Source of the DNA: Propionibacteriaceae bacterium
GTDB taxonomy: Bacteria; Actinomycetota; Actinomycetes; Propionibacteriales; Propionibacteriaceae
Length of the DNA: 60,840 nucleotides
Reading direction: 5' to 3'
NCBI GenBank assembly: GCA_030538315.1
Contig: JAUNUF010000008.1
Location: forward strand, 1-60,840
The position numbers and the translations under genes were made by a program. The stretch's first letter is position 1; the number at the start of each line of letters is the position of its first letter. The notes under the pieces were generated by a model. The model searched no databases, was not told the DNA's origin, and saw only the letters and a program-made list of their open reading frames with translations. Shown piece after piece: positions 1 to 60,840 of the stretch.

Positions 1-1289
1 AGGCCTATCAGGCTGACGCCACCACCGATGAGCAGCAGCACCACATCGTGCAGGTGGAAGCGTCGGTGCAGGGCCCACAGCCCCAGCGCACCGATCAGGG
101 TGGCCCAGCCGACGGCGGGCTCGCTGATGCCTGCGTGCGAGGCGATGTCCATGTTGGCCAGGATCATCGAGAGGCAGGTGGTGACCAGCAGGCCGCAGAT
201 CACCGGCAGCACGTAGGCGCCCAGCCTTCGCACGAACGCGGAGTTGGACACCTTGCCGTAGCCGCCCATCAGCAGCATCGCGACGGCGGAGCAGGCGGAA
301 ACGGACAGCAGGAACGCTGCGGCGGCGAACACCAAGCCCAGCTGCCAGCCGCCGGCCTGGAGCCCGTAGGAGTAGCCCAAAGCAGAGGCGATCTTCACCA
401 GGATGGGGCCGGGCAGCGCATTGGCGACGGGCACGGCCTGGCCATAGAACTCGCTGCCAGGAACGATGCCGCTGGCTACGAAGAAGCCGTCCGCGACCCC
501 TACGTAGGCCTCTCCCCCGCCGAAGGAGGTGACGGTGGACAGCCCGACGAGGCTCAGGAACCCGGCGCCGCCCATGGCAAACGAGGCCAGCACGATGGCC
601 ACGACGATCACGGTGAAGGCACCTGCCGCCCACCACGCGGCCCTTGACGATTGCGAAGGGGCGGGGCCCACCGTGGGGGTGGCGGCCTTGCCGCGATGCA
701 CGATGGTCCAGATCCCGATGATGGCCAGCGTCGCGAGGATCAACTGGAGCGCATCCAGTTGCGGAATGGCGCTCTGCCAGTCCTGCCCGAACAGCCGCCC
801 CACCAGCCGCACCAGCTGGTTGGCGCCCGTCGCGAGGAAGGCGGCCAGCACCACCAGCACGAAAACGCGGAACCGTCGCCCGCCCGCGCGCAGCACCTTG
901 GCGATGAACAGGGCCAGCAGCACGATGATGAATGCGGCGATGCCCACCGCGGCGAACTCCACGAACCGGATGGCTTCTGGCCCGATGGCGTTGAAGCTGG
1001 CCAGCAGACCAACGGTGGCGAACGTGCCGGGCAGCGCGACTGCCAGCGCTGAGAGCACCGAACCGAGCCAGCCGTGGGTGTGGGCACCGGCGAGGGCGCC
1101 GAGTTTGACGGGCAGTGCACCCGGCGTGATGTTGGCGATCAGCGTGTGGGTGCCAAACGTCTTGTCGTCCAGAGCCCCCCGGTCTACGAGTTCCTTCTCC
1201 ATCACCGGAATGAGCGCGGCGCCACCACCGAAGCCGATGGTGCCCACCTTGAGCATGGAACCCAGAATTCCTGGGAGCCCGTGGCTCAT
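1..1289 (-). CDS. chrA: ChrA-family chromate transporter (3' end off window)
   Basis: Integral membrane protein of the chromate ion transporter (CHR) family, which in characterised members exports chromate. The frame is open from the ATG at 1289 to the window edge, so about 429 residues are visible and the C-terminus is missing. Two homologous halves can be seen, each opening with a glycine-rich GFGGG/SFGGGEAY element followed by a PG(A/P) motif (TPGALP near residue 55, LPGPILVK in the second half) and several hydrophobic segments, which is the two-domain long-chain ChrA plan. AGGAGG lies 6 nt before the ATG. A long inverted repeat sits just upstream (1315-1366). Substrate could be another oxyanion; family assignment is firm. 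Confidence 0.88.
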   Translation of the reverse strand, partial: MSHGLPGILGSMLKVGTIGFGGGAALIPVMEKELVDRGALDDKTFGTHTLIANITPGALPVKLGALAGAHTHGWLGSVLSALAVALPGTFATVGLLASFNAIGPEAIRFVEFAAVGIAAFIIVLLALFIAKVLRAGGRRFRVFVLVVLAAFLATGANQLVRLVGRLFGQDWQSAIPQLDALQLILATLAIIGIWTIVHRGKAATPTVGPAPSQSSRAAWWAAGAFTVIVVAIVLASFAMGGAGFLSLVGLSTVTSFGGGEAYVGVADGFFVASGIVPGSEFYGQAVPVANALPGPILVKIASALGYSYGLQAGGWQLGLVFAAAAFLLSVSACSAVAMLLMGGYGKVSNSAFVRRLGAYVLPVICGLLVTTCLSMILANMDIASHAGISEPAVGWATLIGALGLWALHRRFHLHDVVLLLIGGGVSLIG

Positions 1290-1314
1290 TTCAGCCTCCT
1301 GCTGCTAGTTCGCC

Positions 1315-1366
1315 TTGGAAATACCGCCAGATCGTCGCATATCCGCCCGATCTGGCGATATTCCAA
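1315..1366. promoter_or_regulatory. Inverted repeat upstream of chrA, possible operator
   Basis: Two arms, 1315-1334 (starting TTGGAAATACC) and 1348-1366 (ending GATATTCCAA), are complementary over about 19 positions with one bulged base and a 13-nt spacer. It lies 26 nt upstream of the chrA ATG and just after the dapC stop. There is no following T-run, so an operator or mRNA structure is more likely than an intrinsic terminator, although it may help end dapC transcription. Confidence 0.45.
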
Positions 1367-1388
1367 AGGTGAGAAATCCGGCCAGGCG

Positions 1389-2480
1389 TCAGGGCTTGAG
1401 CCGGCTGGCCGCCGCGGAGATCCGCTCGTCCGAAGCCGTCAAGGCGACCCTCACGTGATTGGCCGCTGCATCACCATAGAAATCTCCTGGAGCGGCCAAG
1501 ATGCCGCGCTCAGCCAGCCAATCGATGCTCACCCGGCAATTCTCGCCGCGCGTGGCCCACAGATACAGCGATCCTTCGGAGTGGTCGATGCGGAACCCCG
1601 CCGCCTCCAGGGCCGGCTTGAGCACGGCCCGTCGGGCCAGATAGCGCTCGCGCTGCTCCTCGACATGCTGCTGGTCTCCCAGGAAGGCGACCATCGCGGC
1701 TTGGACGGGAGCCGGCACCATCATGCCCAGATGCTTGCGCACCTGCATCAGCGGATGCACGACGGCGGGGTCACCCGCCACGAAACCGCCTCGGTAGCCG
1801 GCAGCGTTGGAGCGCTTGGACACGGAGTGGACGGCCAGAATGTTGCTGAGGTCGCCGTCGTTGACGCGCGGATCCAGCACCGAGATGGCCTCGGCATCCC
1901 AGGCGAACTCGCCGTAGCACTCGTCGCTGGCCAGCACCGCACCCATCTCGCGGGCAGCGGCCACGAAGGCCCGCAACTCGTCCAGAGAGAGGATCTTGCC
2001 CGACGGGTTGGCCGGCGAGTTGATCCAGATCAGCCGCGTGTCATCCGGCAAGGCCGACGGCGAATCCAGCGGTACCGGACGCGCCCCGGCCACGAGCGCC
2101 CCCACCTCATAGGTGGGGTAGGCACATTCTGGGAAGACCACCGCATCACCAGAGCCAACGCCGAGCAGGAGCGGCAGCCAAGCCACCAGCTCCTTGGTGC
2201 CCACCACCGGCAGCACGCCCTCGTCGGTCAAGGCAACGGAGTTCCAGCGGCTCTCCAGGTAGGAGCGGATGGCCGCCCGCACCTCGGAGGTGCCCCACAC
2301 CGTGGGATAGCCGTGCGCATCACCCGCGGCGGCCAACGCGTCGATGGCCAGCTGCGGAGCCGGATCCACCGGGGTGCCCACGGAGAGGTCAACAAGCCCG
2401 CCCGGATGCGCGCTGGCCACGCGCTTGGCGCCAGCCAGCGTGTCCCAGGGAAAATCGGGCAGACGGGCCCCGAGGCCCAT
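1389..2480 (-). CDS. dapC: Succinyldiaminopimelate transaminase
   Basis: PLP-dependent class I/II aminotransferase, 363 residues, of the actinobacterial DapC type. It transfers an amino group from glutamate to N-succinyl-2-amino-6-ketopimelate in lysine and meso-diaminopimelate synthesis. Visible features are the substrate-site region SVGTPVDP near residue 33, the SPANPSG motif, the HSVSKRSN segment carrying the PLP-binding lysine, and the following GYRGGF. The ATG overlaps the stop of fdxA by one base (TGATG), so the two are translationally coupled. The fdxA-dapC pair is a common actinobacterial arrangement and supports this call over other aminotransferases. Confidence 0.9.
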   Translation of the reverse strand: MGLGARLPDFPWDTLAGAKRVASAHPGGLVDLSVGTPVDPAPQLAIDALAAAGDAHGYPTVWGTSEVRAAIRSYLESRWNSVALTDEGVLPVVGTKELVAWLPLLLGVGSGDAVVFPECAYPTYEVGALVAGARPVPLDSPSALPDDTRLIWINSPANPSGKILSLDELRAFVAAAREMGAVLASDECYGEFAWDAEAISVLDPRVNDGDLSNILAVHSVSKRSNAAGYRGGFVAGDPAVVHPLMQVRKHLGMMVPAPVQAAMVAFLGDQQHVEEQRERYLARRAVLKPALEAAGFRIDHSEGSLYLWATRGENCRVSIDWLAERGILAAPGDFYGDAAANHVRVALTASDERISAAASRLKP

Positions 2481-2800
2481 CAGTTTGCCTGCGCGGGCAG
2501 AGCCTCGACGTACGGGTGGTCCTTGTCGATGGTGCCGAGCTTCGCAGCGCCACCGGGCGAGCCGATGTCGTCGAAGAACTGCACGTTCACGTCGTAGAAC
2601 TGGGCCTGATCCTCCGGAACGTCATCTTCGTAGTAGATGGCTTCCACTGGGCAGACGGGCTCACAAGCGCCGCAGTCCACACACTCCTCGGGGTGGATGT
2701 ACAGCATGCGGTTGCCCTCGTAGATGCAATCAACGGGACACTCCTCAACGCACGCAAGATCCTTGAGATCAACACACGGCATTCCGATGATATACGTCAC
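2480..2800 (-). CDS. fdxA: Seven-iron / 4Fe-4S ferredoxin
   Basis: Small soluble electron carrier of 106 residues. The N-terminal half holds a CxxxxxC...CP cluster (VEECPVDCIYEG) and a complete CVDCGACEPVCP cluster, the pattern of FdxA ferredoxins carrying one 3Fe-4S or 4Fe-4S centre and one 4Fe-4S centre. The C-terminal half is the acidic extension typical of actinobacterial FdxA. It is the first gene of a two-gene unit with dapC. A redox partner such as a ferredoxin reductase or a P450 is not present nearby, so its client is unknown. Confidence 0.93.
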   Translation of the reverse strand: MTYIIGMPCVDLKDLACVEECPVDCIYEGNRMLYIHPEECVDCGACEPVCPVEAIYYEDDVPEDQAQFYDVNVQFFDDIGSPGGAAKLGTIDKDHPYVEALPAQAN

Positions 2801-2843
2801 AGTTTCTCCTTAGAGCGAGGCACAACTCAGCTTAGCGCGACTG

Positions 2844-4544
2844 TCAGGGCTCACACTTGATGCGGTCACCGGCGCTGTACTTCCAGCTGTACGGCTCACG
2901 CTTGACGATCTTGCCGTCCTTGTGGAACAGGCGCTCCCAGTTGACAGTGAAGCCCCGGATGGGTGCCTGCGGCTCGCACTTCGGATCCCCCTTGACGGTG
3001 CGTTCGCGGCCCGAGTAATAACCAGAACGACGCAGATCCGTGGAGGTCACCTTGTCGTAGGTGGGCTTGGACCAGATCTTGAACGTGATCGAGCCGCGCT
3101 TCCCCGAGCCGGACGGGTTGATGTAGCCCTGAATGATGGCGGGGTACTCGGTGTCGTTCTGGAAGCGCATGTCCAGCGAACCGTAGTAGACGGTGGATTC
3201 CCGGCCAGCCGGGTACCGATCGAAGTAGAGGCTGTGCGGCTTGTGCTCGATGTCCTTGTAGCCCGCGAAGAAGCCCGCGTTGTACAGGGTGGTGGCAGCC
3301 TGCGACACGCCGCCGCCGCCCGTCTTCACCAGGCGCCCACCCTCGATGACGTAGCCATCCACGTAGCCGTTGGCGGCCGTGCGCTGGCCCAGCGTGTCGT
3401 TCAGGGAGAAGATGTCCCCTGGCATCAGGACGGTGCCGTTGACGCTGCGCGCGGCCTGGCCGAGGTTGTTGTTGCGGTACGCGGCGTGCGGGTAGTTCGT
3501 GGTGAACTCGCCAATGACAGTGAAGGCTCCCAGCGCGTTGGCGGCCTCCGTGGTGAACTCCGGCTGCAGCACCTCCACCTCGACTGGCACGGTGCGCGCC
3601 TCGCCGGTGGCGGTGGCGGCCTTCTGCACGGCGGCGGCAAAGACGTCCTCGGTGAGCTGCTGACCGGCCGACGACGGGACAACCGCCACCTGGCCGCCCT
3701 CGAACTTGAACGAGGCGTTCTTGGCGTTGGTCAGCTTGAGGCCACGGCGCGCCTCGGCCGTGTGCTCAAACAGGGCTGCGGTGTCCAGCGAGCCGACGAT
3801 CTTGTCGCCCTGCACCTCCAGCGAGGCGGCTTCCGCCAGCGAGCCCGGCGCGATCTCCATGGTGTCTGCACCGTGGGTCAGGATGATGGGGCCGCTGATG
3901 AGCGGCTCAGCGAAGGTGGCAACCACGTCGTCGACCATGGCGTTGGTCACGGCGGGAGGCACCGAATCCACGGTGACGGCCACGTTGCCCTTGTTCTCCT
4001 CGAACGCGGCCTTGGTGGTGGCCACGGTCTCGTCGACATTCATCGCCTTGGCATCGGTGGCCTCCGTGCGCACGATCTGCCCGCCGTCGAACTTGACGGT
4101 GGCGTCCACGCCGTCGACGGCGTACTCGGGCGCCATGGCCTCCACAGCGGAGCGGAGCGCTGCCTCGTCGACGACCCGCACCACGCCCACGTCCTCGCCG
4201 CCGGTGAGGGTTTCGTAGATGTCGGCGGGGTTCCACGAGTAGCCACCGCCAGCGGCCTCAACCGTGGCGTCGTAGTCGAAGGACAGCCCGGAATCCTTCA
4301 GCACGATCTGGGTGGTGACGTCGCCAGCGCTGAGCGTCACCGGCTGAGAGAGCTGCGGCTCAAGCTCCGTGGCCAGTTTCGCGCGCGCCTGTTCCGGCGA
4401 CAGGCCACCAATGGCGACGCCCTCCGCAGATGCCTTGGCAGGCACCTGGTTCCCGGCCACGAAATAGGACGCTACATAGGCGCCACCCACCAGGACCAGA
4501 AGCCCGATGACGGAACCGATGATGATTTTGCTGGCTTTGCTCAC
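2844..4544 (-). CDS. VanW family protein with tandem peptidoglycan-binding-type domains
   Basis: Membrane-anchored, extracellular cell wall protein of 566 residues from a GTG at 4544, chosen because GGAGGG sits 6 nt upstream; an upstream in-frame ATG at 4574 lacks such a site. After a short lysine-bearing N-terminus there is one transmembrane helix (IIIGSVIGLLVLVGGAYVAS), then two repeats of the kind found before VanW domains (about residues 45-340), and a C-terminal VanW domain with the FNxxLGxR-like segment FSLNDTLGQRT and GGGVSQAATTLYNA. VanW proteins occur beside glycopeptide resistance genes but their biochemical role is not established. No van genes are nearby. Confidence 0.85.
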   Translation of the reverse strand: MSKASKIIIGSVIGLLVLVGGAYVASYFVAGNQVPAKASAEGVAIGGLSPEQARAKLATELEPQLSQPVTLSAGDVTTQIVLKDSGLSFDYDATVEAAGGGYSWNPADIYETLTGGEDVGVVRVVDEAALRSAVEAMAPEYAVDGVDATVKFDGGQIVRTEATDAKAMNVDETVATTKAAFEENKGNVAVTVDSVPPAVTNAMVDDVVATFAEPLISGPIILTHGADTMEIAPGSLAEAASLEVQGDKIVGSLDTAALFEHTAEARRGLKLTNAKNASFKFEGGQVAVVPSSAGQQLTEDVFAAAVQKAATATGEARTVPVEVEVLQPEFTTEAANALGAFTVIGEFTTNYPHAAYRNNNLGQAARSVNGTVLMPGDIFSLNDTLGQRTAANGYVDGYVIEGGRLVKTGGGGVSQAATTLYNAGFFAGYKDIEHKPHSLYFDRYPAGRESTVYYGSLDMRFQNDTEYPAIIQGYINPSGSGKRGSITFKIWSKPTYDKVTSTDLRRSGYYSGRERTVKGDPKCEPQAPIRGFTVNWERLFHKDGKIVKREPYSWKYSAGDRIKCEP

Positions 4545-4618
4545 GTCTACCCTCCGTGCGTCGCGGCGACGCAACGGGCACCATCGTACGTATAAACGTC
4601 ACCAGCGCCCAAACAGTG

Positions 4619-6295
4619 TCAGCGCAATCTGACCGCGAACGGCATGCTCAATGCACCATGGCTGACCAACCCCATGGACGCCGCCAGGCCGGTCAGCAAC
4701 TGTTCCGGATCAGGTAGCGAGGCTCCCCCGGCCATCGTCTCCGACGACGCGGCGGGCTTCAGCAGCTCGAAGAGGCCAGCCTCGCCCACGTGTTCGACCT
4801 TGGTGGTGCCCGGGTGCAGGCCAGCCAGGCGACATGCCCTCTCGACGGCGAGCCGCTGTCCACCGATGTGGTCCACCAAGCCGCGCTCCTTCGCGTCGGC
4901 ACCCGTCCAGACGCGGCCGCGGGCCAGCCGCTCCAGGTCGTCGTAGTCCATGTCGCGGTCTTGGGCAGCGAACGTGGTGAAGTCCAGGTAGACCCGGTCC
5001 AGCCAGCGGTTGAGCCGCTCCCAATCCTCATCCGAGAACTCGTGCGCGTTGGAGAAGGTCCCAGCTCCGGCTCCGAAGGTGAGGGATTCGCGCACCAGGC
5101 CCAGCTTGTCGTAGAGGCCCTCGGTGACCATCTTGCCGCCGAGCACGCCGATGGAGCCCGTCAGGGTGGAGGCCTGCGCCACGATCTCATTGGCGGGCAT
5201 GGCCACGTAGTAACCACCGGAGGCCGCCGTGGCCCCCATGTGGGCAACCACCGGCTTGCCGGCCTCCTTCAGGCGCAGCACCGAGCGGCGGATGAAATCC
5301 GAGGCGACGGCGGAGCCGCCGGGCGAATCGATGTCGAAGACCACGGCCTTCACATCTTCGTCACGCAGCGCTGCCCTGAGATGCTCGTCGACGACGTCGG
5401 CGCCGGCCTGCTCGCCGCCGGGCGAGCGCACGCCGCGGCCCATGACGATGCCACCGCGGAGGCTGACGATGGCGACCTTCGGCTGCTTGGGGCGCATCTT
5501 GCGCAACAGCGCCGCCTTCGACGTGTACCGGTGGGCGAACAGGAGGTTCTCGGCATCTGCACCCCACTCCTTCAAGGTGTGGGCGTAGGCCTCGTCGCGG
5601 TATCCGATGTGGTCGATCAGACCCAGCTCGTGCGCGCGTTCCGGCTCCACCGGGGAGCTGTTGATGCCGTCCCACACCTGTTCAGGGGTCAGCGACCGGA
5701 GCCGGGCGATATCCGCCACCACCTCGTCGACGATGGACTGGCCAATGCGCTCCATCATCTCGCGGTGCGGCTCAGTGATCTCATCTGCGTTGAACTGGTT
5801 GGCGGCCGTCTTGTATTCGTGGCGCTGACCGAACTGCGGCTCCACGCCCACCTTGTTCAGCAGGCCCTTCATCAGCGTGAGCTGAAGCTCCAGGCCCTCG
5901 ATGGAGAGCATGCCGGTGGGCTGCACCCAGATCTGCTGCGCGGCGGCAGCCACGCGGTACCCGGCCAGGCCCTGGATGAGCTCCCCGAAGGATTCTGCCC
6001 ACGCCATCGTCTTCTTCTTCGCACCGAACTCCTCGATGAGACCGGCCACCTCTTCGAGGTTGGCCAACGGGACCTGGGCGGTGGGTGCGGCGTGCACGAT
6101 GAGGCCCACCACCCTGTCGTCGACGGCGGCCTGGGCGAGATGCTCACGCAGCGAGGCGAGGGTTGGGCTGTTGATGAGTTGGATGGCCTGGAGCGGATTG
6201 GTGGGTTTGGCCACCAACAGCCCGCGGGCCAGATCGAGTTCCAGTACCACCGGCTTGTCGCCGACGATCTTGCCAAGCACGTCCTTCAGGCTCAT
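4619..6295 (-). CDS. sppA: Signal peptide peptidase SppA, 67K type
   Basis: Serine-lysine protease of the ClpP/crotonase fold (S49 family), 558 residues, the long form with two tandem homologous domains. The N-terminal domain supplies the general-base lysine in this family; the C-terminal domain shows DSPGGSAVASDF and then ATAASGGYYVAMPAN, which includes the nucleophilic serine, followed by TGSIGVLGG. No convincing transmembrane anchor is visible at the N-terminus, unlike the E. coli enzyme, so it may be cytoplasmic or peripherally bound. Start chosen at MSLKDVLGK; more upstream ATGs fall within the transketolase terminator hairpin. In-family role is degradation of cleaved signal peptides. 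Confidence 0.88.
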   Translation of the reverse strand: MSLKDVLGKIVGDKPVVLELDLARGLLVAKPTNPLQAIQLINSPTLASLREHLAQAAVDDRVVGLIVHAAPTAQVPLANLEEVAGLIEEFGAKKKTMAWAESFGELIQGLAGYRVAAAAQQIWVQPTGMLSIEGLELQLTLMKGLLNKVGVEPQFGQRHEYKTAANQFNADEITEPHREMMERIGQSIVDEVVADIARLRSLTPEQVWDGINSSPVEPERAHELGLIDHIGYRDEAYAHTLKEWGADAENLLFAHRYTSKAALLRKMRPKQPKVAIVSLRGGIVMGRGVRSPGGEQAGADVVDEHLRAALRDEDVKAVVFDIDSPGGSAVASDFIRRSVLRLKEAGKPVVAHMGATAASGGYYVAMPANEIVAQASTLTGSIGVLGGKMVTEGLYDKLGLVRESLTFGAGAGTFSNAHEFSDEDWERLNRWLDRVYLDFTTFAAQDRDMDYDDLERLARGRVWTGADAKERGLVDHIGGQRLAVERACRLAGLHPGTTKVEHVGEAGLFELLKPAASSETMAGGASLPDPEQLLTGLAASMGLVSHGALSMPFAVRLR

Positions 6296-6313
6296 GCGTT
6301 CCAGTGTATGCAT

Positions 6314-6349
6314 GACAAAAGGCCAGCCAGGCGGCATGCCTGGCTGGCC
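6314..6349 (-). terminator. Rho-independent terminator after tkt
   Basis: Perfect 12-bp inverted repeat, GGCCAGCCAGGC at 6321-6332 and its complement at 6338-6349, with a 5-nt loop. Read on the minus strand the hairpin is followed by TTTTGTC. It lies 28 nt past the transketolase stop. Confidence 0.85.
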
Positions 6350-6376
6350 CTTCGTCGGTCAGCTCTCAATCAGCGA

Positions 6377-8431
6377 TCAGAGAACGCCCTTGGCCACGGC
6401 CACCACGTTGTCTGCCGTGAAGCCGAACTCCTCGAAGCACTTGGCACCAGCGGCAGAGGCGCCGTAGTGCTCGATGCTCACCGAGGCGCCCTTGGCGCCG
6501 ATGTACTTGGCCCAGCCCATCTCGATGCCGGCCTCCACGCTGACGCGCGCGGTGACGGCTGCCGGGAGGACGGATTCCTTGTATTCGTCGCTCTGCTCCT
6601 CGAACCATTCCTGGCACGGCATGGAGACCACCCGGGTGGGTACGCCGTCTGCCTCGAGGATGTCCTGGGCATCCAGCGCGAGGGCAACCTCGGAACCGGT
6701 GGCGATCAGGATGAGCTGCGGCTCAGAGGAGGCCTCGCTCACCACGTAGGCGCCGTTGGCCACACCCTCAGCCGAGGCGTACTTCTCGCCACGTGCGATG
6801 GTACGCAGATCCTGACGCGACAGGATGATGCCTGCCGGGCGATCCGTGCGGCGCAGGATTTCGCCCCAAGCGACGGAGGTCTCGTTCGCATCTGCCGGGC
6901 GCACGACGTCGAGGTTGGGGATGGCGCGGAGCGAGGCGAGGTGCTCGATGGGCTGGTGCGTGGGGCCGTCTTCACCGACGCCGATGGAGTCATGCGTCCA
7001 CACGAAGACGGACGGCACCTCCATGAGGGCGGCGAGCCGCACGGGCGGGCGCATGTAATCCGCGAACACGAGGAAGGTGCCGCCGTAGGCGCGGGTCAGG
7101 CCCGAGAGGTTGATGCCGTTGATGATGCCGCCCATGGCGTGCTCACGGATACCGAAGTGCAGGGTGCGGCCGTAGGGGCCACCCGCCCATTCCTTCGTGA
7201 CGCGGTTCTCCGGCAGGAAGGACGGCTCGCCCTTCATGGTGGTGTTGTTGGAGCCGGCCAGGTCAGCCGAGCCGCCCCACAGCTCGGGCAGCTGATCCGC
7301 CAGAGCGGAGAGCACCTCACCGGACGCGGCGCGGGTGGATTTCTTGCCCTCCTCGAACACCGGCAGGGAGAAGTCCTCCGGCAGCTTGCGAGCCGCGGCA
7401 CGCTCGAGCAGCGCAGCGCGCTCGGGGTTGGCGGCCTTCCATGCCTCGAACTTGGCGTCCCACTCCTCGCGGGCGGCCCTGCCACGTGCCGCGACGTTGG
7501 CGCGAGCGTGGTCCACGACGTCCTGCTCAATGGCGAACGGGGTCTGCTCGAAGCCGAGGACCTCCTTCATGGCCGCGATCTCATCTGCACCGATCTTGTT
7601 GCCGTGCACGCCAGCCGAGCCCTGCTTGTTGGGCAGCGGCCAACCGATGATGGTGGTCAGGCGGATGAAGGACGGCTTGTCCGTGACGGCCTTGGCGGCC
7701 TCGATGGCGTCATACAGCGCCTGGACATCTTCCTTGTACTCCGTGCCACCGTTGGTCCAGTCGACGTGGCGCACATCCCAGCCGTAGGCGGCGTAGCGGG
7801 CGGAGACATCCTCGGTGAACGCGATGTCGGTCTCGCCCTCGATGGTGATGCGGTTGTCGTCCCAGATGAGGATCAGGTTGCCGAGGTTCTGCGTGGCAGC
7901 CAGCGACGAGGCCTCAGCGGCGACGCCCTCCTGCAGGCAGCCGTCGCCGGCGATCGTGTAGATGTAGCGGTCGAAGATCGACTCGCCCTCGGGGGCCTCA
8001 GGGTCGAACAGCCCGCGCTCACGACGGGCCGCCATGGCCATGCCGACGGCGTTGGAGATGCCGGCGCCCAGCGGGCCCGTGGTGCATTCGACGAACTTGA
8101 GGTGACCGTACTCGGGGTGGCCTGCCGTCTTGGCACCCCAGGTGCGCAGGGCTGCGATATCCGACAGCTCCAGATCCAGGCCGCCCAGGTACAGCTGGGT
8201 GTACTGCGTCAGCGACGCGTGGCCAGCCGACAGGATGAATCGGTCACGACCGATCCACTTGTCATCCGCGGGATCCGTCTTCATCACCTTCTGGTACAGC
8301 AGGTACGCAGCAGGCGCGAGCGAAATCGGGGTACCGGGGTGACCGTTTCCGACCTTCTCCACGGCATCCGCGGCCAGGATCCGCGCAGTGTCGACGGCGC
8401 GGGCATCCTTCTCAGTCCACTCAAGAGTCAC
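6377..8431 (-). CDS. tkt: Transketolase
   Basis: Thiamine-diphosphate enzyme of the pentose phosphate pathway, moving two-carbon ketol units between sugar phosphates. About 684 residues from a GTG at 8431, chosen because TTAGGATCAACT gives a ribosome site at normal spacing and the protein then begins TLEWTEKD like other actinobacterial Tkt; an ATG 13 codons upstream is possible. Seen in the sequence: GNGHPGTPISLAPA near the N-terminus, the ThDP motif GDGCLQEG...NRITIEG, and DSIGVGEDGPTHQPIEHLASLRAIPN of the pyrimidine-binding domain. The gene has its own terminator. No transaldolase or zwf gene follows, unlike many actinobacteria. Confidence 0.96.
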   Translation of the reverse strand: MTLEWTEKDARAVDTARILAADAVEKVGNGHPGTPISLAPAAYLLYQKVMKTDPADDKWIGRDRFILSAGHASLTQYTQLYLGGLDLELSDIAALRTWGAKTAGHPEYGHLKFVECTTGPLGAGISNAVGMAMAARRERGLFDPEAPEGESIFDRYIYTIAGDGCLQEGVAAEASSLAATQNLGNLILIWDDNRITIEGETDIAFTEDVSARYAAYGWDVRHVDWTNGGTEYKEDVQALYDAIEAAKAVTDKPSFIRLTTIIGWPLPNKQGSAGVHGNKIGADEIAAMKEVLGFEQTPFAIEQDVVDHARANVAARGRAAREEWDAKFEAWKAANPERAALLERAAARKLPEDFSLPVFEEGKKSTRAASGEVLSALADQLPELWGGSADLAGSNNTTMKGEPSFLPENRVTKEWAGGPYGRTLHFGIREHAMGGIINGINLSGLTRAYGGTFLVFADYMRPPVRLAALMEVPSVFVWTHDSIGVGEDGPTHQPIEHLASLRAIPNLDVVRPADANETSVAWGEILRRTDRPAGIILSRQDLRTIARGEKYASAEGVANGAYVVSEASSEPQLILIATGSEVALALDAQDILEADGVPTRVVSMPCQEWFEEQSDEYKESVLPAAVTARVSVEAGIEMGWAKYIGAKGASVSIEHYGASAAGAKCFEEFGFTADNVVAVAKGVL

Positions 8432-8580
8432 AGTTGATCCTAACTCGTAGGGGCGCAGCGCATGCTTCACTGCTGCGATGATCTTGGTGGCAAGCCTATC
8501 GCGCGCGGGTGCGGGAACCTCGGGCCGGGTGACTCATCTGGCAACATTGGGCAACTGCCCAGTTTTCGCTCAGAAAAGCG

Positions 8581-8805
8581 TCACCATGAACCGCCGCCGC
8601 CGGTGCCGTGCAGCCCGTAGAGGATGTGGTCTGGCACCTTCGAGGCCTGCAACCCATCCGCGCCCGGCGTGGTGGGTTCAACGTGTTCGGTGCGGAAGGT
8701 CTCGTCCCCTGGGGAGAACGGGCGCGTCGTTTCGCCGAGTGCCTCACGCACCAGCTTCTGAAGGCCGTGCGGGTCCCCCGGGTCGAACATGCGGGTTTCT
8801 GCCAT
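8581..8805 (-). CDS. Small hypothetical protein behind the phosphoribosyltransferase gene
   Basis: A 74-residue ORF starting 2 nt after the phosphoribosyltransferase stop, with GAGGAGTAAC giving a ribosome site that overlaps the end of that gene, so it is probably translated from the same mRNA. The product is polar, with FDPGDPHGLQKLV near the start and HILYGLHGTGGGGSW at the end. No transmembrane segment, signal peptide or recognisable domain. Function unknown; the tight coupling suggests a role related to purine salvage, which is only inference. Confidence 0.55.
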   Translation of the reverse strand: MAETRMFDPGDPHGLQKLVREALGETTRPFSPGDETFRTEHVEPTTPGADGLQASKVPDHILYGLHGTGGGGSW

Positions 8806-8807
8806 TG

Positions 8808-9308
8808 TTACTCCTCGGTCACGGGCGGTTCTGCAGACCAGGGGAAGACGATCCAGTCATCGGTGGTCTTCCACACGTAATCCGCTGTCACGATGCTACG
8901 CGTCTTGGCATAGAGCACCGCGGAGCGTACGTCTGCCCCGAAGCCGCGCAACAACTTGATCACCAGGTGCAGCGTGCGGCCCGAATCCGCCACGTCGTCG
9001 ACGACGAGGATCTTGCGCCCGGCGATGGATTCGGTGTCGAGCATGGGTGCCAGCAGGATGGGATCAGGCAGCGTCTCGTTGACATCGGTGTAGAACTCGA
9101 CGTTGATGGCATCCGAGAGCTTCACGCCCAGCGAATAGGTCATGGCGCCAGCGAGCGTGAGCCCGCCGCGGGCCACCGCGATGATGATCTCCGGCAGGAA
9201 GCCCGAGGCCACGACAGTGCGCGAGAGCTCCCGCGAGGCCTCTCCGAAACCCTCCCAGGTGAGGATCTCCTTGTCGGTGAGGTCTGTTGCGTCCGCGTGG
9301 TAAGCCAT
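8808..9308 (-). CDS. Purine-type phosphoribosyltransferase
   Basis: Cytoplasmic type I phosphoribosyltransferase of 166 residues. The PRPP-binding motif VVDDVADSGRTL is at about residues 102-113, and AVARGGLTLAG near residue 44 forms the pyrophosphate-binding loop. Length and the C-terminal tryptophan-rich tail (WIVFPW) match the GPT/XPRT-like group that salvages xanthine, guanine or hypoxanthine; exact base preference cannot be read from the sequence. Followed by a coupled small gene. Confidence 0.85.
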   Translation of the reverse strand: MAYHADATDLTDKEILTWEGFGEASRELSRTVVASGFLPEIIIAVARGGLTLAGAMTYSLGVKLSDAINVEFYTDVNETLPDPILLAPMLDTESIAGRKILVVDDVADSGRTLHLVIKLLRGFGADVRSAVLYAKTRSIVTADYVWKTTDDWIVFPWSAEPPVTEE

Positions 9309-9317
9309 GGGCCAATG

Positions 9318-9830
9318 TTAGTGGGGTTCGTTGCCCTCGAAGCTGAGGGTGACGAAGACGACGTCGAGCCAGCGGCCGAACTTGCGCCCAACCTGCTCCA
9401 GACGGCCCGCGACCTGGAAGCCCAGCCGCTCGTGGAACGAGATCGACGCGTCGTTGGCGCCGTCGACCACACCCACCATCACGTGGACGCCCCGGCCACG
9501 CGCGTAATCGATCAACGCGGTCATCAGCATCCGGCCGGCGCCAGCGGCGCGGTGGCCGTCTCGGATGTAGACGCTGTGCTCGACGGTGTGCTTGTAGCCC
9601 TCAAGTGCCCTGAACTGGAAGTAGCTGGCGTAGCCCACGATAAGGCCGTCCGCGTCCTCCATCACGAGCACCGGGTAGTTGGCGGCGGTGAGCCGCTCGA
9701 ACCAGGCCTGCCTGTCGTCGACCGACACCGGCTCCAGCGCATAGGACGCAGTGGTACCCACGCCGGCCTCGTTGTAGATGTCCGTGATGGCGGGGATGTC
9801 GCGGATGTGCGCAGGACGGATGGTCGGCAT
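9318..9830 (-). CDS. GNAT acetyltransferase, phosphinothricin-acetyltransferase-like
   Basis: N-acetyltransferase of 170 residues from the ATG at 9830 (MPTIRPAHIRD); an upstream ATG would add an unlikely 16 residues. The sequence runs IYNEAGV...TASYALEPVS, then EHSVYIRDGHRAAGAGRMLMTALIDYA, the acetyl-CoA pyrophosphate loop (motif A), and GVVDGANDASISFHERLGFQVAG. This order matches the Pat/Bar subgroup that acetylates phosphinothricin, methionine sulfone or related amines. The physiological substrate is unknown. The gene is 9 nt upstream of the phosphoribosyltransferase gene and may share its mRNA; it diverges from the mutarotase gene. Confidence 0.85.
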   Translation of the reverse strand: MPTIRPAHIRDIPAITDIYNEAGVGTTASYALEPVSVDDRQAWFERLTAANYPVLVMEDADGLIVGYASYFQFRALEGYKHTVEHSVYIRDGHRAAGAGRMLMTALIDYARGRGVHVMVGVVDGANDASISFHERLGFQVAGRLEQVGRKFGRWLDVVFVTLSFEGNEPH

Positions 9831-9876
9831 GCGCCCATCGTAGGGTGCGGGCGCGCACACGACTACAGTCTGCGGC

Positions 9877-10683
9877 ATGACGATTCAGGAGTTGTCCGGG
9901 CCGTGGGGGGCCGCACGTGTGGCAGAACTCGGCGGCTGCGTGCTGTCCTGGCAACCCGCTGGGCACGGCGAGGTGTTGTTCCTCTCCCGGGATGCCCAAC
10001 TGACGCCGGGCTCGATGTGGCACGGAGGCATTCCCGTGTGCGCGCCGTGGTTCGGGCAGGGGCGGGGCGATTGGCAGGTGCCGCACGGTCATGGCCTCGT
10101 CAGCAGGGTGCCCTGGCACACCGAAACAGTGGAGAACCTCGACGACGGGGCCACCGTCGTTCTGACGCTGCCTGCCACCCAGACCGCCCACCTGCCAGGC
10201 GCCAGCCGATACCCGGCTGATCTGGCCTATCGGTTGGAGATCACCGTAGGTGCCGCCGCCCTGACGGTGGCCCTCACGATCACCTCGCCCACGCAGGACG
10301 TGACGGTGGACGTTGCGCTCCACCCGTACTTCCGGCTCAACACCACCGGCACCACCCTCACCGGATTGGAGGGGGTGGGCTTCCAGGACGCGCTGCGGGA
10401 TTGGGCAACCGGCACCGCAGAGGCGCCCTTGGCCTTCGGCGAGCATCTGGATCTGGTCTTCGACGCTGCTCCCCCGCTGTTCCTCAGCGACGGTGAGACA
10501 ACACTGCGCCTGGCCACCAGCAGCGCCAACCGCACCGTCGTGTGGAACCCAGGGCCCGCCAGCCGAGAACTCAGTGCCGAATGGGATCAGTTCGTCTGCG
10601 TGGAGTACGGCAATGTGCGCGAAGGCGCCATCACGATTCCCGCGGGCGGGGCGCACACCATGTCGATGACTGTCGAGCTCTAA
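9877..10683 (+). CDS. D-hexose-6-phosphate mutarotase (YeaD-like aldose 1-epimerase)
   Basis: Aldose-1-epimerase superfamily protein of 268 residues that likely interconverts alpha and beta anomers of glucose 6-phosphate. The family pattern is visible: HGGIPVCAPWFGQG near residue 50, HGHGLVSRVPWH near residue 70, the HPYFRLN segment near residue 148 with the general-acid histidine, and WNPGP...WDQFVCVEYGN near the C-terminus with the catalytic glutamate (CVE). Convergent with the next gene, whose stop codon overlaps this one. Confidence 0.9.
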   Translation: MTIQELSGPWGAARVAELGGCVLSWQPAGHGEVLFLSRDAQLTPGSMWHGGIPVCAPWFGQGRGDWQVPHGHGLVSRVPWHTETVENLDDGATVVLTLPATQTAHLPGASRYPADLAYRLEITVGAAALTVALTITSPTQDVTVDVALHPYFRLNTTGTTLTGLEGVGFQDALRDWATGTAEAPLAFGEHLDLVFDAAPPLFLSDGETTLRLATSSANRTVVWNPGPASRELSAEWDQFVCVEYGNVREGAITIPAGGAHTMSMTVEL

Positions 10684-11102
10684 CCTGCGTAGATGACCGT
10701 CTCCGGCGGAAGCTCCAAATCATCCGGGCTCGCGTCCCCCGTGAAGACGCACCCCAACGTGGGTGAGTAGAGGCATACCCCGTCGTGGCCGCCGGGGGCG
10801 GCGATGGCCTGCAGCGTGACGGCCCCAACGGTGAACTCCTGGCCCGCGTCCGGGCGGGTCCACACCGGTGCCCCTGTGCGCTCGCCCAAGTCAAACACCG
10901 CCCCGTTGTCGTGCGGATCCGTGGTGCACACGACGGCGACCACGCGCCGCCCGTCGATCACCGCCAGCACCAGCTCCGGATCAGCGAGGGCATCGACGGC
11001 GATCACCTCGCGCTCGTCGCCCACCAGCCATGTGGCGCGCGCACCCGCACGCGAGGCGAGCGTGACTGGACGCACCTCATCGTCCCCCGAGTTTGGCCAC
11101 AT
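10680..11102 (-). CDS. Short MBL-fold-like protein with degenerate metal site
   Basis: About 140 residues from the ATG at 11102; longer upstream extensions would run into the divergent pncA gene. The layout resembles a metallo-beta-lactamase-fold hydrolase: a first motif TTDPHDNGAVFDLGERTGAPVWTR at the place of THxHxDH...ERTGAPV, then APGGHDGVCLYSPTLGCVFTGDA where active enzymes have TPGHTPGS...LFTGD. Several metal-binding histidines are therefore missing while the fold signature is kept. It may be non-catalytic or bind a ligand. The stop overlaps the yeaD-like gene tail to tail. Confidence 0.65.
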   Translation of the reverse strand: MWPNSGDDEVRPVTLASRAGARATWLVGDEREVIAVDALADPELVLAVIDGRRVVAVVCTTDPHDNGAVFDLGERTGAPVWTRPDAGQEFTVGAVTLQAIAAPGGHDGVCLYSPTLGCVFTGDASPDDLELPPETVIYAG

Positions 11103-11151
11103 GATCGTCAGACTAACCCAATAGAGTGGAGCCCACCTGAGGAGGAAAAAC

Positions 11152-11715
11152 ATGGCTACTGCACTGATCGTCGTCGACTGCCAGATCGACTTCTGCGAAG
11201 GGGGCGCGCTGGGCGTCGAGGGCGGCAACGCCGTGGCCGAGGGCATCGCTGAACTGCTCGACACGGATCACGGCTACCACTTCGTGGTGGCCACTCGGGA
11301 TCACCACATCGACCCGGGAGACCACTTCTCGGATGAGCCGGATTTCATCGACTCCTGGCCGCCCCACTGCGTCGTGGGCACCGAGGGCCAACAGTTCCAC
11401 GACGCACTGGCGGATTACGAGTTCGACGCCATCTTCGACAAGGGCAGCTACGAGGCCGCCTACTCCGGCTTCGAGGGCACCATCGGTGCTGAGCCCGACG
11501 GCGTGGGCCTGGCCCAGTGGTTGGGTGAGCAGGGCGTCACGAGGGTGGACGTGGTGGGCATCGCGACGGATTACTGCGTGCGGGCCACCTCGATCGACGC
11601 CGCACAGGAGGGCTTCGACACCACGGTGCTCAGCCAGTTGACCGCAGCGGTGCACCCAGACAACGTGCCCGCCGTGGTGGAGGACGTGGCAGAGGAGCGC
11701 GTCACCTGGGCCTGA
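11152..11715 (+). CDS. pncA: Nicotinamidase / pyrazinamidase
   Basis: Isochorismatase-fold hydrolase of 187 residues converting nicotinamide to nicotinate for NAD salvage. The catalytic triad is visible as D9 (VVDCQIDF), K97 (FDKGSY) and C142 (ATDYCV); the metal ligands are represented by D50/H52/H58 (TRDHHIDPGDHFS). GAGGAGG stands 6 nt before the ATG. Monocistronic, between two minus-strand genes. Confidence 0.95.
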   Translation: MATALIVVDCQIDFCEGGALGVEGGNAVAEGIAELLDTDHGYHFVVATRDHHIDPGDHFSDEPDFIDSWPPHCVVGTEGQQFHDALADYEFDAIFDKGSYEAAYSGFEGTIGAEPDGVGLAQWLGEQGVTRVDVVGIATDYCVRATSIDAAQEGFDTTVLSQLTAAVHPDNVPAVVEDVAEERVTWA

Positions 11716-11719
11716 TGGC

Positions 11720-13501
11720 TCAACCGAACTGCGCCAGCTGCGCGATGTTGGTGAGATCCGCTTCGGTCTTGGCCCACAGCGCCACGCCGCTGGTGTGCGC
11801 GGCCAGCTTCTCCAGCGTTGCGTTGTCGGCCTCCGGCCCCACGGCCACGAAGGTGAAACCCACCGGCTGATAGAGGTCGTTGCCGCGCGGCAGCTTCTCC
11901 ATCAACTGTTCGAGCGTCATGGAACCGTTGGCGTCGCGGTTGGAGCCGTCGGTGATGATGACGATCCGGTTGGAGTACTTCGGGTCGTAGTTGTCGATGG
12001 CGTGCTGGTAGGCCACGTCGATGGCGTTGTAGAGCGGGGTGCCGCCTGAGGGCTGGACGCTGCCCACCAGCTCTGCGTACTGGCCCAAGGCCACCAGTCC
12101 CTCTGGTGAGTTGTTCGGCATCAGCGGCATGACGATGTTGACCTGCATCTCGTCTGTGGGGCTGCTGTTGAACGTCAATAGGCCAGCCCGGTCACCGGGG
12201 GCGGCCAAGGCCATGCCGCCGGCCAGGAACTGCCGCAGGGCGTCGATCCGGGTGCCGGAACCAAAGCGCTGCATCATCGAGCCCGAGATGTCGAGCGCCA
12301 TGATGGTGGAGTTGCGCTTGGTCAGCGAGGTGAACGTCTGGCCGCTGGTCACGATGTTCTGAACGGAGTTCCCCACAGGAGAGGGCACGTAGGCCGCGGC
12401 GTCGAGGCCCACCGTCGACAACTGTTCGGCGCTGGGAGCAGCGCTGGCCGTGCGGAGGCCGGCCTCCGTCAACGCCGCCTGCCCGGCTTCCGAGGAGAGG
12501 TAGCTGCCCAGCGCCGTGAGGGCTTCACCCCGCTCGGCATCCAGCGCACCCAGCGACAACCGCAGCTCGGCCCCAGGCAGGTAGTGGGCCACCAGCTCGC
12601 CGGGCCGTTGCGCACCGACGGCGAGCGCAGCCTGTTCGGTCACCACGCCAGCGCGGGGCCCACCCTGGGCAAAGCCTCGCGAATCTGCGGCCTGATCACC
12701 CAACGCACCAAAGACGCCCTCGACGGTGGGGGTGACCTCGGCCACGCTGAACTGGAGCTGACCCACGGCCAACTGGGCGGGAGTGAGCGGGCCCGAGCCA
12801 AGATCCGTGAGCTGAGCGCCGCCCGAGACCTGATGCATCATGGCCCCGAAACCAACGGCTCCGACGGCGGAGGCACCCGGATCTGGGAGGGCCAGCCTGA
12901 ACTTGCCCCACTGTTCCTGCCCGTAGGTGGCCCACGTCTTCGCGCCCGTCACGAGCTCGCCGAGGATGGGCACCGGGGAGGTCCCCATGGCCTCGGCCAC
13001 GACCTTCTCCTGCACGAGCACCAGCGGGCTGCTGGCGAAGGGCTGCGCCTGGGCGCCCATCGTCGCCACCATCTCCGGCGTGGCCCGCTGCAGCCACGTC
13101 TCATCCGTGGGAATCCACCCGGCCAGGCCGGCCGTGTTGCCCTGGCTGACGTCGGCATCTGCCCGGGCGGTCAGTTCGGCGCCCACGCAGCCGTCGGGCT
13201 GGTGGCCCGCCAATGCCTGAGTGAGCGGCTCCAACAGATCCTGTGATACCGCGATCAGCGGAGCGGGAGCGCACTCCTTCGCCGGGGGCGTGGTGGGCGC
13301 GGGCGCGGCGGCCGTGGAGGTGGTGCCAGCCTCCTGTGGGGAGGCCGTGTCCGCCGTCTTCTGCCAGGGCCGCCAGATCGCTAGGGCGCCTGCCAGGAGT
13401 GCGGCCACCACGAGCAACGCCACCAGCGGCCACCAGGGCCGACGCGCGGAGTTGCTGGGCTCCTCGAGCGCGGCGCGCCGGGGAACGTTGCTTTCCTTCA
13501 T
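11720..13501 (-). CDS. Membrane-anchored protein with substrate-binding-like and von Willebrand A domains
   Basis: A 593-residue protein from the ATG at 13501 (MKESNVPRR), preceded by a GGGAG site. One transmembrane helix lies at about residues 22-42 (PLVALLVVAALLAGALAIW), followed by an Ala/Thr/Pro linker, then a region resembling periplasmic extracellular solute-binding proteins (about 75-370, with IPTDETWLQR and ASSPLVLVQE) and a C-terminal vWA domain (about 400-590) with an intact MIDAS: DISGSM, later PSGGTPL and ITDGSNRD. The vWA part is therefore expected to bind a divalent metal and a partner protein outside the cell. Such SBP-vWA proteins are known in actinobacteria without a defined role. 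Confidence 0.85.
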   Translation of the reverse strand: MKESNVPRRAALEEPSNSARRPWWPLVALLVVAALLAGALAIWRPWQKTADTASPQEAGTTSTAAAPAPTTPPAKECAPAPLIAVSQDLLEPLTQALAGHQPDGCVGAELTARADADVSQGNTAGLAGWIPTDETWLQRATPEMVATMGAQAQPFASSPLVLVQEKVVAEAMGTSPVPILGELVTGAKTWATYGQEQWGKFRLALPDPGASAVGAVGFGAMMHQVSGGAQLTDLGSGPLTPAQLAVGQLQFSVAEVTPTVEGVFGALGDQAADSRGFAQGGPRAGVVTEQAALAVGAQRPGELVAHYLPGAELRLSLGALDAERGEALTALGSYLSSEAGQAALTEAGLRTASAAPSAEQLSTVGLDAAAYVPSPVGNSVQNIVTSGQTFTSLTKRNSTIMALDISGSMMQRFGSGTRIDALRQFLAGGMALAAPGDRAGLLTFNSSPTDEMQVNIVMPLMPNNSPEGLVALGQYAELVGSVQPSGGTPLYNAIDVAYQHAIDNYDPKYSNRIVIITDGSNRDANGSMTLEQLMEKLPRGNDLYQPVGFTFVAVGPEADNATLEKLAAHTSGVALWAKTEADLTNIAQLAQFG

Positions 13502-13554
13502 CACAACTCCCTGCCTGGCATTACGGTGTGATGGCCAGCAGGATATCGCGATTG

Positions 13555-13953
13555 TCAGGCAACCGGGTGGCCAGCACCCTGCCAGGCACTGAACCCGCCC
13601 GCAATGTGGGTCACATCGGTGCGGCCCATGCGGTGCAGCGCCTCGGCCGCCAGGGCGGAGCGCCACGCAGAGCCGCAGAACAACACCAAGCGGCGCCCGT
13701 CGTCGAGGGCCTCCCGGTAGTACGGCGAAGCCGGATCCACCCAGAACTCAAGCATGCCGCGGGGAGCTCGATAGGCGCCGGGGATGGTGCCCAAGCGCTC
13801 CAGTTCGCCGGGCTCGCGGATGTCCACGAAGAGCACGCCGTCATCGCCGAGCAGGGCCGCCGCCTCGTCGAGCGGGATGGGCGGCACCACCTCGTTGGCC
13901 GCATTGACCAGATCCTGCGCGGATCTGGCCAGCGGTTCAGAGGGAGCGCGCAT
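13555..13953 (-). CDS. Rhodanese-domain sulfurtransferase
   Basis: Single rhodanese domain of 132 residues. VDIREPGELERLGTIPGA is the typical structural motif, and the catalytic loop CGSAWRSA holds the persulfide-forming cysteine at about residue 93, followed by the usual ALHRMGRTDVTHIAGGFSAW ending. Soluble, no signal peptide. Its start overlaps the end of the upstream CBS-domain gene by 17 nt, so the two are cotranscribed. The sulfur acceptor is unknown; cysE close by is compatible with sulfur metabolism but does not prove it. Confidence 0.9.
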   Translation of the reverse strand: MRAPSEPLARSAQDLVNAANEVVPPIPLDEAAALLGDDGVLFVDIREPGELERLGTIPGAYRAPRGMLEFWVDPASPYYREALDDGRRLVLFCGSAWRSALAAEALHRMGRTDVTHIAGGFSAWQGAGHPVA

Positions 13954-14380
13954 CGCCGCGCAGGTAGCTGACGAGATGCTCCTGCTCGTCCTGCAGCTGG
14001 TCGATCCGGCTCTTGACGATGTCGCCGATGGAGACGATGGCCGCGAGCTTGCCGTCGACGACCACCGGCAGGTGACGCATCCGGAACTCGGTCATCTCGA
14101 AGGCGACCGAGGCGATCTCGTCCTCCATGGTGCAGGTGTGCACATCCGTGTCGATGATGGCTGAAATGGGCTTGGAGAGGAGGTCTGCGCCAAACTCCTG
14201 AAGCCCATGCACCACGTCGCGTTCGCCGACGATGCCCACGACGTCGTCGCCGTCACCGGTGATGACCACGGCGCCAATGCGGTGCTCATTCATGAGCCCC
14301 ACCAGATGAGCGACGTCCTGATCCGCGCGCGCTGTGATGACCGAATTGCCCTTGTTGTTGATGACTTCGTTGATCCGCAT
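13937..14380 (-). CDS. CBS-domain pair protein
   Basis: Protein of 147 residues from the ATG at 14380 made almost only of two CBS motifs: residues about 10-60 (ITARADQDVAHLVGLMNEHRIGAVVITGDG) and 75-130 (CTMEDEIASVAFEMTEFRMRHLPVVVDG, with VSIGDIVKSR). This matches stand-alone CBS proteins that bind adenine nucleotides and act as energy sensors or, in some species, regulators of IMPDH-like partners. No partner gene is adjacent except the overlapping rhodanese gene. Confidence 0.88.
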   Translation of the reverse strand: MRINEVINNKGNSVITARADQDVAHLVGLMNEHRIGAVVITGDGDDVVGIVGERDVVHGLQEFGADLLSKPISAIIDTDVHTCTMEDEIASVAFEMTEFRMRHLPVVVDGKLAAIVSIGDIVKSRIDQLQDEQEHLVSYLRGDARSL

Positions 14381-14424
14381 GGCCCAAACTAACCCGCGGC
14401 GGTGGCAAATACAGGCGATCAGCG

Positions 14425-15279
14425 TTACTCGCAGGGCGGCGCGTCTGCGCTCCCCGAAATGTTGGCGTTGCCATTGCCGTTTCCGTTGCCCAGCGTCTGG
14501 ATCATGTCGAACGCAGGCAGGGAGGCGGGCGGCACATTGACCACCTTGGCGGGCACGCCGGCCACGGTAGTGTACGGCTCCACGTCGCGGAGGACCACGG
14601 AACCGGCGCCAATCTTGGCGCACTCCCCCACCCGGATGTTGCCCAGCACCTTGGCGCCTGCGCCAATCATCACGCCGCGGCCGATCTTCGGGTGCCGGTC
14701 TCCCCCCTCCTTGCCGGAGCCGCCGAGCGTGACCTCGTGCAGCATGGAGAAATCGTCCTCCACGACGGCGGTCTCACCGATGACGACCGACGTGGCGTGG
14801 TCGAACATGATGGCCTTGCCGATGCGGGCGCCCGGATGGATGTCGACGGCGAACGCCTCGGAGATGCGGCTCTGGAGGTAGAGCGCCAGGGGCTTGCGGT
14901 CATGCGTCCAGTAGAAGTGGGCCACGCGGTAGGCCTGAATCGACTGAAAGCCCTTGAAGTACAGCAGCGGGTTGGCGTAGCCGGGGCAGGCGGGGTCGCG
15001 TTGCACCACGGCCTGAAGGTCTGCGCGGATGGCCTCCTGGATGCACTCCTGCTCGTGGAGCACGTCGAAGAAGATGTCGCGCAGGCCCAGCGCCGGAAGG
15101 GTGGGGCTGTCCAGCTTGCTGGCCAGGATGTAGGCGAGGGACTCCTCGATATCCGGCTGGCTCAGGATGGTGGCGTGCAGGAAGCCGGCCAGCAGCGGTT
15201 CGTTCTCCGCGGCCTCGCGGCACTCGCGCTTGATCGAATCCCAGATCTGGTCGTCGGGCACGATGAGAGCCGGGTCCAT
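14425..15279 (-). CDS. cysE: Serine O-acetyltransferase
   Basis: Left-handed beta-helix acetyltransferase of 284 residues making O-acetylserine, the first step of cysteine synthesis. Seen: an N-terminal helical domain, DIHPGARIGKAIMFDHATSVVIGETAVVEDD with the catalytic histidine region, LGGSGKEGGDRHPKIG, and hexapeptide repeats ending VAGVPAKVV. GAGG precedes the ATG at 15279. The C-terminus carries an odd Gly-Asn run (GNGNGNGNANISGS) after the usual family end. cysK is not adjacent. Confidence 0.94.
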   Translation of the reverse strand: MDPALIVPDDQIWDSIKRECREAAENEPLLAGFLHATILSQPDIEESLAYILASKLDSPTLPALGLRDIFFDVLHEQECIQEAIRADLQAVVQRDPACPGYANPLLYFKGFQSIQAYRVAHFYWTHDRKPLALYLQSRISEAFAVDIHPGARIGKAIMFDHATSVVIGETAVVEDDFSMLHEVTLGGSGKEGGDRHPKIGRGVMIGAGAKVLGNIRVGECAKIGAGSVVLRDVEPYTTVAGVPAKVVNVPPASLPAFDMIQTLGNGNGNGNANISGSADAPPCE

Positions 15280-15314
15280 GGGGGCCTCCTCCGTCGGGGT
15301 GTGCCACAAGGCTA

Positions 15315-15926
15315 CTAGAGCAGCCCGCGGCCATAGGCGACGCGAACCGCGGCCGCCCTATCTCCCACGCCCAGCTTGTCGAACACGCGTGAGAGGTGCG
15401 TCTTGAGGGTGGTCTCGCTGATGAACAGCCGCGCTGCGGCCTCGCGGTTGGTGCCGCCGGCGGCCACCTCGCGCAGCACCTCCAACTCGCGCTCGGTCAG
15501 CGGCGTCTCCGCGCGGCGCCGGCTCAACACGCTCAGCGCCTTGGGCGTGAGCACGGGCCGGCCAGCCGCCAATTGGTGGATGGCGGCCAGCAGCTCTGCG
15601 CGGGGCGTGTCCTTCAGCAGATAACCGTCCGCGCCAGCCTCGAGCGAGCGGCGGATGTCCTGATCCGTGTCGTAGGTGGTCAGCACCAGGATGCGGGGCG
15701 AGGTTGCGGAGCGGGCGCGCAGGGCCGTGATGGCCGAGACGCCGTCGCCCGCGGGCATCCGCAGGTCCATCAGCAGCACATCTGGACTGAGCCGCTCAGC
15801 CAGCGCCACCGCCTCGTCGCCACCGCCTGCCTGGCCCACCACCTCGATCTCGGGGTCGCGTTCGAGGATGGCCACCAGGCCGTCCCGCACGATGGGGTGA
15901 TCGTCGGCTATCACGATGCGGATCAT
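15315..15926 (-). CDS. NarL/LuxR-family response regulator
   Basis: Two-component response regulator of 203 residues. The receiver domain has the acidic pocket (ADDH), the phospho-acceptor D54 (VLLMDLRMP) and the conserved lysine (YLLKDTPR); the output domain is a LuxR-type HTH (LTERELEVLREVAAGGTNREAAARLFISETTLKTHLSRVFDKLGV). The ATG at 15926 overlaps the kinase stop (ATGA) with GGGAGG upstream, so synthesis is coupled. It probably controls the adjacent ABC exporter operon of which it is the last gene. Confidence 0.95.
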   Translation of the reverse strand: MIRIVIADDHPIVRDGLVAILERDPEIEVVGQAGGGDEAVALAERLSPDVLLMDLRMPAGDGVSAITALRARSATSPRILVLTTYDTDQDIRRSLEAGADGYLLKDTPRAELLAAIHQLAAGRPVLTPKALSVLSRRRAETPLTERELEVLREVAAGGTNREAAARLFISETTLKTHLSRVFDKLGVGDRAAAVRVAYGRGLL

Positions 15927-17098
15927 CGCCACCTCCCGGGCAGGGTCGCTGTGATGATCGTGCCACGGCCGGGTTCGGAATCGACGGTGAGCTCGCCGTC
16001 GGCCTCCTCCGCACGGCCCCGCATGCCGGGCAGGCCGACGCCGTGGGGTGCGGTGGCGGGGCTGAAACCTGCGCCGTCGTCAGCAATCGTGACCCGCACG
16101 TGGCCGGGCTCGTAGCCCAATTCCACCTGCACATTGGCTGCGTTGGCATGGCGGCGAGCATTGGATAGTGCCTCTTGGGCGATGCGGAGGATAACCGGGT
16201 CGTTGGCGCTGGGGCGGGGGTCGCCGTCGACGATCAGGCGCGCATGACCACCGTCGCCCCGCCATCCGGTGAGGAGGTCCGCGAGGGCGGCTGGCAGATC
16301 TGCCTCGTCAAGCCGCGGCGAGGAGAGCGCCTGGACGGAGCGGCGCACCTCAGCCAAGGCCTTACGTGCTGTCTCATCCACCACCGCCAGGCGGCGCTCG
16401 CGCTCGGCGAGGTCGTCGAGCCCGCTGACCGCGCCAAGCTGCGCGATGATGCCGACGAGATCCTGGGCCACCGTGTCGTGGATCTCGCGGGCCAGGCGGG
16501 CGCGCTCCTCGGCCACGCCGGTGTCGCGGGCCTGCGCCACCAGCTCGGCTTGGAGCGCCTCGTTGCGGCGCTGGCTCTCGACAAGCTCCGCGTTGATGCG
16601 TTCGAGGCCGTCCGCCCTGTCCTGGCGAGCCTTGTCCAGCCTGGCCATGGACCCTGCAATGGCCACGTTGATGAGGAAGAAGAGCGCAAGGACCCACGGC
16701 GTGAACAGTGGGGACGACACCCCGCCCGTCTGCGCGATGGCGCACACCACCGCGGTGGCGCCGAGGCCGGCCAGGGCCTCGATGCCCTTCAACTGGCGGG
16801 CCGAATCCACGTAGCCGAAGAAGGCCACCAAACCGAACACCGGATTGAGGAGCACCAATGGCACGGTCACCGCGGTGGTGGCCCAGAAGGTGACACGGGC
16901 GGCGCCGGATTGCCGGGGAAGGCCGCCCAGCAGCCACCGGCCCCCACCCAGAAGGAGCGCGAGCGGCACGAAGAACCACGCCGTCGAGGGCGCGTAGGCC
17001 TGCGGGACGATGGCGGTCAGCAGCACCGCTCCAGCCACCGAGGCAGCCAGCAGGATCAGCGGCACCAGCGTGGTGGGCCAATCTCTCATGGCTCCCAT
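15923..17098 (-). CDS. Sensor histidine kinase (HisKA_3 type)
   Basis: About 391 residues: four to five hydrophobic membrane segments in the first 155 residues, a short coiled coil, then a DHp domain with the phosphorylated histidine H207 in LAREIHDTVAQDLVGI and a GHKL ATPase domain ending GVGLPGMRGRAEEADGELTVDSEPGRGT. The architecture is that of DesK/LiaS-like kinases that sense through the membrane itself. Fourth-gene partner of the ABC exporter and response regulator; ATGA overlap with the regulator. Confidence 0.94.
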   Translation of the reverse strand: MGAMRDWPTTLVPLILLAASVAGAVLLTAIVPQAYAPSTAWFFVPLALLLGGGRWLLGGLPRQSGAARVTFWATTAVTVPLVLLNPVFGLVAFFGYVDSARQLKGIEALAGLGATAVVCAIAQTGGVSSPLFTPWVLALFFLINVAIAGSMARLDKARQDRADGLERINAELVESQRRNEALQAELVAQARDTGVAEERARLAREIHDTVAQDLVGIIAQLGAVSGLDDLAERERRLAVVDETARKALAEVRRSVQALSSPRLDEADLPAALADLLTGWRGDGGHARLIVDGDPRPSANDPVILRIAQEALSNARRHANAANVQVELGYEPGHVRVTIADDGAGFSPATAPHGVGLPGMRGRAEEADGELTVDSEPGRGTIITATLPGRWR

Positions 17099-17104
17099 CT
17101 TCGC

Positions 17105-17842
17105 TCACTCCCAGCGGAAGGTCTTCAGCGCCACCAGGATTCCGACGGCGCTCCACCCCCCGCACACGGCCACGGCCAGCCAGTTCGTGGCGGCGCCGGG
17201 CACCATTGCCTCGCTCATGAGCGTGGTGGCGGCGCCGCCGGGCAGGAGGTCGGTGAGCAGGCTGAGCCACTCGGGGAAGAGGTGCCGCGGGAACCACATG
17301 CCGGCGGCGAACCACTGCGTGGCGGCGACGGCGGTGCCCACGCCGCTGGCGGCCTTGGGGTTGGGAATCACGGCGCACAGCACGGTGCCCAACGCGAGGA
17401 ACGCCGCCGTCGAGAGGAGGACGGCCACGGTGTAGCGCAAGGGGGCTGCTGCAACGGCGCCTCCGAACGGCAACGGAGCCAGCCCGATGACGAGGGCGGC
17501 CAGCAGGCACAACGCCGCCATCAGGGCGAGGAACGCCTTCAGGAGATCCGCGGCAGAGGCGGGCGTGGTGCGCAGGCGGCGAAGGAAGCCCATCTCGCGG
17601 TAGTCGCCCAGGAGTTGCGGCAACAGCACCAGGCCGGTCATGGAGATGGCGAAGATCGTGAGCGTGGGCGTATACGCCTGGCTCACACTCAGCCCGCCGA
17701 AGGCCGGGTTGGGATTGCGGGCGGCGGGGATGGCGGCGATCACGACGGCTGCCAGCATCGGCAGCAGCGCCCAGATGAGGGAGGCCGGAGAGCGCGTGAA
17801 CATGCGCACCTCGTTGCGGAAGAGGGCGGTGGTGGCGCTCAT
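17105..17842 (-). CDS. ABC-2 type exporter permease
   Basis: Membrane component of 245 residues with about six hydrophobic helices and the ABC-2 signature region LGDYREMGFLRRLRTTPASAADLLKAFLALM. It begins inside the stop of the ATPase gene (ATGA overlap) and is followed 6 nt later by the histidine kinase gene. This gene order (ATPase, permease, kinase, NarL-type regulator) is common for drug, lipid or bacteriocin efflux units in Gram-positive bacteria; the exported compound is unknown. Confidence 0.92.
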   Translation of the reverse strand: MSATTALFRNEVRMFTRSPASLIWALLPMLAAVVIAAIPAARNPNPAFGGLSVSQAYTPTLTIFAISMTGLVLLPQLLGDYREMGFLRRLRTTPASAADLLKAFLALMAALCLLAALVIGLAPLPFGGAVAAAPLRYTVAVLLSTAAFLALGTVLCAVIPNPKAASGVGTAVAATQWFAAGMWFPRHLFPEWLSLLTDLLPGGAATTLMSEAMVPGAATNWLAVAVCGGWSAVGILVALKTFRWE

Positions 17843-18549
17843 GCGGGTTCCTTCCAGGTGAGCTCGAGATAGGCCTCCTCAAGGGAGCGGTGGCCGGCCG
17901 CCAGTTGGGCCGGAGGGGCGTCCGCGACGACGCGCCCGCCATCGATGACCGCGACGCGGTCGCAGAGGAAGTCGGCCTCCTCCATGGAGTGGGTGACCAG
18001 CATGATGGTGACGCCGGATTCACGGAGGGAGGCGAGGTAGCGCCAGATCTCACGACGGGCAGATGGGTCGAGGCCGGTGGTCAACTCGTCGAGGACAGCG
18101 ATGCGGGGCCGGCCCACCAGCGCGAGGGCAACGGAGAGGCGTTGCTGCTGGCCGCCGGAGAGCTTCTCGAAGCGCTTGTCGGCGCTCTCGGCGAGCCCGA
18201 ATCGTTGGAGCAACTCACCGCTGGGCACAGGGTTTGGGTAGAACGAGCCGAACAGGCGGAGAGCCTCGCGAGGAGTGAGCTTGGCGGGCAGCCTGCACTG
18301 TTGCAGTTGCATGCCGAGCAGCTCCCGAAACCTGGGCGGCTCCGCGGCGGGATCCATGCCGTCGACGAGGATGGTGCCGCCGTCGCGTGCTCGCAGCCCA
18401 CCGATGCACTCCACCGTGGTGGTCTTGCCTGCGCCGTTGGGCCCGAGGATGCCCAGGATCTCCCCCTCGTGTACCTGCAGGTCTACGCCGTGCAGCACCT
18501 GTTGGGAGCCGTAGCTCTTGGTGAGTCCGGAGACGGTGATGAGTGCCAT
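17839..18549 (-). CDS. ABC exporter ATP-binding protein
   Basis: ATPase of 236 residues with Walker A GPNGAGKTTT, Q-loop LGMQLQQCRL, signature LSGGQQQRLSVALAL, Walker B IAVLDELTTGLD and switch histidine VTHSMEEA. First gene of the four-gene exporter/two-component operon. GGAGAC lies just before the ATG. A perfect palindrome at 18605-18626 stands about 56 nt upstream and may be the operator. Confidence 0.96.
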   Translation of the reverse strand: MALITVSGLTKSYGSQQVLHGVDLQVHEGEILGILGPNGAGKTTTVECIGGLRARDGGTILVDGMDPAAEPPRFRELLGMQLQQCRLPAKLTPREALRLFGSFYPNPVPSGELLQRFGLAESADKRFEKLSGGQQQRLSVALALVGRPRIAVLDELTTGLDPSARREIWRYLASLRESGVTIMLVTHSMEEADFLCDRVAVIDGGRVVADAPPAQLAAGHRSLEEAYLELTWKEPA

Positions 18550-18604
18550 GTCTCCATGGTCGCGTTGCCTGCGCGGTCAGACATCGGGCAGGTGGCCCGA
18601 CCTG

Positions 18605-18626
18605 AGGTCATCCGATCGGATGACCT
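18605..18626. promoter_or_regulatory. Perfect 22-bp palindrome upstream of the exporter operon
   Basis: Two 11-nt arms, AGGTCATCCGA and TCGGATGACCT, abut with no spacer. The site overlaps the nhaA stop codon and lies 56 nt upstream of the exporter ATPase start, with a shorter CAGGT/ACCTG repeat between. A spacer-free palindrome cannot make a good terminator hairpin and has no T-run, so a dimeric regulator site is favoured. Confidence 0.5.
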
Positions 18627-20073
18627 ACAACCAGTCTTCGTCCCTGGGGCCGTACTGGCTCTCCCGCTCCTCGTTGAGGTGGTCGACGAATTCGGATTCG
18701 ACGTCCAGGTCGATGCCGTCCAGGGCCGCCATGTAGTCCATGTCGGGATCTGGCACGTCGTCGAGATCCATGAAGTAGATCTTCTCGGGGTTCCACACGA
18801 TGCCGCGCCGCTCGTCGCCGGTGATGGGCTCGGTGTTGACGTCCTCGATGCCGTCCTCGTTCATGTCCAGGCTGCGCGCCTTCTTCGAGGCGATCGACAG
18901 GGCGATGGCGCCCGCGATGGCGGAGATGGCGGTGCCGATGAGCACGCCGATCTTGCCGCCGGCGGTGTGTGCGCCGTCGGCGAAGGACAGATCCGCGATC
19001 AACAGCGAGACGGTGAAGCCCATGCCGCAGACGAGGCCCACGGGGAACAGGTCGCGGAGGCCCACCGCGTCTGGGAGGCGCAGGGGCGTGAGTTTCGTGA
19101 CGAGCGCGGTGGTCAGCAGCACGCCCGTGACCTTGCCGAAGAACAGGCCGAACACGATGGCCAGCACCACCGGCTGCAACAGGATCTCGCCCACGCCCTG
19201 CCCGGTGATGAAGGTCACGCCGGCGGCGAAGAAGGCGAAGATGGGCAGCACGATGCCCGCCGAGAAGGGCTGCAGCGCGTGCTCGATCTGGACGGTGCGG
19301 GGCTCCTCCTCGTCGTGGACGGGGCGCGCCGGCACGCAGAAGCCGAGGATCACGCCCGCGATGGTGGCGTGGACGCCGGAGGCGTGCATGAACCACCAGG
19401 CGGCAAGGCCGAGGATGACCAGCAGCCACTTGGGCCACTTCTTCGTGCGCACCACGAAGAAGAAGGCGACGGCGGCGGCCACGGTGCCCAGCAGCATCAG
19501 GATGTTGAGGTCGCTGGTGTAGAAGATGGCGATGATGATGATGGCCAGGAGGTCGTCGATCACGGCCAGGGTCATGAGGAACATGCGCAGCGCACGCGGC
19601 AGGCCACGGCCGAAGACGGCGAGCACGGCCAGCGCGAAGGCGATGTCGGTGGCGGTGGGGATGGCCCAGCCCTGCGTGGCGGTGCGGTCCCCCGAGATGA
19701 GCACGGTGGTGGTGTAGATGATGGCGGGCATCGCCATGCCGCCCACGGCGGCGAGCACCGGAACGGCCGCCGCCTTGAGGTCCTTGAGCGCGCCGACGAC
19801 GAGGTCGTGCTTGAGCTCGACGCCCACCAGGAAGAAGAAGAGGGCCAGCAGGCCGTCGGAGGCCCAGGCGGCCAGCGGGAGGTGGAGACCCAGGGATTCG
19901 GGGCCAAACGTGAAGTTGGACAGCGCGTGATACGCCTCGCCCCACGGGGTGTTGGCCCAAATCAGCGCCACCATGGCCGCGGCGAGCAGCAGCGCGCCGC
20001 CGGTGGTTTCGCGGGTGACCCACAGGCGCAGGCGCTCCAGTGAGGAAGTGGGGGCAATCACATCGGTCGTCAT
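18625..20073 (-). CDS. nhaA: Na+/H+ antiporter NhaA with acidic C-terminal tail
   Basis: Cytoplasmic-membrane Na+/H+ exchanger of 482 residues. The core (about residues 1-395) has the NhaA hallmarks, including ATDIAFALAVLAVFG and the pair of aspartates in VIDDLLAIIIIAIFY. After the last helix a roughly 85-residue hydrophilic, strongly acidic tail follows (SLDMNEDGIEDVN..., MDLDDVPDPDMDY...), making it longer than the roughly 390-residue E. coli protein. The tail may be a pH or salt sensor or bind a partner, which is inference. CTGGAGAC is a plausible ribosome site. Confidence 0.95.
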   Translation of the reverse strand: MTTDVIAPTSSLERLRLWVTRETTGGALLLAAAMVALIWANTPWGEAYHALSNFTFGPESLGLHLPLAAWASDGLLALFFFLVGVELKHDLVVGALKDLKAAAVPVLAAVGGMAMPAIIYTTTVLISGDRTATQGWAIPTATDIAFALAVLAVFGRGLPRALRMFLMTLAVIDDLLAIIIIAIFYTSDLNILMLLGTVAAAVAFFFVVRTKKWPKWLLVILGLAAWWFMHASGVHATIAGVILGFCVPARPVHDEEEPRTVQIEHALQPFSAGIVLPIFAFFAAGVTFITGQGVGEILLQPVVLAIVFGLFFGKVTGVLLTTALVTKLTPLRLPDAVGLRDLFPVGLVCGMGFTVSLLIADLSFADGAHTAGGKIGVLIGTAISAIAGAIALSIASKKARSLDMNEDGIEDVNTEPITGDERRGIVWNPEKIYFMDLDDVPDPDMDYMAALDGIDLDVESEFVDHLNEERESQYGPRDEDWL

Positions 20074-20164
20074 TGAGTCTCCAGTTCTAGGCCCTGGGTG
20101 ATGAGCTCAAACTTAGTGCCCACCCAGCACGCTCCGGAGGATTGCCACTTGTTGCCGCCAAGTT

Positions 20165-20310
20165 GCCAGCCCCACGTCGCAGGGCTTCATGCATCGTCGC
20201 AGGCCTTGCGGCGGTGCCCAGACCACGTCGCAGGGCTTCATGCGCCGTCGCAGGCCTTCCGGCGACCGGAAGCCCTGCGACGATGGGCAAAGGGCTGCGA
20301 CGTTGCGACG
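20165..20310. repeat. Cluster of direct and inverted GTCGCAGG(G/C)CTT repeats
   Basis: This 318-bp gap between nhaA and the flavin reductase gene (20074-20391) has no convincing gene. It holds two tandem copies about 50 nt apart of a unit containing GTCGCAGGGCTTCATGC followed by CGTCGCAGGCCTT, then inverted copies (AAGCCCTGCGAC, GGGCTGCGAC). Positions 20246-20262 and 20266-20282 form a 17-bp stem with one mismatch and a 3-nt loop. The nhaA promoter should also lie in this stretch. Confidence 0.7.
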
Positions 20311-20336
20311 GCGGGCGCGGGGCGGAGGGAAAGAAT

Positions 20337-20370
20337 CGGCGCCCGGCGCGGAGAACCGCACCGGGCGCCG
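20337..20370 (-). terminator. Probable terminator after the flavin reductase gene
   Basis: Ten-bp arms CGGCGCCCGG (20337-20346) and CCGGGCGCCG (20361-20370), with further GCGG/CCGC pairing inside. On the minus strand the hairpin is followed by ATTCTTTCCC, a modest U-rich tract, about 22 nt after the stop codon. Confidence 0.65.
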
Positions 20371-20391
20371 TGAAGTCAGCGAAGGCCTGGA

Positions 20392-20949
20392 TCAGGCCGC
20401 AGCCTCGTCCTCGTTCAAGCCAGCGAAGGCCAGGAAGGAGCCCATGAAGCCCTCAAGGATGGAGCGCAGCTCGTCAGACTCGATGGTGCCGTCTTCGGCG
20501 ATGGCACCCTCGTGGTACTGGATGAAGGCCTCGGGCTGGCCCATGGCGGGCATGTCGAGGTGGGCAAGGATGTTGCGCAGGTGCTGCTGAGCCATGGCGG
20601 TGCCCGGGCCACCCGGCGAACGACCGATGACGGCGGCGGGCTTGCCAGCCCACACCGAGGTGCCCCAAGGGCGGGCGCCCCACTCGAGGCCGTTCTTGAG
20701 CGCGGCGGGGATGCTGCGCGAGTATTCGGGGGTGACGAAGATGACAGCGTCGAGGCTGGCGACCTTCTCCTTGAAGTCGAGGGCGACCTGCGGGTAGTCG
20801 GCGTCGGCGTCACGGTTGTACAGCGGCAGGTGGCCGATCTCGACCTCGACGAACTCGCAGCTCTCAGGGATCAGGGTGCCGAGAGCGTCGGCGAGCTGAC
20901 GATTCATGGAGGTGGCTGACAGGGAGCCGACGATGTAACCGATGCGCAT
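20392..20949 (-). CDS. NADPH-dependent FMN reductase family protein
   Basis: Flavodoxin-fold oxidoreductase of 185 residues from the ATG at 20949 (AAAGG upstream). The N-terminus GYIVGSLSATSMNRQLADAL forms the FMN phosphate loop; the family motif TPEYSRSIPAALKNGLEW is near residue 80, followed by GKPAAVIGRSPGGPGTAMAQQHLR. Such enzymes reduce FMN, quinones, azo dyes or chromate. A short inverted repeat in its promoter may bind a MarR/HxlR-type regulator. It diverges from the ethanolamine module, and a functional link to it is not evident. Confidence 0.9.
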   Translation of the reverse strand: MRIGYIVGSLSATSMNRQLADALGTLIPESCEFVEVEIGHLPLYNRDADADYPQVALDFKEKVASLDAVIFVTPEYSRSIPAALKNGLEWGARPWGTSVWAGKPAAVIGRSPGGPGTAMAQQHLRNILAHLDMPAMGQPEAFIQYHEGAIAEDGTIESDELRSILEGFMGSFLAFAGLNEDEAAA

Positions 20950-20982
20950 GAGAAACCTTTCGGAAGTGCTCTGGGTGTTGCT

Positions 20983-21001
20983 AGTTGAAAGATTAACTTT
21001 C
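20983..21001. promoter_or_regulatory. Inverted repeat in the flavin reductase promoter
   Basis: AGTTGAAAGATTAACTTTC contains overlapping arms GAAAG/CTTTC and AGTT/AACT in an AT-rich patch within a GC-rich region, 34 nt upstream of the flavin reductase ATG. The shape resembles MarR-family operators; the regulator gene is not nearby. Confidence 0.35.
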
Positions 21002-21102
21002 TCCGCTTGGTAAAGCAAAACGGTGCTCCCCTCCAACTTCGCCGAACACCCACATCGCCGCCACCGCGGAGGTAGCATGACAGGTCAATAGCAGTTCGCC
21101 AT

Positions 21103-21140
21103 CCGGGCGTTTCCCACCAGCGAGGGTGGGCCGCATCCGG
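21103..21140 (+). promoter_or_regulatory. Structured 5' leader of the BMC/eut operon
   Basis: Between the divergent promoters, CCCACC (21113-21118) pairs with GGTGGG (21125-21130) across a short loop, enclosed by CCGGGCG (21103-21109) and CGCATCCGG (21132-21140) with a bulge. The hairpin ends about 45 nt before the BMC gene start codon, whose ribosome site is AGGAG at about 21173. No T-run follows, so it is not an obvious terminator. Confidence 0.35.
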
Positions 21141-21185
21141 GTATGACAGCAGCTTCCTCCAAAGACAGGAACAGGAGACACTGCC

Positions 21186-21473
21186 ATGGCAGAAGCCAAC
21201 ATGATCGCTCTCGGCATGGTCGAGACGAAGGGCCTTGTGGGCGCCATTGAGGCCGCTGACGCAATGGTCAAGGCAGCCAACGTGCGGCTGATCGGCAAGG
21301 AACAGATCGGCGCCGGCCTGGTCACCGTCATGGTGCGCGGCGACGTCGGTGCGGTGAAGGCCGCCACGGATGCCGGCGCAGCTGCGGCTGGCCGCGTGGG
21401 CGAGCTCATCTCCGTCCACGTGATCCCCCGCCCGCACGGCGACATCGAGACCATTCTCCCGTCGCGCGGCTAG
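21186..21473 (+). CDS. eutM: BMC-H bacterial microcompartment shell protein (EutM/PduA-like)
   Basis: Single BMC domain of 95 residues that in this family assembles into hexagonal shell tiles with a central pore. The pattern [53 protein letters not shown] and a final VHVIPRPH is standard for EutM/PduA/PduJ/CcmK. It is the first gene of a four-gene run with eutA, eutB and eutC (gaps 41, 18 and 7 nt). No other shell gene (BMC-P vertex, BMC-T, EutL, EutN) is in the window, so a complete compartment would need genes elsewhere. The exact name eutM rests on context. Confidence 0.93.
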
Positions 21474-21514
21474 GCCGTGACATGCCCCGGCTCAGGGTGA
21501 GGCGGGGCTGAGCA

Positions 21515-22942
21515 ATGTCTGAGGTGATCCTCAGCGTTGGTATCGACGTGGGCACGTCAACCACGTCCGTGGTGTTCAGCAGGCTGACTCTGGACAACCT
21601 CGCCGGTGCATTTTCCGTGCCCCGAATCGAGATCACGGACAAGGACATCGTCTACCGCAGTCAGGTCTACGAGACGCCCCTGCTCAGCCCCGACATGATC
21701 GACGCTGCCGCGCTGCGAGCGCTCGTCCTCGACGAGTACCGGCAGGCTGGCTACGCGCCCTCGGACGTCAAGACGGGTGCCGCGATCATCACGGGCGAAA
21801 CCGCGCGGGCAGAGAACGCCAGCCAGGTGCTGGCGGCGCTGAGCGAATTGGCGGGCGAGTTCGTGGTGGCCACCGCCGGCCCCCACCTCGAGAGTGTGTT
21901 GGCCGCCCGGGGTGCAGGTGCAGATACCTTCTCCAAGAACACCAGCAAGATCGTGGCCAATCTGGACATCGGCGGCGGCACCACCAACATCGCGGTGTTC
22001 CGCTTCGGCAAGCTGCTCGGCACCAGTTGCCTCGACATCGGCGGCCGCCTGGTGCGGATCAAGGGCGGGCAGATCACCTACGTCTCCGAGCAGGCGCAGC
22101 GGCTGGCGCAGTCCGCAGGCCTGACGGTCGCCGTCGGGCAAGGCGCGGACGTGGACAAGCTCACCACGCTCACCCGGCTCATGGCCCGCCAACTGGCCAT
22201 GGCCCTGGGGCTGGCGACGCGGGATGCCATCCATCCGCGGCTCTACACCAACGATGGCGCTCCCCTCTCCCCTGAGTTGAGCCCTGGCGTGATCAGTTTC
22301 TCGGGCGGCGTGGCTGACCTGATCGGCGCCTCCCGCTCCGCGGACCCGTTCCGCTACAACGACATCGGCCCAATGCTGGGCTCCGCCATCGCGGAGGACA
22401 GCGCGTTCTCGCTGGTCGAGCGGCATCAGGCCCTCGAGACCATCGCCGCCACCGTGGTGGGCGCAGGCATCCACACGACGGAGGTCTCAGGCTCCACCAT
22501 CGAGTTCGCCGGGGCCCTCCTCCCCCTCCAGAACATCCCCATCGTGCGCATCCCAGAGGCGCGCGAACACCCGGATCAGCTCGCGGCGGAGATCGACCAA
22601 CGCCTGCGGCTGCTCCATCCAGAGAAGCTCGACGACGCCGTCGCCATCGCCTTCACCGGGCAACACGTGTCGTCGTTCGATGACGTCCAGCAGACCGCGC
22701 TGGCCATCATCGACGGTGCCAGCCACGTCCTGAAGGGGCCCAACCCCCTGATAGTCGTGCTGGAGAGGGACCGGGCGAAGGTGCTCGGCCAATCCATGGC
22801 GACGCTGCGGGGGCGGCGCGACGACGTGATCTGCATCGACGGGGTGCAGACCACCAGCGGCGACTACATCGATATCGGCAACCCCGTCGGCGCTGGGCGA
22901 GCAGTGCCGGTGGTGGTCAAGACGTTGGTCTTCAACGACTAG
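21515..22942 (+). CDS. eutA: Ethanolamine ammonia-lyase reactivating factor EutA
   Basis: ASKHA-fold ATPase of 475 residues that in enterobacteria exchanges damaged adenosylcobalamin on ethanolamine ammonia-lyase. Seen: the N-terminal phosphate loop GIDVGTSTTSVVFSRL, LDIGGGTTNIAVF near residue 150 and the LGSAIAEDSAF region. Length fits EutA. It directly precedes eutB and eutC, the enzyme it serves, in the same operon. Confidence 0.94.
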   Translation: MSEVILSVGIDVGTSTTSVVFSRLTLDNLAGAFSVPRIEITDKDIVYRSQVYETPLLSPDMIDAAALRALVLDEYRQAGYAPSDVKTGAAIITGETARAENASQVLAALSELAGEFVVATAGPHLESVLAARGAGADTFSKNTSKIVANLDIGGGTTNIAVFRFGKLLGTSCLDIGGRLVRIKGGQITYVSEQAQRLAQSAGLTVAVGQGADVDKLTTLTRLMARQLAMALGLATRDAIHPRLYTNDGAPLSPELSPGVISFSGGVADLIGASRSADPFRYNDIGPMLGSAIAEDSAFSLVERHQALETIAATVVGAGIHTTEVSGSTIEFAGALLPLQNIPIVRIPEAREHPDQLAAEIDQRLRLLHPEKLDDAVAIAFTGQHVSSFDDVQQTALAIIDGASHVLKGPNPLIVVLERDRAKVLGQSMATLRGRRDDVICIDGVQTTSGDYIDIGNPVGAGRAVPVVVKTLVFND

Positions 22943-22960
22943 CGGCAGAAAGGACAAGCA

Positions 22961-24328
22961 ATGAAGCTCTCCACCAGCCTGAACGGGGTGACCTACCGCT
23001 TCAAAGACGTCAGAGACGTCCTGGCCAAGGCCAACGAACCCAAATCTGGCGACCGTCTCATCGGGATCGCCGCCGAGACAGCCTCCGAGCGGCTGGCCGC
23101 GAAGGTGGTGCTGTCCGAGCTCACCGTCGGCGACCTCACGGAGAACCCCACCATTCCCTACGAGGATGATGAGGTCACCCGGGTCAACTGGGACGGCCTC
23201 AACCAGCCCGGCTACCAGTCCATGAAGAACATGCCCATCGGCGAGCTGCGCGAATGGATCCTGGACCACAAGACCACCCCGGACATCCTGAAGCGCTCGG
23301 GCCGCAACTTCATCGGCGAGGTCGCGGCGGGCGTGGCGAAGATCATGACGTCGATGGATCTGGTCTACGCGGCATCCAAGATCCGCCACGTGACGCACTG
23401 CAACACGGAGATCGGGCAGGCGGGCACGATCTCCTACCGGGCTCAGACGAACTCCACCACGGATGATCCCGAAACCATCGTGCTGGGCTTGGCGGAGGCC
23501 GTCAGCTTCGGCTGTGGCGATGCCTGCCTGGGCATCAACCCGGTGGGCGACGACGCGGCCAACACCCAGCGCATCGCCGAGGCCGTCTACGAGTTCATGG
23601 TGCGCAACGAGATCCCCACCCAGGTGGTGGTCCTCTCCCACATCACCACCCAGATGGAGGCCATCAAGCGCGGCGCTCCCCTGTCCATGATCTTCCAGTC
23701 GATCGCCGGCACGCAGGACACCAACGACGACTTCGGCGTCAGCAAGGAACTCGTCTTGGAGGCCTACGAGCTGGTCAAGACCCAGGGCATCTGCCAGGGC
23801 CCCAACCTGCTGTACTTCGAGACCGGCCAGGGCTCCGAGGTGTCGGTGGGCCGAGACCACGGCGTCGACGAGATGACGCTCGAGGCCCGCACGTACGGTT
23901 TCGGCCGCTACTTCCGCCCGTTCATGGTCAACAACGTCTCGGGCTTCATCGGCCCGGAGACGATCTACGACGGCAAGGAAATGATCCGCGCCAACCTGGA
24001 GGACCACTTCATGGGCAAGCTCATGGGGCTCCCGATGGGCATGGCTCCCTGCTGGACCAACCACACGTCGATCACGATCGACGATCAGCAGCAGGCCACC
24101 ATGATGCTGGCGATGGCCGGAGCCAACTTCTTCATGGGCGTCCCGCACGCGGATGACGTGATGTTGGCCTACCAGGACACCAGCTTCCACGACGACGCGA
24201 CGCTGCGAGAGATGCTCGGCCGCACCGCTGCCCCAGAGTTCCACCGCTGGATGGTCTCGCGCGGTCTGTGCGACGAGCGTGGCGTCCTGACCGAGACGGC
24301 CGGCGACGGCTCGCAGTTCCTGAAGTGA
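22961..24328 (+). CDS. eutB: Ethanolamine ammonia-lyase large subunit
   Basis: TIM-barrel catalytic subunit of 455 residues. With EutC and adenosylcobalamin it splits ethanolamine into acetaldehyde and ammonia. The sequence is strongly conserved along its length (for example DVLAKANEPKSGDRLIGIAA at the start, FGCGDACLGINPVGDD near residue 185, TNHTSITIDDQQQATMMLAM in the C-terminal third). GAAAGGAC gives the ribosome site. Requires B12, whose synthesis genes are not in the window. Confidence 0.98.
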   Translation: MKLSTSLNGVTYRFKDVRDVLAKANEPKSGDRLIGIAAETASERLAAKVVLSELTVGDLTENPTIPYEDDEVTRVNWDGLNQPGYQSMKNMPIGELREWILDHKTTPDILKRSGRNFIGEVAAGVAKIMTSMDLVYAASKIRHVTHCNTEIGQAGTISYRAQTNSTTDDPETIVLGLAEAVSFGCGDACLGINPVGDDAANTQRIAEAVYEFMVRNEIPTQVVVLSHITTQMEAIKRGAPLSMIFQSIAGTQDTNDDFGVSKELVLEAYELVKTQGICQGPNLLYFETGQGSEVSVGRDHGVDEMTLEARTYGFGRYFRPFMVNNVSGFIGPETIYDGKEMIRANLEDHFMGKLMGLPMGMAPCWTNHTSITIDDQQQATMMLAMAGANFFMGVPHADDVMLAYQDTSFHDDATLREMLGRTAAPEFHRWMVSRGLCDERGVLTETAGDGSQFLK

Positions 24329-24335
24329 GGCAGAG

Positions 24336-25286
24336 ATGAGCATCAACAACCTGGAAGAGATCGTCCGCAGGGTCATCACGGAGCTGAACATCGACGACGC
24401 CCCCGCCCCCGCACGGGAGCCCAGCCCCGCAAAGGACCCCGAATCTAGATTCGGCGGGTCAGACGACACCGAATCTAGATTTGGGGCCTCTCACGCGACG
24501 GCGGAAGCACCGTCGGGTGGAGACGGCGAGATTCCCGACATCCGCAGCATCGACTACCGGATGGTCTACGAGGTGCCCAACGCCAAGCACCCGGACGAGT
24601 TCGCGCGGATCAAGGCCCGCACCTGGGCGCGCCTCGGCCAGGGCCGCAGCGGCCCCCGCTACAAGACTGCTGGCCTGCTTCGCTTCTGGGCTGACAACGC
24701 CTCCGCCATGGACGCCGTGTTCACGGACGTGGCACCGGAGCTGCTCGACGACCTCAACCTGTTCACCGTGCAGACGAAGTGCTCCTCCAAGGACGAGTAT
24801 CTGACGCGTCCGGATCTGGGCGCTCAGTTCGACGACGAGGCCATCGCGGAGGTCAAGAAGCGGTGCCAGGCCAAGCCGCAGGTGCAGATCTACGTGTCTG
24901 ATGGCCTGTCGTCGACGGCGGTGGAGGCCAACGTCCGCGACCTGCTGCCAGCACTGGAGCAGGGCCTGAAGCTGCACGGCCTGTCCGTCGGCACTCCCTT
25001 CTACGTGAAGTACGGCCGCGTGCGCTCCATGGAACCCATCGCCGAGGCGCTGGGATCGACGGTCACGTGCGTGCTGCTGGGCGAGCGGCCGGGCTTGGCC
25101 ACCCCTGAGTCGTTGTCGGCCTACCTGGCCTACAACGCTCGAGTGGGCATGCCGGAATCCGAGCGCAACTGCGTCTCCAACATCCACAGCGAAGGCACGC
25201 CCGCCGTCGAGGCTGGTGCCCACATCGCTGATCTGATCGCGGAGATGATCAAGCAGAAGGCATCGGGCATCAAGCTCAAGATGTGA
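24336..25286 (+). CDS. eutC: Ethanolamine ammonia-lyase small subunit
   Basis: Cobalamin-contacting small subunit of 316 residues. The core begins near residue 67 (IPDIRSIDYRMVYEVPN) and holds ARIKARTWARLGQGRSGPRYKT and the C-terminal ESERNCVSNIHSEGTPAVEAG. Residues 1-18 (NNLEEIVRRVITEL) form an amphipathic helix like the N-terminus of Salmonella EutC, which targets cargo to the Eut compartment. Between them lies a Pro/Ala/acidic linker containing two copies of ESRFG (about residues 36-40 and 46-50), encoded by palindromic DNA (24439-24484). The linker is longer and odder than in enteric EutC. Confidence 0.97.
   Translation: MSINNLEEIVRRVITELNIDDAPAPAREPSPAKDPESRFGGSDDTESRFGASHATAEAPSGGDGEIPDIRSIDYRMVYEVPNAKHPDEFARIKARTWARLGQGRSGPRYKTAGLLRFWADNASAMDAVFTDVAPELLDDLNLFTVQTKCSSKDEYLTRPDLGAQFDDEAIAEVKKRCQAKPQVQIYVSDGLSSTAVEANVRDLLPALEQGLKLHGLSVGTPFYVKYGRVRSMEPIAEALGSTVTCVLLGERPGLATPESLSAYLAYNARVGMPESERNCVSNIHSEGTPAVEAGAHIADLIAEMIKQKASGIKLKM
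24439..24484. repeat. Two palindromic units inside the eutC linker
   Basis: CCGAATCTAGATTCGG (24439-24454) is a perfect 16-bp palindrome; CCGAATCTAGATTTGG (24469-24484) repeats it with one change, exactly 30 nt later, so both are read in the same frame as ESRFG. The AT-rich core stands out from the GC-rich coding sequence. It looks like an inserted palindromic element tolerated in a flexible linker. Confidence 0.75.
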
Positions 25287-25292
25287 CCGGCG

Positions 25293-25346
25293 AATGATGG
25301 GTGCGGTTTTGACCTGGTAGTCACGGTCAAAACCGCATCCATCATT
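25293..25346. repeat. Long near-perfect hairpin after eutC
   Basis: Arms of 22 nt, 25293-25314 (starting AATGATGGGTGCGG) and 25325-25346 (ending GCATCCATCATT), pair with one mismatch around a 10-nt loop. It begins 7 nt after the eutC stop. It could terminate the eut operon, but no U-tract follows on either strand; its length and symmetry suit a dispersed palindromic element. Confidence 0.65.
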
Positions 25347-25371
25347 GCGTCCGGTGCTCTAGGTTGGGCGC

Positions 25372-25941
25372 ATGATCATTCGCCCCCTCATCGCGCGTGC
25401 CGTCTGGGCGTTCTCCCCGTACAAGCTGCGCTCAGCCAACCCGCCGGAGACAGGCGCTGTACTGATCGGCGCCCCGCACACGTCGAACTGGGATTTCGTG
25501 CTGATGCTGGCCATCGCTTGGAGCCACAACATCGCGCCGAAGTGGCTGGGCAAGCACACACTCTTCAAGCGACCCTTCGGCCCCATCATGCGTCTGCTGG
25601 GCGGCATTCCCGTCAACCGCACCAACCCTGCGGGGCTGGTCGACGAGGTGGTCGCCCAGGTGCAGGCCAACCCCAGGTTCTTCCTCGTCGTCACGCCGGA
25701 AGGAACGCGCGGGAAGAAGGAGTACTGGAAATCCGGCTTCTACCGGATCGCCCGTTCCACCGGCCTGCCGCTGGTGCTGGGCTACGTGGATTCCACCACG
25801 AAGACGACGGGGCTCGGCCCCACCATCCAGCTCACCGGTGACGTGAAGGCAGACATGGACAAGGTGCGCTCCTTCTACGCCGACAAGCGCGGCATCCGGC
25901 CGGATGACTTCACCCCGCCCATGCTGCGCGAGGAGGCATAG
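25372..25941 (+). CDS. PlsC-like lysophospholipid acyltransferase family protein
   Basis: Membrane-associated acyltransferase of 189 residues. The HX4D motif appears as HTSNWDF near residue 36, the second glycerophosphate-binding block as GGIPVNRTN near residue 77, and TPEGTRGKKEYWKSGFY near residue 104 is the PEGTR block. The protein is short, as in the actinobacterial subgroup that lacks extra transmembrane helices. It may acylate 1-acylglycerol 3-phosphate or another polyol phosphate. Confidence 0.88.
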   Translation: MIIRPLIARAVWAFSPYKLRSANPPETGAVLIGAPHTSNWDFVLMLAIAWSHNIAPKWLGKHTLFKRPFGPIMRLLGGIPVNRTNPAGLVDEVVAQVQANPRFFLVVTPEGTRGKKEYWKSGFYRIARSTGLPLVLGYVDSTTKTTGLGPTIQLTGDVKADMDKVRSFYADKRGIRPDDFTPPMLREEA

Positions 25942-25955
25942 TAGCCTCGGGTGGC

Positions 25956-26408
25956 ATGATCACCATCCGCGAATTGGGCATCCGGGTCCACCACGGCAGG
26001 GCGCCGTGGGATGAGACCCAGCCCTATTCCACCGTCGAACTCATCCTCGATGGCCGGAGCCTGCAGGGGTGGGTGGAAAAGACAGTTCCGCACGGCCAGG
26101 ACGTGCCCGAGCACCTGGGCCATCCCACAAACGTTGATCTGCGGGCACTCCTCCAGGGTGAACTGGCCCATGAAGATTCGGACGAACCTGGTGAGTTCGC
26201 TTGGGAGCGTTGGGGCGGGCTCACGTCCATCCTCGGCTGCTCGTGTGGCCACGTGGATTGCGGCCCCCTGCTGTGCCACATCACGATGGGCGACGACGTG
26301 GTGACCTGGACGGATTTCCGCGAGGGCTTCGAGCCCGAACGCACCTACGATCTGGCGTTCCAGTTCAGCCGCGCCACCTACGACGCCGCGCTGAACTCGC
26401 AGATCTGA
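25956..26408 (+). CDS. Hypothetical protein with a cysteine cluster
   Basis: Soluble 150-residue protein, 14 nt after the acyltransferase gene and probably cotranscribed. The middle shows CSCGHVDCGPLLCHI, four cysteines and two histidines that could bind zinc, within a beta-rich sequence rich in Trp and acidic residues. No family recognised with confidence. Confidence 0.7.
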   Translation: MITIRELGIRVHHGRAPWDETQPYSTVELILDGRSLQGWVEKTVPHGQDVPEHLGHPTNVDLRALLQGELAHEDSDEPGEFAWERWGGLTSILGCSCGHVDCGPLLCHITMGDDVVTWTDFREGFEPERTYDLAFQFSRATYDAALNSQI

Positions 26409-26416
26409 GGACGCGA

Positions 26417-26451
26417 AACGCCGCCGCCCCCAAGCCGGGGACGGCGGCGTT
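26417..26451. terminator. Bidirectional terminator-like hairpin between convergent genes
   Basis: AACGCCGCCG (26417-26426) pairs with CGGCGGCGTT (26442-26451), with CCCC/GGGG pairing inside. It sits between the stops of the convergent hypothetical gene (26408) and monooxygenase gene (26461) and probably serves both. Confidence 0.7.
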
Positions 26452-26460
26452 CCTGTGCGA

Positions 26461-28332
26461 TCAGACGGTGAAGATCGGGCGGAAGAAATCTGCCAGTTCC
26501 TGAGTCGCGGTCAGCGGCAGCACGTGTGCCACGTACTGATCCGGGCGCACGACGACGATCACGCCGTCGCGGGAGAGCCCGCGCACGTCGAAGATGTCGT
26601 CGTCGGCATTGGCCGCGAAGATCTCGTTGACGTTGACCAGGCCGAACGGGCCGACGGTGGGCTTGAACGCAGCCGGAACGTCCGGGGTGTTCACCGCGGT
26701 GTAGGGCGCCTGGTAGATCACCTTGACGTCGAACAGCGCGTTGCGGTCCTGGCCCTCAGGCGTGTGGGCCGCAACGGGCGACTCGTCCGAGACCATCCAC
26801 TCGGCCCAGGCATCCAGCGCCGGTGTCTCGCCGAAGGCGCCGTCAGCGAAGGCGTAGATGCGCCAGCGGCCGTCGGCCTTGTGCAGATGGCCGAGCTGCA
26901 CCGGGTTCGCGTCGCTGACCCGGATGACGGGGCGCGACTTGAACCGCTTGCCGACGGGGAAGCCCTCGGCCAGCGCCTGATGCTCCTGCCCGCCGACGAT
27001 CAGCGAGGGCTGATACTGCGTCATGAAGCCAGCGGGGAACTCGAACGTCTTGACGTAGAACTCCTCAGCAGGCTCGGCCAGATCCTCCGGCTTGGCGGCC
27101 ATGATGGAGGACCACTCGCGGTCGAAATCGATGAGGTTCTGCGCGATGACCTGGCGTTCCGCGGTGTAGGTGGACAGCAGCGACTCGGGCGCGAGGCCGG
27201 TGAGCACGTGGCCGATCTTCCAGCCCAGGTTGAAGGAATCCTGCATGGACACGTTCATGCCCTGGCCGGCCTTGGCGGAGTGGGTGTGGCAGGCGTCGCC
27301 AGCGATGAACACGCGCGGGGTGCGGGTGCCGGCTTCCTCGACGGGCACGTCGTCGAAGCGGTCTGTGACGCGGTGGCCCACCTCGTAGACGCTCCACCAC
27401 GGCACGTTCTTCACGTCCAGCGTGTAGGGGTGGAGGATCTCGTTGGCCTTCTTGATGATGGTCTCGATGGGCGTCTTGCGCACCGCGCCAGCGTCGTCCT
27501 CAGCCACCTCACCGAGGTCGATGTACATGCGGCAGAGGTAACCGCCCTCACGCGGAATGTGCAGGATGGAGCCTGCCTTCGAGGAGATGGCGCACTTGAG
27601 GCGCAGATCCGGGAAATCTGAGACGGCGAGCACGTCCATGACGCCCCACGCGTGGTAGCTCACGCCGCCCACGTGCTTGGCGCCGATGGCGTCGCGCACC
27701 TTGGAGCGGGCACCGTCGGCACCCAGCACGTACTTGGCGCGCACCACGCGCTCCACGCCATCCTGTTCACCGGCGCAACCCACCAACTCGACCCGGACGG
27801 GGTACTCCTCGTCCTGCTCGATGGTGAGGCCCTTGAACTCCCAGCCAAAGTTGGGTTCAAGCTTGGCGGGGCCACGGTTGGCGGCCTCGCAGTAGTAGTC
27901 CAACACACGGGCCTGGTTGACGATGAGGTGCGGGAACTCGGAGATGTCGCGATCGTCGTCGGGCGTGCGGGCCGTGCGCACGATCTTGGCTGGATCCGCC
28001 GGATCCGGCTTCCAGAACGCCATCTCCGTGATGCGGTACGCCTCGGCGATGATGCGCTCCGCGAACCCGAAGGCCTGGAAGGTCTCCACGCTGCGCGCCT
28101 GGATGCCGTCGGCCTGGCCGATCTCCAGACGGTGCGGGCGGCGCTCGATCATCCGGGTCTCGATGGTGGGGAACTGCCCCAGCTGGGCGAGCATCATCAT
28201 GCCGGCGGGGCCGCCGCCGACGATGAGCACGTCCATGGTGTCGGGGAGCTCGGGAGAACGGTCGACGCCGAGCCCGGCCGGAGCCGAGATCTGCGGATCG
28301 CCGGACACGTAACCGTAGTGGTGGAACTGCAT
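26461..28332 (-). CDS. FAD-dependent aromatic hydroxylase (MobA / phenol 2-monooxygenase family)
   Basis: Single-component flavoprotein monooxygenase of 623 residues from the ATG at 28332. FAD site VLIVGGGPAGMMMLAQL near residue 36, QADGIQARSVETFQAFG, the DG motif GADGARSKVRDAIG, the GD motif AGDACHTHSAKAGQGMNVSMQDSFNLGWK, and a C-terminal thioredoxin-like domain as in phenol hydroxylase. Related enzymes hydroxylate 3-hydroxybenzoate or phenols beside an existing hydroxyl. As last gene of the homoprotocatechuate operon it probably makes the catechol substrate for HpaD, taking the place of the usual two-component HpaBC. The actual substrate (3- or 4-hydroxyphenylacetate or another) is inferred only. 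Confidence 0.9.
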   Translation of the reverse strand: MQFHHYGYVSGDPQISAPAGLGVDRSPELPDTMDVLIVGGGPAGMMMLAQLGQFPTIETRMIERRPHRLEIGQADGIQARSVETFQAFGFAERIIAEAYRITEMAFWKPDPADPAKIVRTARTPDDDRDISEFPHLIVNQARVLDYYCEAANRGPAKLEPNFGWEFKGLTIEQDEEYPVRVELVGCAGEQDGVERVVRAKYVLGADGARSKVRDAIGAKHVGGVSYHAWGVMDVLAVSDFPDLRLKCAISSKAGSILHIPREGGYLCRMYIDLGEVAEDDAGAVRKTPIETIIKKANEILHPYTLDVKNVPWWSVYEVGHRVTDRFDDVPVEEAGTRTPRVFIAGDACHTHSAKAGQGMNVSMQDSFNLGWKIGHVLTGLAPESLLSTYTAERQVIAQNLIDFDREWSSIMAAKPEDLAEPAEEFYVKTFEFPAGFMTQYQPSLIVGGQEHQALAEGFPVGKRFKSRPVIRVSDANPVQLGHLHKADGRWRIYAFADGAFGETPALDAWAEWMVSDESPVAAHTPEGQDRNALFDVKVIYQAPYTAVNTPDVPAAFKPTVGPFGLVNVNEIFAANADDDIFDVRGLSRDGVIVVVRPDQYVAHVLPLTATQELADFFRPIFTV

Positions 28333-28366
28333 GGTGGTCGTCCTCACTTCGTTGTGGGTGGGTGGA

Positions 28367-29035
28367 TTAACGGTGGCCGCGGCCGTCGACGACGTCGCGG
28401 AGGGTGCGCATCTTGTGGTTTCGGGCGACCCGTTCGATGTCATCGGACGGCGCCCCTTCCCTGATCAGCCGCAGCATCTCGGCGTGTTCGGCCACGGAGG
28501 TCTGTGCCCTCTCCGGCGTGAACACGAACTGGGTCCGACGAATGGCGGCCACCCTCCCCCACTCCTGATCCAGCATGTGGTTCAGGTGCGCATTGGGGCA
28601 GGGGTGCCACAGCATCCGGTGGAACCGGGCGTTGAGCTGGGTGAACTGCGCGGAGTCGAAGGGGACGGCTGCCAGCAGGGCGGCCATCTCCTCGTTGGCC
28701 CGGGTGGCCTCGGCGAGTTCCTCCTCGGTCAGGTGGGGTGCGGCCAGGGCGGTGGCCGCACCCTCCATGATGGCGAGGGTCTGCATGGCGTTGGCATAGT
28801 CGCCGAGATCGACGGACGACACCTCCGCCCCCACGTTGCGCGTGAACGAGACCAGCTTCTCGGCCTCGAGCCTGCGAACCGCTTCGCGCACCGGCACCGT
28901 GCTGACCCCCAGGTCACGGGCGATCTGATCGAGCACCAGGCGGTAGCCCGCCACGTAGCGCCCAGACAGGATCTTGCCGCGCAGTTCCCGGTAGACCAGC
29001 TCGGACTTTGCCAGCTTGGTCGACGGTTCCAACAT
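28367..29035 (-). CDS. GntR-family regulator with FCD domain
   Basis: Transcription factor of 222 residues. N-terminal winged helix (VYRELRGKILSGRYVAGYRLVLDQIARDLGVSTVPVREAVRRLEAEKLV), C-terminal all-helical FCD ligand-binding domain with FHRMLW and the H...H metal-type residues near ARFH and AEH. GGAGGG precedes the start. Embedded in the catabolic operon between dctM and the monooxygenase, so it probably represses the operon and the divergent dehydrogenase gene until an aromatic acid or pathway intermediate binds. Candidate sites are in 37445-37609. Confidence 0.93.
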   Translation of the reverse strand: MLEPSTKLAKSELVYRELRGKILSGRYVAGYRLVLDQIARDLGVSTVPVREAVRRLEAEKLVSFTRNVGAEVSSVDLGDYANAMQTLAIMEGAATALAAPHLTEEELAEATRANEEMAALLAAVPFDSAQFTQLNARFHRMLWHPCPNAHLNHMLDQEWGRVAAIRRTQFVFTPERAQTSVAEHAEMLRLIREGAPSDDIERVARNHKMRTLRDVVDGRGHR

Positions 29036-29054
29036 GGTCACAAACCCTCCTTCG

Positions 29055-30458
29055 CTAGAACTGAATCAGTGACGGTAGCCAGAGGCTGAGCGCGGGGACG
29101 GCGAACAGCAGGGCGGTCAGACCGAGGTCGATCAGGACGAAGGGCAGGACGCCCTTGAAGATCGTGGCCACCTTCACCCCTGATGTTCCCGCCACGACGA
29201 AGCAGTTGATGCCCACGGGCGGGGTCACCATGCCGATCTCGATGAGCTTGACGATCAGGATCGCCAGCCAGATGCCGTCGAAGCCGAGCGTGGTGGCCAC
29301 CGGGTACAGCAGCGGCACGGTGATCACGAGGATGGAGATGGACTCCAGTGCCATGCCCAGGGGGATCAGCGTGGCCAGCAGCAGCGCGATGGTCACGTAG
29401 CGGTTCCAGCCGGCGTCCACGACGGCGGCGGTGAGCATCTGCGGCACGCGAGCGGCCACGAAGAACACCGAGAGCAGCGTGGAGCCCACGATGATCGCGA
29501 ACACCATCGACGTGGTGCCTGCGGTCTCCTTGAGCGCCTCGACGATGGCCTTCAGCATGGCGCGCCAGCCGTCGCGGAACATCTCGATGACCAGCATCAC
29601 GGCTGCGGCGAGGGCGCCGATGGCGGCGGACTCGGTGGGCGTGAACAGGCCGGAGTACATGCCACCCAGCACGATGAAGAACAAGATGGCGACGCGAACC
29701 ACACCACGCATGGGGAGGTCGCGCAGGCGCACCTTGGCGGGCTTGCCGTCGGCGCCGACCTTCGGGGCGTCGAGGCCGGAGCGGGCCCCACCGGAGGCGT
29801 CCTTGGCGGCTTCGGCGATGGCGGCCTGCAGGTCAGCGGCCTTGGGCTTGCTGACGTTGCGGGCGGCGAAGATCATGTACACCGCGTAGGCGATGGCCGA
29901 GATGATGCCGGGGATGATGCCCGCGGCCAGCACCTTGGCAACCGATTCGCCGGTCATGATGGCGTACAGCACCAGGATGACGCTGGGCGGGATCAGCACG
30001 CCCAGCGTGCCGGCCACTGCCACGGAGGCGGTGGCGAGCGACGTCGGGTAGCCGTGCTTGCGCATCTCACCCACCGACAGGCGGGACATGGTGGCGGCGG
30101 TGCCGATGGAGGAGCCGGAGACGGCGGCGAAGCCGGCGCAGGCCATGACCGTGGCGACGCCCAGGCCGCCGGGCAGTTTCCGGAAGATGTGCGCGGCTAC
30201 CGCGTACACCTGTTCAGCGATTCTCGCTTTCACCGCGAACATGCCCATCAGGATGAACATGGGGATGATCGTGAGGGTGAACTTCGAGGTCTGGTCGAAG
30301 GGGATGGACCCCATCATGTTGGTCACGAAGCTGAAGTCACGCAGCAGCAGCAGGCCGACGCCTCCGGAGAGGCCCAGCGCGAACGCCACGGGCATGCGGA
30401 TGGCCAGGAGGGTCAGCAGCAGCAGGGTGACCATGATCACGAGTGCGACGTTGCTCAT
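29055..30458 (-). CDS. dctM: TRAP transporter large permease DctM
   Basis: Integral membrane protein of 467 residues with about 12 to 13 helices, the ion-coupled translocation subunit of a tripartite ATP-independent periplasmic transporter. Family blocks AVSGSSIGTAATMSRL, GTLGVLIPPSVILVLYAIMTGESV, PTESAAIGALAA and TPPVGINCFVVAG are visible. A cytoplasmic loop near residue 230 is unusually rich in Ala and Gly. The ATG at 30458 overlaps the dctQ stop. Likely imports the aromatic acid degraded by this operon. Confidence 0.95.
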   Translation of the reverse strand: MSNVALVIMVTLLLLTLLAIRMPVAFALGLSGGVGLLLLRDFSFVTNMMGSIPFDQTSKFTLTIIPMFILMGMFAVKARIAEQVYAVAAHIFRKLPGGLGVATVMACAGFAAVSGSSIGTAATMSRLSVGEMRKHGYPTSLATASVAVAGTLGVLIPPSVILVLYAIMTGESVAKVLAAGIIPGIISAIAYAVYMIFAARNVSKPKAADLQAAIAEAAKDASGGARSGLDAPKVGADGKPAKVRLRDLPMRGVVRVAILFFIVLGGMYSGLFTPTESAAIGALAAAVMLVIEMFRDGWRAMLKAIVEALKETAGTTSMVFAIIVGSTLLSVFFVAARVPQMLTAAVVDAGWNRYVTIALLLATLIPLGMALESISILVITVPLLYPVATTLGFDGIWLAILIVKLIEIGMVTPPVGINCFVVAGTSGVKVATIFKGVLPFVLIDLGLTALLFAVPALSLWLPSLIQF

Positions 30459-31108
30459 CGTGCGTCTCCTTCCTGGTTCAGGATCTGGTTGGTGTCGTTT
30501 TCGTCGAGGGTGTCTTCCTCGAGGGCGTGGGCCGCCGTGCGCTCCTCCGCGGTGGGGGCAAGGCCACCCTCCTGGTGGACGTACTCGTAGGGGTGGGCCA
30601 CGACGTCGGGCATCTGCTCGTCGATGCCGAGCACCTCCTGGCCACGAGCGAGGCGGATGATGTTCATCACGGCCACGATCAGGAACAGGAAGAAGCCAAT
30701 CGTGATCATCCAGCGCGAGGGCCACAGCGGCCACTCGACCAGGCCCATGCGCAGTTCGCCGGACTGGGTGGATGAGATGGCGCGCACGAAGGTGGCGTAG
30801 GTGAGCCAGGCGGTGATGCCGGCGGTGAGCACCCAAGCCGCCAGCACGACCCACTGCGTGACCTTGGCGGGGAGCCGCTCGGTGAGCAGGTCCACGGCGA
30901 TGTGGCTGTTGGTGGCGCCCGTGTAGGCGAGACCGAGGAAGACGGCCGCGACGAGCGCAGCCTCGGACAGCTCGAGCACGCCGGGCAGCGTGCGTCCGTA
31001 GAGCGTCCGGAAGAAGACGTCCGCCGCGATGGCGATCATCATGATGAGGGTGGCGATGGTTGCCATCACCCCGAAGACCGAGGACAAAGCCTTGATGCTC
31101 CGCTCCAT
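30455..31108 (-). CDS. dctQ: TRAP transporter small permease DctQ
   Basis: Membrane protein of 217 residues with four predicted helices and the DctQ pattern ADVFFRTLYGRTLPGVLELSEAALVAAVFLGLAY. A hydrophilic tail of about 50 residues (EVLGIDEQMPDVV...) extends beyond the usual family length of about 160-180. It links the binding protein to DctM; the stop overlaps dctM by ATGA. Confidence 0.92.
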   Translation of the reverse strand: MERSIKALSSVFGVMATIATLIMMIAIAADVFFRTLYGRTLPGVLELSEAALVAAVFLGLAYTGATNSHIAVDLLTERLPAKVTQWVVLAAWVLTAGITAWLTYATFVRAISSTQSGELRMGLVEWPLWPSRWMITIGFFLFLIVAVMNIIRLARGQEVLGIDEQMPDVVAHPYEYVHQEGGLAPTAEERTAAHALEEDTLDENDTNQILNQEGDAR

Positions 31109-31141
31109 TGCGTAACCCCCTCTCAGGGAGTGATTCGGGAT

Positions 31142-31171
31142 GGGTGGGGCGGCGGATACGCCGCCCCACCC
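31142..31171 (-). other. Intercistronic hairpin between dctP and dctQ
   Basis: Perfect 13-bp stem (31142-31154 with 31159-31171) and a GATA loop, without a U-tract. Placed after the binding-protein gene, it probably stabilises the dctP mRNA 3' end or limits read-through so the binding protein is made in excess over the membrane subunits. Confidence 0.7.
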
Positions 31172-31185
31172 GTCGATGTGGTTGA

Positions 31186-32301
31186 TCAGCCGTTCATCTG
31201 GGCGATGCAGGCGGCAACGGGATCCTCCAGGAGGTCTTCGGCGCCCGCGGCCTCGATGGCGGCCTGGTAGTCGGCCAGGAAGCTGGCGGGATCGCTCAGG
31301 CCGTCACGCTTGGCCTGCTCTTCCCACTTGGCGAGCATCTCGGCCTGCACGGAGTCACGCCATTCGGCGGTGGCCGCCTCGTCCCACGCGGTGAAGGACT
31401 CGGTCTTCGGGAAGGCCTGGAGCGCGTCACACTGCTCGACGGTCTTGGTCTGGAAGGCCTTCATGCCCTCACCGGCGTTGAGGTCGGCGCGCACGTCGTC
31501 GACGATCTTCTGCAGGTCCGCAGGCATGCTGTCGTACTTGGCCTGGTTCATCCAGATGGCGAAGGTGGTGTAGTGGCCAACGCCCGGATCGGTCCAGGTG
31601 GAGAGCTGCTCCATGAGCTTGTAGTCGACCGGGCCGTCCATGGTCCAGGCGACGGCGTCGGCGATGCCGCGCTCGACAGCCTCGTAGGTCTCAGCCGCGG
31701 GGAGGGCGACGACGTTGGCGCCGGCACTCTCGAAGGCCTGCTGCAGGAAGGGGCCGGTGACCCGGAACTTCATGCCCTTGATGTCCTCGATGTCCTGCAC
31801 GCGCTGGTTGGTGCCGAGGATGAGTTTGCCGGGGCCCCAGGCGCCGATGAGCTTCAGGCCGGCCTTGTCCCAAGCCGCCTTGGCGGATTCGTTCTCGTCG
31901 TTGACCTTGGCCAGCGACTGCATGAGCGCCTGCGAGTTGTCCACCATGAAGGGGACGGACACGAGCGTCATCATCGGGAACAGCTGCGGGGTGTAATCCG
32001 AGATGGAGATGCCGATGTCGGCACGACCATCCTTGACGCACTCGGCGATCTCGGGCGCCGGGCAGATGGTCTCGGGCTCGGTGCGGTCGATCTTGATGCG
32101 ACCCTCGGAGCGGCTCTCAAGCTCGTCGAGGAACCAGTTCTGCACCGGGGCGTTGGGGGTCTGCGGCTGCACCATGGTGGCCATGTGCAGGGTCACGGAT
32201 TCGCCTTCTGCGCCGGTCGAGCCGCCGTCGCCGCCACAAGCGGCCAGGGCCAGCGCGGAAACGGCTGCCAGCGAGGTGAGGATGCGGGTGGTCTTCTTCA
32301 T
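31186..32301 (-). CDS. dctP: TRAP transporter solute-binding lipoprotein DctP
   Basis: Extracytoplasmic binding protein of 371 residues with a lipoprotein signal (MKKTTRILTSLAAVSALALAACGG; lipid-anchored Cys in LAAC). The mature part follows the DctP fold, with LGTNQRVQDIEDIKGMKFRVTG and MDGPVDYKLMEQ. Such proteins bind carboxylates through a conserved arginine, present in KFRVTG. Together with dctQM it should capture an aromatic or related acid for the operon. Confidence 0.94.
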   Translation of the reverse strand: MKKTTRILTSLAAVSALALAACGGDGGSTGAEGESVTLHMATMVQPQTPNAPVQNWFLDELESRSEGRIKIDRTEPETICPAPEIAECVKDGRADIGISISDYTPQLFPMMTLVSVPFMVDNSQALMQSLAKVNDENESAKAAWDKAGLKLIGAWGPGKLILGTNQRVQDIEDIKGMKFRVTGPFLQQAFESAGANVVALPAAETYEAVERGIADAVAWTMDGPVDYKLMEQLSTWTDPGVGHYTTFAIWMNQAKYDSMPADLQKIVDDVRADLNAGEGMKAFQTKTVEQCDALQAFPKTESFTAWDEAATAEWRDSVQAEMLAKWEEQAKRDGLSDPASFLADYQAAIEAAGAEDLLEDPVAACIAQMNG

Positions 32302-32344
32302 GTTCGTTGTCTCTTTCCTGTCTTCGTCGACTGGGATTGCTTGA

Positions 32345-33409
32345 TCAGACCTGGTTGCCGAGCTTGAAGCCCTGCTCCTGGTCGCCCTTGCGGGTGTAGG
32401 AGAAGCCATCTGCACCGATGGTGACCTCCATCTCGGACGACTCCTCGCGCTTGACGATCGGGACGGGGTTGCCGTCGAGATCGAGCACCGTGGAGGCGTC
32501 GGTGTACCAGGACGGCACGACGGGGTTGCCCCACCAGTCGCGACGCTGGTTGTCGTGGACGTCCCACGACACGACCGGGTTGTCCGGGTCGCCCGTGTAG
32601 TAGTCCTGGGTGTAGATCTCCACGCGGTGGCCATCGGGGTCACGCAGGTAGAGGTAGAACGCGTTGGACACGCCGTGGCGGCCGGGGCCACGCTCGATCA
32701 TGTCGGACTTGCGCAGCGCGCCGAGCTTGTCGCAGATGTAGAGGATGTTGTGCTTCTCGTGCGTGGCGAACGCGACGTGGTGCATGCGGGGGCCGTCGCC
32801 GCCGGTGAGTGCGGTGTCGTGGACGGTGTGCTTGCGGCAGAACCAGGCGGCGTAGGTCACGCCCTCCTCGTCCTTGATGTCCTCGGTGCGCTTGAAGCCG
32901 AGGTTCTCAAGGTAGGCGGCGCCCTTCACCACGTCGGGGAAGACCTGGTTGAAGTGGTCGAGGCGCACGAGCGCGCCGGGGCCCTGCTGGTCGTAGGCCC
33001 AGGCGAGACGCTCAACATGGTCTACCTCGTAGAAGAACTCGTAGGGGAAGCCCAGCGGGTCCTGGACGCGCACGGCGTTGCGGATGCCCTTGACGAAGTC
33101 GCCGCGGCGGGTCTCGCAGCCGAGCTCCTTGTAGTAGGCCTCGGCGGCATCGACGTCTGCCTGCGAACGCACGCGGAAACCGAACGCCGCGACGGCGGGG
33201 GCGTCGCCCTTGCGGAGCACCAGGTTGTGGTGGATGAACTCCTCGAACGAGCGCAGGTAGATTGCCTCGTCGTCCTCGTAGGTGACAACCAGGCCGAGCG
33301 CGTCGACGTAGAATTCGCGGGACTTCTGCAGGTCCGTGACCACGAGCTCCATGTAGGCGCAACGCAGGATGTCGGGGGCTTGGACGGTGGGCTGGGTGAT
33401 CTCAGTCAT
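32345..33409 (-). CDS. hpaD: 3,4-dihydroxyphenylacetate (homoprotocatechuate) 2,3-dioxygenase
   Basis: Extradiol ring-cleaving dioxygenase of the vicinal oxygen chelate type, 354 residues. Compared with the characterised Brevibacterium fuscum HPCD (ligands H155, H214, E267; second-sphere N157, W192, H200, Y257), every residue occurs here at an offset of three: H152, H211, E264, N154, W189, H197, Y254. The enzyme is thus expected to be an active Fe(II) or Mn(II) dioxygenase producing 5-carboxymethyl-2-hydroxymuconate semialdehyde. It is followed by the TRAP genes and preceded by hpaE in one operon. Confidence 0.96.
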   Translation of the reverse strand: MTEITQPTVQAPDILRCAYMELVVTDLQKSREFYVDALGLVVTYEDDEAIYLRSFEEFIHHNLVLRKGDAPAVAAFGFRVRSQADVDAAEAYYKELGCETRRGDFVKGIRNAVRVQDPLGFPYEFFYEVDHVERLAWAYDQQGPGALVRLDHFNQVFPDVVKGAAYLENLGFKRTEDIKDEEGVTYAAWFCRKHTVHDTALTGGDGPRMHHVAFATHEKHNILYICDKLGALRKSDMIERGPGRHGVSNAFYLYLRDPDGHRVEIYTQDYYTGDPDNPVVSWDVHDNQRRDWWGNPVVPSWYTDASTVLDLDGNPVPIVKREESSEMEVTIGADGFSYTRKGDQEQGFKLGNQV

Positions 33410-33454
33410 GGGTCGTACTCCTTCGTACTGTGGGTGCTGAATGGGAGGTGACGG

Positions 33455-34990
33455 TCACTTGCCGCCGAGGTGCCCGAGGGCCGGGTCCGCGTCGGAGTAG
33501 CCGGTGGCGCCGAAGCGGGTGGTGTGCACGTCGCCGAGCGTGATGTGCACGGCCTGTGATTCGGTGTAGAAGTCGATGGAGCGGTAGCCGCCCTCGTTGC
33601 CCAAGCCGGAGGCCTTGACGCCGCCGAAGGGCGAGCGCAGGTCGCGCACGTTGTGGGAGTTGATCCACACCATGCCGGCCTCGATCTGGTGGGCGACATC
33701 GTGGGCCCGGCGCACATCGTTGGTCCACACGTAGGCGGCCAGGCCGTACTTCACGTCGTTGGCCAGTTCGACGGCCTCTTCCTCGGTGTCGAACGGGGTG
33801 ATCGCGACCACGGGGCCGAAGATCTCCTCCTGGAAGATGCGAGCGGAGCGGTCCACGTCGGCGAAGACGGTGGGCTCCAGGTAGTTGCCCTCCGGGAACT
33901 CTGCCGGGCGGCCGCCGCCGGCCACGAGGCGACCCTCGCCCTTGCCGGTCTCGACGTAGCCCATGACCCGCTCGTAGTGCTCGGGGTGCACGAGGGCGCC
34001 GAGCTCCGTCGTCGGATCCGACGGCTTGCCCACCTTGACCTTCTTCGCGCGCTCGGCGTAGGCCTCGACGAAGCGGTCATAGATGCCGCGCTGCACGAGG
34101 ATGCGCGACGAGGCGGTGCAGCGCTCGCCGTTGAGCGAGAACACGCCGAAGAGCGTGGAGTCGAGCGCGGCCTCGAAGTCGGCGTCGTCGAAGATGACGG
34201 CCGGCGACTTGCCGCCGAGCTCCATCGACATGCCCTTGAGCGTGTGGGAGCAGTTGCGGAAGATGAGCTGGCCGGTGGTGGTCTCGCCGGTGAACGAGAT
34301 GAGGTTGACATCCTCGTGCTTGACCAGCGAATCGCCGGCGGTTTCGCCGTAGCCGTGCACCATGTTGAACACGCCCTCGGGCAGGCCGGCCTTCTCGAAG
34401 ATCTCCACCCAGAGCGACGCCGACAGGGGCGTGAACTCGGCGGGCTTCAGCACGACGGTGCAGCCGGAGGCCAGCGCGGGGGCCAACTTCCAGGATTCGA
34501 GCATGAACGGGGTGTTCCACGGGGTGATGAGGCCTGCGACGCCCACCGGCTTGCGGTTGACGTAGTTGACCTGCATGCCGGGCACCTTGTAGGCCTCGTC
34601 GCGCTGGGCGACGATGAGATCCGCGAAGAAACGGAAGTTCTCCGCGGCACGACGCGCCTGGCCGCGGGCCTGAGTGATCGGAAGACCGGTGTCGAACGAT
34701 TCCATGGCGGCGAGTTCGGCGTCGCGAGCCTCGATCTCGTCCGCGATGCGGTTGAGGATGCGCCAGCGCTCGCGGGGCTTCATCGTGGGCCACGGGCCGT
34801 TGTCGAAGGCGTTGCGGGCGGCGGCGACGGCGGCGTCGACGTCGGCCTTGTCGCCGGAGGAGGCCTGGATGTAGACCTCGTTGGTCTCGGGGGTGAGCAC
34901 GTCGAAGGTCTCGCCGGAGACGGAGTCGACGAGCTGGCCACCGATGTAGTGCCGGATCTGATCCGGCAGGCCCTGGGGACGATCAGTCAT
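33455..34990 (-). CDS. hpaE: 5-carboxymethyl-2-hydroxymuconate semialdehyde dehydrogenase
   Basis: NAD-dependent aldehyde dehydrogenase of 511 residues. Catalytic Cys in NGERCTASSRI, general-base Glu in MELGGKSPAV, cofactor region FTGETTTGQLI. Position directly upstream of hpaD identifies it as the enzyme oxidising the ring-cleavage semialdehyde to 5-carboxymethyl-2-hydroxymuconate. Other hydroxymuconic semialdehyde dehydrogenases are close relatives, so the substrate call depends on context. Confidence 0.93.
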   Translation of the reverse strand: MTDRPQGLPDQIRHYIGGQLVDSVSGETFDVLTPETNEVYIQASSGDKADVDAAVAAARNAFDNGPWPTMKPRERWRILNRIADEIEARDAELAAMESFDTGLPITQARGQARRAAENFRFFADLIVAQRDEAYKVPGMQVNYVNRKPVGVAGLITPWNTPFMLESWKLAPALASGCTVVLKPAEFTPLSASLWVEIFEKAGLPEGVFNMVHGYGETAGDSLVKHEDVNLISFTGETTTGQLIFRNCSHTLKGMSMELGGKSPAVIFDDADFEAALDSTLFGVFSLNGERCTASSRILVQRGIYDRFVEAYAERAKKVKVGKPSDPTTELGALVHPEHYERVMGYVETGKGEGRLVAGGGRPAEFPEGNYLEPTVFADVDRSARIFQEEIFGPVVAITPFDTEEEAVELANDVKYGLAAYVWTNDVRRAHDVAHQIEAGMVWINSHNVRDLRSPFGGVKASGLGNEGGYRSIDFYTESQAVHITLGDVHTTRFGATGYSDADPALGHLGGK

Positions 34991-35006
34991 GGTGCGTGCT
35001 CCTTTC

Positions 35007-35924
35007 TCAGTTGACGGGGGTGAGGAACTCGGCGCCCTGCTCCAGCAGGTCGCGCACCTTGTCCTTGCCGGCCTCGGTGAGGTTCACCAGCGGCGGGCGG
35101 ACGGTGCCAGAGGAGATGAGGCCGCGCTCGGCCATCAGCCACTTGGCGGGGGCGGGGTTGGTCTCGACGAAGAGGAGGTCGACGAGGGGGTGGGCACCGT
35201 AGTGGAGCTCGCGGGCACGGTCCCAGTCGCCGGCGACGGCGGCGGCGTAGGTGTCGGCCACGGCCTTCGGCGCGATGTTGGACAGCGCGGAGATGAAGCC
35301 GATGCCGCCCAGCGGGATCAGCGGCAGGCAGAGCAGTTCGATGCCGGACCACATCAGCAGGTCGTCGCCGCAGAGGTGCATGGTGCGGGAGAAGTGCTCG
35401 AAGTCCTTCGTGGTCTCCTTGATGCCGACGATGTTGTCGAAATCCTTGAAAAGGCGGGCGAAGGTCTCAGGCGCAAGCTCGACGGCGGTGCGGACGGGCA
35501 CGTTGTAGGCGATGATCGGCAGATCGGGGAACTCGCGGGCAACCGTCGCGTACCACTGGTAGAGCGCCTCCTGGGTGGGGCGGGCGTAGTACGGCGTGAT
35601 GATGAGGGCGGCGTCGACCCCAACTTCCTGCGCGATGGCGGTGAGCTCGAGGGTCTCGTCGAGCTTGGCCGAACCGGTGCCGGGCACGAACGCGGCGTCG
35701 GTGCCTTCGAGTGCCTTCTTGATGGTGCGGATGGACTCGGCGCGCTCTTCGATGGTCTGCGACGAGGGCTCGCCGGTGGAGCCGCCGATGGAGATGCCGC
35801 GCGAGCCGTTGGCCAGCTGCCACTTGACCATGCGGGTCAGCGACTCGTGATCGACGGCGCCATCTTCGGTGAACGGGGTGAACAGCGGGGCGATGGCGCC
35901 GCTGAGCTTCTCACGGAGAGACAT
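35007..35924 (-). CDS. DapA-family (class I) aldolase in the aromatic operon
   Basis: DHDPS/NAL superfamily TIM-barrel lyase of 305 residues. Schiff-base lysine in GIKETTKD, the tyrosine of the proton relay in ITPYYARPTQ, and the pyruvate-binding GGSTGEPSS motif near residue 47 (GGTGE in DapA). Lysine biosynthesis DapA normally sits elsewhere; here the gene is between hpaE and the FAH-RraA gene. The pathway needs an aldolase that splits 4-hydroxy-2-oxoheptanedioate to pyruvate and succinate semialdehyde, normally class II HpaI, which is absent. This pyruvate-dependent lyase is a candidate replacement (inference). Confidence 0.85.
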   Translation of the reverse strand: MSLREKLSGAIAPLFTPFTEDGAVDHESLTRMVKWQLANGSRGISIGGSTGEPSSQTIEERAESIRTIKKALEGTDAAFVPGTGSAKLDETLELTAIAQEVGVDAALIITPYYARPTQEALYQWYATVAREFPDLPIIAYNVPVRTAVELAPETFARLFKDFDNIVGIKETTKDFEHFSRTMHLCGDDLLMWSGIELLCLPLIPLGGIGFISALSNIAPKAVADTYAAAVAGDWDRARELHYGAHPLVDLLFVETNPAPAKWLMAERGLISSGTVRPPLVNLTEAGKDKVRDLLEQGAEFLTPVN

Positions 35925-35956
35925 GATTCTTCCTCTGGTGCGGTGGGGTGGGTGGG

Positions 35957-37444
35957 TCAGTTGGTCTTGGCGGCGCGCCACGCGTCGTAGCGGGGGCGCC
36001 AGGTGGGGCCGAGGGGGTACAGGCCGTCCACGGACTCGCCGGCGGCGACCATCTCTGCGATGAACTCCTCCTCGGCCTCCTGCTGTTCGGCCGCCTCGAG
36101 CACCTCGACGACGAGGTGCGGCGGGATGACGATGGGCCCGTCGTCGTCGGCGACGATCACGTCGCCAACCTGCACGAGGGCGCCACCGCAGTCGATGTCC
36201 ACGTCGATGTCCCACGGGATGTGGCGGCGGCCGAGGACGGCGGGGTGCGGGCCGGCGGCCCACACGGGGATCTCGAGATCGGCGACCAGCGAGTAGTCGC
36301 GGGCGCAGCCATCGGTGATGATGCCGGTGGCGCCGCGCACCTGGGCGCGGAGCGCCAGGATGTCGCCGATGGTGCCGGCATCGTCCACGCCGCGGGCGCT
36401 CATCACGAGGATCTCGCCGGGGTTCACTGCGTCGATGGCGCGCTTCTGCGCGTTGAAGCCACCGCCGCGGGCGGCGAACTGGTCCTTGCGGAAGGGCAGG
36501 TAGCGCAGGGTTCGGGCGCGGCCCACGGTCTTGGTGCCGGGGCTGAGGGTGCGCACACCGTCGATGGAGACCTCGTTGTAGCCGCGCTGGCGCAGCTGGG
36601 CCGAGAGGGTGGCGACACCGACGTTCATGAGGCGCTCGCGCAGCTCGTCGGTGAGCTCGAACTTCGCCTCCTCTTCGGCGCCCTCGGGTGCGGTGCCCCA
36701 GGCGTCCTCGCGCTGCTTGTCGTCGACCTCGGCGGGGCTGCCCCACGGAGCAAGCTCAGGCCCGTCGACGACGGTGGTGCTGAGGCGACCGGAGGTGACC
36801 CGCTCGTCGGAGAGGGAGGACACCTCAACCTCGACGACCTGCCCGGGCAGCGCGACGGAGGCGCCAGCGGGGGTACCGGTGAGGATCACGTCTCCCACCT
36901 CAAGCGTCATGACGCGGGAGAGGTCCGCGACGATCTCGCCAATGGTGAAGAGCATCCCTGCAGTGGTGTCGTCCTGGACGAGTTCGCCGTCGAGCCAGGT
37001 GCGCACGCGCAGGCCGCTCTCCTCGATGCTGCGGGCGTCGATGAGCTGCGGGCCGACGGCGGTGTAGCCGTCGCCGCTCTTGGAGCGCACATTGGACCCA
37101 CGGTCAGCTGCGCGGAGATCGTGCAGGCCGAGGTCGTTGGAGGCGGTGACCCAGCCGACGTGGGCCCAGCCCTCGGAGGGCGTGATGTTGCGGGCTTCCT
37201 TGCCGATCACGGCGGCCACTTCCCCTTCGAAGCCCAGCAGCTCGGTGCCGGCGGGGCGCACGACGGTGCCCGAGCCGGTCAGCGAGCTGGAGGCCTTCAT
37301 GAAGTAGGAGGCGTGGGCGGGCACGCGGCCGCGCTGCTCGGCACGGGAGCGGTACGACAGGTGAACTGCAATCACCTTGCCGGGGCGGTGGCCCAGAGTT
37401 TCGGTCAGGACGTCCATGTCCATCTCCTCGGTATCCACTGTCAT
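35957..37444 (-). CDS. Fusion of FAH-family (HpaG-like) and RraA-like domains
   Basis: Bifunctional protein of 495 residues, first gene of the catabolic operon. Residues about 25-235 are a fumarylacetoacetate-hydrolase-type domain with metal-binding acids in LLGFEGEVAAVIG and ASNDLGLHDLR, and LTGTPAG; in homoprotocatechuate degradation this family supplies isomerase and OPET decarboxylase. After an acidic linker (about 240-265), residues 265-480 form an RraA-like domain with GATGIITDGCARD, the RD pair used by HMG/CHA class II pyruvate aldolases. The second half could therefore cleave or decarboxylate an oxo-acid intermediate. hpaF and hpaH homologues are not seen. Confidence 0.88.
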   Translation of the reverse strand: MTVDTEEMDMDVLTETLGHRPGKVIAVHLSYRSRAEQRGRVPAHASYFMKASSSLTGSGTVVRPAGTELLGFEGEVAAVIGKEARNITPSEGWAHVGWVTASNDLGLHDLRAADRGSNVRSKSGDGYTAVGPQLIDARSIEESGLRVRTWLDGELVQDDTTAGMLFTIGEIVADLSRVMTLEVGDVILTGTPAGASVALPGQVVEVEVSSLSDERVTSGRLSTTVVDGPELAPWGSPAEVDDKQREDAWGTAPEGAEEEAKFELTDELRERLMNVGVATLSAQLRQRGYNEVSIDGVRTLSPGTKTVGRARTLRYLPFRKDQFAARGGGFNAQKRAIDAVNPGEILVMSARGVDDAGTIGDILALRAQVRGATGIITDGCARDYSLVADLEIPVWAAGPHPAVLGRRHIPWDIDVDIDCGGALVQVGDVIVADDDGPIVIPPHLVVEVLEAAEQQEAEEEFIAEMVAAGESVDGLYPLGPTWRPRYDAWRAAKTN

Positions 37445-37609
37445 TTATGATGACGTATACGATTTGATGTAGGAAGCTTGCAACACTTTCGGAGCCATGT
37501 CAAGGGGTTTCCGCAAAATCGTATCTGATGTATTATCTGATCCAGATTTCCGAGACCTGATCTAGGCTTGTTCCGGGCACCGCTGCCCACCACGGCGTGA
37601 GGAAAACAG
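37445..37609. promoter_or_regulatory. Divergent promoter region with candidate GntR sites
   Basis: The 165-bp gap between the divergent fusion gene and dehydrogenase gene is clearly AT-richer than its surroundings. It contains the palindrome CGTATACG, followed by ATTTGATGTA, and farther right AATCGTATCTGATGTATTA with TATCTGAT repeated 12 nt apart. These resemble half-sites of FCD-type GntR regulators and could serve both promoters. Individual -35/-10 boxes are not assigned. Confidence 0.5.
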
Positions 37610-39094
37610 ATGACCACCACCAACTCCCTGATCGAACGCGCACTCGCTCTGGCCCCCTCTGCACTGCTCATCAACGGCGAGTGGCGCGCATCCTCCAGCG
37701 GGGCCCAGTTCGATGTGCTCAACCCCGCCACCGAAGAGGTGCTGGCCACGGCCGCAGACGCCACCCCCGAAGACGGCATGGCGGCCCTTGCCGCGGCCTC
37801 CGAGGCGCAGGATGCATGGGCGGCCACCCCGTCGCGCGTGCGAGCTGAGTTGCTGCGCGCCGCCTTCGACCGGATCAACGAGCTGAGCGAGGAGTTCGCC
37901 GCGCTCATGACGCTCGAGATGGGCAAACCGCTGGCCGAGGGCCGCGCAGAGGTCACCTACGGCAACGAGTTCCTCCGCTGGTACTCCGAGGAGGCCGTGC
38001 GCATCAACGGCCGCTACGCGTCTTCACCTGAGGGCAACCTGCGGATCCTCACGCTGAAGCGCCCCGTCGGCCCCGCGCTGTTCATCACACCGTGGAACTT
38101 CCCCCTCGCCATGGCCACCCGCAAGGCCGGCCCCGCGCTGGCCGCCGGGTGCACCGTCATCCTCAAGCCCGCAACCATCACGCCGCTGACCACCCTCGCC
38201 TTCGCGAAGGTCTGCCACGACGTCGGCTTCCCGCCCGGCGTGGTCAACGTCATCACCGTGCAGGACACCCGCCCTGTCACCGGCCCCATGATCCAGGACC
38301 GCCGCCTGCGCAAGCTCTCCTTCACCGGCTCCACCCCCGTCGGCATGGCGCTGATGAAGGAGGCGGCCTCCAACGTGGTGCGCACCTCCATGGAGCTGGG
38401 CGGCTGCGCGCCGTTCATCGTCTTCGAGGACGCGGATCTGGATCTGGCCGTCAAGGCTGCGCGCCTCACCAAGCTGCGCAACATGGGCGAGGCCTGCAAC
38501 GCCGCCAACCGCTTCTACGTGCACGAGGACATCGCTGATGAGTTCTCCCGCCGCCTGGCCGCGGAGTTCGACGCCCTCACGGTGGGCAACGGCATGGCGG
38601 ACGGCACCGACATCGGCCCCATCGTCTCCGCGGAGCAGCGCTACGCCATCGACGAGCTGGTGCAGGCCGCCGTCGCCGAGGGCGGCGAAGTGCTCACTGG
38701 CGGCAAGATCGACGAAGGCAAGGGCTTCTTCTACCGCCCCACCGTGGTGACCGGTCTCTCCCCCGAATCGAAGCTGGTGACCGAGGAGATCTTCGGCCCC
38801 GTTGCCCCCATCGTCACCTTCCAGACGGAGGAAGAGGTGCTGGGTTACGCCAACGGATCAGACGTGGGCCTGGCCGGCTACCTGCACACCGGCTCGATGG
38901 AGCGGGCGCTGCGCATGGCGGAGAAACTGGAGGTGGGCATGTTGGGCATCAACTCCGGCACCATCTCCAACGCAGCCGCACCATTCGGCGGGGTGAAGCA
39001 CTCCGGCATTGGGCGCGAGGGCGGCCCTGAGGGCATCGAGGAGTACCTCGAAACCATCTACGTCGGCTTCCCCAACCCACACACCGGCCTCTGA
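37610..39094 (+). CDS. gabD: NAD(P)-dependent aldehyde dehydrogenase, probable succinate-semialdehyde dehydrogenase
   Basis: Aldehyde dehydrogenase of 494 residues with catalytic Cys in GEACNAANR, general base in MELGGCAPF and cofactor loop FTGSTPVGMALM. The NAANRFYV segment and overall layout match GabD-type enzymes. Divergent from the homoprotocatechuate operon, whose end products are pyruvate and succinate semialdehyde, so oxidising the latter to succinate for the TCA cycle is the obvious role. GTGAGGA lies 8 nt before the ATG. One oddity is GG-C in ELGGC where most relatives have ELGGN/K. Confidence 0.9.
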   Translation: MTTTNSLIERALALAPSALLINGEWRASSSGAQFDVLNPATEEVLATAADATPEDGMAALAAASEAQDAWAATPSRVRAELLRAAFDRINELSEEFAALMTLEMGKPLAEGRAEVTYGNEFLRWYSEEAVRINGRYASSPEGNLRILTLKRPVGPALFITPWNFPLAMATRKAGPALAAGCTVILKPATITPLTTLAFAKVCHDVGFPPGVVNVITVQDTRPVTGPMIQDRRLRKLSFTGSTPVGMALMKEAASNVVRTSMELGGCAPFIVFEDADLDLAVKAARLTKLRNMGEACNAANRFYVHEDIADEFSRRLAAEFDALTVGNGMADGTDIGPIVSAEQRYAIDELVQAAVAEGGEVLTGGKIDEGKGFFYRPTVVTGLSPESKLVTEEIFGPVAPIVTFQTEEEVLGYANGSDVGLAGYLHTGSMERALRMAEKLEVGMLGINSGTISNAAAPFGGVKHSGIGREGGPEGIEEYLETIYVGFPNPHTGL

Positions 39095-39095
39095 T

Positions 39096-39164
39096 CGCTG
39101 GTCCCTGAGCGGGTGGCCTGCGAGGAACGAGCAGCGCGACCCGACGAAGGGCGCGCGGGATTGT
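39096..39164. repeat. Possible dispersed intergenic repeat after gabD
   Basis: The 198-bp gap 39095-39292 opens with CTGGTCCCTGAGCGGG and later GACGAAGGGCGCGCGGG. From memory this resembles a high-copy intergenic motif of actinobacteria (TGGTCCCTGAGC...CGAAGGG). The rest of the gap is AT-richer (39165-39215) and should hold the promoter of the ABC importer. Confidence 0.4.
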
Positions 39165-39292
39165 AGCAGCCTCGATATTTAGGTCACGTTCAGGTCACGA
39201 TTATTCGCTAGTCCTTCCCAGAACCCTTTCGGGTGTGGTGGTCTTCGACAGCCGGGTTCACCGTTGCCCCGGTATCCATCAGGAGGACATCT

Positions 39293-40990
39293 ATGAAGAA
39301 ACGCAACGTCGCCCTCACGGCGGCCACTGTCATTCTTGCCCTTTCCCTGTCTGCTTGCGCGGAGTCACAACGTGACGCCGGCAACAGCACCGGCAACGGC
39401 GAAACCACCGCTGCAGAGGGAGGCGGCAGCGACGCCACCTTCATCTTCGGCGCCGCTGGCCAGCCGAAGCTGTTCGACCCGTTCTACGCCAGCGACGGCG
39501 AGACCTTCCGCGTCACCCGCCAGATCTACGAACAGCTCCTCGACTTCGAGCCAGGCACCGCAGACACCATCCCCGGCCTCGCCGAGTCCTACGAGGGCTC
39601 CGAGGACGGCCTGACCTGGACGTTCAAGATCCGTGAGGGCGTGAAGTTCCACGACGGCACCGATCTCGACGCGGCCGCCGTCTGCGCCAACTTCGACCGC
39701 TGGTACAACCAGACGGGCGACGCCCAGAACTCGGCCGTCACCTACTACTGGAACAACAACTTCGGCGGCTTCGCCGATCAGGCGGATCGCGATTCGCTGT
39801 TCGACTCCTGCGAGACCACGGACGACATGACCGCCACGGTCAAGATCACCCGCTACACCTCGAAGTTCCCGGACATCCTGGCCCACGGCGCCTACGCCAA
39901 CCACAGCCCCTCGGCCATGGACAAGCACGACGCCAACAACGTCAAGGCGGAGGGCGAAGGCTTCGTCTACCCGGCCTACGCCACCCAGCACCCCACGGGC
40001 ACCGGCGCATTCAAGTTCGCGTCCTACGATCAGGCCACCGGCACGGTGACGCTGGATCGCAACGACGAGTACTGGGGCACGAAGGCCGGCGTGAAGCAGA
40101 TGGTGGTGCGCTCCATCCCCGACGAGTCCACCCGTCGCCAGGAGCTTGAGGCCGGCAGCATCCACGGCTACGACCTGCCCAACCCCGTCGACTGGAAGAC
40201 CCTGGAGGACAACGGCAACAAGGTGGAGATCCGCCCTGCCTTCAACATCCTCTACGTCGGCCTGAACGCCACCACGAACGAGGCCATCAAGGACGTGCGC
40301 GTGCGCAAGGCCCTCTCGCACGCCATCAACCGTGACCAGCTCGTGCAGTCCCAGCTGCCCGATGGCGCCGAAGCGGCCAGCCACTTCTTCCCCGACACCC
40401 TCCCTGGCTACAACGAGACGCTGAAGCCGTACACCTACGACCCCGATCTCGCCAAGCAGCTCCTCGCGGAAGCGGGCCAGGAGAACCTCGCGCTCGAGTT
40501 CTGGCAGCCCACCGAGGTGACCCGTCCCTACATGCCGGATCCGGCCAGCATCTTCGATGCCATCCGCTCCGACTGGGAGGCCGTGGGCATCACCGTGACC
40601 CAGAAGCCGCTCCCATGGACCGGCGGCTACCTCGACGGCACCGAACAGGGCCAGGCCCCCGCCTTCCTGCTCGGCTGGACGGGTGACTACAGCTCTCCGG
40701 ACAACTTCATCGGCACGTTCTTCACCCAGCAGGACAACGCCTTCGACACCGGCAACTACGACTTCGCCGACGAGCTGACCGACGCGCTCGTGAAGGCGGA
40801 TTCCGAGCCTGATCCGGAGGCGCGCGCCGAGCTGTACAAGGAGATCAACAAGAAGATCGCGGAGGATTACCTCCCCGGCCTGCCCATCTCGCACTCCCCG
40901 CCGGCCATCGTGGTTTCCTCGAAGGTCCAGGGGCTCGTGACCAGCCCGCTGGCGGCGGAGGACTTCTCCACCGTCACCGTCAGCGAGTGA
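39293..40990 (+). CDS. Oligopeptide-type ABC transporter substrate-binding lipoprotein
   Basis: Family 5 extracellular solute-binding protein of 565 residues. Lipobox SLSACAES gives a lipid-anchored Cys; the mature protein shows the DppA/OppA pattern (TWTFKIREGVKFHDGTDLDAAAV, VRVRKALSHAINRDQLV). AGGAGG precedes the ATG at 39293. First gene of a complete importer operon; ligand could be a peptide, nickel chelate or sugar derivative and cannot be read from sequence. Confidence 0.94.
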   Translation: MKKRNVALTAATVILALSLSACAESQRDAGNSTGNGETTAAEGGGSDATFIFGAAGQPKLFDPFYASDGETFRVTRQIYEQLLDFEPGTADTIPGLAESYEGSEDGLTWTFKIREGVKFHDGTDLDAAAVCANFDRWYNQTGDAQNSAVTYYWNNNFGGFADQADRDSLFDSCETTDDMTATVKITRYTSKFPDILAHGAYANHSPSAMDKHDANNVKAEGEGFVYPAYATQHPTGTGAFKFASYDQATGTVTLDRNDEYWGTKAGVKQMVVRSIPDESTRRQELEAGSIHGYDLPNPVDWKTLEDNGNKVEIRPAFNILYVGLNATTNEAIKDVRVRKALSHAINRDQLVQSQLPDGAEAASHFFPDTLPGYNETLKPYTYDPDLAKQLLAEAGQENLALEFWQPTEVTRPYMPDPASIFDAIRSDWEAVGITVTQKPLPWTGGYLDGTEQGQAPAFLLGWTGDYSSPDNFIGTFFTQQDNAFDTGNYDFADELTDALVKADSEPDPEARAELYKEINKKIAEDYLPGLPISHSPPAIVVSSKVQGLVTSPLAAEDFSTVTVSE

Positions 40991-41014
40991 TCTTCCCTCC
41001 GGCTAAGTGACCCC

Positions 41015-41050
41015 GACGGCGGGGCGGTCGAACCAGACCGCCCCGCCGTC
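41015..41050 (+). other. Intercistronic hairpin after the binding-protein gene
   Basis: Perfect 15-bp stem (41015-41029 and 41036-41050, GACGGCGGGGCGGTC arm) with a 6-nt loop and no U-tract. As in the TRAP operon, it separates the highly needed binding protein from the permease genes and probably protects the upstream mRNA or attenuates read-through. Confidence 0.75.
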
Positions 41051-41086
41051 GCACACCGAGTAGTCGAGAAGGAAGGACTCTTCCCG

Positions 41087-42097
41087 GTGACCAAATACAT
41101 CGCGCGCCGCCTCCTGCAGGCGCTGGTGGCGCTCATGGTGCTCAGCGTGCTGCTGTTCGCCTGGTTGCGTTCGCTGCCGGGCGGCCCCGTGTCCGCCCTG
41201 CTGGGTGAGCGCTCCACGCCCGAATCCCGCGCCGCCCTGGAGAAAGCTCTTGGCCTCGACCAACCCATCCACATCCAGTACTGGCGGTTCCTGACCCGTG
41301 CGCTGCGCGGCGAATTTGGCACGTCCACGTTCGTCGCCCCCGGTCAGGATGCCTTCCAGGTGTTCCTCACGCGCCTGCCCGCCACCATCGAACTCAGCGT
41401 CTTCGCGATGGTCATCGCCATCGCGCTGGCCATCCCGCTGGGCTATCTCGCCGCCCGGCACCGCGGCCGGCCGCTGGACACCACCGCCGTCATCACCTCC
41501 CTGGTGGGCGTGGCGGTGCCTGTGTTCTTCCTCGCGTTCGTGCTGCGCGACATCTTCGCCGTCCAGCTCGGTTGGCTGCCCCCGTCGGGCCGAGCCTCCG
41601 TCGGCATCAACGCCACCCGCGTCACCGGGCTGTTCGTGCTCGACGGCCTGCTCACCCGCGAGTGGGACGCAGCGTGGGATGCGATCAGGCACCTCATCCT
41701 CCCGGCGCTCGCCCTGGCCTCCATCCCCTTCGCGGTGATCTTCCGCATCACCCGCGCCTCCGTGCTCGAGGTGCTGGACGAGGATTACATCCGCACCGCG
41801 GATGCCAAGGGCCTCCACGTCAACGTCATCCGGCTGCGCCACGTGCTGCGCAATGCGCTGATCCCGGTGGTGACCACCATCGGCCTCCAGATCGGCGCGC
41901 TGCTGGCCGGCGCCGTGCTCACTGAGCGGGTCTTCTCCTTCCGCGGTATCGGCGATGCGCTGGCCTACGGCTTCACCAACCGGGACTACTCCGTGCTGCA
42001 GGTGCTGATCATGATGGCCGCCCTGACCTACATCGTCGTCAACCTCCTCGTGGACATCGCCTACGCGGTGATCGATCCGCGCGTGAGAGCGAAGTGA
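41087..42097 (+). CDS. ABC transporter permease (DppB-like)
   Basis: Inner-membrane subunit of 336 residues starting with GTG (GAAGGA upstream). Six helices; N-terminal FTSX-like block LLQALVALMVLSVLLFAWLRSLPGG and the EAA loop near residue 225 (ASVLEVLDEDYIRTADAKGL). Forms the translocation pore with the next gene product. Confidence 0.94.
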   Translation: MTKYIARRLLQALVALMVLSVLLFAWLRSLPGGPVSALLGERSTPESRAALEKALGLDQPIHIQYWRFLTRALRGEFGTSTFVAPGQDAFQVFLTRLPATIELSVFAMVIAIALAIPLGYLAARHRGRPLDTTAVITSLVGVAVPVFFLAFVLRDIFAVQLGWLPPSGRASVGINATRVTGLFVLDGLLTREWDAAWDAIRHLILPALALASIPFAVIFRITRASVLEVLDEDYIRTADAKGLHVNVIRLRHVLRNALIPVVTTIGLQIGALLAGAVLTERVFSFRGIGDALAYGFTNRDYSVLQVLIMMAALTYIVVNLLVDIAYAVIDPRVRAK

Positions 42098-42104
42098 GGC
42101 TCTG

Positions 42105-43067
42105 ATGATTCGCACTCCCCTGTCTCCTCAGGCCAAGAAGGAACGCATCGACGCGCTGGCCCAGGCCGGCGCCGTCGGAAAGGTTGATTCCGACGAAGGC
42201 ATCAGCCTCTGGCACAGCGCCTGGCGCCGCCTCCGCCGCAACGCGGTGTTCCTCATTGGCGCCGCGATCATCGTGGCGTTCCTGCTGCTGGCCACCTTCG
42301 CACCCTGGCTGGCGCCACACGACCCCTCCGCTCGGCTGCTCATCGACGAGGTGTCGCGTCAGTCCAACCCGGTGCCCCCACCCCGGCCCGGCTTCCCCCT
42401 CGGTGCAGACGACCGCGGGCGCGACCTGCTGTCCAGGCTCATCGTCGGCTCCCGGCAGACGCTGATGGTGGGCGTGCTCGCCACGCTGGGCGGCCTGGTG
42501 GGCGGCGTGACGCTCGGCACCCTGGCTGGCGCCTTCGGCGGCTGGGTCGACGCCGTGGTGATGCGCATCGTCGACGTTCTGCTGTCCATCCCATCGCTGC
42601 TGATGGCCTTCAGCATCGCGGCGCTGTTCGCGCACCCGTCGCAGTGGACGCTCATCGTGGCGATCGCCATCGTCCAGGTGCCCATCTTCGCGCGGCTGCT
42701 GCGCGGCACCATGCTGGCGCAGCGGCACAGCGACCACGTGTTGGCCGCCACGGCGTTGGGTGTGCGGAAGGGGCCGATCATCTTCCGACACATGTTGCCC
42801 AACGCGATTGGCCCGGTGATCGTGCAGGCCACGTTGGTGCTGGCCACCGCCATCATCGACGCGGCCGCGCTGTCCTTCCTGGGCCTCGGCAACCCGGATG
42901 ACCGGGTGCCCGAGTGGGGCCAGATGCTGGGCGCCGCCCAGGGCTTCTTCAACACGTTCCCGCACCTGGCCTACTACCCGGCGCTGTGCATCATCGTCGT
43001 CGCCCTCGGCTTCACGCTGGTGGGCGAGTCACTGCGCGAAGCCCTCGACCCCAAGTCCAGACGGTGA
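42105..43067 (+). CDS. ABC transporter permease (DppC-like)
   Basis: Inner-membrane subunit of 320 residues. Preceded by an N-terminal cytoplasmic stretch with AWRRLRRNAVFLIGAAIIV, then PHDPSARLL, PLGADDRGRDLLSRLIVGSRQTL and the EAA-type loop MLAQRHSDHVLAATALGV. Only 7 nt after its partner permease gene. Confidence 0.94.
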   Translation: MIRTPLSPQAKKERIDALAQAGAVGKVDSDEGISLWHSAWRRLRRNAVFLIGAAIIVAFLLLATFAPWLAPHDPSARLLIDEVSRQSNPVPPPRPGFPLGADDRGRDLLSRLIVGSRQTLMVGVLATLGGLVGGVTLGTLAGAFGGWVDAVVMRIVDVLLSIPSLLMAFSIAALFAHPSQWTLIVAIAIVQVPIFARLLRGTMLAQRHSDHVLAATALGVRKGPIIFRHMLPNAIGPVIVQATLVLATAIIDAAALSFLGLGNPDDRVPEWGQMLGAAQGFFNTFPHLAYYPALCIIVVALGFTLVGESLREALDPKSRR

Positions 43068-43075
43068 GGCAGCCA

Positions 43076-44116
43076 ATGACCACCACACAGACCTCCCCCA
43101 CCACCCGCTCGGGCTCCTCCGAGCCGCTCCTGAGCGTCGAGGACCTCACGGTCACGTTCGGCACGAAGGGGCGCCGCCCGTTCACCGCGGTGGATGGCAT
43201 TTCCTTCAGCGTGGCACCGGGCCAAACCGTGGGCCTCGTGGGCGAATCCGGCTGCGGCAAGTCCGTCACATCGCTGGCCATCATGCGGTTGCTGCCCAAG
43301 CGCGGCAACACCGTGACCGGCAGCGTGCGCTTCGGTGGCGAAGACCTGCTGAAGCTCTCCGACAGCCGCATGCGAGACAGGCGCGGCGCCCAACTGGGCA
43401 TGATCTTCCAGGATCCGCTGTCGTCGCTGAACCCGGTGGTGCCACTGGGCGTTCAGGTGGCCGAGGTGATCCAACGCCACAAGGGCGCCAAGCGTGCCGC
43501 CGCCCACAAGGAAGCGGCTGAGATGCTGGACAAGGTGGGCATCCCGGATCCCACCAGGCGGCTGAAGGACTACCCCCACCAACTCTCCGGCGGCATGCGC
43601 CAGCGTGCGCTCATCGCGATGGCGCTGGCATGCGAGCCCCGCCTGCTCATCGCAGACGAGCCCACCACGGCGCTCGACGTGACCATCCAGGCACAGATCC
43701 TGGACCTGCTGCGCGAGCTGGTCACCGATACCGGCACGGCGCTGATCATGATCACCCATGACCTGGGTGTGGTGGCTGGCCTCTGCGATGAGGTCAACGT
43801 GCTCTACGGCGGGCGCATCGTGGAGCGGGCGGAGCGTCACGAGCTCTTCGCCAACCCACGCCACCCCTACACCCACGGCCTCCTGGCCTCCATCCCTCGC
43901 CTCGACCAGCCCCGCGGGCAGCGGCTCTCCCCGGTTCCGGGCTCCGTGGCGGACAACCTGCCGTGGGCCAACGCCTGTGCGTTCGCGCCACGGTGCGCCA
44001 ACGCCGTCGAGACCTGCCTGGAGCGCGCTCCACAGCTGGAGCAGGCTTCGCCCGACGACGCGGGGGCTGCGCCGCACCTGCTTCGTTGCTTCAACCCGAT
44101 GGGAGGCCAAGCATGA
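43076..44116 (+). CDS. Oligopeptide ABC transporter ATP-binding protein (DppD/OppD-like)
   Basis: ATPase of 346 residues from the ATG at 43076. Walker [12 protein letters not shown], signature [15 protein letters not shown], Walker [15 protein letters not shown], and the C-terminal oligo_HPY region with four cysteines ([14 protein letters not shown] and later LLRC) typical of this group, which can carry an iron-sulfur cluster in Opp/Dpp ATPases. Coupled to the next gene by ATGA. Confidence 0.95.
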
Positions 44117-45225
44117 GCGCCGAACCCCAAGACGTAGCTGAACCCGACGTCCTCGTCGACGTGCGCGGCTTGAAGGTCCACTTCCCCATCAAGCGCGGGG
44201 TGGTCTTCGACCGCACGGTCGGCCACGTGTACGCCGTCGACGGCGTGGATCTGCAGATTCTGCGCGGCGAGACCTACGGGCTGGTCGGCGAATCCGGCTG
44301 CGGCAAGTCCACCCTGGGGCGCGCCGTCCTGCAGTTGGAGCCCCTCACGGCCGGCGAGGTGCTCTTCGACGGCGTGGACCTCGCATCCCTGAAGGGCGAG
44401 AAGCTGCGCACCCAGCGGCGGCACATGCAGATGGTGTTCCAGGATCCGCTGGGCAGCCTGGACCCTCGCCAGACGGTGGAACAGCTCCTGATGGAGGGGC
44501 TGAACGCGCACGGTCTGGCCAAGGGCAACGACGCACGCCAGCGGCTAGCGGACCTGCTGGCCGCCGTCGGCATGCCCCGCACCGCGCTGGGCAAGTACCC
44601 GCACGAGTTCTCGGGCGGTCAGCGGCAGCGCATCGGGATTGCCCGCGCGCTCTCCGTCGACCCCCAGCTGATCGTCGCGGATGAGCCCGTCTCCGCACTC
44701 GATGTGTCCGTGCAGGCGCAGGTGATCAACCTCCTCGAGGACCTTCAGGAGCAGTTCGGGTTGACCTATCTGCTGATCGCCCACGACCTCGCCGTCGTGC
44801 GGCACATCAGTGACCGGATCGGTGTGATGTACCTCGGCTCGATCGTGGAGGAGGCAGATGCGGATGACCTGTACGCAACCCCTCTCCACCCGTACACCCG
44901 GGCTTTGCTGTCTGCGGTGCCGGTGCCGGATCCGGTGGTGGAGGACGGCCGGGAGCACATCCTGCTGGCCGGGGATCTGCCGTCGCCCGCCAACCCGCCG
45001 ACGGGCTGCCGGTTCCACACCCGGTGCCCGTGGCGGCAGGCAACGCGCTGCGACGACGAGCGCCCGGCGCTGCGCACCGTCGATGTGGCTGGTATCCCGG
45101 GCACCCACCGCGTGGCATGCCACTGGGCCGAGCAGATCTTCAGCGGCGAGCTGACGCCGCACGAGGTGGAGCCGGAGTTGGTCGACCCCACCGAGGTGGA
45201 GTCAGGCGGCGCTGTCAGCCAGTGA
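44113..45225 (+). CDS. Oligopeptide ABC transporter ATP-binding protein (DppF/OppF-like)
   Basis: ATPase of 370 residues. Begins with [13 protein letters not shown], Walker [13 protein letters not shown], signature [15 protein letters not shown], Walker [14 protein letters not shown], and the oligo_HPY tail [16 protein letters not shown]. Its 3' end overlaps the convergent ribokinase gene by 11 nt. Confidence 0.95.
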
Positions 45226-46138
45226 TGTCGCCTTGGAGCGCGGCGAGCACCTCGTCGCGGTAGGGGACGCTCGCGCTGGCCCCCACCCGCGTCACGGCGA
45301 TCGAGCCGGCGGCCATGGCGGTGCGCAGCGCCTCGCTGAGCGGCTCCCCGTCTGCGACGGCGGCGCCGAGGTAACCGGCGAAGACATCCCCGGCTGCGGT
45401 GGTGTCGATCACCTGCACCTTGGCGGCGGCATAGAGTTCGCCGTCGAGATAGGAGCCTCGCTCCCCCAGCGTCAGCAGCACGTTCTGGACGCCCATGGCA
45501 GTGAACGCCGCCGCTGCCTGGCCGAGGCCCTCGCGGGTGTCGGTATCTGCGCCGGTGATGGCGGCGGCTTCGAACTCGTTCGGTGTGACGGCGAACAGCC
45601 CGTCCCACACCTCAGCGGTGAGCGCATCTGCCGCCGGGGCGGGCGCCGGGTCCAAGATCACGCGCATCCCAAGCTCCTTGCCGGTGGCGATGGCGCGCTC
45701 CACCGTGGGGAACGGCACCTCGAGCTGAACCAGCAGTACGTCTCCCGCCTGGGCGACGGCGCGGAGCTGCTCGTCTGCCAGCTCAGGGGTGAGGTGGCCG
45801 TTGGCCAGCGGCACCACGACGATGTCGTTCTGGCCGGCGGCATCCACCCGGATGTGCGCCACCCCGGTGCGGTCGTCCACGCGGCTCACGCCGTCGGTGG
45901 AGATGCCCTCGGTTTCCAGGTTGGCCCACACCATGTCGCCGAACACGTCCGTGCCGATGCAGCCAATGATCACGGTCTGCGCTCCGGCCCGCGCGGCGGC
46001 GACGGCCTGGTTGGCCCCCTTGCCACCGGGAATGGTCTCGAAACGGGTGCCCAGCACAGTCTCGCCAGGCTTGGGCAGCGGGCTGGCGAACGCCGTGACG
46101 TCCATGGTCAGGGAACCTACGATGATGACTTTGCCCAT
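45215..46138 (-). CDS. rbsK: Ribokinase (PfkB family)
   Basis: Sugar kinase of 307 residues from the ATG at 46138. [13 protein letters not shown] at the start, the [16 protein letters not shown] block near residue 40, and the catalytic [14 protein letters not shown] near residue 250 with the base Asp. Converts ribose to ribose 5-phosphate; PfkB relatives with other sugars are possible because no rbs transport genes are present. Convergent with the ABC importer operon. Confidence 0.88.
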
Positions 46139-46197
46139 GTTTCTCCTCGTCGAGCACACGTTGAAGGCCAATGTGTGGACAAGGATAGTGGAGCGGG

Positions 46198-47085
46198 TCA
46201 GTCCACCATCGCGCGGCGGGGAACAACACTCATCGCCACCGTGGCATCAGGCTCAGCAACGGGCGGCTCAGGCTCTGCGGGGCCGGGCGCGAGGAGGTCG
46301 ACGATGAACGCCGCGGTGGGCCGCTCGTCGGGATTCTTGGCGAGGCAGTCCGTGATGAGGCTCTTGAGCTCCGGCGGGGTATCGCCCGGGAGCGACGGCG
46401 GCTCATCCTGAACGTGGGCCAGCGCCGTGGCGATGGGCGTCTGCCGGACGAAGGGCTTCTCACCGGTGAGCATCTCGAAGCCGAGCACACCCAAGCCGTA
46501 GACGTCCGACGGCGGGCCGGCCTCCTGCCCCAGCGCCTGCTCGGGGCTGAGGTAGTGAGCGGTGCCGAGCACCTGGCCGGTCATGGTCTGGGAGAAGCTG
46601 CCGACCGAACGCGCGATGCCGAAATCCGTGAGCTTGGCTCCGGTCTCGGGCACCATCACGTTGGCGGGCTTGATGTCGCGGTGGATGATCTGTGCCTCGT
46701 GCGCGACGACCAGCGCCTGGGCCATCTCGTAGAGGATGGTGCGCACCTGATCCGGCGGGAGCGGACCGCGGGACAGGACGGCGCCGAGGGTGGGGCCGTC
46801 GATGAACTCCATCACGAGGCAGGAGAGACCGCCGTCCTCGACGTAGTCATGCACAGTGACGATGTTGGGGTGCTCCACCTGGGCGGCGAACTTGGCCTCG
46901 GAGCGGAACCGCTCCACCAGCGCGTGCTCCTCCTGGGTGTGGGGATGCATGATCTTCAGCGCAACGCGACGCTCCAGCACGTCGTCGAAACCATCCCAGA
47001 CCTGGCCCATGCCGCCAGAAGCAACGTGACCGATCAGCCGGTACCGATCAGCCAGTACCACCCGGGGACGAAGACGCTCCACCAA
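46198..47085 (-). CDS. Soluble serine/threonine protein kinase (Hanks type)
   Basis: Kinase of 295 residues with every catalytic element: Gly-loop ASGGMGQVWDG, VALKIM lysine, HRDIKPANVM, DFGIARSVG, GTAHYLSPEQ and PSDVYGLGVLGFEML. Only about 30 residues follow the kinase domain; there is no transmembrane helix and no PASTA or sensor domain, unlike PknB. It therefore probably acts in the cytoplasm on soluble partners. Substrates unknown. Confidence 0.94.
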   Translation of the reverse strand: MVERLRPRVVLADRYRLIGHVASGGMGQVWDGFDDVLERRVALKIMHPHTQEEHALVERFRSEAKFAAQVEHPNIVTVHDYVEDGGLSCLVMEFIDGPTLGAVLSRGPLPPDQVRTILYEMAQALVVAHEAQIIHRDIKPANVMVPETGAKLTDFGIARSVGSFSQTMTGQVLGTAHYLSPEQALGQEAGPPSDVYGLGVLGFEMLTGEKPFVRQTPIATALAHVQDEPPSLPGDTPPELKSLITDCLAKNPDERPTAAFIVDLLAPGPAEPEPPVAEPDATVAMSVVPRRAMVD

Positions 47086-47198
47086 AAACCTCCGACGCGC
47101 CGCGAAACAACGCGGCGAACGGCCTGATCATACGCTGTTTCACCGCTTTGTTGTGCATCGGGTAGCCGGCCAACCGGGCGCTCCTTACACTGGCGTCC

Positions 47199-47648
47199 AT
47201 GGCAGCCCCTGAACTGCGGTTCCGCACCGTGATCGTCCCCTTCGGCCCCGCCGCCGCCATCATGCTGACGGAGGAACAGGCCAGCCAACTGTCGTCGGCG
47301 AAGACGCCCGCTGTCATCGTGACCGTGGGCGAGCGCTCGGCTCGGCTGCGCGTGACGCGGATGGGCGGGCCGGTGTGCATCGGCCTGAGTAAGGCCTCCC
47401 GCGCCGCGCTGGGCGTGGAACTGGGCGACGAGGTGGAGGTCACCGTCGCGCTCGACACAGCGGAGCGCACGGTGGACATCCCGCCCCTGCTGGCTGAGGC
47501 CTTGGAGGCCGATCCCGCGGTGAAGGCTGCGTTCGACGCGTTGAGCTACACGCGGCGCAAGGAGATCGCGGTGTCGATTGCGGAGGCGAAGCAGGAGGCC
47601 ACGCGGCTCCGCCGCCTCGAGAAGGCACTGTCCGAGCTGCGCGGATAA
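47199..47648 (+). CDS. DUF1905/YdeI (OmdA) family protein
   Basis: Cytoplasmic protein of 149 residues. N-terminal beta-rich DUF1905 part (VRTVIV-like strands, GGPVCIGLSKASRAALGVELGDEVEVTV) and C-terminal YdeI/OmpD-associated helical part (LAEALEADPAVKAAFDALSYTRRKEIAVSIAEAKQEATRLRRLEKAL). Biochemical role unknown; members are linked to stress and peptide resistance in other bacteria. Confidence 0.85.
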   Translation: MAAPELRFRTVIVPFGPAAAIMLTEEQASQLSSAKTPAVIVTVGERSARLRVTRMGGPVCIGLSKASRAALGVELGDEVEVTVALDTAERTVDIPPLLAEALEADPAVKAAFDALSYTRRKEIAVSIAEAKQEATRLRRLEKALSELRG

Positions 47649-47660
47649 CAGGACAGTGTC

Positions 47661-47701
47661 TTTCCTGCACATCTCCGCCATGCGGCGACATGTGCAGGAA
47701 A
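47661..47701. repeat. Hairpin between convergent genes
   Basis: TTTCCTGCACAT (47661-47672) and ATGTGCAGGAAA (47690-47701) are perfect complements, with a second small CGCC/CGGCG stem inside. It sits between two convergent stop codons. The lack of a T-run on the correct side of either strand argues against a classical terminator. Confidence 0.6.
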
Positions 47702-47716
47702 AACGCAGGGTTAGTT

Positions 47717-48505
47717 TCAGGCGATGATCTGGAACGAGCCGCCCAGCGAATCCGCGACGGTGGCCACGCGGCCAAACGGGGAGTCGATGGGGCCGTCCAG
47801 CAGCGAGCCGCCGAGTTCTTGGATGCGCGCAACGGTGGCGTCTGCATCCTCGACCTTGAAGTAGACGCGCCAGAAGGAGGGCACACCCTCGGGAAGCCAG
47901 GCGTTTGCCTCGCACAAACCAGCCGTGGCCGCTTCCCCGGCGAAGTTGGTGGCGTACCGGCCGTAGTTGTCCGGCGCTTCCGAATCCCCGGCGTCGCCCT
48001 GCATGGGCACGTTGTCCCAGCCCAGCACCGCCGCGTAGAAGGCCGCGTCCGCGTCGTAATCCTTGGTGAGAGTTTCGAACCAGGTGGAGGCGCCGGGCCG
48101 ACCCTCAGTGTCGAACCCGTCGAAGGTGTCGCTCTGCCAGAGGCCGAAAGCAGCACCGGAGGGTGCGGCGACGATGGCCATTGAACCCATGTCGCCGATC
48201 TGCATGGGCGGCACGAAGACCGTACCGCCGTTCTCGGCGACCTTCTCGAGAGCGCCAGCGATGTCGTCGGTCTTGAGGTAGATGGTCCAGGCGACGGGGA
48301 GGGACTCGTCGAGATTGCCCTCCATGTCCATGTTGAGGCCCAACCCGCCGATGGGGAAACCGGCGTCGATCATCTGGTAGTTGCCGAACTCGGGCCCGGT
48401 GGTGGTGAAGTCCCAGCCGAAGAGGTCGCGGTAGAACGCCATCGACTTGTCGAGGTCAGTGGTGCCGAGGTCGATCCAGGTGGGCGATCCGATGGTGGGG
48501 GCCAT
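47717..48505 (-). CDS. Two-domain VOC (glyoxalase/bleomycin resistance-like) protein
   Basis: Protein of 262 residues from the ATG at 48505 with two VOC modules: residues about 5-125 (WIDLGTTDLDKSMAFYRDLFGWDF...FGLWQSDTF) and 135-260 (WFETLTKDYDADAAFYAAVLGWDNV...VARIQELGGSLLDGPIDSPFGRVATVADSLGGSFQII). Typical of actinobacterial VOC proteins annotated as hydroxylases or antibiotic-binding proteins. Activity unknown. Confidence 0.88.
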   Translation of the reverse strand: MAPTIGSPTWIDLGTTDLDKSMAFYRDLFGWDFTTTGPEFGNYQMIDAGFPIGGLGLNMDMEGNLDESLPVAWTIYLKTDDIAGALEKVAENGGTVFVPPMQIGDMGSMAIVAAPSGAAFGLWQSDTFDGFDTEGRPGASTWFETLTKDYDADAAFYAAVLGWDNVPMQGDAGDSEAPDNYGRYATNFAGEAATAGLCEANAWLPEGVPSFWRVYFKVEDADATVARIQELGGSLLDGPIDSPFGRVATVADSLGGSFQIIA

Positions 48506-48600
48506 GGCGGTGATCCGTTCTGCGCGGTAGTCAGGAGGTGCTCGCAGCGAGCGCCTCATCGTATTCGTCGCGGCCCTGCCAAGGCCATAGCTGCGGTCAC

Positions 48601-48614
48601 TTGATGTGGGTCAA
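48601..48614 (+). promoter_or_regulatory. FNR/CRP-like box upstream of small gene
   Basis: TTGATGTGGGTCAA is TTGAT-N4-GTCAA, one change from the FNR consensus TTGAT-N4-ATCAA. A CATAAC -10-like hexamer follows at about 48634, placing the box centre near -39, where an activator contacts RNA polymerase. Confidence 0.45.
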
Positions 48615-48669
48615 GGACGACTTCGGCCGCTGGCCATAACGTCGTGCTCACCGAACCTGAAAGGAAACC

Positions 48670-48930
48670 ATGACCGAGCAAGCACTTGCCAAGGCCTCCG
48701 AGTTGGCGCCCATCATCGAGCGCGTTCACGGCGAGCATCACCCCGAACTCACCCGCGTGCGCGAGCTCACCGAGCTCATTGCCAACGCCGACGGCGCGGA
48801 TGTGGCGCCCTACTTCGCGGAGCTGCGCACCGTGACCAGCAACTACGCCATCCCCGATGATGTCTGCGAGACCTTCGAGGCGACGTACGCGGCCCTGGAA
48901 CAGGCCGAGTCAGAGCTGGTCAACCAGTAG
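48670..48930 (+). CDS. Small helical protein with HHE-like motif
   Basis: Protein of 86 residues, mostly alpha-helical and acidic. ERVHGEHHPELTRVRELTELI near residue 18 resembles the first helix of hemerythrin-like HHE domains, but only this motif is present, so a full di-iron site cannot be formed by one chain. AAAGGAAACC gives a ribosome site. An FNR-like box precedes it, so expression may rise without oxygen or with nitric oxide. Confidence 0.65.
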   Translation: MTEQALAKASELAPIIERVHGEHHPELTRVRELTELIANADGADVAPYFAELRTVTSNYAIPDDVCETFEATYAALEQAESELVNQ

Positions 48931-48942
48931 GCTCCTCCGGGC

Positions 48943-49395
48943 TCATGCCTTCCGGTCGAGGCTGACGCCGGGATGCGAGTCCTCGAATGACTCGTCATCC
49001 CGCCAGCCACGGCGGATGAGCTCACGCAGCACATCAAGATCCACGTCCTCAAGCTTGTTGAGGTATAGGCACCCCTTGCCGACACGATGCTTGCCCAGCT
49101 TCTCCAGCAGATCCGTATTGGTTCCGTAGAGCGTCAACCCGTACAGGGTCAGCGCCGCCTTGCGCGGACTGAACCCCACCTGGAACATCTCGCCGGAATG
49201 ACCGCTGGCGTAGGTGTACGCGACCCGGCCGAAGCCCACCATCGAGGCTCCCCACATGACCGGCTCCTCCCCTGTCTCCTCATGGAACAGGTCGAGCAGC
49301 GCCAAGCCCTGCTCACGACGACGCTCTGGCTCAACCGAGTGGAGGAAGTCCAGGACCGATTGATCGGTCACCTTGGTCTTGGGTTCATAGGCCAT
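48943..49395 (-). CDS. DUF1801 family protein
   Basis: Soluble protein of 150 residues. SVLDFLHSVEPERRREQGLALLDLFHEETGEEPVMWGASMVGFGRVAYTYASG is the DUF1801 core, followed by VGFSPRKAALTLYG and YLNKLEDVDLDVLRELIRRGW. Structure in relatives is a split beta-alpha fold; function unknown. Confidence 0.85.
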   Translation of the reverse strand: MAYEPKTKVTDQSVLDFLHSVEPERRREQGLALLDLFHEETGEEPVMWGASMVGFGRVAYTYASGHSGEMFQVGFSPRKAALTLYGLTLYGTNTDLLEKLGKHRVGKGCLYLNKLEDVDLDVLRELIRRGWRDDESFEDSHPGVSLDRKA

Positions 49396-49417
49396 GGTGC
49401 CGACACTAGCGCCTGAT

Positions 49418-50599
49418 CTAGCCGCGCTTGGCTGTGATTCGGAAGCGCTTCGCGGTCAGCGTGACGGGGCCTTCCGGGAGCCGCGAGGCATCGAAGGCGG
49501 CCGGCCGGTCCCAGGGAACGAGTGCCAGGTATTCGTCGAGGGCTTCCGGGCTCTCGAAACCCATCTCCCCCGCCCACTCCTCAGCATCCACAACGCCAAG
49601 ACCGGCCGCCTCGATGAGGGTGCGCTGATGCTCCAGAGTTGCCTGGGGGTAGGCGGGCTCACCGCCGAAGATCTCGCGCAACTCGGGTAGTTCGGTGCCG
49701 TCGACCTGCTGGGTGAGGAAGATGCCACCGGGCGCGAGCACGCGCGCCAGTTCCTGCGCGTCGATGGCCTCGTGCCGGTTCATGATCAGGTCGAAGCCGC
49801 CCGAGGCGGCCGGAAGCTCCTCCTCCGTTTCGGGGTCGTAGGCCAAGACCTGGACTCCCCACTCGGCGAGGTTCTCCATCGCGACAGGGACGTTGGGCGC
49901 CCAGCCCTCCGTCGCCACCACCTCGGGCCAGGGCTTGGGCAACTGCTGCAGGAGCGCGATGAGGCGTTCGCCACCGCCCGTTCCCATGTCCAGCACGCGG
50001 GTGGCGCGCCCCATGGCCTCCAGGCACATCGCCTCGAAATCCCACGGCGGCTCATCCGCCCACATGCGGCCGTCCAGGCGGGAGAAGTCCCAACCCACCA
50101 TGTCCGTGTCGAATTCCGCCGGGGCGACGGTGCCCTCCCAGCGCACCTCGCCGTCGACGAGCTGATCCGTGGGCTGGAGCCCCAGCTTCTGAGCAATGCG
50201 CTGCGACGCAGCGTGGTGCGGATGGATGTGCGCCACCAGAGCGGTCACGCCGCGGGCGCGCAGGTCGTCGATGAAGAGCAGCATGGCCGAGGAGGCGTGG
50301 CCCTGAGCCTGCCAGGGCTGGCCGATCACCCAGGCGACTTCAGTGGCCTCCCCGCTGGCGGGGATGGTGGCCTGCACGTAGCCGATGGGGTCGCCGTCGA
50401 GGATGACCAGGTGATTGAGCCACTGCTCGCTGCCGTCAGAGGGCCCGCCCAGCACCTGGAAGCTGTACTGATTCTGCAGCTGTTCGAGCGTGGGCGGCTC
50501 GCCGCCGGTGAACTCGTAGAGCGAGGGGTGCGAGAGGACGCGCGCCATCGCGGGTGCATCGTCGATGGTGAGGGGGCGCAGCGAGAGGTGATTCGGCAC
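49418..50599 (-). CDS. Fusion of GNAT acetyltransferase and SAM-dependent methyltransferase
   Basis: Protein of 393 residues. The first 165 residues are a GNAT domain (LRPLTIDDAPAMARVL, EVAWVIGQPWQAQGHASSAMLLFIDDL, HPHHAASQRIAQKLGL). From about 175 onward is a class I methyltransferase with SAM motif RVLDMGTGGGERLIALL, motif II-like FDLIMNRHEAID and LARVLAPGGIFLTQQVDG. Both catalytic folds look intact. The methyltransferase half resembles rRNA/antibiotic-type stand-alone proteins; the substrate is unknown. Confidence 0.85.
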   Translation of the reverse strand: MPNHLSLRPLTIDDAPAMARVLSHPSLYEFTGGEPPTLEQLQNQYSFQVLGGPSDGSEQWLNHLVILDGDPIGYVQATIPASGEATEVAWVIGQPWQAQGHASSAMLLFIDDLRARGVTALVAHIHPHHAASQRIAQKLGLQPTDQLVDGEVRWEGTVAPAEFDTDMVGWDFSRLDGRMWADEPPWDFEAMCLEAMGRATRVLDMGTGGGERLIALLQQLPKPWPEVVATEGWAPNVPVAMENLAEWGVQVLAYDPETEEELPAASGGFDLIMNRHEAIDAQELARVLAPGGIFLTQQVDGTELPELREIFGGEPAYPQATLEHQRTLIEAAGLGVVDAEEWAGEMGFESPEALDEYLALVPWDRPAAFDASRLPEGPVTLTAKRFRITAKRG

Positions 50600-50625
50600 C
50601 CGCTCATCTCAGCATCCCTGCGGGG

Positions 50626-51369
50626 TCACCCGCCAGCGGAACGCAGCCGTTCGAGGTCGCGGCGGATGTAGCGCAGGTGCGCCCACTCCTCTTCGAGGAT
50701 GACGCGGATGCAGTCGCCGACGGTGGGGCGCCAGTCATCACCGCCCCATGGGTTGGCACGTTCCTCGGCGAGCAGTCCTGGTGTGACGTCGGCGAGGAAG
50801 TCGGTCACCATCTCTTGGCGTTCGGCGCGGACGTGCAGGATTTCGTCGTAGCTGATGTCGCCGTCGCGGAAGACGGACATGTCGAAGCCCATGTCAGCCG
50901 CCCCGGTGAAGATGAGCCCGATCTCGTGGAGCGGCTGCTTTTCGCCGAGGATGCTGCCGCGCAGCCAGGTGTCGGTGGCCAGGATGAGGTGCCGGAGCGT
51001 CTGGGACAGCGACCATTCGTCGGGGACATGGGCGTCGATCAGCTCGGCTGGCGTCTCGGCGACGGTGTCAGCCCAGGCGCGCTGGACGGCCTCCCAGCCT
51101 TCGCGAAGCCCCTCCGGCGTCTCTGCCTTCTGGAGCTCACGGCCGGGGAACCGCCGGTTGAGCTCGGCGTCGACGAGCGGCACCACGTCGATTCCGTTGA
51201 CGATGAGGGTGCCGAAGAAAAGGTCGTGGCTGTCAATGTCGAGCCCGCCCACGTCCACTGCGCGCATGGTGACGTTGCTGAGATCGGAATTGCGGAAGGT
51301 GGCGCCCTTGAGGCTTACCCGGTCGAAGGCTCCGCCTTCGAACTCCTTGGTGCGGGAGTAGGTGGTCAT
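50626..51369 (-). CDS. DinB-superfamily protein with pentapeptide-like N-terminus
   Basis: Protein of 247 residues. Residues about 8-50 follow a pentapeptide-repeat rhythm (GGAFDRVSLKGATFRNSDLSNVTMRAVDVGGLDIDS); the rest is a DinB four-helix bundle with DEWSLSQTLRHLILATDTWL near residue 118 and EEEWAHLRYIRRDL near 228, which supply the metal-binding histidines. DinB proteins include mycothiol or bacillithiol transferases, so thiol-dependent detoxification is plausible. Confidence 0.82.
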   Translation of the reverse strand: MTTYSRTKEFEGGAFDRVSLKGATFRNSDLSNVTMRAVDVGGLDIDSHDLFFGTLIVNGIDVVPLVDAELNRRFPGRELQKAETPEGLREGWEAVQRAWADTVAETPAELIDAHVPDEWSLSQTLRHLILATDTWLRGSILGEKQPLHEIGLIFTGAADMGFDMSVFRDGDISYDEILHVRAERQEMVTDFLADVTPGLLAEERANPWGGDDWRPTVGDCIRVILEEEWAHLRYIRRDLERLRSAGG

Positions 51370-51394
51370 GGGTCCATTGTCATGGAACGGGGAG

Positions 51395-51856
51395 TCAGTC
51401 GAGGCAGAACTCGTTGCCCTCAGGATCGGCCATCACGATGAAGCCGGCGGACATGGGCGGCTCCGGCTCGTGACGCTGAAGACGCGTGGCTCCCGCGGCG
51501 ACGAGCCGCTCGCACTCGGCTTCGAGCGCGGCCATGCGTTCGTCACCCTTCAAGCCCGGGGCGGCGCGAACGTCCAGATGCACGCGATTCTTGGCCACCT
51601 TGCCATCGGGCACGCGCTGGAAGTAGAGGCGCGGTCCCTTGCCTTCCGGATCCTCCGCGGCGGCTGCCGAGTTCCACTCTGATTCGGGCACCCCGGTCTC
51701 TGCGAGGAACTCCCGCCATGCCTCGAAGGCGTCGCAGCCTGGCTCGAGTTCACGGCCGGGCGGGCCAGGATGGATGTAACCGATCGCCTCTGCCCAGAAG
51801 CGGGCCAAGGCCTTTGGGTCGTGTGCGTCGAAGGTGATCTGCAACTCGCGTGCCAT
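51395..51856 (-). CDS. VOC family protein
   Basis: Single VOC (glyoxalase-like) protein of 153 residues from the ATG at 51856. ITFDAHDPKALARFWAEAIGY at the start and KNRVHLDVRAAP...FIVMADPEGNEFCLD at the end are the paired beta-alpha-beta modules of the DUF1-type VOC group. Ligand unknown. Confidence 0.85.
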   Translation of the reverse strand: MARELQITFDAHDPKALARFWAEAIGYIHPGPPGRELEPGCDAFEAWREFLAETGVPESEWNSAAAAEDPEGKGPRLYFQRVPDGKVAKNRVHLDVRAAPGLKGDERMAALEAECERLVAAGATRLQRHEPEPPMSAGFIVMADPEGNEFCLD

Positions 51857-51950
51857 GGTCGCGACACTAGCGCGATCAGCGCTCAGAACTCCATGAAAGT
51901 CGTCCAGGTTGCCCGTTGGCAAGCGCCACTCCCCCTCTATTGTGAGTGGC

Positions 51951-52568
51951 ATGCAGCGCGTCTCGATCCCACCCTTCTCCGGCGACCTCATCGAGGTACG
52001 CCCCGGTGACCTGTTGATGATCATCGACGACGAGGGTGGCCAGGTGGTGGACTTCTTCGCCGAGTCCGCCGTCGACCCAGAAGAGATCCTCTCCAGCGGC
52101 GTGACGATCGACTGCAACGAGTCGCTGCGGCTCAACGTCGGGCACACCCTGTATTCGGACCGGTACCGCCCGATGTTCGACCTCGTGGAGGACACCGTCG
52201 GAGAGCACGACCTGCTCCACCCCTGCTGCCGCCCGGAGATGTACGACTTCTTCTACAACAACGGCGAAGGCCATCCGTCGTGCCTGGACAACCTGAACAA
52301 GGCGCTCGGCCGTGAGCGCGGCACCATCACGCCGGTCAACCTGTTCATGCACACCGTTGTGCACCCAGATCTGACGATCTCGGTCGAAGAGCCACTCTCC
52401 AAGGCTGGCGACCACGTCACCTTGCGGGCGCGCATGCACATGCGGGTCGCCTTGGCCGCGTGCAGCGTGACCGAGAGCAAGTGCAACAGCGGCCGGTCGA
52501 CCTCCATCACCGTCATCCACACGCCCAACGACGACGCGGCCGCATCATCTGACGCGGTATCCGAGTAG
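51951..52568 (+). CDS. DUF1989 (urea carboxylase-associated) family protein
   Basis: Protein of 205 residues from the ATG at 51951. Family blocks DLLMIIDDEGGQVVDFFA, SLRLNVGHTLYSDRYRPMF, DLLHPCCRPEMYDFFYNNGEGHPSCLDNLNKAL and NLFMHTVV are visible; conserved Cys and Glu/His suggest a metal site. Relatives neighbour urea carboxylase/guanidine genes, which are absent here. The stop is 6 nt before the barstar gene, so the two are cotranscribed. Confidence 0.85.
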   Translation: MQRVSIPPFSGDLIEVRPGDLLMIIDDEGGQVVDFFAESAVDPEEILSSGVTIDCNESLRLNVGHTLYSDRYRPMFDLVEDTVGEHDLLHPCCRPEMYDFFYNNGEGHPSCLDNLNKALGRERGTITPVNLFMHTVVHPDLTISVEEPLSKAGDHVTLRARMHMRVALAACSVTESKCNSGRSTSITVIHTPNDDAAASSDAVSE

Positions 52569-52574
52569 GCAGAC

Positions 52575-52994
52575 ATGCCCGCTGCAGACGTGAGCGTCAC
52601 GATCGACGGAACGCGCATCCACGACATTTCCTCCTTCTACGCGGAACTGAACCGGGTCTTCATGCAGGGGGTCGAGTGGCAGCTGGGCGAAAGTCTCGAT
52701 GCCCTGAACGATCTGCTCCACGGCGGCTACGGTGCGCTGGCCGACGCTGACGAGGCGACGGTCGTGTGGATCGACATGGAGCGCAATCGCGAGGCCCTGG
52801 GTGTTGACGCGACGCGAGCCTGGCTCGAGGCGAAGCTCGGCAATCCCGGCTTCGATCAGCAGGGAGTTCGAGCGCAGCTGGCGGAGCTTGAGGAGGGCGG
52901 TGGACCCACATACTTCGACATCATCCTCGACATCTTCGCCTCTCACCCCAACATCACACTCGTCGCGGCGGGCGTACCGGAGGAAACGTCCTAG
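52575..52994 (+). CDS. Barstar-family protein (orphan)
   Basis: Protein of 139 residues. TIDGTRIHDISSFYAELNRVFMQGVEWQLGESLDALNDLLHGGYGAL is the barstar core; the two aspartates in LDALND match the barnase-contacting D35/D39 of Bacillus barstar. It has an unusual insertion before the C-terminal YFDIILDIF strand-helix. No barnase-like ribonuclease is nearby. A close paralogue forms the N-terminal part of the fusion at 54644-55591. Confidence 0.85.
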   Translation: MPAADVSVTIDGTRIHDISSFYAELNRVFMQGVEWQLGESLDALNDLLHGGYGALADADEATVVWIDMERNREALGVDATRAWLEAKLGNPGFDQQGVRAQLAELEEGGGPTYFDIILDIFASHPNITLVAAGVPEETS

Positions 52995-53022
52995 CTGTGT
53001 GAAGCACCTGGCCCAGGTTGTG

Positions 53023-53376
53023 TCAGCCCTTCTTGACGACGCTGGATTTCAGATACATCTGACCGACACCAGGCACCTTGGCGTCGATGTCATGGCCGTC
53101 GACGGCAGCCTCCATGAGCCGGATTCCCCGCACCTTCGTGCCGACCTTCACCACTCCACCCTTGAACTTGAGATCGCGCACGACGGTGACGTCATCGCCG
53201 TCTTGGAGCAGGTTGCCCACGGCGTCACGCACCTGCGGCTCATCGACCACGGCGGGGTCGCCGTCGCTCTGTGCGGGAACCCACTCGTGGCCGCACATGG
53301 GGCAAGCGAGGAAGGCCGCGGAATCGTAGGTGAGATCAGAAGCGCACTCAGGGCAGGGAGGAAGATGGTCCGACAT
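53023..53376 (-). CDS. PhnA/YjdM family zinc-ribbon protein
   Basis: Protein of 117 residues. N-terminal zinc ribbon CPECASDLTYDSAAFLACPMCGHEW (CxxC...CxxC) followed by the PhnA domain with VVRDLKFKGGVVKVGTKVRGIRLMEAAVDGHDIDAKVPGVGQMYLKSSVVKK. Despite the name the E. coli homologue is not required for phosphonate use, and no phosphonate genes are present. Confidence 0.93.
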   Translation of the reverse strand: MSDHLPPCPECASDLTYDSAAFLACPMCGHEWVPAQSDGDPAVVDEPQVRDAVGNLLQDGDDVTVVRDLKFKGGVVKVGTKVRGIRLMEAAVDGHDIDAKVPGVGQMYLKSSVVKKG

Positions 53377-53408
53377 GGCTCAGGACCATACCCTCCGCCT
53401 GCATCGGC

Positions 53409-53849
53409 TCAGGGAGCGACCGGGTAGTGACTCATGATTGCGATGCGGTTCCAGCTGTTGATGCTGATCGCCAGCCACGTGATCGCCGACTGCTGCTCAT
53501 CGGTCAGCACGCCGTCGTCCCAGGAACGCCGCGCAGGGACGTCGAGGTTGGTGACCTGCTCCGCGATGGCGAGCGCCGCCTGTTCCTGCGGTGAGAAGTA
53601 TTGGCTCTCCCACCATGCAGCGACGACCGAGAGCCGGTCGATGGTCTCGCCCTTCGCGAGCGCATCGCGCGTGTGCATGCGCAGGCAGAACGCGCAGCCG
53701 TTGATCTGGGAGACCCGGATCTTGATGAGCTCGATGAGCAGTGGGTCGAGCCCCGCCTCGGCGGCCGCCGTCGCCGTTGCGGCATCAAGGGCGACCTGGG
53801 CCTTGTAGGCCTGGGGATGAAGCTTGGAGATGTTCACGGTATGCGTCAT
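53409..53849 (-). CDS. AhpD-like carboxymuconolactone decarboxylase family peroxidase
   Basis: Protein of 146 residues from the ATG at 53849. The CxxC catalytic pair with distal His is seen in NGCAFCLRMHTRDAL, within the helical CMD fold; WWESQYFSPQEQAALAIAEQVT follows. Such proteins reduce peroxides with a dihydrolipoyl-type partner. Convergent/unlinked to neighbours. Confidence 0.9.
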   Translation of the reverse strand: MTHTVNISKLHPQAYKAQVALDAATATAAAEAGLDPLLIELIKIRVSQINGCAFCLRMHTRDALAKGETIDRLSVVAAWWESQYFSPQEQAALAIAEQVTNLDVPARRSWDDGVLTDEQQSAITWLAISINSWNRIAIMSHYPVAP

Positions 53850-53914
53850 GTGGCGAGCATAGGCACACAACGAGACCCCTACCCGAGAAGTCTTCGCGGA
53901 AGTACGCTGCGATC

Positions 53915-54142
53915 ATGACGGGTTACGACACCTCACTTCAGCGGGCAATGGCAGGCGCGGGCGAACTGCGCGCCGGCACTTGGGAGAGCGTGGAGGCACT
54001 GGCGCTGCTTGCCATCGAGAGCCGGGATAAGACCTTCCTGCAGTCAGCGCAGGACGCTGCCCGCAGCCTCAAGGGTTAGGGCACGTGGCAGGCCGTGAAG
54101 GCGCTGGCACTTCTGGCACGCGCAGAACGCGAGCTGACCTGA
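53915..54142 (+). pseudogene. Small duplicated-motif protein interrupted by an in-frame amber codon
   Basis: The ATG at 53915 opens a frame of 54 codons ending at TAG (54077-54079). The same frame continues 20 codons more to TGA at 54140. The part before the stop contains GTWESVEALALLA and the part after it GTWQAVKALALLARAERELT, two copies of one motif, so the intact gene should span both (75 codons). Either a nonsense mutation has truncated it or the amber codon is read through. No known domain. Confidence 0.55.
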
Positions 54143-54176
54143 CGCTTCGCCGTCGTTCGAGCGTAGGATCGCGGGC

Positions 54177-54647
54177 ATGGCTCATGAGATCGACTTCGTG
54201 AACGTCTCGACGGCGGGGCTGGAGTCTTCACCACACGCTGAGGCCCTCGCCGGCCTCCGGGCAAACGAGGCGCGCTACTTCAAGAACAAGTACGACCACG
54301 TGTTCACCACAGTCCCAGCGGCCGAGGCACCCGACGTCGTGGCCTGGGTCGAGCGCCTCCTCGCGGAGGAACGCAGCCTGGTGGTCTCTTCGCCGCCCCT
54401 CGAGGTGAGCGTGGCAGATGTCGACGGCATCGACTGGATCCACGTGTTCTACGAGTCCGGTCTCGGCCTCAATGTGCTCTACACGCGCGAGGACAAGGGC
54501 AAGCGAGCCGTCGGGTTCAAGTTGTCTGACGGCATGGATCTCCCCGAGGAACTCAGCTCGTTCAAGTGGGCGCGGCAGAAGTCGAAGCTGGCGGGCACGA
54601 TTCGCGGCTCCTATTTCGTGATCAAGGGCGAGCACCCCCGGTCGTGA
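54177..54647 (+). CDS. Hypothetical protein coupled to the barstar-ART gene
   Basis: Soluble protein of 156 residues (MAHEIDFVNVSTAG). Contains YFKNKYDHVFTTVPAAEAPDVVAWVERLLAEE and ESGLGLNVLYTREDKGKRAVGFKL, a mixed alpha-beta composition with no family I recognise. Its TGA overlaps the GTG of the next gene, so both proteins come from one mRNA with coupled translation. It may be a partner, target mimic or inhibitor of the fusion protein; that is inference from the overlap. Confidence 0.7.
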   Translation: MAHEIDFVNVSTAGLESSPHAEALAGLRANEARYFKNKYDHVFTTVPAAEAPDVVAWVERLLAEERSLVVSSPPLEVSVADVDGIDWIHVFYESGLGLNVLYTREDKGKRAVGFKLSDGMDLPEELSSFKWARQKSKLAGTIRGSYFVIKGEHPRS

Positions 54648-55591
54648 CCCCGTCTGATGCGGGCCAGAAGTCCGAGGCGAAGCCGACTTTCACGATCGAC
54701 GGGCGGCGGATCCACGACATCTCCTCCTTCTACGCCGAGCTGAACCGGGTCTTCATGCAGGACGTGGGCTGGCGGTTGGGCGCGAGTCTGGACGCGCTCA
54801 ACGACCTGCTGCATGGCGGGTACGGCGCCCTCCACGGGGTGGATGAAGCCGAGATCGACTGGCTTGCTCTTGAGGAGACGCGTCAGGCACTCGGCCTGTC
54901 AGCCACCCGGGCGTGGCTTCGCGCCAAGCTGGGCCACGGGTCGTTTAGCCAAGCCGCCGTCGAGGAACAACTCGCGGAGCTCGAAGCCGGCTGGGGCCCA
55001 ACGTACTTCGACCTGGTGTTGGAGGTGTTCGGCGATCATCCGCAGTGGAGGATCAACCCGGTGCCCGCCGAGGAGGACGCGTTCGGTCAGCACGTGCGTA
55101 CGGGCTGCGGTGAGGCTCGCGCCCTGGCCGACCGCATGAGCGACGGTGAGATCAACGCCGTCTTGCCGCTGATCCGAAGGCTGTGGATCGAGACCGAGGC
55201 GCCGTCGGCCTGCTCGGATGCATGGACGGAGATCTGGAGTGAGGTTGGACGCGCGCCAAATCCTGCGCTGGTGATGCGGGCGGGCGACAGACGCAAACTC
55301 GCGGCGCTGGGACCGCGGGTGCAAGTCTTCCGCGGCGCCCTGCAGGGCAACGAGAGGGGCTGGTCGTGGACGCTGGACCGAGCCGTCGCGGAGGATTTCG
55401 GGCGGCGCTACGACGACGAAGGGAGCAGCATCGGAGACGGCGTGCTGTGCACCACGGAGGTCCCGCGAGACGCCATCCTCGCGCTGTTCTCTGAAGGCGA
55501 CGAGACCGAGGTGATCCTCAACCCAGCCGAGTTGACTTGGGGGGATGTGTCCATCGAGCCGCTTGGGGACCAAAGTTATCCACAGCTTTGA
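54644..55591 (+). CDS. Barstar domain fused to a probable ADP-ribosyltransferase domain
   Basis: Protein of 315 residues starting at a GTG that overlaps the previous stop. Residues about 17-140 are barstar-like, nearly matching the orphan barstar at 52575 (FYAELNRVFMQ, LDALNDLLHGGYG). After a linker, residues about 205-315 read like an R-S-E ADP-ribosyltransferase: R230 in VFRGALQG, an aromatic-S-x-T strand W240-S241-W-T243 followed by DRAVAEDF, and an ExE pair E287/E289 in DETEVILNP. If active it would transfer ADP-ribose from NAD to a protein, nucleic acid or small molecule; the barstar part could bind a ribonuclease or serve as immunity. No signal peptide. Confidence 0.7.
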   Translation: MTPSDAGQKSEAKPTFTIDGRRIHDISSFYAELNRVFMQDVGWRLGASLDALNDLLHGGYGALHGVDEAEIDWLALEETRQALGLSATRAWLRAKLGHGSFSQAAVEEQLAELEAGWGPTYFDLVLEVFGDHPQWRINPVPAEEDAFGQHVRTGCGEARALADRMSDGEINAVLPLIRRLWIETEAPSACSDAWTEIWSEVGRAPNPALVMRAGDRRKLAALGPRVQVFRGALQGNERGWSWTLDRAVAEDFGRRYDDEGSSIGDGVLCTTEVPRDAILALFSEGDETEVILNPAELTWGDVSIEPLGDQSYPQL

Positions 55592-55676
55592 AATCGGGCA
55601 TTGCTGATTCGCACGACGTGTGGCAACTGCAGCCCCATGCCGCGTAACTGGCCAGAGGAGCGTCGTCACCACAGAC

Positions 55677-55695
55677 GCATCCCATTATGGGATGC
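55677..55695. promoter_or_regulatory. Perfect palindromic operator of mazEF
   Basis: GCATCCCAT and ATGGGATGC flank a single central T, a 19-nt perfect palindrome ending 20 nt before the mazE start. Placement suits autorepression by the ribbon-helix-helix antitoxin or the MazEF complex. Confidence 0.7.
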
Positions 55696-55714
55696 ATACG
55701 CCTAGGATGGACAC

Positions 55715-55948
55715 GTGAGTACGCAGATTGCCGTCCGCTTACCTGATGACATGGTGGCCTTCCTGGATTCAGCAGTGGCATCCGGCGCGGCAAGGAGTCG
55801 CGCCGATCTGGTCGCGCGGGCACTTGAGCGGGAGATGCGCCGCCAGGCGGCAGAAGCCGATGTGGCAATCCTCCGCACCAAGGGATCTGACGACGATCTG
55901 GACGCACTGACCACTTGGTCCGCCACCCGTGCAGCGTTGGAGGATTAG
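55715..55948 (+). CDS. mazE: Ribbon-helix-helix antitoxin (MazE-type)
   Basis: Antitoxin of 77 residues with a GTG start and AGGATG upstream. N-terminal RHH DNA-binding segment (TQIAVRLPDDMVAFLDSAVASGAARSRADLVARALEREMRR) and an acidic C-terminal tail (DDDLDALTTWSATRAALED) of the kind that occupies the toxin site. Three nt before the toxin gene. Confidence 0.88.
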   Translation: MSTQIAVRLPDDMVAFLDSAVASGAARSRADLVARALEREMRRQAAEADVAILRTKGSDDDLDALTTWSATRAALED

Positions 55949-55951
55949 TCC

Positions 55952-56266
55952 GTGCGCGAGATCCGCATCGCCCACCTCGACAAGTCCAGACCCGTCTTGG
56001 TGCTGACCCGCGAACTGGCACGGCCGGCCATGTCGAAGGTGACGGTCGCGCCCATCACATCAACGATCCGGGGGCTGTCGAGCGAGGTCGCGCTCGGTCC
56101 GCGGAACGGCCTGGACCACGAATCCGTGGCCTCTCTGGACAGCGTACTGACGATCCCCTCTGATCGGCTGGGCCAGACCATCGGTTTCCTGACAGGCGCC
56201 CAAGAAGCCGACTTGGCCCGGGCAATCATCCTCGCCTACGACCTCGACATCCCACTGCTCGAGTGA
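55952..56266 (+). CDS. mazF: MazF/PemK-type mRNA interferase toxin
   Basis: Toxin of 104 residues. REIRIAHLDKSRPVLVLTRE and MSKVTVAPITSTIRGLSSEVALG are the standard PemK/MazF beta-barrel blocks, with the catalytic Arg in the ITSTIRG loop and Thr/Ser nearby. It should cut mRNA at a short motif unless bound by MazE. Overlaps nothing; convergent with the deaminase-ASCH gene 9 nt away. Confidence 0.92.
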   Translation: MREIRIAHLDKSRPVLVLTRELARPAMSKVTVAPITSTIRGLSSEVALGPRNGLDHESVASLDSVLTIPSDRLGQTIGFLTGAQEADLARAIILAYDLDIPLLE

Positions 56267-56275
56267 CCGGAGCGC

Positions 56276-56959
56276 TCAAACGTGGAACCGGACGTCCTCC
56301 AGCAGCGCACCTGCCGGCAAGTCCGGATAATGGCTTCGCAATCCCGCTTGGTATTCGTCATCGAGATCCGCGAGACGGATCGACGTGCAGCTGTCGATCA
56401 CGCCGGGAAGGACGCGGAACCCGCGATGCTCGCCGTCCTCGAAGACGAACGTCGTCGGGCCGAGCGGCACCGTCTCCCGATACCGCACCGTCTGAGTCTT
56501 GCGACCTGAGGCAACGTCGTCGTAGTACCGCGAGCTGAAGCGGAAGAACCGGCGCGGATTCCCATCCGGTTGCACGTAGGAGTAGGGGAGAAGCTGAGCG
56601 ACGGGCACAGATTCGATTCCGCCGCGGGAGGGAACGAGGACGCAGCAGTCGGGGTGCTGATCTAGCAGCACTTGGCGGCATCGTCCGCACGGTGCGATCA
56701 CGCCACGGCCACCGTCCCCGACGGCGACCATCGTGACCACCGGGCCGGCATGTGCACTTGCCGCCATTCCGAGGACCACGAGTTCAGCGCACGGACCGCC
56801 GTTGAAGTGATGGTTGTTCACGCCCGCCAAGATGTTGCCCTGAAGATCCATCGCAGCAGCGGCGACCGTGTGATTCGGGTCGTCCCCGAGCGTGGCCGCG
56901 AGTTCGGTGGCAGCCGCAATGACGGCGTCGTCGTTGGCCCAGCCGGTGGGAGTCGTCAT
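56276..56959 (-). CDS. Cytidine deaminase-like domain fused to ASCH domain
   Basis: Protein of 227 residues. Residues about 10-125 form a cytidine/blasticidin-deaminase fold with the zinc-site CAE in GPCAELVVLG and PCGRCRQVLLD. Residues about 130-227 form an ASCH domain with its diagnostic GRKTQTVRYRE and LGPTTFVFEDGEHRGF. ASCH proteins bind RNA or modified nucleosides; E. coli YqfB, an ASCH protein, hydrolyses N4-acetylcytidine. The pair could remove an N4 group and then deaminate the cytidine. This is inference; both folds look complete. Confidence 0.85.
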   Translation of the reverse strand: MTTPTGWANDDAVIAAATELAATLGDDPNHTVAAAAMDLQGNILAGVNNHHFNGGPCAELVVLGMAASAHAGPVVTMVAVGDGGRGVIAPCGRCRQVLLDQHPDCCVLVPSRGGIESVPVAQLLPYSYVQPDGNPRRFFRFSSRYYDDVASGRKTQTVRYRETVPLGPTTFVFEDGEHRGFRVLPGVIDSCTSIRLADLDDEYQAGLRSHYPDLPAGALLEDVRFHV

Positions 56960-57049
56960 GGTTCAACTATCCCACCCCCGTCAGTTCGCCTCGACGACGG
57001 CTCCTGATCCGACGCTCACTCTCCGCTGAGCCGGGGCGAGGTGGCGATA

Positions 57050-57541
57050 ATGATCGACGCCCTTATCGACGCAGTGGACACTTACAACGTCCACGCCGCA
57101 GCGCCACTGCTACGCCTACAACTCGACACACTGTTCCGTGCCCACTATGTCGCCAGCGGCCCCGACCTGGACGATCTGACCATGCGACTGCTTTCTGGTG
57201 ACGAATTCCGGAAGATCCGGGATGCCGAAGGTAAATATCTTAATGACGGGCGTCTCAAGGATCTTGCTGCGCCTTCGCATCCTTGGGCTCCTCCCGTTTA
57301 CGACAAGACCTCAAGCTGGGTCCACTTCTCATTGAGTCACATCATGGCCACCGCGCAAGTCTCTGGAGAGTCCGACCTTCACATGAGCGTGCCCCTGCGT
57401 CCACAGGTGATTCCAGAGTCTCTGTGGCACGAGATCTACGGTGCCGCGATCCAGGCGACGGAGGAACTCTTCCTGTATCTCCGTGGCTGGGCCGCTCGGA
57501 AAGGCCTGCCCGCTGGGGAGAAGCGCACGCTTCCCGAGTGA
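57050..57541 (+). CDS. Hypothetical HEPN-like protein of lower GC
   Basis: Protein of 163 residues from the ATG at 57050 (GAGGTG upstream). LLRLQLDTLFRAHYVASG near residue 20 and DEFRKIRDAEGKYLNDGRLKDLAAPSHPWAPPVYDKTSSWVHFSLSHI resemble an all-helical HEPN/DUF5677-like family in which relatives have about 50-100 extra N-terminal residues, so it may be truncated at the 5' end. Base composition is visibly less GC-rich than the flanks. Function unknown. Confidence 0.6.
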   Translation: MIDALIDAVDTYNVHAAAPLLRLQLDTLFRAHYVASGPDLDDLTMRLLSGDEFRKIRDAEGKYLNDGRLKDLAAPSHPWAPPVYDKTSSWVHFSLSHIMATAQVSGESDLHMSVPLRPQVIPESLWHEIYGAAIQATEELFLYLRGWAARKGLPAGEKRTLPE

Positions 57542-57600
57542 CCATCTTTCATTCCAGCGGCGTTCCTCCGTCAGACGATGAAGGACTGCAAAATTTCCCT

Positions 57601-58068
57601 TCAGAGCGGCTTCACCATGAATAGACAAGGCGACCCTTCACCCCACAGGTCCGTCTCTTCCAGCGGCAGGAAGCCGAACTGCTCATAGAAGTGCCGCGTT
57701 CTCGCATACCCCTCGTCTGGATGCGACGGTCCCAACGTCTTGACTTCCAGCAGTCGGACTGCGTTATCCCGCGCGTCAGCCTCGATGGCCCTCAGCATGG
57801 CCGTCCCGACGCCAGTACCATGCGCAGCTCGATCCACCACGGTCAGATAGATCTCGCACACGTGAGGAAAGTGCCGATCCACCAACGTGACTCCGCGAAC
57901 GACGCCCCATGCGTCCCGAACCGTCCAGGTCTCCTTCTCGAGGGCCGCCCCCACATACTCGGCGTTGGCAGCTTCAAGCCCAAACCACTCCGGGACGGTC
58001 CCGAGGAGTCGCGCAACATCCTCCGGGACAGGTTGGTCCCGCGCGGCGAGCCATGTGGACGGTGTCAT
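57601..58068 (-). CDS. GNAT acetyltransferase in the higBA unit
   Basis: Acetyltransferase of 155 residues: EIYLTVVDRAAHGTGVGTAMLRAIEADARDN is the acetyl-CoA loop (motif A) and YARTRHFYEQFGFLPLEE motif B. Its ATG overlaps the higA stop by ATGA, so it is the third gene of the higB-higA mRNA. GNAT toxins with antitoxins exist (acetylating aminoacyl-tRNA), but those pair with RHH antitoxins; here it may simply be cargo. Confidence 0.85.
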   Translation of the reverse strand: MTPSTWLAARDQPVPEDVARLLGTVPEWFGLEAANAEYVGAALEKETWTVRDAWGVVRGVTLVDRHFPHVCEIYLTVVDRAAHGTGVGTAMLRAIEADARDNAVRLLEVKTLGPSHPDEGYARTRHFYEQFGFLPLEETDLWGEGSPCLFMVKPL

Positions 58069-58379
58069 GCGGTCTGGAGCGGTTGGATGGCATCGAGAGA
58101 GTCACCCAAGGCGTCCATCTCGACTTCCAGGTCATAGTGCGACTGGAGATTGATCCAGAACTGCGGGTCCATCCCGAAGTAGCGCCCCAACCGCAGCGCG
58201 GTGTCGGCAGAGATTCGACGCTTGCCGTGCACGATCTCATTGATGCGACGCGGTGGGACGCCGATCGCCACAGCAAGCTTGTTCTGGGTAATCCCGAACC
58301 CGTTGATGAAGTCCTCCATGAGGATCTCTCCAGGGTGCACGGGAGGCCACTTCTCAGTGGTAATCAGTGAGTTCGACAT
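58065..58379 (-). CDS. higA: HigA-type antitoxin
   Basis: XRE-family DNA-binding antitoxin of 104 residues from the ATG at 58379. HPGEILMEDFINGFGITQNKLAVAIGVPPRRINEIVHGKRRISADTALRLGRYFGMDPQFWINLQSHYDLE is the standard HigA core. Follows and overlaps higB by 26 nt, and is coupled to the acetyltransferase gene. Confidence 0.95.
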   Translation of the reverse strand: MSNSLITTEKWPPVHPGEILMEDFINGFGITQNKLAVAIGVPPRRINEIVHGKRRISADTALRLGRYFGMDPQFWINLQSHYDLEVEMDALGDSLDAIQPLQTA

Positions 58380-58635
58380 CTTCAGCACCTCCTTCAGTCC
58401 AGACGAAACAGATTCGCCACTGGTCGTTGACGCGGATGCTGTACTGCCCAGAACGATCGCCCTTGAGAGCCTCCAACCTGTTCCCAGGTGGCACTCTGAG
58501 TGAGTCGAGATAGCGGGCAGCATGGAGCTGCGTCAGCTTACGGATCGTCGCCTTCTGCACTCGCGGATCGATCGACGGCACCTTCTCGCGATGCCATAAT
58601 CGCTCGGTCGCTTTGTTCGCGAAGGATCGGATCAC
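58354..58635 (-). CDS. higB: HigB-type toxin (RelE/ParE superfamily)
   Basis: Toxin of 93 residues starting at a GTG (58635), the usual family length; the 27-nt-longer TTG start is less likely. IRSFANKATERLWHREKVPSIDP, RKLTQLHAARYLDSLRVPPGNRLEALKGDRSGQYSIRVNDQWRICFVW and the final VELTDYH are typical. It cuts ribosome-bound mRNA. Toxin-before-antitoxin order is normal for HigBA. Confidence 0.94.
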   Translation of the reverse strand: MIRSFANKATERLWHREKVPSIDPRVQKATIRKLTQLHAARYLDSLRVPPGNRLEALKGDRSGQYSIRVNDQWRICFVWTEGGAEDVELTDYH

Positions 58636-58662
58636 GCCACCCAGTATACCGTGACGCGTCAA

Positions 58663-58677
58663 TAACGCTAGACGTTA
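58663..58677. promoter_or_regulatory. Inverted repeat upstream of higB, likely HigA operator
   Basis: TAACG-CTAGA-CGTTA, five-base arms around a 5-nt spacer, 28 nt upstream of the higB start in an AT-richer stretch; a TATACT hexamer lies between it and the start on the minus strand. Suitable for HigA/HigBA autoregulation. Confidence 0.55.
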
Positions 58678-58771
58678 AACCGGAACTCGACCATGTTCAG
58701 ACGCTTACGTGTGCGTCCGGACGAAGATCCACGGCATAGGCCCAACCCATAGCGCTGACTAGACTCTCGAC

Positions 58772-59560
58772 ATGCCCGATCCACAACTCACGGTCGTCAC
58801 TTGGAACGTGAACGGCTTTACGCATCGCTCCCAGCCGGAGTTCCTTGGCTCTGTCGACTGGGACATCGCCCTGCTCCAAGAAGTAACCCGGAAGACGTGG
58901 GCTGCGTTCAGATCCGTCGCGGACGATGGTGACCTAGCTTTCGACTACCTGCCTCCCCTGGCAGGGCGGGAGCCTCGATACGCGTGCGCGGTGCTGGTCC
59001 GCGGTGATCTACGTCTAGAATCCTTCGAACTCCTTAGAGACATGCCTTCCCCAGAGCGAGCTGCCGTCGCCAAGTTGACGAGCGGTGCAGGGCCGCTGTG
59101 GGCCTGTAGCTGGGCTGCGCCTCCTGGTGTTACTTGGGGTAAAGCTGCCAAGGCACGGCAGGTAGGACGATTCGCCTCCTGGTTGGGCAAGCGCCCCGGC
59201 CCCACATTGGTGGGGATCGATCGAAACGCTCCGAGGTGGGAACGCCACGAACTGGACCACGACGAGTGGTGGAACTCCACCGAGCCGCTTCTGTATGGCC
59301 CAGAGCGGACTCACGACCTCCGCGACGCCTTCCGCGACTATCTTCAACACAGTCCGCGCGAGGCGCGCCGGGTGAAGGAAGAGTTCCCAGACGGGCCCCT
59401 GGCAATCACGCATGTAAGGCGTGGGATTCCATGTCGATACGACGCGATCTATGCCTCGCCGGAGTTCGACGTCGTGGAGGTTCAACACCATTGGGAGGAC
59501 GCGGTTCTGGCCGGAAGCGACCATGCGCTAGTTCGTGCGACTACCGAGCTCCGAGTTTAG
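58772..59560 (+). CDS. Endonuclease/exonuclease/phosphatase (DNase I-like) fold protein
   Basis: Protein of 262 residues. WNVNGF at residue 11, LLQEV near residue 35, VGIDRNAP in the GDFN-like place near residue 148 and AGSDHALVRATTEL at the C-terminus give the EEP catalytic set (Asn, Glu, Asp/Asn, His). Substrate can be DNA, RNA or a phosphoester metabolite; the D-R-N variant suggests a specialised subgroup. No signal peptide. At the edge of the toxin-antitoxin-rich region. Confidence 0.85.
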   Translation: MPDPQLTVVTWNVNGFTHRSQPEFLGSVDWDIALLQEVTRKTWAAFRSVADDGDLAFDYLPPLAGREPRYACAVLVRGDLRLESFELLRDMPSPERAAVAKLTSGAGPLWACSWAAPPGVTWGKAAKARQVGRFASWLGKRPGPTLVGIDRNAPRWERHELDHDEWWNSTEPLLYGPERTHDLRDAFRDYLQHSPREARRVKEEFPDGPLAITHVRRGIPCRYDAIYASPEFDVVEVQHHWEDAVLAGSDHALVRATTELRV

Positions 59561-59575
59561 GTTCGGCATGGCTGC

Positions 59576-60667
59576 CTACTTCTTGGACCCTGACGTTAGT
59601 CCTGTGCGGAACTCGACCACGTCACCGTCGGCCATGACGTAGTCCTTGCCCTCGAGTCGCATCTTGCCCGCCGCCTTGGCGGCGTTCTCGGAGCCGGCGG
59701 CGACCAGATCGTCGAAGCTCACCACCTGAGCCTTGATGAAGCCCTTCTGGAAATCGGTGTGGATCACGCCGGCGGCCTCCGGCGCGGTTGCGCCCTTCTT
59801 GATGGTCCAACCGCGGGCCTCCTTCGGCCCCGCAGTCAGGTAGCTCTGGAGCCCGAGCGTGTCGTAGCCGACGCGGGCCAGCACGTCGAGGCCAGGCTCT
59901 TCAACGCCCATCTCGGCGAGGAACTCACGCGCCTCGTCCTCCTCCATCTCGACGAGCTCGGACTCGAACTTGGCGTCAAGGAAGATGGCCTCCGACGGCG
60001 CCACCAAGGCGCGCATCTTGTCCTTGAGCTCCTCGTCGCCCAGCTCGTCCTGATCGCAGTTGAACACGTACAGGTAGGGCTTGGCGGTCAGGAGGTGCAG
60101 TTCATACAGCTCTTCTGCGTCGACGCCAGCGGCGCGAACGCCCTTGCCGGATTCGAGCGCATCCTTGGCGGCCTTGAACGCCTCGAGCTTGGGCTGCGCC
60201 TCCTTCTTGATGCGTGCCTCCTTCTCGACGCGCGGCAGCGCCTTCTCGACGGTGGCCAGGTCGGCGAGGATCAACTCGGTGGTGATGGTGTCGATGTCGG
60301 AGGCCGGGTCCACCTTGCCGTCGACATGGGTGACGTCCACGTCGTCGAAGACACGGGTCACCTGGCAGATCGCGTCGGCCTCACGGATGTTGGCGAGGAA
60401 CGCGTTACCCATGCCTTCGCCCTGGGAGGCACCCTTCACGATGCCGGCGATGTCGACGAAGCTCACCGTCGCAGGAATGATCTTCTCAGAGCCGTAGATC
60501 TTGGCCAGCACCTCGAGGCGCGGATCCGGCACGCCCACCACGCCGACGTTGGGCTCGATCGTCGCGAACGGGTAGTTCGCCGCGAGCACCTCCGCGCGGG
60601 TCAGTGCGTTGAACAGGGTCGACTTGCCGGCGTTGGGGAGGCCGACGATTCCAAAGGTGAGTGCCAC
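59576..60667 (-). CDS. ychF: YchF/OLA1 family redox-regulated GTPase/ATPase
   Basis: Conserved P-loop protein of 363 residues from a GTG at 60667 ([18 protein letters not shown]1), which gives the standard YchF length. G3 [28 protein letters not shown], altered G4 NCDQDE that favours ATP, a coiled-coil insertion (about residues 120-190), and a C-terminal TGS domain ([37 protein letters not shown]). Binds ribosomes and affects oxidative stress in other bacteria. Confidence 0.97.
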
Positions 60668-60771
60668 GTGGGCAGAGCTTACCGGTCGCGGTGCGGCTGA
60701 CCGAATGTCGTGCACCACCCCGGCCCACCGTCGCCCAAGCCCCCCCCGACTCGGCGCCTGCTCTAATCGAC

Positions 60772-60797
60772 GTTGCCTGCCCTACAGGGCAGGCAAC
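60772..60797. repeat. Perfect hairpin at the right window edge
   Basis: GTTGCCTGCCCT (60772-60783) and AGGGCAGGCAAC (60786-60797) pair over 12 bp, with two further related GGCAGGCGTTGCC-like half copies to the window end. Lies upstream of ychF; the 173-nt end segment has no gene. The array may continue beyond the window. Confidence 0.5.
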
Positions 60798-60840
60798 TCC
60801 TACCAAGACAGGCGCCTCTCTCAGGAAGGCAGGCGTTGCC

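What the first reader, a model, noticed from the sequence alone, without database searches (positions are those of the whole stretch)
54644..55591. Barstar domain fused to a putative ADP-ribosyltransferase
Sequence: N-terminal barstar-like core and C-terminal R230 / S241-x-T243 / E287-x-E289 pattern in the right order and spacing for the R-S-E ART fold. Knowledge: ART toxins and effectors use R-S-ExE to bind NAD; barstar inhibits ribonucleases. Inference: a single chain carrying both an inhibitor fold and an ART effector could be a conflict-system protein in which RNase binding by barstar controls the ART. I know of no described system with this layout.
Basis: partly seen in the sequence, partly recalled or inferred. 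Interest (0 to 1): 0.78.

Follow-up and report, generated by a model that had tools for sequence, protein, structure and literature searches.

The report
Barstar fused to predicted ADP-ribosyltransferase
This bacterial gene joins a ribonuclease-inhibitor-type binding domain to what looks like an ADP-ribosylating enzyme of a little-studied phage and plasmid family, so it may be an enzyme aimed or switched by a captured partner protein, but no activity has been shown.

Summary
Window 54644-55591 is one 315-aa gene. Residues ~13-142 are a divergent barstar domain (PF01337, 22.5-24.2 bits, cut-off 23.4) with the DxxxD signature. Residues ~143-315 belong to phrog_4776 (E 5e-17), a phage/plasmid family of unknown function without a significant Pfam, NCBIfam or PDB match. 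Family profiles score against two ART families (T4 ModA/ModB, Alt) above every shuffled control, aligned at the catalytic R, but below the known Mod-Alt pair and without reaching E-x-E. Structure prediction failed and was switched off, so the ART fold is supported, not shown. The fusion is real and selected: a 70% identical fused orthologue (dN/dS 0.22) lies on a short contig assigned to another genus, behind the same upstream gene; the ART half stands alone elsewhere. Best reading: an R-S-E-class ADP-ribosyltransferase effector coupled to a barstar docking or sensing domain. That barstar controls the ART is untested. Nine literature searches showed no such layout. New variant of a known kind.

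The parts
54644..55591 (+). Fused gene, 315 aa: barstar domain plus predicted R-S-E-class ADP-ribosyltransferase domain
   Evidence: fused orthologue in G888
54680..55069 (+). Barstar domain (residues 13-142), same subfamily as the stand-alone copy at 52575
   Evidence: PF01337 22.5 bits and 24.2 bits; 63% identical to the stand-alone copy
54791..54805 (+). DxxxD signature of barstar immunity proteins (D50-A-L-N-D54)
   Evidence: both D in P0001, P0002, the fused orthologue and two plasmid barstars; motif named in PMC3482391 (passage)
55070..55588 (+). Predicted ART domain (residues 143-315), phrog_4776 family
   Evidence: a stand-alone relative in G926 matches residues 137-256
55331..55333 (+). 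R230, predicted NAD-binding arginine of the R-S-E triad
   Evidence: R in 51 of 53 rows with letters
55364..55372 (+). S241-W-T243, predicted S-x-T of the triad
   Evidence: S in 53 of 53 rows with letters
55502..55510 (+). E287-T-E289, predicted catalytic E-x-E
   Evidence: both E in 52 of 52 rows with letters
54177..54647 (+). Upstream gene P0003 (156 aa, unknown function), overlapping the fusion start by 4 bases; same order, 46 bases apart, in G888
52575..52994 (+). Stand-alone barstar paralogue P0002 (139 aa)
   Evidence: PF01337 31.7 bits; 63% identity to the fused domain

Best explanation
The gene encodes a two-domain conflict-type effector. The C-terminal half is most likely an R-S-E-class mono-ADP-ribosyltransferase: R230 would hold NAD, S241-x-T243 would shape the pocket, and E287-x-E289 would do catalysis and target choice. 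A glutamate rather than a glutamine in the first position fits an arginine target, by analogy only. It belongs to a family that phages and conjugative elements carry as accessory genes, probably to modify host components. The N-terminal half is a barstar domain whose likely job is protein docking, onto a barnase/BECR-type RNase or something that resembles one; binding would bring the ART to its target or switch it on. Supported here: both domain assignments by sequence, a true fusion, purifying selection on both halves, mobile-element context of some relatives. Inferred: the ART fold and catalysis, RNase binding, and any link between binding and activity.
For: phrog_4776 match E 5e-17; all 38 members of A10, P0001 included, match that family. 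Triad conserved in phages, an actinobacterial plasmid, Clostridia and the window's own bacterial family. hhalign score 27.9 against the T4 ModA/ModB profile, above 200 of 200 column-shuffled controls (best 20.3); the longer family alignment A7 gives 26.9. Score 25.7 against an Alt profile, above 100 of 100 shuffled (best 19.9). Both align at the LPxxxTxYRG stretch with the R. A crude propensity profile puts R230 and S241 in strands and a strand straight after E289, roughly as PMC7827354 describes for R-S-E ARTs (passages). Fused orthologue in G888, 70% identical; dN/dS 0.156 (barstar), 0.284 (ART), 0.224 (all). In the three of eight Clostridial loci whose neighbours I scanned, ArdA antirestriction genes (L031, L035) or a MobL relaxase (L033) lie within about 1.5 kb. 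In three mycobacteriophages the relative lies next to tRNA genes; one viral-contig copy is inside an open frame of at least 1,897 aa.
Against: No structure model. No significant Pfam, NCBIfam or PDB-sequence match for the ART family (best E 0.036, 0.017 and 0.26). hhalign probabilities are low (14.6%, 8.0%, 6.1%); the Alt alignment is only 15 columns and neither alignment reaches E-x-E; the known Mod-Alt pair scores higher (33.8); unrelated P0003 profiles reach 19.7 against this family and 22.3 against Mod. Against single Alt the score is 19.8, barely over 100 shuffles (best 19.4), where Mod gets 22.7. In one search E287-E289 come out as helix and a strand-like stretch at 174-182 precedes R230. 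The profile also gave chance hits (E 5e-5, 1e-4) in two large enzymes with an FRG...SWT stretch, one a GH92 by Pfam. P0001 lacks the near-invariant R of the family's GRxExE and an aromatic third residue in the ARTT loop. The barstar is divergent: a four-member profile of its subfamily finds no solved barstar and none of the PF01337 proteins in 30 loci of relatives. No PF00545 RNase in the own genome. G888 is 87% complete with 6% contamination and its contig is 4,253 bases, so its genus is uncertain.
Confidence: 0.6

Rival explanations
1. Covalent immunity: the barstar half captures an incoming barnase/BECR-type RNase toxin and the ART half ADP-ribosylates it or its surroundings. The protein would be an enzymatically armed immunity protein rather than a self-directed effector.
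For: The DxxxD signature is kept and, in the one orthologue pair available, the barstar half is more constrained than the ART half, dN/dS 0.156 against 0.284; no PF00545 RNase in the own genome, which suits defence against a foreign one; PMC3482391 ties Imm-Barstar to BECR-fold RNase toxins (passages).
Against: ART relatives without barstar are the rule (33 relatives scanned with Pfam, none with barstar; G926), so the ART has targets of its own. No RNase partner was identified.
Confidence: 0.2
2. In-cis antitoxin: the barstar half is a fused inhibitor that keeps a toxic ART silent until it is removed or pulled away.
For: Inhibitor-type fold in front of a predicted toxin-like enzyme; type II toxin-antitoxin genes lie close by, PemK/MazF-like at 55952 and HigB-like at 58354.
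Against: Barstar is known as an RNase inhibitor. A profile of this barstar subfamily found no barstar gene near any ART relative in the 74 loci held, apart from the window's own two and the loci fetched for barstar itself. Fusing a toxin to its own inhibitor gives no obvious release step.
Confidence: 0.15
3. Toxin-antitoxin or immunity pair with the upstream gene: P0003 counters the barstar-ART, the pair moving as a cassette.
For: P0003 overlaps the fusion start by 4 bases; the order is kept in G888 (46 bases apart), where P0003 is 88% identical although the two are only 66-73% and 69-73% identical to six other relatives, congeners included.
Against: P0003 homologues in six other relatives stand without any barstar-ART, so P0003 has a life of its own. 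It has no recognised family. Contamination of the G888 assembly could also explain the 88%.
Confidence: 0.2
4. The C-terminal domain is not an ADP-ribosyltransferase. The conserved R, SWT and ExE serve another fold or a non-enzymatic role.
For: No significant curated family match; weak hhalign probabilities that stop before E-x-E; chance R...SWT hits in a GH92-type enzyme; two family members have Q at the R position.
Against: The order of the triad matches T4 Mod and Alt, and the A-x-x-F after S-x-[ST] matches Mod. Profile scores exceed all 300 column-shuffled controls.
Confidence: 0.15

Closest known systems
phrog_4776 (unnamed family, cluster-L mycobacteriophages and others)
   Same: Homologous over residues 172-297, E 5.1e-17; same R, SWT and ExE
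   Different: Phage members aligned have their own ~110-aa N-terminal region (HPLV...HERPYR...WTDSENIW) and no barstar; function unknown in that library
T4 ModA/ModB and Alt ADP-ribosyltransferases (R-S-E clade)
   Same: Order and type of catalytic residues, R...S-x-[ST]...E-x-E, in Mod also A-x-x-F; phage origin
   Different: Only distantly similar (hhalign 27.9 and 25.7, probabilities 14.6% and 6.1%); no barstar; Alt and Mod are annotated as acting on host RNA polymerase and other proteins, targets here unknown
Barstar / Imm-Barstar immunity proteins (PF01337)
   Same: Barstar match and DxxxD
   Different: About 130-aa divergent subfamily, weak match to PF01337, no sequence match to solved barstars, fused to an enzyme-like domain
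Polyvalent proteins and polymorphic toxin ARTs (Tox-ART-RSE)
   Same: ART domains combined with other domains in conflict proteins (PMC5512222 and PMC3482391, passages only)
   Different: None of their marker domains was found by Pfam in P0001; the word barstar has 0 occurrences in PMC5512222

Membership tests
Barstar (PF01337) | Score over the curated cut-off of 23.4 bits | tested here: inconclusive
   22.5 bits as a 315-aa protein, 24.2 in the genome search, fused orthologue 23.0, paralogue P0002 31.7
Barstar (PF01337) | DxxxD signature | tested here: met
   SLDALNDLL; both D kept in the five barstars aligned
Barstar (PF01337) | Sequence similarity to a solved barstar | tested here: not met
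   Profile of four subfamily members finds no barstar in PDB at E 10; the Pfam match is the only link
Barstar (PF01337) | Binds and inhibits a barnase-type RNase | not testable with these tools
   No PF00545 RNase in the own genome
R-S-E-class ADP-ribosyltransferase | Conserved R, S-x-[ST] and [EQ]-x-E in that order | tested here: met
   51 of 53, 53 of 53 and 52 of 52 rows with letters
R-S-E-class ADP-ribosyltransferase | Profile similarity to a proven member | tested here: inconclusive
   Above all shuffled controls against Mod and Alt, but low probability, below the known pair, not reaching E-x-E
R-S-E-class ADP-ribosyltransferase | ART fold with R on strand 1, S on strand 2, E on strand 5 | tested here: inconclusive
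   Crude propensity profile agrees for R and S, puts E287-E289 just before a strand; no structure model
R-S-E-class ADP-ribosyltransferase | Aromatic residue in the third position of the ARTT loop | tested here: not met
   Third position is E284; PMC7827354 says that SdeA and SidE also lack it (passages)
R-S-E-class ADP-ribosyltransferase | NAD-dependent transfer | not testable with these tools
   No assay
phrog_4776 | Significant profile match | tested here: met
   E 5.1e-17; 38 of 38 members of A10, P0001 included, match
Toxin-antitoxin pair with P0003 | Strict co-occurrence of both genes | tested here: not met
   P0003 in 7 of 96 genomes, own included; the other six show no fusion

The most novel reading that the evidence does not exclude
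A guard-type bacterial effector in which a barstar domain senses a foreign or stress-released ribonuclease, or an RNase mimic, and thereby triggers or aims an ADP-ribosyltransferase domesticated from a phage/conjugative-element family. This would be a new sensor-effector wiring and the first assigned function for that phage family.
Probability: 0.25. Interest if true: 0.82.

Novelty: new variant of a known kind. Interest (0 to 1): 0.6.

Why it matters
If the ART call holds, an unnamed phage/plasmid protein family (phrog_4776, found here in dozens of phage records and contigs, near anti-restriction or relaxase genes in gut Clostridia, and in the window's own bacterial family) gains a predicted activity that one assay can test. 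The fused form makes a fold known as an RNase inhibitor a possible targeting or sensing module for an ADP-ribosyltransferase, a wiring seen in none of the nine literature searches. It is a small self-contained protein on which to ask whether an immunity-type fold can act as a sensor.

Tried and rejected
Assembly or frame artefact: rejected, because codon-position composition is continuous and a fused orthologue with dN/dS 0.22 exists. Fusion unique to one genome: rejected after the search of 198 family genomes; the earlier searches of 146 relatives and 396 phylum genomes had not shown it, apparently because G888 was not drawn. Recent in-place duplication of the neighbouring barstar: unlikely, because the two fused barstars are closer to each other (75%) than either is to P0002 (61-62%). 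In-house barnase partner: none by PF00545. Barstar relatives in viral contigs: none confirmed. ART profile over ORFs of 30 barstar loci (L092-L121): no hit at E 0.01. Island signs: no tRNA in the window; G+C 0.67 in the gene, with a mild dip to 0.60 around 57-59 kb; promoter and terminator scans near chance. Hits G067 and G043 were chance matches in large enzymes: L127 is GH92 by Pfam, L128 is judged by its likeness to L127. PDB-sequence searches of the ART family gave nothing useful. hhalign with single Alt gave only a 13-column hit at the R, so a seven-member Alt profile was made.

Full report
What is there. Window 54644-55591 (+) is a single 315-codon frame starting at GTG. Base composition by codon position is of the same kind on both sides of the domain border and like that of neighbouring genes. 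The frame starts inside the last codons of an upstream gene, P0003 (54177-54647), with a 4-base overlap.

Barstar half. Pfam finds barstar at residues 15-83: 22.5 bits as a protein and 24.2 bits in the six-frame search, against a cut-off of 23.4. A stand-alone copy, P0002, lies at 52575-52994, is 63% identical and scores 31.7 bits. Plasmid relatives annotated 'barstar family protein' in Spirosoma (48.5%) and Sphingobium (42.9%) belong to the same subfamily. The DxxxD signature that PMC3482391 gives for Imm-Barstar (passage) is kept. These two are the only barstars found in the genome at E 0.01. The subfamily is divergent: its four-member profile finds no solved barstar and, at E 10, none among the ORFs of 30 PF01337 loci from relatives, while it finds P0001 and P0002 strongly.

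ART half. Residues 172-297 match phrog_4776, E 5.1e-17, function unknown. tblastn of residues 145-315 finds 64 phage records, 63 of them mycobacteriophages. Scans brought 11 and then 39 viral loci, overlapping, and 8 genome loci, all Clostridia going by the organism titles (class recalled). After removing identical sequences, 54 of 70 ORFs remained. Among rows with letters, R230 is R in 51 of 53 (Q in L044 and L061), S241 is S in 53 of 53, position 243 is T in 49 and S in 4, and E287 and E289 are E in 52 of 52 each. A following A-x-x-F is fixed in 53 of 53. The pattern, source of 27 of the 54 rows, did not include these residues.

Is it an ART? PMC7827354 (passages) places R, S and E of the R-S-E class on strands 1, 2 and 5, with an E/Q-x-E loop. 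A crude propensity profile of A10 puts R230 in a strand (226-231), S241 in a short strand, a helix after it, two further strands and a strand at 290-293 just behind E289; but E287-E289 themselves come out as helix and a strand-like stretch at 174-182 precedes R230. This is weak evidence. Profile comparison was calibrated. A10 (38 rows) against T4 ModA/ModB relatives (A9): score 27.9, P 0.0018, probability 14.6%; A7 against A9: 26.9, 8.0%; 200 column-shuffled controls reach at most 20.3 and the reversed A9 10.9. A10 against seven Alt proteins: 25.7, 6.1%, over 15 columns, with 100 shuffled controls at most 19.9; the known pair Mod-Alt: 33.8; unrelated controls: 13.7 (barstar) and 19.7 (P0003 family), and for Mod 12.4 and 22.3. 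Against single Alt the family scores 19.8, shuffles at most 19.4, Mod 22.7. Both family alignments fall on the catalytic R stretch; the Mod one also covers the S; neither reaches E-x-E. I read this as good but not conclusive support. Structure prediction was accepted, interrupted and then withdrawn. Against: no significant Pfam, NCBIfam or PDB match, no aromatic residue at ARTT position 3, loss in P0001 of the family's R in GRxExE, and two chance profile hits in large enzymes, one a GH92 by Pfam.

The fusion is real and selected. A profile search of 198 genomes of the family returned matches in 6, own genome included, of which two (G067, G043) are the chance hits. G888, placed in another genus, carries the same fusion: 70% identical, dN/dS 0.156 for the barstar part, 0.284 for the ART part and 0.224 overall (Nei-Gojobori). 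Its contig is only 4,253 bases and the assembly is 87% complete with 6% contamination, so the genus may be wrong; the selection result does not depend on it. The fused barstars are 75% identical to each other and 61-62% to P0002. In G926 the ART is found without barstar and matches P0001 from residue 137; G082 holds another form without barstar; the own genome has a second ART copy (G000:C10, E 0.0015 with P0001). So the border at about residue 140 is a joint between modules. A sample of 391 genomes of the order added no fusion. Pfam finds no barstar in 33 phage and Clostridial relatives, and the barstar profile finds none near the ART relatives in the loci held, apart from the window's own.

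Neighbourhood. In G888 the gene before the fusion is a P0003 orthologue, 88% identical to the window's, 46 bases upstream; the two are 66-73% and 69-73% identical to six other P0003 relatives, including members of their own genera. That suggests that P0003 and the fusion moved together, unless contamination explains it; P0003 also occurs without the fusion in those six genomes. Around the window gene lie a PemK/MazF-like toxin gene (55952) and HTH and HigB-like genes (58065-58662). In the three Clostridial loci scanned, of eight, ArdA (L031, L035) or a MobL relaxase (L033) lies within about 1.5 kb. In the three mycobacteriophages looked at the relative lies next to tRNA genes, and one viral-contig copy is part of an open frame of at least 1,897 aa with pentapeptide repeats. 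This looks like the setting of accessory conflict genes in mobile elements, in line with the role of ARTs in phages and polyvalent proteins (PMC9503650, PMC5512222; passages).

Mechanism. Most likely: an ADP-ribosyltransferase effector from the mobile-element pool, put under the aim or control of a barstar docking domain. Shown: the domains by sequence, the fusion, the selection on both halves. Inferred: fold, NAD use, target type, RNase binding, coupling. In the one pair available the barstar half is under tighter constraint than the ART half, which suggests that its binding surface still matters. No PF00545 RNase is in the genome, so a foreign RNase, a BECR-fold RNase outside PF00545 or another partner must be considered. 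Rivals are covalent immunity against RNase toxins, an in-cis antitoxin, a pair with P0003, and a non-ART fold.

Known or new. Searches for barstar with ADP-ribosyltransferase (4 papers), with abortive infection (5), with antiphage or effector domain, with domain-fusion terms, and for ADP-ribosyl terms with mycobacteriophages, polyvalent proteins, toxin-antitoxin and the R-S-E clade were seen as listings; of four papers I saw passages (PMC3482391 is held only in its first 300,000 characters). None showed a barstar-ART protein or work on phrog_4776 as an ART. The library holds open-licence papers only and the longer result lists were cut. I class it as a new variant of a known kind: known folds, new combination, with a family not assigned to ARTs in the libraries searched.

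Noticed in passing
G000:C10:70223-70699 (L003, L016): A second, stand-alone ART-family copy of about 150 aa in the same genome, with R, SWT and E-x-E kept.
   Followed up: partly
L061:1-5691: An open frame of at least 1,897 aa on a viral contig with pentapeptide repeats, two HExxH stretches and the ART-family domain at about residues 1038-1227; the R position is Q.
   Followed up: partly
L031, L033, L035: Clostridial ART-family copies near ArdA genes (L031, L035) or a MobL relaxase (L033), as in leading regions of conjugative elements.
   Followed up: partly
window 55715-56266: Small frame (MazE-like by eye only; no Pfam match) followed by a PemK/MazF-like toxin gene, directly downstream of the fusion.
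   Followed up: partly
window 58065-58662: HTH (HigA-like) and HigB-like genes, a second likely toxin-antitoxin pair close by.
   Followed up: partly
L044:2926-3756 and L061: Two ART-family members with Q in place of the catalytic R; possibly inactive or altered.
   Followed up: no
L127, L128: Large enzymes (L127 a GH92 by Pfam) carrying an FRG...SWTLD stretch by chance; a warning against trusting the R...SWT motif alone.
   Followed up: yes
window 54177-54647: P0003, a family of unknown function with a conserved C-terminus (KLAGTIRG...KGEH), in 7 of 96 genomes searched, own included.
   Followed up: partly
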